NCBI RefSeq assembly: GCF_009389715.1
Contig: NC_052399.1
Location: 13,891,646-13,955,645 of the forward strand
Reading direction: 5' to 3'
DNA from: Phoenix dactylifera
Lineage: Eukaryota > Streptophyta > Magnoliopsida > Arecales > Arecaceae
DNA: 64,000 nucleotides
Translations under genes and position numbers: made by a program
Shown here: one piece after another, positions 1 to 64,000 of the stretch
How the letters are laid out: the number at the start of each line of letters is the position of its first letter
Position numbering within the stretch: the first letter of the stretch is position 1
The notes under the pieces: model-generated
Told to the model about the DNA's origin: nothing
Database searches by the model: none
What the model saw: only the letters and a program-made list of their open reading frames with translations

Positions 1-751
1 AAGAATTTTTTTTCATGTTTCAGTTATATATAGAAAGATAGAAATAAAATGACTACAATTTTGGGTATTCATTTAATTTTGTTAGGTACAAGTGCTTTTC
101 TTCTAACACTCAAGGCTCTTTATTATCACTATCAGGCCCAAGGGGATGTAAGAAGTTTATGAGATTATAAAGTGAGTGAACAATTGTTATGGTAGCTACA
201 ATAAATCATGATACAACCATTAGAAACTTCATAATATTACCTTCTTATTGTAGAAGTGATTCACATGAGCGAACCGTTCGTCTACTTAACTCCTCAGTGA
301 TCGTCTGCGAAAAACTCCTATTTCGTTTCCTCCATCTAAGTGAGTGCCCTGCTTTGATTCCAGAAATGTTTCCGATACAAACAATTCACTATTTCCTTCC
401 AATGCAGTGAAGCAAAATAATACAAATTAACTTCTTTTTAATGCTGCCATGGTTATTCTTTAAATTAATTAGTATCTGCAGCACTTTGTGTCTCACATTC
501 GGAGATGCTTCCATGACTCAAGTAAGTTTGCAGATTCGTCAATATTTAACTCTCAATTTATTATGGGAACTCAAGGAAAGGCAGTGAAGAGCACCTAGAA
601 AAAAGGAAATGATCCTCACAGCTTTCTACCATCAAAATTCCCACTTCACCTTCGAAGAAAACGTTGTTCAGACTTTTTTGGGTCGGATCATTCGGGCTTG
701 AAGGGCAAGCAAAGGCAGCAGATAGGATGCCGCTGTCAGAGACGGACTTCA

Positions 752-757
752 CACGTG
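752..757 (+). promoter_or_regulatory. G-box (CACGTG) upstream of the MYB gene
   Basis: A perfect CACGTG palindrome inside ACACGTGTGA, about 120 bases before the TATA box. G-boxes are known binding sites of plant bZIP and bHLH factors. Use by this promoter is inferred from position only. Confidence 0.45.
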
Positions 758-875
758 TGACCAAGTCCTCCAACCCCCACGTTTCTGACACTTGTGCATG
801 AATCTTACTGTACAAAGCCAAGCATGGCCCCTCTCCGTGTACCAGCCCATGCCCCTGGGAGGTACTCGGTGCAAC

Positions 876-883
876 TTATAAAG
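876..883 (+). promoter_or_regulatory. TATA box of the MYB gene
   Basis: TTATAAAG lies 85-92 bases before the ATG at 968. This predicts a transcription start near 905-915 and a short leader of about 55-60 bases with no upstream ATG. The spacing is typical of plant core promoters. Confidence 0.6.
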
Positions 884-967
884 GTAGGTGGCCGTGGAAC
901 TAGCTAGTTGGCCTAGAATTCTCTCTCGCTCTCTGTTTTGGCTGTAGAGATTTGATCGAGGGAGAGA

Positions 968-1426
968 ATGGGAAGGCAGCCATGTTGTGACAAGGTGGGG
1001 CTGAAGAAGGGGCCGTGGACAGCCGAGGAGGACAAGAAGTTGGTCGACTTCATCCTCACCAATGGCCAATGCTGTTGGAGAGCTGTCCCAAAGCTAGCAG
1101 GTACCCATTTCCCCCCCTCCTCTATTCCCTCGGCTTCCCGTTTTCCTTTTCTTGGGTTTCGAGAAAAAATAGCTGAGACATGAGGAGGAGACTCTGTTTC
1201 ATTTTGGTTGGTTTTTTTCTTTTCTTTTTTGTTCCTTGTCCTTTTGAGGAATCTTTTTCTTTGGGTTTTGGACTATTTTTTTCGTCAAACAGATGCCTTC
1301 AAGTTGGTTTTGGGTTTCTCTGGTTATTTACTTTCTTGCATGTTTTGAACCCTTAGTGGACGTTGGTGTTCAGAAAGGTGAATAGGTGATGGAGTTATGA
1401 GTTCCTCCCCCTTTCCTCTCTGATAC

Positions 1427-1457
<31 letters not shown>

Positions 1458-2570
1458 CATGCTGCTAACTGAGAAAATTAAATTTTAGGGAATGGCGAAA
1501 GTCTCCTTCGAAGATATGATGTCTCTTGTCTGAAAAATATATAGGTTGGTGGTAGGGAAAAAAAAGAAAAAGAGACAGCATTATTCTCCTGTGCTTTTGT
1601 CATGATTACTGCGAATGGAGCTTGATGTATCTGCGTATATTGGTGTAGGCATATTGAGGTGTGGAAAGAGTTGCAGGTTAAGATGGACGAACTACCTGAG
1701 GCCTGATCTGAAGAGGGGCTTGCTATCAGAGTCTGAGGAGAAGTTGGTCATTGAACTCCATTCTCGTCTTGGAAATAAGTAATCGCTCTCCCCTCTTCCT
1801 TTCCATTGTTCATAATTGTCTCTGTTAATTCAAATCAACTACTCTAGTTATCTTGGCCCTCCATGGTTTTGATTGAGAAAAGAGAAGGGAGTCAAGTTTG
1901 TTCTATCCACTACTAACTGTTAATTAAGAGCAAGCTTCTGGTTCTCTCTGCTCTTTGCAGATGGTCTAAGATTGCATCTCAGCTCCCTGGTAGAACTGAC
2001 AATGAGATAAAGAATCACTGGAACACCCACATAAAGAAGAAGCTGAGGAAGATGGGAATTGACCCCATCACTCACAAGCCCATCTCTTCTACTGATGAAC
2101 ACCACCTCCAAGAAGGGCAACAGCAACAAGTAGGTGTTGTAGCTGGTGAAGATGGAAGAAGTGAGAACATAATCCTCCAATGCCCACAGAGACAAGAGGA
2201 AGAGAAGAGCGTGTCGGTGTCGAGTTCGTTTGATTTCGTAGAGACCGATATATTTCTTCAGAAATCCCCTGGTTTTTGTACTGATGAAGTGCCCATGATT
2301 CAACCACATGAGATTACAGTACCATGCGCTTCTACTGCCTCCTATTCCTCTACTTCCTTACCATCGTCATGCTTTTCGTCTAGTCCCTCATTGAAAGCTG
2401 AAGAGATCCAATTTCCTTGCATGGAGTGGCCAGAGCCCATATACTTGTGTGAGATGGATGACTTCAGTCAATGGGACTTGATCTCTAATGTTGGAGATGG
2501 GAAACTAGCTTTTGATCATCTAAACCAGCATCAGAGAACTGCCAGCTGGAATCAAGAATCATCGAACTAG
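968..2570 (+). CDS. R2R3-MYB transcription factor, MYB20/43/85-like
   Basis: Nuclear DNA-binding regulator. Exons: 968-1100, 1649-1778, 1961-2570, joined by GT-AG introns at the two positions conserved in R2R3-MYB genes, giving 290 aa. The start [17 protein letters not shown] is the classic R2R3 opening. R2 spans about residues 14-61 with W17, W37 and W57. R3 spans about 67-112, where the first Trp is replaced by a hydrophobic residue as usual, with W89 and W108. After R3 comes [16 protein letters not shown], typical of plant R2R3 proteins. The acidic tail contains [10 protein letters not shown] near the C-terminus. The R2 form ([14 protein letters not shown]) fits subgroup 8 (MYB20, MYB43, MYB85), known activators of lignin and phenylalanine biosynthesis during secondary wall formation. 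Family and fold are certain; the subgroup is a reading from memory and would need a tree. Confidence 0.93.
1429..1457 (+). repeat. (GA)n microsatellite in MYB intron 1
   Basis: About 14 uninterrupted GA units within the first MYB intron. Such loci are often length-polymorphic. Confidence 0.9.
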
Positions 2571-2635
2571 AAACTGCTCTGATTTCTTACTCCATGCTTT
2601 TGTAATTAGTTTACACAAAGGAAATAGAAGGGAAG

Positions 2636-2641
2636 AATAAA
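2636..2641 (+). terminator. Candidate polyadenylation signal of the MYB gene
   Basis: AATAAA lies 66 bases after the MYB stop codon and is followed by T-rich sequence, a reasonable plant near-upstream element. Plant signals are degenerate, so use is not proven. Confidence 0.4.
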
Positions 2642-4870
2642 CGCTTATTTTTCTTTGGAAGCTTCCTTGTACAATTTGAAAGCTAAAAGAATATTTAAAT
2701 AGAAAGGCTCTAGTTCTCTTTTTATTCTACCTTGTTCTGAATGGAATGCATGCAACGTTCAGAATAAGGAAAAAGAAACAGATAGTAAACACTTTCTATT
2801 TGTAAATTTATGTCCGCTTACACCTTGATCAACTTTGTTACATTCGAAGAGGGGCAATAGAAGTGAATGAAAAAATCAGTATATTGCAGAACCATATCCA
2901 AATTTAATGTTTGTCTACTTGTTTTGTTAGATCAACTGACAATAAGGTCCTTGAAGCTGAGAGTGGCACAAAGTAACAGGAATTATGCGTTCTGTTTGAG
3001 CTTTGCTAGGGTCGAATCAATCGATCAAATTACAAATTTAGTGGAAAAAAAAGGCTATTGGTGCTTCAATTGTTCCACAACCTATACTGAATCTAGGCTT
3101 TGAATTATATGCCATAGGCATCAGAGCTACCCTCACGAAGCCAAGACTGCTCACTTCTATGGCATCATGCCCAAGAGAAGTGACTCCAATAGTCCAATTA
3201 ATGGATAAGTTGAGGGAATGTGACTGCAAAGAAATTTCTAGGAAACATTCATGGATATCTCTTTTCTTCTACCGTCATCAACATTCATGGAAACCACCCC
3301 ATAGACCATAAAGTCTTAATTTCTAGCTTAAATATCGGCTGATCAAAATGTGCAATGACAATGAAATTAATCCAATTAGACGCAAGGGTCTAGCATTTTC
3401 CACAAGTAAATTCAACTCTTTTGATTCTTTCCAACCACAGCTATAGTTTTTAGATGTAAATTCCAGACACCCATTAGTCTTGCAAGCTTAGCCAAGTACT
3501 TTTACGTTCTCCTATAATCCCTTTGACAATGAAAACATTTCAGAGAAACAAATGGGAAGCTGCTAAAAACGTAATCGCGGAGTAGTTTCGCATGGTGCTC
3601 TTTTGATCTCTAGTATATTTCACGTAAGTTACCATAAAGTCTTATAGTAATGGCTTAAAAAGAAAAACTGCACCCTTTCCGACCATTTCTTGCTCCTTGA
3701 CTGCATGTTGTTTCTCACGCTCGTTTTCCTTTGTGATTGACTATGCCTTTAGGTGAAGGTCACCCAAATACGTCCAAATCCGGCTTATACGTTGGAATCT
3801 TACAACATCACTAGTGCTCTGGGAAAGGAATTGGTGGTCCTCGTATCAACCACTCCTATATTGACATGCTATATGTTGCTATTTTTTGTATCCACATTCT
3901 TCTTCATGGCTACGAAGGCCAGCTACTGATGTCACAATGAGTGAGGACTTTCTCAAGGCATGGGTACAAACCCAATTCTGGTCTCAAGGTCTTAGCTAAA
4001 GCCCGAGTCCTGAATTGAGTCAAGATGAAGTATGAGTACATGTTTAGCTCCGTTGTTAATTATCTTTAAAGAATCACACACATAAATCGAATATGCATCT
4101 TGGTTGTGGATCCTAAATCACGCATCACATTAATCATAGTAATCGTTTAGAAGGAATTACCGTAAGTCCATTTCAAAAAAAAAATATCATACGTAAGGTA
4201 CGTCTCTAACATGTCGATAAGACTTATTTTCAACCTGGTATGGTATGGAAGGAGTTGAAAGATTATTTATTTTCGAGTAAAATCAATTTAATATTTTAGT
4301 AATGCCGTTATAATTTGGCTCTTTGATGAATAATATGATTGCATTTGACCTTTATATTTCGTATTTTTTTCACTTAATTTGCATAGTTATAGCATGTAAT
4401 TAACTTATACCATATTTTAGAGAGAGAGAAAGAGAGAGATTTTTGAATGCTGAATATTTTCAGACCATCACTTGTTTTCCAAAATCATTTAAACCTTCTC
4501 TTCAAATTCCGTTTTTTGTTTAAAACCTGTATTATACTGTAAATGGTAATAGACATAAGACATTGCATAATCTCTCTCTGCCTCATTTCATTTGGCATAT
4601 TTGGCATATTTACTATGAGTTAATGCTTGTTAAGTATAATGCCTTCCTATCTAAGCAAAAATTACCATTTAAAACAATAATGTATATTAAATGTATTAAA
4701 GTCTTTTTTTATAACTTTATCACAGTGCCATCCACTTGAACTTTTATATGCAGGAATATGCAAATAATTCTCACCAATCAAGTTAGCATATGTAATTCCT
4801 TTTCGTTAAGCGTGTGTGGTAGTAACTGCCATATTATAAAGCTATTTCCTTCAAGAGGTGTCTGGACTTG

Positions 4871-4898
4871 CCCCCCCCCCCCCCCCCCCCCCCCCCCC
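4871..4898 (+). repeat. Poly-C homopolymer of 28 bases
   Basis: Twenty-eight consecutive C residues, unusual in this AT-rich setting, followed closely by T and A runs. The C strand could form an i-motif and the complementary strand stacked G-tetrads. Exact length is error-prone in any sequencing method. Confidence 0.9.
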
Positions 4899-5329
4899 GC
4901 ATCATTTTTTTAAAAAAAATAATGGCGACATTTTTCCTTCACCAAAAACTTTAAGATAAATCAAAAGCTTTAAAATCTATCAAGATTTTCGGAAGTTTGA
5001 GCGCAAGATTTATCAACCCAAACTAATATGCGGACTGCTTAATATTTAGAAATTCCGAAGCCAGCTATCTTCTTTGATAAACTCCAAAGGTTAATCAATC
5101 ACTTTTCAAGTTGCACTTGCCACATCTAACTAAGAGTCATTTGGCCCAATCCAGCCTTACTAGCACTCATAGAAAAACACATAACTTGTTTGCGCCTACA
5201 TTAATACACCTAGGTCAAGACTTTGGAGGCACATTGCTTTTATAATTTTTCTGATCATCCGCAAAAATATATTAGATTCTTTCAAAATTCTACAATTATA
5301 ATTAAGCGTACTCGAACGAGAGTAACACC

Positions 5330-5560
5330 ACCGAGATGGTAGTATGGTTGGAACGGGGCTATGATTCTACTGGAGTGGCCCATGTTCGAAACACGCGGGC
5401 ATCGATTAAATGCAGAGACCGGATGCTCTCCGCCTGATTTGCCCGGTGTCATCTGGTCTGCCGGTATTTAGGTGGTGCTGGTGTGACGTACTCACACGTG
5501 AAAGGAGCTGTCATGTTGGTGGGGCTCCTCCACCGTATCGAACATTCTCCAGTAGAAAGG
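5330..5560 (+). mobile_element. Possible tRNA-derived SINE
   Basis: The sequence TGGTAGTATGGTTGG (about 5337-5351) resembles an RNA polymerase III A box. TGTTCGAAACA (5383-5393) resembles a B box. Their separation is near that of tRNA genes. A GC-rich body of about 150 bases follows, distinct from the AT-rich surroundings. I could not define the ends or a target duplication, and no second copy was seen in the window. Confidence 0.3.
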
Positions 5561-8500
5561 GAGTTCAGTAAAAATTGCTACGCCGGCTGGGGTTCTCTTC
5601 ACCCCCTCTTTTTTTTTTTTGTTTACCAAAAAACAAAAAAACAACAACAACGAGAGTAGCACGTGCCCTCAAGGCATCATGTGGCTTTGCTAAGTTCAAC
5701 GTTCAACCGAAGGGCTTGTGGTCTTTCGAAAGAGAACGGCACTTGCAGCGAAGTTGGGAGCAAAGGGATGCACAGAAACAATTGGAACGTTGCCATTGGC
5801 TTCTCTCTCCATTAATTTCCTAGATGTTTGACGCTAAGAGTACGCGGCAAACGCCTTTTTTTAACTTTGAAACGCGGTTGTACCAACAAAATCGTTTCAT
5901 TGATTTGGCAGCAGCCATCATAAGAGTGTACTACAGCTAGCTGGATGTTCTCCAGAACCTTGCGTGTTGGAAATAGAATAGGATTCCAAGTGAAGTCTTT
6001 TGGTTTTTTCCTTTCTTTGCTTTTTTTTTCTTTTGTTTTCCTCTCCTTTTCAATGAAATAGGACGGGAGATGGACAGGCCGAAATCAAGGATCAAACCAA
6101 GATCGCTAGTATTAGACACCTCCAGATTGTTTGATTACCTATGAGTGTTTCTAAAACAAATAATTATGAAATATAATTTTATAAAAATATATTGAAATAC
6201 AAAGAATGGTATAATTTTTATAGGACTTATTTTTTTCAAGTTTTAAAACTTGCCAATTTTAACGTATTCGAGTATGTCTTTAACCTAAGTTCTGGACCTA
6301 TAGTCCTACATTCGATACTCGAATAGACATCACAATGACTGACACTTTAGGCCTACCTAACAAGCGGAGCACACCAAATTAGTAGGATAAGCTCTGATTG
6401 ATGTCGGCAATCTTTGGCGCATATGTTTGAAATACTAGCTAGTTGGCACGTAACAATGGTCTCATATTAATTCAATCATTTTATAGTCGGATTTGGAAGT
6501 ATACAAAACCCTACATAAGATGAATTAGGATAATTAACATTTCACATGTCATCAAATAGCATGAAAAGCTATTTAAGGAGAAATAACCTACACATATGAC
6601 ATCCTACATTGTGCCGCCTTTTTCATCATCATGATATCAAGAAAACTTCATCGATCAACAATTTAAAGTCATCGAGACGGACATACTACTAAACACCTGG
6701 TTCCCCGCATTGAGACTTTTGGTTCCATAAACTGGTCATCCAAACATATCATAATCTCCATATCAAGCTATCTAAGTGGCTAACAAGTGTAGCAACCACC
6801 ACCAAAGCAGATGGTATATTTCTATTGGTCCGAAAACAATCTCCACCAAGGTCTAATGGTCCAAGACATTGGACCTGCACTAACGGAATAGTGCGATTAG
6901 GCCTCCCACAATGGGACACATGGGGGCACAAGCAAGCAAAAGCCAAGAACAAAAGCATGAAAAAAGATTACTTCCTTTATATTTTAATTTCTGCGACAAC
7001 TAAAGGACCACATCTTGTCTAGCTAACAACTCACTTAGACAAAGGGGCTCCCAATGAAAAGGGTGTATGAAGCTCTACAATAATTGCTTGCAAACATATA
7101 GAGGAATTTAGAAGTCAAAAGTGCTTCAATGGATGAATGAAGAGAAGTGGAATACTAAGTGGGCCGAGAAGAAGATAATGGAATGGTGTTGCTAATGTAA
7201 TTCTATACTCTTAAGTTGATAGTATTAATATTTGTTATACGGAGGCAGTGGCTTGCATACCATAGATAAACAAGAGTCATGCGATGTGATTGGTCACCAA
7301 TCATAGTGCTCTACACTAATGGACACACATTCTCTAAAAGGATATCTCAACCGACGACTAGGTTACTTCTTTTGCTGTGCATCACTCTAAAAAAAAAAAA
7401 TTGGAAGAGCCTTGTGGCTGTTCTTTTCACTCTCTGCCAATTTCTTCTGTTGGATTGCTCTGAATGTACTTATGCTCGTCTAATGTAACTCGCCGTTGTA
7501 TTAAAAAAAAAAAAAACCCTTGAACAGAGTCACTTAAGTGAAATAAAGGCAGTAGAATTCCGGACCAGCTACTTTTCGAGTGTGAATTGAATCGTCCTAA
7601 TCGATCTGTCGGTGATATTGACCAATTGCCAATGCTCCATGGACAAGCTACATGGGAACACTTCCTCCAATGGAGAGAACCTAGTTTTCATCTGAGTCTA
7701 TGATGCGCTAAGAATTCTCCTGTTACTCGGTTCACTTTTGAGCTAATGGGACGCGGGTTTTCCTTGGGAAAGTGCGCCGTGGACATGCCCAGCTGGAGCA
7801 CATTCTAACTGGGAATCATCAAAAGGATTGGAATGACGTTGCGATTCAAACAAAAGTCACATAGGAAGGGCATCATGGAAGAAAATATACAGTGGAACTT
7901 TCTTTTTGACATATCCAGTGGAACTTTCTCTTTTTTTAAAAGAAGAAAAAAATCATAAGTCAAATACTAAGATCTAGTGATTTCTTGAATGTCCCTTCGG
8001 CCACCACCTTCCAGTGAAAGCCCTGTGCCCTTTATTTAAGGAAATGTCACTCCTTTTTATGCTAATACCTTATCCTCTGCAGGCCACGGCCACCGTCGGC
8101 TCCTACGTCGTTTTTGTTTGGCGACAAGCTGGGACAGCGTGAAAGAATGAACTTTTTGAATGGAGCCCACTTTTCAGATACATTGTTCCTGATTTAAGTG
8201 CTCCAATCCCTTTAACAATAAGACACCATTAATGCCGTATCTACAAGTCTTTAAGAGCATTGATGATGTTATACTGCTCGTAATTTGTCTGAAACAATGC
8301 AAAAACGCCGCACCGACAAGCTAGACCACTTTATTGCATCATAGTGACGCAATTACTGCGTCTCCTTGATGTCTTGTTCGGTTTCCAGTTTGTCCTGTTA
8401 ATATCAGGGGACTAAACTTAAGCTTGGAAATCTGGTTCGCCCATGGTGTTGGTTCTCCCAAGCATTTAGATGCATCAGATATTCTGATGAAGGATCTATA

Positions 8501-9036
8501 AATTCAAACTTCATAGGCCATTAGCTTCTGGTAACTCAAATTAAGTGCCAAGGTCGAGATGCTATTAATCTGTTATATGGAAAATTGAGAGGTCTATATA
8601 TAGATGCCCTGCTATGATATTCTTCCTCCTCTGTTGAAATGAAAATTTAGAGACATGGCTCGGCCCACATTAAAATGTTACATTACCAATTTTCAAACCT
8701 CATCATTCATAATGGTAAGTGCAGCTGAGCAACAATCAGAAAGGCATGTATGGCAGAATTTCTAGATAATCTATGTTTAGGGCTTTATGGGTTAAAGCAT
8801 GTCTAGTGGACTGGGCCTTCAGGGAATGATCCAGGATTGAATCCTAAAGTAGAAGAATGCCAATGGTCCTATATGTGATTTGGGTTGGATGTTCATGCAA
8901 TATGGGCCTGGTAGAGATGAAGACTATGGGTTGGCTCCAGGAGTAGCCAGGTGAGGTCGAGATTGGTGTGGGTATCATGTGATTCCGGTGCAATTCTTAC
9001 AAGATCCGAAATGGATCGAAGAGATATAAACCGTTT

Positions 9037-9220
9037 TTTTTTTTTTATAAGGCGTCTCACCTCACCCTAGCGTAAATACAACCTGGAGAGTCCAACTACA
9101 AAATGTCCTGAAGCCAAATTCCTCTGTAATTAGTGAATGGAGTAACTGGCTACCATCCAATCTGCAGCACTATTCTTAAAAATGAACGAGGTGGTAGGAT
9201 TCCAAGCTTTACTTGAGGAT
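9037..9220 (-). mobile_element. LINE 3' end with RNase H tail (remnant)
   Basis: On the minus strand, AATAGTGCTGCAGATTGG reads NSAADW, the conserved C-terminal motif of the RNase H domain in plant non-LTR elements. Further downstream the frame closes with DSPGCIYARVR and a stop. A T-run at about 9036-9047 on the plus strand corresponds to a poly-A tail directly after that stop. The reading frame is interrupted in between, so this is a 5'-truncated, decayed copy. Confidence 0.55.
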
Positions 9221-9642
9221 GCAGAAGATGTTTTAAGTTACAATTGCACAACCGCTCGATAAGAATGTGGTCTCATTGATTGCATTCTATCTACATCTTA
9301 TGATGCTGGTTTGTAAGAGCTGCAAAATAAACTGCCTCATTGGATGTGATCCAAATCCTTGTTGAACTGCTACTTGGATTTGCGCTGGAGTCGGATTTCG
9401 TTGCTAATATGGCTGGAATGGAGAGTCGCCGGTGCCTCTTTTCTTCTCTCTCGAGACCCCTTGACACCTGTAAAGCTGGAGGTTCCACTTTCTCTCTTTC
9501 TGATTTTGTTGGTTGTACTCATATACGTATATAGCGTGAGGAGTCAGTGTACCCCCCAAAAAAAAGAGAGAAAAAGAAGGAGGAGGACGAGGAGGAGGAG
9601 CGCATGGCAGGCATGGAGAGTTGCCATTTGTCGGTGCCACTT

Positions 9643-9747
<105 letters not shown>

Positions 9748-10609
9748 CGATAATGCGCCTTCTTAACTCGGCGGGGCAGATCTAATCATCTAATCCCAGC
9801 GTAATAGAGCCTCTAAAGCAGTTAAATAAATAATAATAAAAAAAAACTGTTAACAATCTCCAGAGCTGGACAGCAACGTGTTGTCTCATCCTCCGGAGCC
9901 ATCTTTTCTTTTCAGAAAAGCTAGAGCTCAAAAAATAACTATTTTTAAAAGAGCATGAGAGCCCACTGGAGTTCAGAAATAACTCTTTTTTTTTATAGAA
10001 AAATAAGTGTGATCGGTGTTACGAAGATACTCAAAATGAAATTTTCTGTAAAAAATCGTTGTCAACCAGCAACCATCTTCATTAAGCATCTAACAAGCCA
10101 CAAAATTAAACATTCAAGCAGTAGATTTGCAAAGCAAGGTTTCATTTCCCAGCGGAAAAGGTGGTGTCTCAGCCATCCCATCCTGTTTCTGTGAGAAAGG
10201 AAACCTAGTCATAACTCACAAGATCTAGCTTATAAGTAATCAATAATGTGCTTACATGTATCTTAAAATCAAGACATTTTGCCATTCTAAGAAATGATTA
10301 TTCATTATTTCTGAATTTTGTAGTAAAAAATTCAGTTGGGGGAGGGAGGAGACAAAAATGCAAAGACCAATCACTTCCAATAATTTTTCAAGTTCATGAT
10401 TTCCTCCTTTCTATTATCATATAACTTTGCATTTCAGATCTTTCTCACTCGAAGAACCAAACACCTCCTAATAAAATTATGAATATCAAAATTCTAATCG
10501 TTTTCAACAGGAAAAAAATTGAAAAATCATGATTTTGAAATTTAAAACCTCCAAATGCAGCCTAAGTACTGCCCTTTTTATAGCCCATACTTTTGGACAA
10601 GACAGGCCA

Positions 10610-11359
10610 CCTATTGTGAGGACTCATGCGGGCGTGTGTTTAGTCCCATATTGGTTATTTGCTGGATAGATCTTGGGTACTTATACAAGATCAAGGAATC
10701 CAAATAATACCTTCCGGCTAGCTATTTTGGGCAAGGTCCTAGGTTGTTACAAATAGTATCAGAGCGGACCTGGCCCATAACTTATGCAGACTAAGGGATA
10801 CTGCAGCACGGATCCATTGGGGTTAACTATGGACCGATAGTGGTGTTTGTGATTAGATTTGAATGGATTTGAATCCTTCGCCTGACGAGGACGTCGAGGC
10901 TTGAACAGGGGAAGTATGTGAGGATCCATGCGGGTGTGTGTTTAGTCCCACATCGGTTATTTGCTGGGTAGATCTTGGGTACTTATACAGAATTAAGGAA
11001 CCCAAATAATATCTTCCGGTTAGCCATTTTGGGCAAGGTCCTGGATCATTACAAATGGTATCAGAGTGAACCCGACTCATAACCTATGTGGACTAGGGGA
11101 CACTGCAGCACGAATCCATTGGGGCTGACCATGGGCTGATCGTGGTGCTTGTGATTAGATTTGAATAGATTTAAACCCTTAGCCTAACGAGACATCAGGG
11201 CTTGAACGGTGGGAGTATGTGAGGACCCATGCGGGCGTGTATTTAGTCCCACATCGGTTATTTGTTGGGTGGATCTTAGGTACTTATACAAGATCAGGAA
11301 ACCCAAATAATACCTTCCGGCTAACCATTTTGGGCAAGGTCCTGAGTCGTTACACCTAT
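10610..11359 (+). mobile_element. TRIM retrotransposon with three LTRs and two internal domains
   Basis: Three direct repeats of exactly 137 bp occur at 10615-10751, 10917-11053 and 11218-11354. Each begins TGTGAGG and ends TTACA (TG...CA termini of LTRs). After LTR 1 and LTR 2 come two bases and then a primer-binding site close to TGGTATCAGAGC, complementary to the initiator tRNA-Met 3' end (10754-10765 and 11056-11067). Internal domains are 165 and 164 bp and end in purine-rich tracts (for example GAACAGGGGAAG) before the next LTR. The whole array is flanked by the 5-bp duplication CCTAT (10610-10614 and 11355-11359). No coding capacity is present, so it would depend on enzymes from other elements. 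One duplication around three LTRs points to insertion as one unit, or to recombination between copies. Confidence 0.92.
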
Positions 11360-11943
11360 GCACTAGCTTCGTAATGACTACCAACCACTTATTGTTTTTG
11401 TGATTCATGCAAGAGCTTTAGTCCTTCAGAGTTCCCATTTAATCCATATGGATAAAAATCCAAATGAAATGTACCAGTGTTACCTACACGGCCAATTGAA
11501 ACAATAATAGTCGGAAGCAGTTTTTTCATGCAGAATGAAGCCGTTGACAGCTTGCTTCCATTAATTCTATCACCAACAGCATCAATGGATACCAGACAAA
11601 AAAAAAAGAACAGATAAATAATATCATTTCTGCAAGATGTCTACAAGGGAAAGATAAAAAAGAAATAAAGAAAAGAAAAATCATCGCTCAGAAGTTCTAT
11701 TGTCAGCAGATAAACTTCTCCCACATCATGTCATATAAAAGCCTACAAAATCAATATACTATAACAACATCCCTGCACTGATAAATAGTAAAACCTCAAA
11801 TAAATTGAAAAGTTAGAAAAAAATGATGTAGAATGAGTACAGAAAATACAGAACAACCTCACATCTCTGATCTGGTACCTGGAGATTGTGCACTTTGTGT
11901 GTTGTTAATTGGTTGGCCCGAGCACCATAACTGCTCTCTTAGA
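11360..11943. other. Spacer between the TRIM and the TIFY relic
   Basis: AT-rich, with no gene-like frames. The part nearest 11944 may be the former 3' untranslated region of the minus-strand TIFY6 relic. Confidence 0.5.
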
Positions 11944-14900
11944 CTAGGAGAAGTAAATGTCAGCTGATGCAATCAAATTGGCACCATCAAACCCAATAAC
12001 ACTTTCAGGTGATTTCTTGTTGCAGGAATAAGGCATGGAGTTGGTGAGCCTGCATGGAAAGAGGATGATTTGATTACAAGCAATCAGAAAATACTTAGAA
12101 AAGAGAATCAAGATAACAATGAAACCTCCTACTCAAAGATATCAGGTTCAAAACCAATTGCCATCATTTTATCAGGCTATTTCCTCCTAAACATTCGATA
12201 CATTTTGGCAATCATGACTTATGACGACAACTGTCATCTAAAAGATTATGAATAAGAATCTCTAAAGATTTGAACCAATAAGATAAACAATGTTGAACCA
12301 ACAGCGACCACAGGTTTGTCTCAAGAAGCAAATTATAAACACAAACTTTTGAGGTGAGCTTAAAAAGGAATTTTGAAAAAACTATTATTTATTACCTTTC
12401 CTTTCGCTTTTGCAGGAACTGGGCTAGAGATGCCTTGCGAGCCTGAAGTACCACTGTCATAACACATTATAACTACATTAACTTGATTGCATTAAATATG
12501 GACAGATGGTTATGAAGAAACACAATTTTTTATAACAGAACTCAAGCTTCGACAAAATTCACCTTAATATTTTACATCAAATTACTATGACATATGGAAA
12601 CTAGTTGAGTAAAAGGTCCTCAATGCAACAAGTACCTCCAGGCGTGAGAGGTACACAAGTAGCAATCTCCCGGGTAGAGTTAGTATGTTTCAGAGGCTCC
12701 ATCAAAGGTCCAACACTCTTTGCCCCTCACATATCATTGGTGTTGCTAGAAACACTGCCAGATTGAGCCCCATTAGCTGAAATAAGGGCAACTGAACTTA
12801 AAAAAACCTAAGCAGTTTGATGTCGCCTGGTTCTGGCTCTAGCCCTGTGCCACTTTTGTACATGAAGCATCAACTTCTGGCACTTTAGTTGGGTCCAGTA
12901 TATGTGCCCTAACTCTTGTATTCACAGAATTTGAAGTCATGTTAGACATATTGCTCACCAAAAGCATAATCTCTTGAGCCTAAAGGGAAAAAAATTCACC
13001 TCATTATCAAATTGTTTGACAGCAAGTGTATCTTGTTTTATTTAGTCCATCAAAATTCCATACTAGAAATGGATTCTACCTTCTCCAATGAGACATCATC
13101 ATACATATTTACCGAACCTCTGTAAACTATGGTCGGCTGTACAGTAGATGCAGAGGGCTTTGAAGTGTTCCTGTAAATGAAAGGAATGAAGAGGCTAAAA
13201 ATCTAAATGGCTTGGAGAAAAATTAAGACATCTAAAATTAGAAGTAGTTCTCTTACCATGGAGGGAAGGCACCAACCGTAAAATCCGGCATTCACTGCAA
13301 TCCCTCCTTCAAAAGCTTGTTGTCTCAAAGAAGCACCAATAGAATTAGGAAAATTTGGACAGCCATGGACATTAAAGAAAATGTTGTTCGTACCATGGGG
13401 AATGGAATTATTTGAAGCCACCGAGAACCTTCTAGCCTTGTTCAACTGGTGCAGAGAGGCACCAAAAGAATCAGTGACACGGGAAAGATTGGAATGCACT
13501 AAAAATTGGACACCTTGTTGATCTAAATTGAAGAATTCCTACAAGAGAAAGTCATAAATAGGTTAGTCTGAGATCTAGTTGAAGAAGATTATGAGATTCC
13601 TTCACTTTAACCCGCTCCCTCAGTTAAGCAGACCTGAGATGAGAACAGATGGGATGATTTGTAATGGGTCTCGAAATTGTCCATGGTTGATATAGGCTGA
13701 AATCCTGACGGAGAGAGCTGACTGTATATGAGTTTGTCTGGCCTCTCTTCTTCTGCAGCCTTTAGGGAAATGAATTGCGGCAAACCAGAGATTTTGTTGG
13801 AGCAAGGACAGTGCACTGTTGAACTTCTGAAGATCACTGCAAATTAAAAGGATTAAGCATGTAAGGTAAAAGTGTGAAATGGCATGAAAGATTTCATCGC
13901 CAATTTCATGTTTACTTTACCCTTGGAAACAAAAGAGAAAGGATATACATGTATAACGACGAAATTTTTAATCATTTTAACATTCCCCACCTTATTCTGA
14001 GGATCTAGAATTTCTGGACATGATCAAAAAGACAAATAAATACCGGTCGATATCTTTTTATAGTGGAAGAAACATGATAAGGTCGCACTAATGAAGGCAT
14101 ACTTAATTGTTAAACTATAAGCAGTTTCTTGAAGGTCAGTTTAACCACTAACACTAAAACGAATCAGTTAGAGCAGAAAATACCAATTTCTACACCATCC
14201 ACAAAATTACAACATATAAAAAAGAATAATGTACAGTTTTAAAATTATTGCGCAATTCAATAGGAATTTTCAAGTACATGCAAATTTGCATTTTTTTCAC
14301 CAAAAAAGAACACTTGAGTTTTTTTTCATAAGAATTGACATTTCCTCTTATCAAAGTTATGATTCTCCCATCTTCGCACGCTCTGATTTCTCACCCATTT
14401 AAATACTGACCTACAAAAGTTTAGAAATGAAAGGATTCGAAAGGCAAGTTTTATTACCAAGATTAGCACCAAAGAAAGGATTCAATTACACGCACACCAA
14501 AGAAAGGAATTTTTTTCGTCAGTCACATAATTAAAGCGAAGTATAGAAGTGCATATTTGCAGAAATTAGGCAAGATGAATGTAATTAAAGCAACAGAAAT
14601 AAATTAAATGAAGTACTATTAATGTAATAAGCACACAAAATACTGATAACAATATCCGAACTATATGAACAATATCCAAACTTATCAACATAAATGAAAA
14701 TTAAAATAAAACGGCAATCATGCATGTCCCAACCCAACAAAATTGTTTCAAAAGAACATTTTTCACTTACAAGGAAAACCCCAAAAAAAAACCTGGCGAT
14801 CTGGTAACACCGAACACTCGTTATTGTTCGGAGAAAAAAAAAAATCAGATTTTAAGAAAGAAATCAAACAAAGAGTACAAGGCTAGAGATGAACCTGAAT

Positions 14901-14966
14901 CGTGCTCTCGTACTCGGCCAAAGCCACCGAGTCCTTCCCATTTATCTCCAAAAAGTCCCTCTCCCT
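11944..14966 (-). pseudogene. Decayed TIFY6/JAZ3-like jasmonate repressor gene
   Basis: Intact relatives are nuclear JAZ repressors that bind MYC factors through the Jas motif and COI1 under jasmonate. Homologous exons in transcript order: about 14966-14895, 13836-13634, 13538-13257, 13170-13080, 12980-12636, 12453-12396, 12049-11944, most with recognisable GT/AG borders. Exon 1 reads ERDFLEINGKDS, matching the TIFY6 MERDFLG start, but the ATG is now AGG (14964-14966). Exon 2 keeps NKISGLPQF and SPSGFQPIST. The TIFY motif TIVYRGSVNMYDDVSLEK spans the fourth and the Jas core ARKASLAQFLQKRKER the sixth and seventh exons, followed by LTNSMPY. Lesions: loss of ATG, an in-frame TAG at 12839-12841, a frameshift before SANGAQSGSV, a TGA at 12727-12729 and a probable frameshift near the end of exon 3. 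The many defects support a pseudogene; only expression data could show a residual product. Confidence 0.82.
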
Positions 14967-15290
14967 CGGTCGGCAAACAAGAGCTCAGAGCACAGAAGAA
15001 ACAAGAACGAAAAAAAAGGAGCCCACGAACGAAACCGGTAGTTGTAATAACCGCGCGACATCCACGAACGCGCGATCTCAGCCGTCCGATTGGTGGGCCC
15101 ACTGCCACTGTGATTTCGTACGGGTGATTTCGGTCACCGTCCTCGTGCGCGCCGTGAGGGTGTTCCTCCTGGCTTGCCGGGATAACGGCCCGTATGACGG
15201 TCTCCAAATGCCGAAATATATCGGGCCCAACCCTAGTACCGAATTATTATTTACCGTTTTACATCATGGCAATCCCTGTACCACACCAAA
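14967..15290 (-). other. Former promoter side of the TIFY relic
   Basis: Contains moderately GC-rich DNA (about 15050-15200) upstream of the relic's lost start codon. Open frames here on both strands continue into relic exon 1 and are shadows. No intact gene is seen. Confidence 0.4.
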
Positions 15291-15510
15291 TTTTTTTTTT
15301 TTTTTGCTAAAAATGGTATTTCATATATTACCTGAATGAATACATCTGGTAGAATCAGCAAAAACTAAGTCACACAATATCATAGCAAATTCGTCCTTCC
15401 TTGCCCACAGGATGTCTTCTAAATGACATGTTATATATGCTGTCATCTAATCCGCTGCTCCGTTGGCATCTCGATACACATATTTAGTCTAAAAGACCAC
15501 TTCATTACTT
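15290..15510 (-). mobile_element. LINE 3' end with RNase H tail (remnant 2)
   Basis: The minus strand reads HVYRDANGAAD, a stop where Trp is expected, MTAYITCHLEDILWARKDE, then CDLVFADSTRCIHSGNI and a stop. This is the C-terminal end of a LINE-encoded RNase H domain (motif HVYREAN-AADW). A T-run at about 15291-15305 on the plus strand is its poly-A tail. The inner stop marks it as dead. Confidence 0.65.
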
Positions 15511-15669
15511 ACCATATCCCAAATATCTTGAAGTAAGGGGCGTACCCCTTCCTCTTCGCTCGGACACCAACTTCTCTTTGGTGTCAGAATTGGACCCGCC
15601 ACTCTCATTATAGATTTTTATTACCATCTATTTTAACAAACACTGCCAGTTTTGAGGTTATGAACTTTT

Positions 15670-16210
15670 TCTTATTTCCTTTCTTGATGCGTAAGGGGTG
15701 ATTTTGGGACGAGAGGAATTATGTTCTCGTAACTTTTTGGCGTCTCACACATGATAAGTGGGAATGTAGCTAATAAAATCAAAAAAATAGAGTTGGCAAA
15801 AAGGAGGAGCAAATACGTGATTCTTCTAGAAAAAACCTTTGGAGTAATGAAACTGCGTAGAAGGCAATCCAAGTCCGCAGCATTATTCACTTTCCGGTAG
15901 ACATGAATAATCTGAAACGAGTCACACTTTTCAAGAATCTGCACATATCGTGGAACAGCGTCATCTCGTCAGCAACACTGTGCCGACCTCGAATCCACCC
16001 GATCGCTAGAGCTTAGTCCCCCTCGAAAAGGATGCGGTCTACATCCAGAACAAGCCTCGCATAGGTGATGCCTTTCAATGCGACTCTAAACTCGGTATTG
16101 ATGATAGAAGTGTCAAAGATCTGCTAGCTTTCGGTCGCCACCAATCTGGCGTCATGGTTTCTGATAACAAATTTCACACCTTTCCTTCCGGACCATGCTT
16201 CGGCTAGTTA
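15670..16210 (-). mobile_element. LINE RNase H domain fragment (remnant 3)
   Basis: The minus strand from about 16200 translates in pieces to VIRNHDARLVATES, then IFDTSIINTEFRVALKGI, then ARLVLDVDRILFEGD and a stop, and further on IHVYRKVNNAAD (within 15672-15944). This order matches the plant LINE RNase H domain (RVT_3 type): a VIRDHxGxLVA strand, the acidic E in the middle helix, a VEGDS-like strand and the HVYRExNxAAD end. Stops and frame changes show decay. It lies just upstream, in the same orientation, of remnant 2. Confidence 0.6.
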
Positions 16211-19200
16211 TATAGGTTTTTCTTGCATACATCACTTTATATGTATAGTTATAAGCATATGATGAACTTGTAGAAAAATAAAATAGATCCTAATAATTTT
16301 TTTTTTCTTTTGGGAAGTAGAAGATGTTATTATATTATAAAAATATACAAGACGCGCCAATTGCCATCGAGAACTAGAACGAACTGAGCGTTGATGGCTG
16401 GGCACACCTACATGGACACCACATAAAAGAACGCATTCCATAAATCAAGATCCTTGTGACAGTTTGTAAAGGATCAAAAACCAGTAGCACCGGACGTTGG
16501 ACAGTACGAGAATATGATATCTTGCGAGAGGCACGTCTCAAAGAAGAGCCATCGAGGCCTGCATGGGAGAGAGGTGGATGGGTGAGAGTAGGCAAATAAG
16601 CTTTCGTTTGTGTCAACCCATTTGGCCCACCCATCTCAAAAAGTTTTTCCTGGCCGCAAAGATCTCAAAGAAACTAATGGATGATTCAACTTGGGCCAGC
16701 TCAACTCTTAGACGACTGAGACAGCCGCCTAAGACCCCAGCCCCCAAATACATTTATTATAGTGAGTTCCAAGATGAGTGCCCAAATGCACCGAGGCCCT
16801 CCATGCATTAAGGGCCTCAAATACTACGTATCTTTATAACATAAATATATTGAGGCTTCGAATGCATTTGTTTATATTGGAACGTATTTCTTACCTAAAT
16901 TTTTTTTTATTTTTTTATTTATTTATGCATTGAGGCCCCAAGATGTATTGAGTTGCTCTTGGTGAGAAAAAAAAATATTTTTTTTTCCTGTATGGGAAAG
17001 ATATATATATATATATTTGGCACACCAGCTCCTCGTACCAAAGGTAAATTGGTACAGCCAAAAAAATTAAAAATTAATGGCTAAGCGAATACAAAACATC
17101 TGCCTAAATCCTTCAAAAAAAAAAAAAAAAATCTCCGAGTGCCAAGCCGCTTCTTTTTCCTCGAAAATTGGCTCCTAAGAACAAACTTGTGAGGCCCACA
17201 CCTCCGCCACCACAATGCTCACTGATGCCACTTTATATCCTAATCTAGGACCATCCATTTGCAACTAAAGTAGAAGCTTAAGATATGGATCCGTGAAAGG
17301 AGAAATCCATCCCACCATTCAACTTCGACTCTCAGCTTAGCTTCCGTGGCCCCATAATTGCCTTGCCCTCTGCGCATCTCCTCATCCATGTATTATTTTT
17401 ATAAAAATAAATTTTGCAGAACTAAACCATTTATTAAGTTTATTGCAGGCAGTATCGATCAAATGGTCCGTTAGTTATTCGCTTTCCAGCAATAAATCAT
17501 TGTGTTCATACATCAACCACCTTAGTTTGAGGCTTATATGGAGATAGGAGATCTGACACAGCCGAGATGGAATGCGAAGAAAAGTTGGAAATGGTTGAGA
17601 TAATTTAAGAAACTCATCAATGTATTTTGAAACTAAGATATTAAATTTTTAGCCAACGCATGAGAAGGATAATTATTTAAAAAATATTATTTTTTAAAAT
17701 AAAAAATAAGAAATAGAAAATCTTATATATGATATATCGACATTACAAGGTTTAGATACTTTATTTATCATATTGGTGAATCTCTGATAATAGTACCAGA
17801 CTTTATTTTGCTTAGGATGAAATCCTTCCCTGATCTATAGTATTCTTAAGAGCAATTGAAATTATCTAATACGCTCTATTAGAATACATGAAAATCTTCC
17901 CTATCTTTCATAATCTGATGCATAATCAGATGAATGATATTTAAGTAATATTAGTTCATGTATTTACTAGAAAGAACAATTAAAGACTCCATCATCCTTT
18001 TTCTCCAAATGGAGAAAAGTATTAGTATAAATTATTGGATAACTAAATATTTTGTTTGAGGTTGTTACTATAAATTCAAGCGCCACTGATTAATCATTGC
18101 AACTAAGAAAGATTACAAAAGAAAAAAAAGAAGAGAGAAACAGCCAAATATTGATTGGAGAACAAACTTTGGTTGGAGACTTAAAATGAAATTTACAGAT
18201 TAATTGAATGTTGATTGGAGACTTGATATAGCCATCGGCTTCTACTATTGGCTTCTTCTGATGGATTTTCAAGTGCCTCGTATTAACTAGTCAGAAAATT
18301 TGATAGGCTGAAATCTAATATGATTTTTTTTTATTGAGTAATATGGTATGGATGCTTAGCTTTATTATTTTAATGAAAAATTTACAATGTTTATACTTCC
18401 TATTTAAACAAATTATTATGGCTAATAATGGTAAAAAATAAAAAATAATATCCTTTTAGTGCGATATATGACTAAATAACCTGTAAAGGTTTTGGGTTAT
18501 GATTATTGCATTGTCATAAGAATGCTATTGAAAATATAATTTGATATGCGCCTTTGCTCAAGCTTCTAGATATCAATTTTTTGGGGGATAAAAATGATAG
18601 TAAATTAATTAAGAAAATATTAAATAAAATAATAGTGATGATAGAAATCACTATTTGTTTGCTTCATTTTTTATAAATAAGGAGTTTTCAGAGGAGGGGG
18701 CCATTGGTTAGAGTTGCCACTTGCGCAAAAGGCTTAGCTATAGAGAATTAAGATGCATAAACATACTTTTATCCTATTAGATGAAGAATATGGATGAGTT
18801 GGTAGGTCTTGCTTAAGCTCATCAGGTAATAAGATTAAAAGGGCTTCTAGAAGGATGCATTATAGGGATGAGAATATGTGGCTAGAATTTACTCATTTGA
18901 AATGAGTGATGGAGACAAGGCCAACGCTGGTCAGCTTGGCCCAAGTAGTGAGTCTAAATGGTTGGCTAGGGATATGAGTTTAGCGCATATAGGAAAATAG
19001 AAACATGTGTACAGAAATTGGCCTTTGCATGAGCTAGCGGGCTATATAACTATTCAATAGTTTTAGCCTTTTAAAGTAGGGATTAATTTGGAAATATGAG
19101 GTGCAAAAAATGAAGTAGGCATAGGGTGTTCAATGGTTGAGATAATTTGTGTAGCCTAATTGGTATGAGTTGCACAATGCTAGGTCCAATTGCGTTGCCT

Positions 19201-19648
19201 ATACACCATTTGAGCTCCGCTTATCGGGATCAGTTTGGTTACAAATTGGGTTTAGATTCGGATTAAGGCGGAGGAAACTATTGACCCGAGAAGCAGAAGG
19301 ACCATTGGAGGTTAGGCGTACCCGAATCCATTTAAATTTGGCATAACAACGGATTCGAATAACAACAGATGGGGTGTTTGCAAAATTTGGCATACCCATA
19401 TCCAAATCCATTTAAATTTATACTATTTGCATCTATTCTAAATTTGATTAGAAATTTGTTAAAAAATTTCAAACCCATTCTAAAAATAAATAAATAAATC
19501 ATTAAAAAAAAAGTAGATGTTAGATGTCGGATATCTGAAAAAATTCGGCCGGCTGCCATCGCTTAGAAGTTAGAGCTCTCAGTATCGTTGCAACCTAGGA
19601 GGCCCTCGTACCGTAAAACAACGTTAAAACAATGTTAAACCAGATGAT
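16211..19648. other. Gene-free AT-rich region
   Basis: No supported gene. It contains homopolymer runs, a short AT dinucleotide run near 17000-17020 and scattered short frames. Around 19190-19450 a motif close to ATCCATTTAAATTT occurs twice, suggesting old repeat DNA that I could not classify. A T-rich run near 16290 could be the poly-A tail of another minus-strand retroelement, but no protein motif supports it. Confidence 0.5.
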
Positions 19649-19673
19649 TAAGGTCCTGTTTGGGGGAGGTTTT

Positions 19674-19703
19674 GGAGGGCCAGAAAGCACTTTCTGGCCC
19701 TCC
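19674..19703. repeat. Perfect subterminal hairpin (14-bp arms)
   Basis: GGAGGGCCAGAAAG is followed by CA and then its exact reverse complement CTTTCTGGCCCTCC. It lies 22 bases inside the left end of the Harbinger-type element. Subterminal structures often bind transposase, but that role is inferred. Confidence 0.85.
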
Positions 19704-20109
19704 AAAAGTACTTTTAGATGAAAAACTGTGTTTGGTAAATTTTTCAAAAAGCTCCAATTTGGAGCTTTTGGGAGGAAGCTGTTTCAGCTTTTTCGGAAAG
19801 CTGTATTTTTGACAAAAATGCCCATATTAAAATAACATAATTACATAGTTTGTCCCTTTATAAACCTAAAAATCTGCTGGAGCCAAGAACCCTAGCCGTC
19901 AGACTCCCTTCCGTAAGAAAAAGTATTTTTCTTTTCAATTTTTGTATGCATATCTTGAACCACATTTTAGAAGAAAAAAATTTTAATCCTTTTTCATACC
20001 TTCCAAAATCAATCTATTGTTTTTTTTTTATCATCAACCTCGCGGCCCACGCTGAGGTCCTCCTCGAGCGTGGACCACGAAGAAGAGCCCCTAGACCGCG
20101 AGAAATTAT

Positions 20110-20580
20110 TTTATGGAAAATTATGAAAAATTATTATGGAAAATTATTTTATACTAATAATTATAATATTTTATACCTTTATTTTTGTATTATACTAGAA
20201 ATATAATATCATATTATATTATATCATAATACATTAATATGTTATGTTAAATAATTTAATATTATGTTATATTATGAAAAATTAATTTATACTAATAATT
20301 ATAATATTTTATACCTTTATTTTTGTATTATACTATAAATATAATATCATATTATATTATATTATAATACATTAATATGTTATGTTAAATAATTTAATAT
20401 TATGTTATATTATGGAAAATTAATTTATACTAATAATTATAATATTTTATACCTTTATTATTGTATTATACTATAAATATAATATATGTTACATTATATC
20501 ATAATACCTTAATATGTTATATTAAATAATTTAATATTATGTTATATTACTAAATATTAATTTACTCTAATAATTATATT
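20110..20580. repeat. AT-rich tandem repeat, 138-bp period
   Basis: The landmark ATACTAATAATTATAATAT recurs at about 20151, 20289 and 20427, spaced exactly 138 bases, with a diverged fourth copy near 20563. The unit is almost entirely A and T, with only rare G and C. The array forms the core of the Harbinger-type element. Confidence 0.85.
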
Positions 20581-21221
20581 ACTAGTATGCTATATTAACA
20601 TAATATTATTTTATATTACAATAATATTATACTATATCGTATATTTATGTATTAATTTATGTTATGTTTTATTATGTTCTGTTGTATAATACTATGCAAT
20701 GTTCTTTATGGTAATTTTGTCATATAAAGTACTTTCTCAGTTTGTTTACCAAACACAAAACAGAGTACCACAGCACTTTACGAATATAGTTACCAAACAG
20801 CAAACAACTTTTTATAACAACTCTACTTCAGACAGCTCTACTTCCAACAGCTCTACTTCTAACAGCTCCTCCAAACAGGGCCTAAATCACAATAGAGGCG
20901 GTAACATTCTGTAGAATCTTGAATCAGTCGTTACACGTGAGAGGAAACTTCACTGTCCGGGCGGATGGCCATCGTCCATCCTGAATCAGTCACGTGCCTC
21001 CAACGTGTCCAAACCCTAAAAATGTCCGTTTTCAATTTCTACCATATTTACATCTAATATCCTTCTTCGCACGTGCAAATCTTTACTTCACAGTCAAGCG
21101 AGTTCCCCAGTCCAACCCAATTCTTGATCTCTCCTGAACCTCCTCCCCTTTCCGTTGGTGCCCTCCTCCCTACATTCTCTCTCGCTGTCTTCGGGCCACC
21201 GCCGCGCTGGTCTTGTCCAAA

Positions 21222-21239
21222 ATGGCCGCCCATCTCTAA
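21222..21239 (+). other. Short upstream ORF (MAAHL) in the kinase leader
   Basis: ATGGCCGCCCATCTCTAA encodes five residues and ends 131 bases before the main ATG. Its context, A at -3 and G at +4, is strong, so scanning ribosomes should recognise it if the transcript starts upstream. Translational control is inferred. Confidence 0.45.
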
Positions 21240-21336
21240 GTCCATCCACCACGCACTCTCCCTGCAAATCCGAAAAGGGAATCCAAAACCCTCTTTGGAG
21301 CGGCCGAGAGGGAGAGGGAAAGGGGGAAGGCGAAGC

Positions 21337-21341
<5 letters not shown>

Positions 21342-21366
<25 letters not shown>
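21342..21366 (+). repeat. (GA)n tract next to the kinase start codon
   Basis: About 12 GA units end five bases before the ATG at 21371. GA/CT tracts in plant leaders bind BPC/GAGA-type factors; that use is an inference. Confidence 0.8.
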
Positions 21367-21367
<1 letters not shown>

Positions 21368-21370
21368 AGG

Positions 21371-45204
<23,834 letters not shown>

Positions 45205-46700
45205 GTTACCTTTCTATTTTCAAGTTTCCATTTTACATGTGAGCCAGACGCTTAGAAATCTTGGTGATCTCATTGTACAGCTTGTAAATGTAAGCAGTCA
45301 CCACTGATGTGAATTTAGTTCCAAGTTTTTCTTTTCCCCTGTTTTTATTGTATCAAAGCATACTGATTCCCGATTTTTGCCTTTTCAGATATAGAAGCTC
45401 GAGGCTGGAACTCCAGGGATGTGCTTTTCCTCATACAGGCCACTGCTCCTTTGTCTGGAGCTGCCTACGGTTTTAGCAGAGCCATTTGATTTTTCTTGAT
45501 TTCCTATGGTAAATTCTGCCATCAGATGGCTTCGACCATTGGTCCTTTGCCGTCAGATGGAATGTACATGTTTGCAAGGGGATGTGGATCAGATTTTCTT
45601 TTTTTCTTTTTACTCGTCGATGCCCCTTGAAACTAGTTGATATTATTTCCCCTCGTGGACTTATTTGACTGTTCTCCGTTAGAGAGAGAACGAGAGAGCG
45701 CATGGCCAGGGAAATGATTCATGAACTTTGATCACTGGTCCTTGCCGTTCGGGTGGAACGTACATCTCATATTGAGCAAATGGATGGATGAATGGATGGC
45801 ATCCCCTTTTTATTTATAGATTCCCATTTTTATGCCTGTACAACTGCGACAGAGTTGAGATTGTATATACACAGCCCGTGAAGGGCATTCTTCAAAGTCG
45901 TCGTGAACCATTTTCCAAACAACGAAAACCGACAGTTTGCGCGCCTGGGTGGCACTGTTGCAATTACTGTTTGCCTTCTTGATGGCAATCCCAAAATGCA
46001 GGTGGGGTATATTTGCATCTGATGGTGAGCTCTGCTAAGAATTGAGATGCTCATATGCACAGCTCCTTATTATGCGCTGAGGTGAGTCTTAACATAGGCC
46101 AGAATCAGGCGTTTAGAACAAAACTGATATCCGAGTAAACCTTACATGAAACCGTTAGTCAAGTGGTTCATGCAGTGGCTGATAGGATCCATGGCAAATG
46201 ACGGCTAAAACCAAATGCCACCATCTACCATGTGCCCAGGATTAAAAAAAAGCAATCTTTAGCGCCATTGAGTACCAAATATCGCCAGAAAATCCGCAAG
46301 AGGAGCCATCGTGGGAATTTTCAGGAGTTTGAAACCGGCCCAGCTGAGCTTCCCGAAAACGTAAAAAGATGTTGATAACGGCGTATGAAAACTAGGGGGG
46401 CTGCCTGCATGCAACAAAAGGGTCGACCTGTTTCAGTTCATGGCTCGGGTTTTTAGGGTAAGTTCACACCTCTAATTAGAAGTATCGTGTTACAAGAGGC
46501 AGGTGTTTGTTGATAATGTGCATGAATGTTTACCAAGGCAGTTTCGTTTGAAAATTTTCAACTACCCAGTACAAGGCTTAGCAACCAAGCACATCAAATT
46601 TTTCTCATGTAAAAACCTTCTTTATAACATTTTATAATCTAGACAATTAGGCAGCATCTGCAAAAATGCTATAAATCGGTTGGGCAATAAGAAATTTTTC
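45205..46700. other. Region between convergent kinase and RPA12 genes
   Basis: Holds the 3' untranslated regions of both genes. The kinase 3' region probably extends past 45400, and a splice-like CTTTTCAG near 45390 could mark an intron in it. No coding frame is supported. Confidence 0.5.
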
Positions 46701-49700
46701 TCATGTGTTGACTGAAAACTTATGCCTGCACTCTGGGCATTCATAAAAAACAGTCTGCCCTTCATCAGCTGATCGTAGCTGCAAATTAAGTTTAGAAGAA
46801 TTGTCAAGAATAATGATGCAAACAAGACATTTCAAATGACTCAGAAAGCAAACAAATATGTAGAAGCTGGCTACTTACCTGTCTGGTATAATATTCAAGC
46901 TGGGGATGATGACATTGAGGACATGATTCATTTACCTATAGTAATTGAAAAGAAATCATGGGCTAAGTTTGACGGCTTTGAATGCGAACAATATCAGTTA
47001 ATAACGTCAACAAATACTCACCACTGCTCTTTGCACCACTGCTTCATCGACCGGAGTTGTTTCAAGAACTACAAAAGGCTCAATCTTCAGCTCCCTTCTA
47101 ATATCCTGAAAACAAAGGAAAAATACCAAAAAAAACCATCAGAATTAATCTAAGAAAAGGCAAACTCTAAAAATTATCAAAAAAACACTCTCTTTGAACA
47201 AAAGCGCAAACAAAATCTTTATCCAGTCTATTGCTGTCATTCCCATGAATAGCTTGCAGCCTTATTTTCCAGGCATAATCCCTGAATCAGATTGACCAAC
47301 AAAGGATTTTTTTTTTTTTTCCAAAAATCTTTTGAAGGGCGGCAGGACTCTCGAGTACTGACCTCCCTATTTATATACAGCCACATGGATTAACAATTCA
47401 TGATCTGCTCCTTAATTAATTTTGCAAGTGCAAGGCCAGAGAATAAAGAACCAACGGTGAAGAACCAAGTTAGTACAAACCAGACATTTGACATCAAAGT
47501 CAAACACCATAATATGACTATGAGGGTGTAAATTGAGGGAAGTCAACTGCTTTCTGTTATTATAGAAATAAAAAATATGTGCCCCTTCGCTCTTCTCTGA
47601 TGAGTTCATCTCACAGAGGGAGCCTATAGTTCAATAGTATGAGCATCTCTCCTTATGTCACACACACACAGAGAGAGAACACAGAGAGAGAGAGAGAGTA
47701 CGGTGACTAGGGTCCAATTTGGAGAGGATGCCAAGGTCACAGTAATGTAGAACTTTTTGTTGCAGAATTATCAAAATATGTATGGTAGGAAGTAGGAACA
47801 AGTCCTGTTGCTCGGACAGCAATTTTGTAGCAAAGAATAATTTAACTATCAGCAACTTCTTCACATCAAGCTCCAGTACTGCTTGAGATGTCCATGAAAA
47901 CTTTAATTTTGAAACTATTGCAAATGTCAGGTATAGTTTGAATTACCAAGAATCCCATACACATAGGATGTCTCAACTGAGGGTATATGTTCAATTATGT
48001 ACTATCCATTAACTAATATGGTGCCAAGTTTTGACTGAAACCAACTAAAACCAGACCAAATTTAGGGCAATGAAATGATGTATTTTATAACTGGATTTTT
48101 TAAATTATATTTTGTGTGGCTTATAATTAGTGTCTATATCAAAACTTGCCTTCTTGCTCCTCCATCTGTACTTTTTCTAAGTTTAGAGGAATCTAGATGG
48201 GTTTTCCCCCATCGCAAGAGTTTAAATTGTCTACCCAACAAGGCAGGATATAGCTGTGCCAAATGGTCTTCTACTATTCAAGGAAAATCAATTTCTTGCC
48301 GATTGCTCCAGTAGGAACTCAATGCCATATCATAGAGGACTAACATAAGGTTGAGGTGGGTTTCATAAAGTCCATGGATTGTGATAGAATATGAGGGTAA
48401 GCCTCGAGGCAATGGTAAGGTTGCTTCACTATGACTTGCATGTCACGAGTTCGATACATAGAAATAACCTCTTTGCATGCAAGGATAAGGTTGACTACAT
48501 CTCTCTCCGAACCCCAGGCGAGAGCCTTGTGCACTAGACCGCCCTTTAGAGGGCGAGCCTTGACGCAATGGTAAGGCTACTCTATTGTAATATCACTAGT
48601 TCGGAACATGAAAATGTCCAATAAGGTTGCATACATCCGACTTACCCCTGTACCCCATAGTTGCAAGAGCCTTGTGCACTGAGACACCTTTCGTACTCAG
48701 CCTAAGTTTTGCATATAGCCAGTCCCAAGCCCGGATAAAGGAGGGTTGCGGGAGGTTAACAACCAACGTAAAGCTATAGTCAAATCTTATGAGCATGAAT
48801 CCTGATCAAAATTTCATCAAGAAAGCCACTAAATATAGATGACACAAGACATGCAGTTTAGGTCAACATCCTAGTGCTGTCTAAAAAAGAGAGGGAGAAA
48901 AATAATCAACTAAATTTGAGTTCAAACAATGCATACTTGGATGATTGATAGCTTGAGAACAATTTGACAAGGTGCAGGCCCATATGCATCACATGGATTC
49001 ATAAGTGTTAGCTGGGTAGCTAATGTAGCAAAGGAAATCTGGAGGCTATGCATGCACTTGGAAAATTCATTAATGCGGATAAAAGGCTCTAAGATAATCA
49101 TGAAGCTGAGACAATTTTCTGAAAAATGCTAATTAACAGGTAGAATGTGGTACTGTTTTTACAATAAACCTGATTACTCGGTTGTCCTCCTTAAGAATAG
49201 TTCACTCATTGAGTAGTAAGGGTAGGATAACAGTTGCTTGAGTAACATTACTGGACTGTTATGCATCCAGGTGAGGATTATGAGTATTGTCAAGATGAAT
49301 CAACATTTGGTTGGCAATATTATTTCTAGGTGTTATCTCTTTTTCTCTCCCATTTTTGCGGCTTTTGTCTCAATTTCTAAGACACTATCATGAAACATGA
49401 TCCTATTCTCTACAACTTTGCACAATTTATGACTTAAGGCCACATAGTCAATTTACCTTTAAACTCAAAAGAACGAAATTAATTTTCTGAAATTTCTGTA
49501 TCCCTTATGGTATCCAAGTTACATATAGCATGCATTAAGTTTAATGCCATGAATAAACTCAATATTGGATTCGTTTGATTTATATGTTAATTAGTGTGTA
49601 TAATATATATATTTCTTATAGTTTCAAGCACTCCAACATTTTGTATAAATGCTCCCTACTCTCCAAGCTCAAACTTTTCTTTGTTCTCACTTTGTGCAAC

Positions 49701-52700
49701 TATGAGTTAATGCCTTCCTAGCTAGTTCGGTCTAACACAAACTGCTGCTTGTCATAGTAAAACTCATTTCCTTACCTGAAAGAATAAAATGATAGCATTA
49801 CAAAAAAAACCATCATCTATATAAAATTTGCATTTTTGGCCTCCTGTCAGATTCTTCTAGAAAGCAATATTTGCATCTTGAAGAATCTACGATCACCAGC
49901 CTTATTGTGCAAAAAAAAAATACGGCCCAGTGCATGAGACTCCTGCCATTGTGGGGTCCGGAGAGTGTTAATTGTACACAGCCTCAACCCTGCATGTAGA
50001 GAGGCTATTTTCGCATTTCGAACCCATGACCTCCATCTCACAATTGAGCAACCTTACTTTTGCGCCATAACTTACCAATCTTATGGCAACAACCAGCAAA
50101 TTACAAGCCAACAAATTGAATTAAGAGGCAGAACGACTTTGTAGATGAGGTAGATGGTTGTTATGAACTAAGAGATCCAATCTCAATATTCTCCAATATT
50201 CGGTTACTAAATGATTGTTTCATGCACCAATCAAGGATGCTAATTATTACTCAGTGGGTAATATCAACAAGGAGATGTTACAATGGCAAATGAAGGATTT
50301 GATTATATGACGACAATGCATACCTCGGCTATGATAATGTATTGTGCTTCCCTCCCTTCAATATCTAGAAAAAAAAAAAAGCAATCTTCTAATTAGAAGT
50401 GTCCATATAGTAAGACTAAAAAAGGAGTATCTTCAAAATTTTTAATTTCATATGGCCAAAGAACATCGGAAAGTAGTCGATAAGCATAACAAAAGATATA
50501 CAGTAGTAGGAAGCATGGTGACAAAAGAAACCTAAAAATATATTAGAGGAGTTTATATGAAAGAAATGACTAGATGATGAAGTTTGCCATCAAAGAATTT
50601 ATTAGAGGAGTTGTAGAAGTTACAAAACTTAAGGATAAAGTGATGAAAAATCAATTGAGATAGTATGGACATGTGCAACGAAGATCTGAAGAGGCTCTAG
50701 TAAGGAGAGATACCTTAATTTGTGTTGAAGATGAATAAAAAGAGGGTAAGAGCTAAGGGTAACATGGATGAAGGATGTAAGGAATGACACCGAGAAACTT
50801 GGAATAACATTAGAGCCTTTGGCCCTAAATAAGAATGCTTGGTGAACGAGAATCCATACAACTAAGCCCCTAACAGTTGGAAAAAGGCTTGATGATTGTG
50901 ACTATAATTATGATTATGCAACCTGTTCCGAGATCCTCATTGAAAGTAAACATGGCATGGTATTTGCTTCTCCCATAGAAGCAACATATAGAAAAAGCAT
51001 TGACTTGGAACCTTTGTGATGGGTCGTCATCACATGGTGAACGAATAAATTTTTATTGAATGAATGATTTTGTTATAGATAGGAATGAACTACGTTTCTC
51101 TCAAGACAAGAGTGTTATCTACTTATTTCAAGTCCACGATCAATAATTGGGCATACAAATCAAAGATCCATATCGTTAATCATAATCTATACCACTAAAA
51201 ATATCTCAAAATCAAAAATTATATATTTTCATGATCTCTAACCTATGCATCAAGTGAACACAGAACTAGATGATTTTTATTATGCTAATATGTTAAAATA
51301 CATTATGGGCCATTTAAACTTATCGATCATGATCTATACATGTTAAAACATATGTACATTAAAAATCAATAGATTTAATACTTAGATCTTTAAACAATAT
51401 AGTCTGCTATCATTTTAATTATATATTTGTACATCCACTTAATTCATAGGTTAGAGAGTAGTAAAACATGCGATTTTTGGTTTATAGGCTTTTTTGTGGT
51501 GCATATCACAAACAATATGTAGATCCTTGATTTGGATGTCCATTATTGATTTTGGAGATCAAAGAAGTACATACCTTCATCTTGAGAAGAGCAAACTCTA
51601 TCTCACACACACATACATAGAGAGCGAAAGCTCAAATTTCTAAAATCCTAAAAAGCGGACAAATAATCATCATTCTGATACAATTTGTGAACACATAAGA
51701 GTAAGAAGACAGCTTTACCAAGGATAAACCTTCTTGAAGATGAAGATGAGATGGCACCACTTTGTAAGTTATCAAATGAGTTGTCCAACTCATCAAGAAC
51801 CACATGAATTAAAATATATATGACAAGATATGGCCCCTTTTGGAGTTATGGTCAATACAACTAAAGACTACAATTTTGTCTGCGACACAAGTTATCAATC
51901 TTGGATCAGTTCTTAGGTCTTTTTCCTTTGAATATTTTTCAGCAAAATTTTGCTTTTGAAACAGACAAACAAGATTTACAATGGATGGCTGTAAATTTCA
52001 GGTTTTGGTTAAAAAAATACTATTTACAATATATAGCAGCATTAATTTTAGAATTTTTTCTGTTTTCTTTTCTGATACACATATTGAGCCATAAATCTAA
52101 ATCTGAGTATCAAGAGTTCTTGATTTTAATTAATTTTTGAAAGCTTAGTCTTTCTTTTTAATTCAATCCACCCTTCTCTAAAACACATATCACCGTATTC
52201 CAAAGGAGTGCCTGCATCACCTACATTAATGCAGGAGGAATTTTCAAGAGGACATCTCTGCATGAAACGCTGTGCGCTTTCCAACAAATATATCGTGGGC
52301 GTGTCTACGGAAGAAAAGGACGTCAGTTGCTGCAGGTAAAATCGGGCACCCTTCAGTAAACAAAGATGCCAGATAAACCAAGACCATCAAATCGCAATTC
52401 CACCCGCTTGCAGAAAATCAAACCACAAGAACAAGACCTTTGGTTTCTACAAAATTTCAGAAGTCTAAAACCCTAGAAAAGATCACGTCTACGATTCGAC
52501 CATATAAAGCAGTTCGATGACACCGTTAAATTCAGACGACGATGACGATGTAGATGATGCCTCGATCAAGAAACGATCCCCTCAAATCCTAATAATAGGA
52601 AGAGCAAGGCCATCACATATAGGAGGAGGAGCGGAGGAGGCGATGGTACCTTTGGCCGCGCGCTTGAAGCCGCAGAGAGGGCACTCGGCGAAGTCCAGCG

Positions 52701-52767
52701 AGTCGAAGGAGAGAAGCGTCCCGCACATGCCGCAGAACAAGAAATCGCGGGCCTCGCAGAACGCCAT
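46701..52767 (-). CDS. NRPA12: DNA-directed RNA polymerase I subunit RPA12
   Basis: Small zinc-binding subunit of RNA polymerase I, related to RPB9 and TFIIS, needed for RNA cleavage and proofreading in rRNA synthesis. Exons in transcript order: 52767-52650, 50364-50324, 47105-47022, 46935-46879, 46778-46701, with GT-AG introns and matching phases, giving 125 aa. The N-terminal ribbon has C12-x2-C15 and C29-x2-C32. The C-terminal TFIIS-like ribbon has C86-x2-C89 and C114-x2-C117. Between them [16 protein letters not shown] includes the acidic D105-E106 pair of the cleavage hairpin. The middle exon [18 protein letters not shown] fits the RPA12 linker. The motif ADEGQT with this linker favours RPA12 over RPC11 or RPB9. 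Exon 1 is GC-rich and the later exons AT-rich. Introns 1 and 2 (2.3 and 3.2 kb) hold retroelements. Confidence 0.93.
47660..47698 (+). repeat. (CA)n/(GA)n microsatellite in RPA12 intron 2
   Basis: A short CA run followed by interrupted GA runs. Confidence 0.85.
48393..48549 (+). mobile_element. Au SINE, copy 1
   Basis: Matches the plant Au SINE from end to end: AAGCCTCGAGGCAATGG at the head, an A box (GCAATGGTAAGG), a B box (ACGAGTTCGATA), then AAGGATAAGGTTGACTACAT, CGAACCCCAGG, GAGCCTTGTGCACT and a terminal CCCTTT. It is about 150 bp and ends in a short T-run, as Au elements do. It lies in RPA12 intron 2, antisense to that gene. Confidence 0.88.
48550..48695 (+). mobile_element. Au SINE, copy 2, directly behind copy 1
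   Basis: Begins GAGGGCGAGCCTTGACGCAA, followed by TGGTAAGG, a B-box region (ACTAGTTCGGAA), AATAAGGTTGCATACATCC, GAGCCTTGTGCACT and CACCTTT. It is the same family and orientation as copy 1, with no more than a few bases between them, so this is a head-to-tail pair. Confidence 0.87.
49908..50075 (-). mobile_element. Au SINE, copy 3, opposite strand
   Basis: Read on the minus strand: ATGGCGCAAAAGTAAGGTTG, a B box GGTCATGGGTTCGAAAT, ATAGCCTCTCTACATGCAGG, GAGGCTGTGTACAAT, CCGGACCCCACAATGGCAGG, AGTCTCATGCACTGGG and a T-run. These match consecutive landmarks of the Au SINE consensus. It also lies in RPA12 intron 2, in the sense orientation. Confidence 0.88.
50565..50905 (+). mobile_element. LINE fragment, reverse transcriptase C-terminus
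   Basis: The plus strand reads [10 protein letters not shown], a stop where Trp is expected, [16 protein letters not shown]. This corresponds to the NRLRWFGHVQRRPxxAPVRR motif found after the reverse transcriptase domain of plant L1-type LINEs. Following broken frames recall the GRPKKTWxxVVRxDLxxLGL and RIHxADP segments in the right order. Frameshifts and stops show an old copy. It sits in RPA12 intron 1. Confidence 0.6.
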
Positions 52768-53135
52768 CCCCTGCCGTTCCGACGACGGCCGCCTGGCGGA
52801 GAGCGGCGGGAGGGAGAGAGAAAGAGAGAAGAAACTAGAAAGGGTTTCGGTCCACCGCCCCGCCGAACCTGCACGGACGAGTGAGGTTCTCGACTCATCA
52901 ACATCGACGGACCCGAAACTCAAATCCATCCAAATTCCAATTCGATCCAAGTTATCAGGCCCATCATGCAAGCTTTAAGCAGCATGGGTAGCGTCGTAAG
53001 GCGGCTTGCGCAACCAACGAAGTCCATGCACATAGGCCCAATCCAGCCCGAACATAACACACGTCGCTGCATACCTCATTCTTCTGGCTTGCAAAAACTC
53101 GTGACTTTGATCCGCAAATAATTATTTTTTTTAGA
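52768..53135 (-). promoter_or_regulatory. NRPA12: Probable RPA12 promoter and leader
   Basis: Sequence upstream of the RPA12 ATG on the minus strand. It is GC-rich near the gene and contains CT/GA-rich stretches at 52815-52840. The plus-strand open frame across this part is an antisense shadow of exon 1. No clear TATA box was seen. Confidence 0.4.
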
Positions 53136-53548
53136 TTTTTTTTGCATAAATATTTTTTTAAGAATTTAAATTTGCATAAATACCCTCTAAAAATACTCCT
53201 AATATAACGATTCTTCTAATGCCATTAATAAAAACAATAAATTATTTTAATAAATAAATAAATAAATTTTTTAAATTATTTTTTTGTCCTCCACTGCGAT
53301 CATCTTATAAATGTTTTTTTTTTTTTTTTACACATCTATCCATTAAAGATACTTTAGTCATTTTAATTTGAAAATAGTTAATTTTTTAACGGCATTAGAT
53401 GACGTAGGTATACATACAAAAATAAGAAAAAAAAGGATAGAATAACAAAACAAGTATTTTATGCAAGTATACATGCAAATATTAATTTTGGAAAGATATT
53501 CAGACAAAATTCGATATTTAGGAAGGTATTCATGCAAAAAAAAAAAAA
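53136..53548. mobile_element. Fold-back MITE (long imperfect inverted repeat)
   Basis: The left arm starts T-run-GCATAAATA and contains TTTGCATAAATACCCT. The right arm, as reverse complement, starts T-run-GCATGAATACCTTCC and contains TTTGCATGTATACTTGCAT. The inner edges match as CTAATGCCATTAA (53216-53228) and TTAACGGCATTAG (53386-53398), inverted with one mismatch. Arms of roughly 90-160 bases enclose an AT-rich centre. There is no coding capacity and the exact ends are blurred by homopolymers. Confidence 0.6.
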
Positions 53549-53710
53549 AAGGCTAAAAACGATTGATTCATATATTTCTAGCATGAATACAGCCAATTAA
53601 ATCAAAAAATAACAAATTCCAAAGCAACTCTCCTTTCTCAACCCACAGGATGCCTCTGGAGTGACTAGCCACATATGAAACCATCCAGTCCGCAATCCGT
53701 TTACCTATCT
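53549..53710 (-). mobile_element. LINE RNase H tail (remnant 4)
   Basis: The minus strand reads IADWMVSYVASHSRGILWVE, then LLFFDLIGCIHARNI and a stop at 53568. This is the same C-terminal module as at 15290-15510 (AADW...ILW...D..CIH..NI). The end of the frame is intact but the upstream catalytic part is absent. Confidence 0.6.
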
Positions 53711-56090
53711 GAAAACATGCTTGGTCTGTCTGCAAATATTTGTTAAGCAAAAACGCTATAAAATGCTCGAGGACACCACCCCTTCTATTGACCGCTGGAC
53801 CAGACAACCAAAGCGATATGAGCATCTGAGATAAGAAAAAGGGATGACAACTTGCACACGCTTTACAGAGCACGAAGTATTCACCTGCATTACTCCCTCA
53901 ATAGTGCTTTCACCTAGTCTGACTATTATATTGGTGTTAACACGTAATTTTTGATTCTCCAACTATCGCTCGGCATTTTGACAATAGGTTAAATGAGTTA
54001 AATTATCAAGACAATTTACACGACAAGAAGAACAAGAACAAAAATTTTGATGTCAGACCATTCGCAAAGGCCACAGAAGTGCCTGTAACTTAATCCTTGC
54101 TTCGAATAGTAAATGTGCTCAACTTTCTAAACTCAGCTTATTCTGTAGTTTTTTAGTATTAAAAGAAGTTCATAGTTTGCTCAGCTAATCTATAAAGGAA
54201 TGCTATATTCAGCAGTAAACAAGCAAATCCTGAAAATATCTGACTCACTAATTTGCCCCTTTATTTGGCATCCATACCAGAGGAGTGATGTCATGACGCA
54301 TGCAAGATCTGAATCTCTTAACACCTTTCTGTAGTCATAAAAGGCATAAAGAAAAAATGGAACGAAACCTAACCTGAACTCTTAAAATGGGATGCTATCA
54401 TGATTTTTAAAGTGATCTTCCGCATGTTACCGATATGGCAATGGCAGTTGGTCTCTATCCTTCGATGATGCAATAATTGCCTGCAAGAGAAATATGTGCA
54501 TAAAAACAAAAACCTAGGACGGGATAATGTACTAAATTTCCATGCATTAAAGGTCTGTGGTTGCTATTGGGGAACTATGCCTATGTTGAATTTGGTAGCA
54601 AGTTCAGGGGACAACTATCTCATTCCAAAAGACTCGAGGGATTTTAACATACACTCAAATCAAAGCAAACTTTATGATCTCAAATCACTGGATTTATTCG
54701 GCATTCAAATGATCATTCCCATGGTCGGCAAAGAATTACAGCTAAAGCTTGAAAAACTGCTGCTGCATCTCGATTGGATTCTGTCAGCACCTCAAACTGC
54801 CGGAATCAAACATCTATAGAACAAGACCATGGAAGAAAAACCTGATTTTAAGAATTAGAACCTAAGACCACATAATTTAGACCAAAAAATAGGACAGCAT
54901 TTTCAAATTGAATCATGCTAAGTTATAAGAAATAACAATGATAAACAAAAGATAGGGACATTCTACAACTTAAAATTGCATGTTGTCCGGATGTAAGCCG
55001 ACAATAAATCATCAAAATGGTTTTTCTTGCAAGGAAAAAGCTGCTATGCCACGGAAATTGCATAAGAAAAAGGACTTGAGATTCTCTGTTGCTTGGCAGA
55101 TTAGATAATAACAAAATAAAAGATCTTTGATGATCAAATGCTTAAAGTGAAGGTATTTGGCCTCATTTGTACTGATATCAAGAGTTGAATGAATTGCTGC
55201 AATCTTAGCATTATAGATTCAGAATGTCTACATTTTACCAAGTCACCAATGTTATTAATCCCAAGGATAATATTACCATCATTCTAAATTGGGAAACTTG
55301 AATTGGTTGGATTAAAAACAATTCTAATTTGAAAGATCTATTATAGAGCATATACTTGTATTTTCCATCGAGGTATAACAAAACAAAAACAACCAAAGAT
55401 AAAAAAAATTGCATCATGTCAACAAAATTGAAAAAAAAATCCTCAATTGCAATTTACAAATCTAACTCTGTCATGTATGTTTCTACAAATAATAGATTCG
55501 AGATATAGAACTAACTTTTGCGAATAGGGTTAGTCAAGACCAGACTGCTCTATATTATTCCAGCTAACCATTATAAAGATTTTATTTCCTATCAAGTGCT
55601 CCATGGTGTGCATGAAGCTAAACTACCATTGAAGAACAATGATAATCAGAAAAAGCAGGATTGTAAACATGTTGCTTGTAAAAAGAATGAATAACAAATA
55701 AAATATGATGGACGCCAAAAAAATAAAATATGACCATAATTATATGTATTGTGTTTGAACAACATTCTTGCCTGCGTCAGAACAATCCAACCATCATTAA
55801 AAATTCCGACGATAATAAGTCTTGTGTGCATGATAAAAATCAAATAACAAAGTTAAATCAAATACAACTTATTGCAGCTTCACAAGTTCAGTAGTACAGA
55901 TGTTGAAATGACAATATTTCTAGGTGTGGTAATGAGCGTTAGAGTCACTCTGCAAATATATCAATTATCAATGGTGTCTAGGCACATGCTGCTGCTAAAA
56001 TCCCCTATATCCTACCAAAATTGCTAAAGAAAAACTCTAAGATAATCATAGAGAAAGAAATTGCCAAGATAACATAGGCTACAAAAGAAA

Positions 56091-56290
56091 GTTAAGATGC
56101 TTCGGCTCATTAACTTTCAAAAAGTCCGAAATGTCAATATATCAATCACTTTGAGAATGAAAGTACTAAAGACATCCACAGAATACAAATGAAGGTTGAG
56201 ATGTTTTAGCTCATTAAATTTAAAAAAGTCTAGAATGTCAATATAGCAATCACTTTGAGAATAAACATACTAAAGACATTCCACTGAGAA
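56091..56290 (+). repeat. Tandem duplication, about 104-bp period
   Basis: GTTAAGATGCTTCGGCTCAT (56091) recurs as GTTGAGATGTTTTAGCTCAT (56195). AATGTCAATAT and CAATCACTTTGAGAAT also repeat in order. Two diverged copies. Confidence 0.75.
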
Positions 56291-57190
56291 TTCTTTACTC
56301 ATGTTACCACATGCTTGACTAGTACAGTACGCGGGACATGGATTTGGCACAAACTACTCCAAGGAATGATTCCTAGAACTGATTTCAGTAATATTCAAAG
56401 TTCCTTGCCGTCTCTGTGTCAAATTTTCTTTCTTCTTTTCTGTTCCTTCTCTATTGCTTAAATCTCAGCTCCGACCATCTTTATCTAAAGCCCCAAAACC
56501 ATCTCTAAGCCAAAAAATAATCTTATAGTATAAACGATATATTTGACTTCACAAGTTCACATATTTGATGGTTTCATGAATTATATCCATGATACACTGC
56601 ATTATCCCTAAAATATCCTTCACAAATCATACATTGCTATGTCGAAGTCAAGTACTTACCAGCAGAGAAAGTGGTTTTCAATTAGCTTAAAACTCTACAG
56701 AGTATTTTATTATCCATCAACAAAAGCATGTGCACCTATTTTCTACATGTTCCTGTGCAACTAACAATTACATAACAAATAATAAAACATGTGAAAGCAA
56801 GGAACCATTTAAAGATGATTTATACGCTTGCAATCATTCAAGGTATAATGTGCAATAAGGAACATAAACATATCGCTTGGACTGGGATCCACAATCCACA
56901 TAAAACATTAACTTGATTTATCTTCAATTTTTTCCCCTTTCTTTTTAATATGCATTCATATAATTTGGATATAGGACATCCTTGAGAAGACAACCTACAC
57001 ATGTGAATTAATAAAGAAGGTACCTAAAAGCAACAAACAGACCACCTATGATGCAAGGGCAAAAGTTCCATACGATGGAAGAATTTTAAGGATGAGCTGA
57101 AATAAGAAGCACTTAACCATAAATTCAGCTAAGTATATTTTAAAGACTTTGAGGTTCAGAAGTTACCGCAGCGAAAAGCAAATTTATCTT

Positions 57191-57661
57191 TCACTCCAAT
57201 TCACTCAAATGTGAAGAAACCAGTTGCTGGGTGCTGTAACCACATCTTTCTGTCCTTTCAGCTGATTGAAGATACACTCCAGGAGCTTTGACAGATAGGA
57301 CGCCCTGGTTTATTTCAAATTTGACTGAAAGAAGGCTGTTTGGGTCCAGGTCCATGAAAGGAAAGGTCAAAGGTTCAAGTTCCCAGGTCCAGCTGAGGAT
57401 GTAGAATGTTAGTACAGGTGGCTGTTTTTTACAGCCTGACGGAGAAAAAGAAAAGTCCAGTGGTATAAAAATGGGCAGCTGGGTAAAAAGAAGGGCTGGT
57501 AAGAACTGTTTTAGCAGCAAGTTCAGCGCTTTGGCTCGAAGATAAGGAAAAAAGAGGTTGATGTGGTGACAATTAGAATCCCAAATGCAGGTTACCTCAA
57601 CTGATCTCTGCAACCGATCAAAATTGCAGCTGGTTGGCCTTCTGCACCAGAAAGGCAGCAA
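57191..57661 (-). other. Unrecognised 156-codon open frame
   Basis: An ATG-to-stop frame with no domain, signal peptide or repeat that I recognise. Its composition is mixed and not like the GC-rich HMGA exon. It begins just downstream of a possible splice acceptor (exon start 57724) that could belong to an alternative 3' end of the HMGA transcript. A chance ORF is the likeliest reading. Confidence 0.15.
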
Positions 57662-59057
57662 GATGGAAACTGGGGCTGTTGTTTTGGGTTACTTCAAAGC
57701 TGTGGCACGGACTGATTCCTGAGGCTGTTCAGGTCAGGTATATAGTAGAAAATTAAGTGACAAAGGAAGAAAAGCCAACATAATAATGTTAAATCTTATT
57801 ACCTGCAGGACTGCAGCTAAAATTGTAATGATATTCTAGTAATAAATCCAAAGGGCGGGCAACAGTCTTCACATGACAATTAGACACAATTCAACATTGG
57901 ATAACACACAAGAGAAAATAAATGATAGAACAAAAGATTCGACCTGCCCTAGGGCGGTAAGCAAAGAATGCAAATTTGAGATATTGGATTTCTGGTTAAG
58001 TTAAAATGATACTATGATAATTATTAAAATAAAATTATATTAATCACATAATAATTTTTAAAGACGATGCATCCAATAAGTTTCTTGGAAACATACCACA
58101 GAATGAGTGCACAATCTACTAACATAATTTTTTACATGCATATAAGGAATCTACAAGACATGACTAGCTATTGTATCTTCTAGCAAAGCTAAACAAGCAA
58201 GGAAGCTACAGCAGTATCCAGTTGGGAGATATAATCATAACCAATCAAGCATTAAAGCCGCTGGACATTACCAATTAAGAATTTCAAGGATAGAAAATTA
58301 ATTCTCTCCAAAAATAGCAATGACCACAAGTAGGTTGAACACCATTATCAGTATGTCCACAGCAGCTATTTTAGCACAATCTCTCTGAACTGTGCTTACC
58401 ATAAGCAATCTCACTTAACTATATACATTACATGCTTAAATATATGAACAGATTCCACTCAGATGTGAAGTCAAATACCACAGATCCCAACTTATTCATC
58501 CATCTGATATTTGAGTAGCATATGCAGCCTGCTTCCATCTACAACTACCGTGGCTCCAACTTCACTCAAATTCACCAAAGTGAAATTCTAAGTAACTAAA
58601 CCAATTTCAGCCAACATCCATGGCTCACAAAAGTAAATATAGCATATAAGAATGCAGGCAATTTTTTTTTTTTCTAAGAAACATCATGCCTCACAGACAT
58701 CATTTTAAATTAGCATCTTTAGCTCCAACATAAACAGAATTCATCAGTACGGTAGCTACAATTGGAGCAAGTAATCATCTTAATTAAGAAAGAAAAGATC
58801 ATAGATAGAAAACAGACTCCTTACAAGGAAGGTAAAGGTCAGAAGACTCAGAACTCAGAACACTAATTACCAATTTTCAATCAGAACATCATCTTTGCTT
58901 CACATACATGCAAATCACAAACCCAACCATCCCTCCGAGGACCCTTCAAGCACAAACACTCCCATGTCTGCCGCCAATTTACCTTTTTCTCCCAAGTAAA
59001 ACACCAAAAGTTCCAAACTTGGTACCATTTCCCCCTCGATCACCCTCCCAGAAAGCC

Positions 59058-59648
59058 TCATACAAACCCGACTTCGGCAAACTGGGGCCTTACCTTGGGC
59101 GGCCGGCCGCGGGGCCTCTTGGTGCCGGCGGCGGCCGAGGCGCCTCCAGGATTCTTGGGGGGGCGACCGCGGGGGCGGGCGACCTTTACGGGGGCGGAGG
59201 GGTCGACGGGCTTCGGGGGTCGGCCGCGGGGGCGGCGGGGACCTGCGGGGGAGAGGGGGAGCTTTGGCTTGGGGGGACGGCCGCGGCCGCGCTTGGGGGG
59301 TGGCGGGGCGTCGGGGCCGGCGCGGAGGTAGCAGTTGTTGCCGAAGACGAGCTCGCCGGCCTCCGTCATGCGGGCAAGGTGCCCCGCCAGCAGCGACGCG
59401 TGCGACGGCGGCAGCTGCCCCCCGTGCGCCGCCTCGATGTGCTTCGATATCGCCGACTTGCTCGACCCGCTCTTCTCGTCCAGCGCCGAGATCGCCGTCA
59501 AAATCATCTGAAGCATAAAAAAAGGTGGATGAAATCTATAAACCAAGAAGGAGAGGTGAATTAGGGTTTGGCATTTTTTATGAAGTTTTGGGCTGACCTC
59601 GGGGTAGGGGGGGAAGGAGGGGAGCTTGGGATCTTCGTCAGGGGCCAT
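59058..59648 (-). CDS. HMGA (HMG-I/Y) chromatin protein with linker-histone-like domain
   Basis: Nuclear architectural protein that binds AT-rich minor grooves. Exon 1 is 59648-59598 (MAPDEDPKLPSFPPYPE) and exon 2 is 59507-59058, joined in phase by a GT-AG intron, giving 166 aa. Residues about 14-81 form a histone H1/H5-type globular domain (YPEMILTAISALDEKSGSS, then SKHIEAAHGG and GELVFGNNCYLRAG). Four AT-hooks follow at about 89-97, 108-116, 128-135 and 147-155, each with a GRPPK core. This order and length match plant HMGA proteins. Exon 2 is very GC-rich. The C-terminal AAG GTA AGG looks like a splice donor but also encodes KVR in a family-like ending; I take it as coding. The intron lies at the family's usual position before the globular domain. 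Confidence 0.92.
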   Translation of the reverse strand: MAPDEDPKLPSFPPYPEVSPKLHKKCQTLIHLSFLVYRFHPPFFMLQMILTAISALDEKSGSSKSAISKHIEAAHGGQLPPSHASLLAGHLARMTEAGELVFGNNCYLRAGPDAPPPPKRGRGRPPKPKLPLSPAGPRRPRGRPPKPVDPSAPVKVARPRGRPPKNPGGASAAAGTKRPRGRPPKVRPQFAEVGFV

Positions 59649-60805
59649 GAGAGAGACAGAGACCGAGAGGGGGGGAAAGGGAGAGAGGCGGTGTGGTGGG
59701 TTTGGGTTGGGATGCGAGGAAACGAGGAAGGGGTTAATTAAAGGTTGAGTGGATCAGTGGAGAGGTTAAAGATGGGTTTTGGGAAAGAACGCGGTTCGCC
59801 TCGCCGGCACCTGCGACCGCCGACAGGATCTAGCTTGTCCTTGCGAGTCAACGCTTGGCTGGATTTGCCAGTGGACGGACGGCCGTGTAAGATTGGCCAG
59901 ATCTGGATCAAAGCCGAGGTCCGAGTTTTTGGACCGGAAAGGTTTTCTCTTTTCTGGATGGATTCAAGGTCAGGTCAAGTTGGGATCCGGTCGCAGGTCT
60001 CATGTACTGCGTAGCATTCAGCGTCCATGTCAGGCATCAGTCCAGGGAAATTTAGAGATCCAAATCAAGGCCATAAAAGCTGCTGTGATCTGGATTTGGA
60101 CCCTTGCGTTTGCAGCAGGTTGTAGAACAGTGTGGGCATTTGTCAGGACTGCTTCAGGCACAACACCAGGTGGCAAGCTGATCGTAGAATCCTGTCAGAT
60201 AGAGTGGATTTTGGTCTCTCCAGTTTACGAACAGCCTGTTTCAACCAGCCACCTGGATTCTAAGCCAAAATGTGCATCTCAAATTGCTTCCGTATTTTTT
60301 TCTTTTTCTTTTTGAGAAACCGGGAATCCGTCCAATTCATTGAGATGAATACAAACAGTAAGGGGTGTGCAGAAAACAGCAAGCTCTCAGTCATCTGTTA
60401 TCACATGATGAGTTTGGTATAAGAAAGGGAGTGAGATGAGAGAGAGTTGAAGGGGAGTTTATGTGCATCAGTCCTTCCACTCAAATTGCTTACCCTTGTC
60501 TTGACTGGAACGAGAAGAAAGAGTTTAAGAGTCCTCTGCTTTAGATTTGCTTGGATGATTGGATAATCTCCAAGTGTTTCTATTTTCAGCTACAAAAAGT
60601 TGCGTGATGCTTAAGAAGAGTGGAATCTAACAGTGCCAAAGATTTTTTTTTTCCCCCGAGACTGTATTTCTCGGTGAGCCGTCCATCCATTCCTAAATAT
60701 TGCATTATGGAATGCTACAATATGGAGAAATCTTGTCCACCTACATGTAAGCATTATGATGAAAATAACACAAGCATTGCCTATTAGATTTTTCCCCATT
60801 ATGTG
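59649..60805. other. HMGA upstream region and spacer
   Basis: The first 100 bases are purine-rich on the plus strand and probably form the HMGA leader and promoter on the minus strand. The rest holds open frames without recognisable domains (for example 59779-60315) and a T/C-run near 60645. No gene supported. Confidence 0.45.
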
Positions 60806-61169
60806 TGTGAGGACCCATGCGGGCGTGTGTTTAGTCCCACATCGATTATTCGCCGAAAAAATTTTGGATACTTATATAGGACTAAGGAACCAAAAAAATT
60901 CTTCCAGCTAGTCTTTTTAGACTAGATCTTGTATTATTGCAAATGGTATTAAAGTGGATCTAATCTATAACCTATGTGAACTAAGGAACACTGCAGCACA
61001 GGTTCATAGAGACTGACTGCGAGCCAATTGTAGTGCTTATGATTAGATTTAAACTCTTATCCCGATGAGGTCGTCAAGGTTTGAACGGAAAAAGTATGTG
61101 TCGACTTATGCGGGCGTGTGTTTAGTCTCACATCGGTTATTATCCGAGCAGATCTTAAGTACTTATATT
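60806..61169 (+). mobile_element. TRIM copy, diverged, 3' LTR truncated
   Basis: The 5' LTR spans 60806-60941 (136 bp), starting TGTGAGGACCCATGCGGGC and ending TTGCA. A degenerate primer-binding site TGGTATTAAAGT starts at 60944. The internal domain ends in a purine-rich stretch and is followed at 61097 by a second LTR beginning TGTGTCGAC. That LTR matches the family only to about 61169. It is the same family as the array at 10610-11359. Confidence 0.8.
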
Positions 61170-62257
61170 GCTCCTAGAAATCTAGAAAAGCATTCACAAA
61201 TGCATGCCTCAATTTCTTCCTATGCTTGCCCATTCATAACAAACAAAACCCTACGTGTTATATACACATGAACTTTAGAAAGGAGTATAGTTGTCAAATT
61301 TACTCCAAGACATTCTTGATTAACGGTTCGCGGACATACACTGAATTCTCCCTTCCATGGATAACCACCTGCATTGCAAGCGCCATCACTAGCCCAAAAA
61401 TAGCAGAAATAGCAAACGACATCCTCCTAAGAGGTTTTTTTTTAAAAAAAAAAATTGCTTTCACTCTATTCTTCATCTCCACATGATAAGAACTTGGTTT
61501 ATACTAAGAGGAGTGCAAGCCAATTTCCGAGTATTAAATGGTGGAACATTTGAACTCTATGATGCCTGTATCTCGGTGACAGTAGATTGGCTGGGTCCAT
61601 CATGAGCACCCTCTTCTTTGCGACAAACTCACCCACTACCAAACGCGCAAAAACAGTTGATACAACTAGGTGACCAGATCACAAAATAACATAAAATAAA
61701 TTTCATTCATTCCAATCTTTGGAAGAATATACCAAGTAAAATGCTCTCGTTTTTATTGTTTTCATTAGGTGGTAATGGAAACGAATTGAAATGAATGCAG
61801 GAGCCTCTTTTACAGAATAATATAAAAGAATTACAGAACAGTCTGGAATATATCAATTCAAGAAATAATTTAGTCTTTTGCATCAATTGCATGTCAGCCC
61901 GAAGTAGATAGGTTAGTTATACCTAACTCATGAGAAAAACAACTCTATGAAGTTGGCACATCATCGTCGGGACCTGGAATCAAGTGAGGACCTGATTTTA
62001 AAAACCTTGGATATATATTTTACATAAGAAAAAGAACCTTGGATGGAAGGGGTTCTCCGACAACATCCTCCTAAATGACTAGCATCTGATTCATGCCATA
62101 TATTCGCAAGCGCTTCGAAACTCTCGTCTCCAAAACACTCGGATGGCACGAATCAGTGCAGTTGCCAACAATTGCCGGTGCTAGCTCAGTTGGCTACTCG
62201 CCCTTGGGAGAAAGTTTGGGATTCAAATCCTATATATTTCTAAAAATTATATCAAGC
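61170..62257. other. Spacer with no supported gene
   Basis: AT-rich. It includes a tRNA-like stretch near 62172-62235, listed separately. Short frames at 61226-61486 and elsewhere have no recognisable content. Confidence 0.5.
62172..62235 (+). other. tRNA-like relic (A and B boxes only)
   Basis: TAGCTCAGTTGG is a perfect tRNA A-box (D-arm) sequence, and GGGATTCAAATCC resembles a B box (T-arm) about 40 bases later. The anticodon arm and a matching 3' acceptor strand are missing, so it is not a functional tRNA. It may be the head of a tRNA-derived SINE. A TRIM begins within about 30 bases. Confidence 0.45.
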
Positions 62258-62705
62258 ATAGTTGTAACAACCCAGAACCTCACCCAAAATGGCTAGCCGG
62301 AAGGTATTATTTGGGTTCCTTGATCCTGTATAAGTACCCAAGATCTACCCAGCGAATAATCGATGTGGGACTAAACACACGCCCGCACAGGTTCTTACAT
62401 ACTCCCCCCGTTCAAGCCCTGACGTCCTTGTCAGGCTAAGAGTTCAAATTCATTCAAATCTAATCACAAACACCACGATCAGTCTGTGGTCAACCCCAAT
62501 GGATCTGTGCTGCAGTGTCCTCTAGTCCACATAAGTTACGGGCCGGGTCCGCTCGATACCATTTGTAACAACCCAGGACCTCACCCAAAATGGCTAGCCG
62601 GAAGGTATTATTTGGGTTCCTTGATCCTGTATAAGTACCCAAGATCTACCCAGCGAATAACCGATGTGGGAGTAAACACACGCCCGCATAGGTCCTCACA
62701 ATAGT
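62258..62705 (-). mobile_element. Complete TRIM retrotransposon, 438 bp
   Basis: The element 62263-62700 has two LTRs of exactly 137 bp (62263-62399 and 62564-62700) that differ at about six positions by eye. It is flanked by perfect 5-bp duplications ATAGT (62258-62262 and 62701-62705). In element orientation it begins TGTGAGGACC, has a primer-binding site TGGTATCGAGCGG next to the 5' LTR and a purine tract GAACGGGGGGAGTA before the 3' LTR. There is no coding region. It is the clean reference copy of the family in this window. Confidence 0.93.
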
Positions 62706-62767
62706 TGTATAATAGCATGACTTTTGATATTTCAATCATGCATGCCCTCTATAGTGTACATCTTTGT

Positions 62768-63153
62768 TGTAAACTAAAACGCCAGCCGAAAGATATTATT
62801 TAGGTTCTGCTCAGTGCATAACCGATGCGGGACTAAATATATATGCGTATGGATCCCCACATACTTCTCCGTTTAAATTATAATATCCTCACTAGACTAA
62901 AGATCCAAATTCAATCATAATCACCACGATCAATCCGTGGTCAGCCCCAATTGGCCTACGCTACGATGCCCCTTATTCATATGGCTCATAGGCCGGGTTC
63001 ATTCTAATACCATTTGCAATAACTCAAGATTTTATCCAAAAAGGCTAGCCAGAAGATATTATTTAGATTTCTTAGCCCTATATAAGTACCCAAGATCCAT
63101 CCAATGTATAGCCAATATGGGTCTAAATATATATACCCGCATGAATCCTCATA
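62768..63153 (-). mobile_element. TRIM copy, old and diverged
   Basis: LTR-like blocks at 62768-62861 (with internal deletions) and 63015-63153 flank the same internal domain (AATCCGTGGTCAGCCCCAAT is recognisable). CpG-type changes are frequent, and no target duplication is visible. It lies only about 60 bases from the complete copy, in the same orientation. Confidence 0.78.
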
Positions 63154-64000
63154 ATATTAGTTTGCTCAGCAATATTTTAGTGCCTCATTTTCTATCGAGC
63201 ATGAGTTATTGCTATCGATTTAACAATGTATTATATTTATTTTTACGGACTACACATGTCTCGGCAAATTATGTTCAAGACAGATATTGTATCGTGAAAT
63301 TAGCTTGTTGATTTTTCAAAAGGAAGCTGACCATGATATTCCAGAAGAATCTTATTGAGGCTGATTTGCATATCATGCCTGCAATCCTTTTATTTCTTTA
63401 AGATGACATGAGTAGACAAACAGCATAAATTTGAAGAGTAGACCAAAAACTACCTCTGTCTCACAATGAAATTTTCAAGTTCTGTTCTGTATCATCATTT
63501 CCTCGCAAAGTTCAAGAAATCCAATATGGTAAGGCTTATTTAAGACAAGAAGACACAAGGAGATCAACATGTTTGATCCTAAGCTACCAAAGCACCCCAA
63601 TTACTAACTGAGATTGTTTCCTGTAAGGTCCACAGACAAAGCCTGAACACAGGTTGCAAAAAATGAAAAAATATAAAGCATCGACGGTATCAAGTTAACC
63701 CATAGACTCAATGGGTCATGATATCATCAACCTGCCATCAGTTAGATGACAGAGTTAAAACTTTTTAGGCTCATGATAACAAAAAAAAAAACTTCTATTA
63801 GACATCTAACATTGTGTTGCCCATCCCAAGCACGGATAAGAAGGACTAAGGATCTATATCAGGTTGGCAGCCAGACATGTAAACAAGTCAAATTTTTATA
63901 AGTTCTATTCAAATATTCACCAACGTTAGCATTTCATATTGCACTTATGAAATGAAGTCCCAGCCAGGAATAGACTTCTGTTAAAAGGCAAAAACGTGAA
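63154..64000. other. Right end of the window, no gene seen
   Basis: AT-rich, with no recognisable frames. CCAAGCACGGATAA (near 63827) resembles CCAAGCCCGGATAA near 48727, right after Au SINE copy 2. This hints at a shared repeat that I cannot classify. Confidence 0.45.

Follow-up and report, generated by a model that had tools for sequence, protein, structure and literature searches.

A date palm TRIM with three LTRs inside one target site duplication, its probable time of formation, and putative snRNA-type promoter signals in its LTRs

Between positions 10615 and 11354 of the analysed DNA, a stretch of 64,000 nucleotides from Phoenix dactylifera referred to here as the window, lies a dead, non-coding LTR retrotransposon of about 440 bp plus one extra LTR-plus-internal unit, a tandemly arrayed TRIM (TA-TRIM) of the L3I2 class. 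Comparison of its repeats suggests that the tandem was formed before, at or soon after insertion, and that unequal recombination late in the life of the element is unlikely. The LTRs of the family also carry signals that, judged by motif and position, look like a U-snRNA promoter with near-Pol III spacing.

The order of the parts is L1-I1-L2-I2-L3, all on the plus strand. LTR 1 (L1, 10615..10751), which is 137 bp long and has the ends TG...CA, is followed by internal domain 1 (I1, 10752..10916, 165 bp), the shared middle LTR 2 (L2, 10917..11053, 137 bp), internal domain 2 (I2, 11054..11217, 164 bp) and LTR 3 (L3, 11218..11354, 137 bp). The target site duplication CCTAT, to which no strand is assigned, occupies 10610..10614 on the left and 11355..11359 on the right. 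A sequence-only reading of this DNA had described three 137-bp LTRs, two internal domains of 165 and 164 bp and a single outer CCTAT, and this was borne out to the base. I1 opens with a 2-nt spacer and a PBS-like site (10754-10765) and closes with a purine-rich end (10907-10914); the corresponding features of I2 are at 11056-11067 and 11208-11215. On direct reading of the sequence, the PBS-like site adjoins the 5' LTR and the purine tract precedes the 3' LTR. The PBS-like TGGTATCAGAGC was found after L1 and after L2, with one mismatch in each case, and we take it to be of the initiator tRNA-Met type.

The element shows traits of a TRIM: short direct LTRs with TG...CA, short non-coding internal domains and a 5-bp target duplication. 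No stop-to-stop frame of at least 95 codons overlaps the element, a scan of the window with Rfam at gathering scores gave no match at the element, and ARAGORN found no tRNA in the window. TRF reported a single array with a period of 302 bp and 2.4 copies. An assembly artefact was rejected from the divergence of the repeats, since a duplication made during assembly is implausible when the repeats are 12–18% apart.

The earlier identification of the element as a TRIM, the two routes offered for its origin and the remark that tandem TRIMs are known in plants were all right, and the L3I2 form is in fact common. According to the available text of Gao et al. 2016 (PMC4717578), tandem TRIMs occur in 129 subfamilies and in 35 of 43 genomes, L3I2 is the commonest tandem form in maize (63 of 93 arrays), and one tandem TRIM is figured within a single duplication. 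The date palm element has the same arrangement and is likened to this class by structure, not by family sequence; as a structure it is one more example of a common plant form, to which a modest constraint on timing is added here. Wukong, a maize TRIM, likewise has three-LTR forms (8 of 89 intact elements) and 5-bp duplications, although, in the text available, its LTRs measure 230 bp and its internal domain 72 bp, against 137 and 164/165 bp here (PMC4528315). Tandem LTR retrotransposons of rice and other plants also share internal LTRs within one duplication and raise the same question of route; in the available text of that 2025 rice paper, both tandem insertion and later recombination are left possible (PMC11899658). 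That work concerns LTR retrotransposons in general, with gypsy elements prominent, and at its example locus the LTRs are 85–89% and the internal domains 94% identical, unlike the element described here.

The CCTAT copies match at five of five positions and abut both outer edges, for which the probability by chance is 1/1024; a chance match, which had been named as a possible flaw, is unlikely, and another member of the family (E2, described below) has a duplication of its own, ACTAT. A third CCTAT at 11083 lies within I2 and is irrelevant to the duplication. Around L2 there is no duplication: AGTA, which stands before both L2 and L3, is internal-domain sequence, and AATAG after L1 and AATGG after L2 lead into the PBS, so that no second target duplication is present. 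Two independent insertions at the same place, a reading for which nothing speaks beyond the presence of two internal domains, are hardly credible when L2 lacks a duplication and no LTR is broken, and a second insertion at L2, which the sequence-only reading had raised as a way in which its account could fail, was rejected on these grounds.

When the window was searched with an LTR profile, nine LTRs were found above the inclusion threshold, in four elements (the tandem, E2, E3 and E4). The nearest reference is E2 (62263..62700, minus strand), a two-LTR copy whose duplication matches at five of five positions and whose LTRs differ at 6 of 137 positions. E3 (62770..63153, minus strand) and E4 (60806..61175, plus strand) are older copies, the 3' LTR of E3 having deletions and that of E4 being truncated. 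A target duplication was thus found in two of the four elements, CCTAT for the tandem and ACTAT for E2; no matching duplication was found for E3 and E4, in both of which the 3' LTR is damaged. E2, E3 and E4 are clustered inside 2.4 kb (60806-63153), one of them oppositely oriented, with a gap of about 70 bp between E2 and E3. We also noticed that the three bases preceding the 5' LTR are TAT in three of the four elements (CCTAT, ACTAT and AATAT; 5' flanks at 10605-10614, 62701-62710 and 63154-63163) and GTG in E4, which is possibly a target preference.

The three LTRs of the tandem are about equally far from one another. L1 differs from L2 at 17 and from L3 at 16 of 137 positions, and L2 differs from L3 at 17, all by transitions; L2 is therefore neither older nor younger than the outer pair. 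I1 and I2 differ at 30 of 164 positions plus one gap column. The purely transitional pattern of the LTRs was considered as a special feature and rejected, as 27 of the 30 differences between I1 and I2 are transitions too. K2P distances of 0.133–0.143 between the tandem's LTRs give 5.1–5.5 million years, and those of E2 give 1.75 million years, with an assumed rate of 1.3e-8 per site per year, a value from grasses; at this rate the tandem element is roughly 5 million years old. A strand bias in L3 (one C>T and five G>A changes, against 11 and five in L1 and L2 together) was dropped at a Fisher P of 0.056. No enrichment at CG was found among the 22 C>T/G>A changes, of which 18 are in CHH, two in CHG and two in CG context (L2 has 44, 10 and 6 such sites); the three A>G changes were excluded from this count.

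In 23 of the 25 variable LTR columns the majority state is equal to that of both E2 LTRs, and nearly all changes are therefore confined to a single LTR. Two columns depart from this, namely column 76, where L1 and L3 share A and L2 retains the G of the other copies, and column 133, where L2 and L3 share C. At column 48, all three LTRs have T and the other six LTRs of the family C or A, which is compatible with a common source whichever route was taken. As outgroups, E3 and E4 stand at a distance of 21–35% from the L, I and E2 sequences, and owing to their disagreement 17 of the 25 LTR columns and 12 of 40 internal columns are not polarisable. These 40 are the internal columns at which I1, I2 and E2 differ: I1 agrees with E2 in 15, I2 with E2 in 16, and I1 with I2 in nine. 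Clearly derived agreements, defined by at least one older copy siding with the odd sequence and none with the agreeing pair, number four, three and two, respectively; in the remaining columns the odd one looks derived (18), the outgroups conflict (12) or there is a gap in both (one). On these counts, I1 resembles I2 visibly no more than either of them resembles the unrelated element E2.

Calibrated with E2, the rate of change of the internal domain is 1.20 times that of the LTR. If all parts had begun together, 24.0 differences would be expected between I1 and I2, and the 30 observed are not significantly more (P(≥30) = 0.13). Compared directly, I1 and I2 (30/164) are nominally more diverged than L1 and L3 (16/137), with a Fisher P of 0.15.

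We lean towards insertion of a ready-made tandem. A concatemeric cDNA could have arisen by template switching in reverse transcription, or a tandem or circular template could have given a read-through RNA that was then reverse-transcribed. The doubled form would then have been present at integration and would have been integrated once, via the integrase of an autonomous partner, after which each part would have decayed independently, mostly by transitions of the C-to-T type. Reverse transcription would be expected to equalise L1 and L3, while the split between I1 and I2 may be older. The pattern at column 76 is what this predicts, because L1 and L3 are expected both to be regenerated in one reverse transcription; column 133 counts against insertion as a tandem, as it groups L2 with L3 and not L1 with L3.

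Had the tandem been made by exchange at the site, I1 and I2 would have been identical when formed, so that their divergence should be no more than that of L1 and L3, and one side of L2 would have changes in common with L3, the other side with L1. An unequal exchange of this kind, if it came late in the element's life, would give the same structure and the same single duplication, and it should have left L2 near L3 in its left part and near L1 in its right part, with I1 near I2. Neither was seen, and we consider this reading very improbable. The divergence between I1 and I2 is not reduced, and this counts against a later duplication, which would require a reduction. In a crude likelihood model with nine settings, formation at insertion was favoured by a factor of 3.5–24 over an exchange timed uniformly at random afterwards; the sites behind these figures are few, transitions recur among them, and there is one good reference copy.

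An early exchange is harder to tell from a ready-made tandem. Here a two-LTR element would have been inserted with CCTAT, and soon afterwards its 3' LTR would have recombined with the 5' LTR of the sister chromatid or homologue to give L3I2. This explains the single target duplication and the shared middle LTR, the T at column 48 agrees with one common source, and a star pattern of LTRs would result as well if the exchange fell within about the first third of the element's life. The upper 95% bound on the exchange time, obtained with branch lengths derived from the data (8.3 LTR and 15 internal changes), is 0.20, 0.27 or 0.33 of the life of the element for one, two or three shared changes. Unequal crossing over is moreover the mechanism that the authors infer for Wukong (PMC4528315) and, in the text available, one of two offered for Cassandra (PMC7215508). 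On the other side, the exchange has to be early, and the nominal excess of I1–I2 over L1–L3 divergence is in the wrong direction for it. An exchange in roughly the first third of the element's life is nearly as good a fit as tandem insertion; we regard it as a real though lesser possibility. The expectation that the element is clean enough to test which route was used therefore held in part: timing could be constrained, with formation at or near insertion and late recombination unlikely, whereas tandem insertion and early recombination were not separated, and no topology was rejected by the AU test.

Trees of the aligned LTRs and internal domains had been suggested as a check; three internal and five LTR topologies were compared, and the AU test rejected none of them. 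Among those for the LTRs, the best-scoring one separates L1, L2 and L3, by a margin of only 1.6–1.7 log units over those that keep them together; ((L1,L2),L3) falls outside the 95% set by bp-RELL alone (0.041), its AU value being 0.53. The best internal topology joins I1 with E2 and not with I2 (AU 0.80 against 0.21 and 0.21). This last result would suit an event in which another member of the family contributed sequence to a resident two-LTR copy, either by homologous recombination as a one-LTR circle or by gene conversion, so that I1 and I2 would come from different sources. C-to-T states at internal columns 31, 72 and 95 are common to I1 and E2, I2 keeping C, and LTR column 133, which is near I1, groups L1 with E2, although E3a and E4a also carry that base. 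The preference is not significant, however: transitions of this kind are recurrent, and a pairing of I1 with I2 or of I2 with E2 is only 1.25 log units worse. We hold an origin of the two domains from different sources to be improbable.

The LTR carries GTCCCACATCG, which fits the upstream sequence element (USE) of plant snRNA genes, with the consensus RTCCCACATCG (PMC4448504, PMC9845283; text available in part). It is exact in four of the nine LTRs, namely L2 (10945..10955, plus strand), L3 (11246..11256, plus strand), E2b (62361-62371) and E4a (60834-60844), has one mismatch in E2a, E3b and E4b, and two in L1 (10643..10653, plus strand); in E3a no match within two mismatches was found. On the same strand, the TATA-like box TTATACA is present in L1 (10681..10687), L2 (10983..10989, 27 nt from the USE) and L3 (11284..11290). 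Either TTATACA or TTATATA starts 27 nt past the end of the USE in all six LTRs in which the two were located together (L1, L2, L3, E2a, E2b and E4a); elsewhere, E3a has TTATATA and E4b TTATATT in this region, and E3b has lost the stretch. According to the available texts, the USE and TATA box are three helical turns apart in Pol III snRNA genes and four in Pol II genes (PMC9845283), the distance from the USE to the start is 54–55 bp (Pol III) or 66–67 bp (Pol II) (PMC10745700), and in barley U3 the USE and TATA box are 25 bp apart, with the start some 23 bp after the TATA box (PMC6181210). The 27-nt spacing in the LTR is nearer to the Pol III figure and exact for neither polymerase.

Seven of the eight matches to the USE with at most one mismatch in the window are in these LTRs, 0.74 being expected in the whole window; since the LTRs are copies of one another, their matches count as one event. 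Among 1,000,000 Markov copies of L2, 93 had an exact USE and 10 of them also a TATA sequence 20–39 nt on; these rates are flattering, because the USE was noticed first and tested afterwards. Similar motifs occur in repeats of other flowering plants. Conservation of the exact USE (LTR positions 29-39) between subgroups was 0.824, against a mean of 0.729 over all columns, and ranked 26th of 127 windows; it is above average without forming a peak, the TATA and AATAATAT windows being higher. Of the 11-base windows, the 15 with the highest conservation lie in the TATA region, in the AATAATAT stretch and at positions 23-37, which overlap the USE.

A run of four T residues stands at LTR positions 111-114 in L1–L3 and both E2 LTRs, and E3a and E4a have T5 runs at almost this position. 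The run of L2 lies at 11027..11030 on the plus strand, its first base 44 nt downstream of the first base of the TATA-like box, and L1 and L3 have theirs in the corresponding position. Seven LTRs have both a TATA-like box and a run of four or more T residues; measured from the first base of the box to that of the final TTTT of the run, the distance is 44 nt in six of these and 43 nt in the other. T4 runs are absent from all five internal domains, and this is uninformative because 47–70% of Markov copies also lack one (30–53% have one).

We tentatively propose, on the strength of these motifs, that the RNA of this TRIM family may be driven by a U-snRNA-type promoter, USE plus TATA-like box, in U3, which would be a third kind of small-RNA-gene promoter in TRIMs beside those of 5S and tRNA type. 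A gene-external promoter would ordinarily be lost on retrotransposition, and replication of the LTR would solve this problem; the promoter would be kept because U3 is restored from the 3' LTR. By analogy with barley U3, the start would be expected near LTR position 96. Pol III transcription of the whole element is doubtful, since the T4 run follows and the RNA would end inside the 5' LTR after about 15–20 nt unless this signal were bypassed. Genomic RNA could pass the T run of the 5' LTR and stop at that of the 3' LTR, which would give a short R, and inefficient termination at the T run could be a source of tandem forms as well. Transcription from a Pol II start, in which the AATAAT stretch would serve in forming the 3' end, appears equally plausible.

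Cassandra, in the texts available (PMC7215508, PMC10853983), resembles the present family in its tandem TRIM arrays and in small-RNA-gene promoter signals inside the LTR, but its promoter is that of 5S rRNA, in contrast to the snRNA-type USE and TATA-like box found here. Identity with Cassandra was rejected, as Rfam gave no match at the element at gathering scores, at which a sub-threshold fragment could still be present. The Pol III promoter of Cassandra is described as setting it apart from all other known TRIMs (PMC10853983); tRNA and 5S signals belong to Helenus and Ajax, which were proposed in the same year (PMC10886601). As far as the available text of PMC10886601 goes, these three form the TRIMp3 group, which likewise bears small-RNA-gene promoter signals in the LTR, and 5-bp duplications like the present one occur in plant and fungal Helenus and in Ajax; the TRIMp3 signals are of 5S or tRNA origin, whereas those described here are of the snRNA kind, external to the gene. 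Neither the text of PMC10886601 nor that of PMC10853983 contains the terms snRNA, small nuclear or upstream sequence element. In the text of PMC4717578, snRNA, upstream sequence element, TATA and the USE core do not occur, and small nuclear occurs once, in connection with read filtering. Among the literature matches listed, in which subscription papers are thinly covered, no TRIM or LTR with a USE was described. FRetro129 and FRetro64 are reported to have an 11-bp LTR motif in common (PMC3281118). In scans of a viral collection, an LTR 21-mer and the LTR–PBS junction gave no matches, and a looser USE–TATA pattern was found in one contig (L001).

If the USE is functional, TRIMs would have taken up a third class of small-RNA-gene promoter, new for such elements, and USE-bearing TRIMs would amount to scattered snRNA-type promoters. 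This would have consequences for how U6 promoters are annotated, and likewise USE-driven small RNAs, for example those of dodder (PMC10226582, text available in part).

Some other features of the window were also recorded. The only Rfam match in it at gathering scores is to IsrR, on the minus strand at 31-124 (76.4 bits). Plus-strand frame 1 over this short stretch resembles, we presume, a chlorophyll-binding photosystem protein, and for this reason 31-124 is more likely to be an insertion of plastid DNA than an RNA gene. Exon-like frames at 1917-2567 and 59061-59753 gave Pfam matches, to a Myb DNA-binding domain and to a linker histone domain, the latter on the minus strand. The open frames at 27948-29381 and 31333-31791 had no Pfam match; this region, 27948-31791, presumably resembles part of a plant IRE/IREH-type kinase gene.
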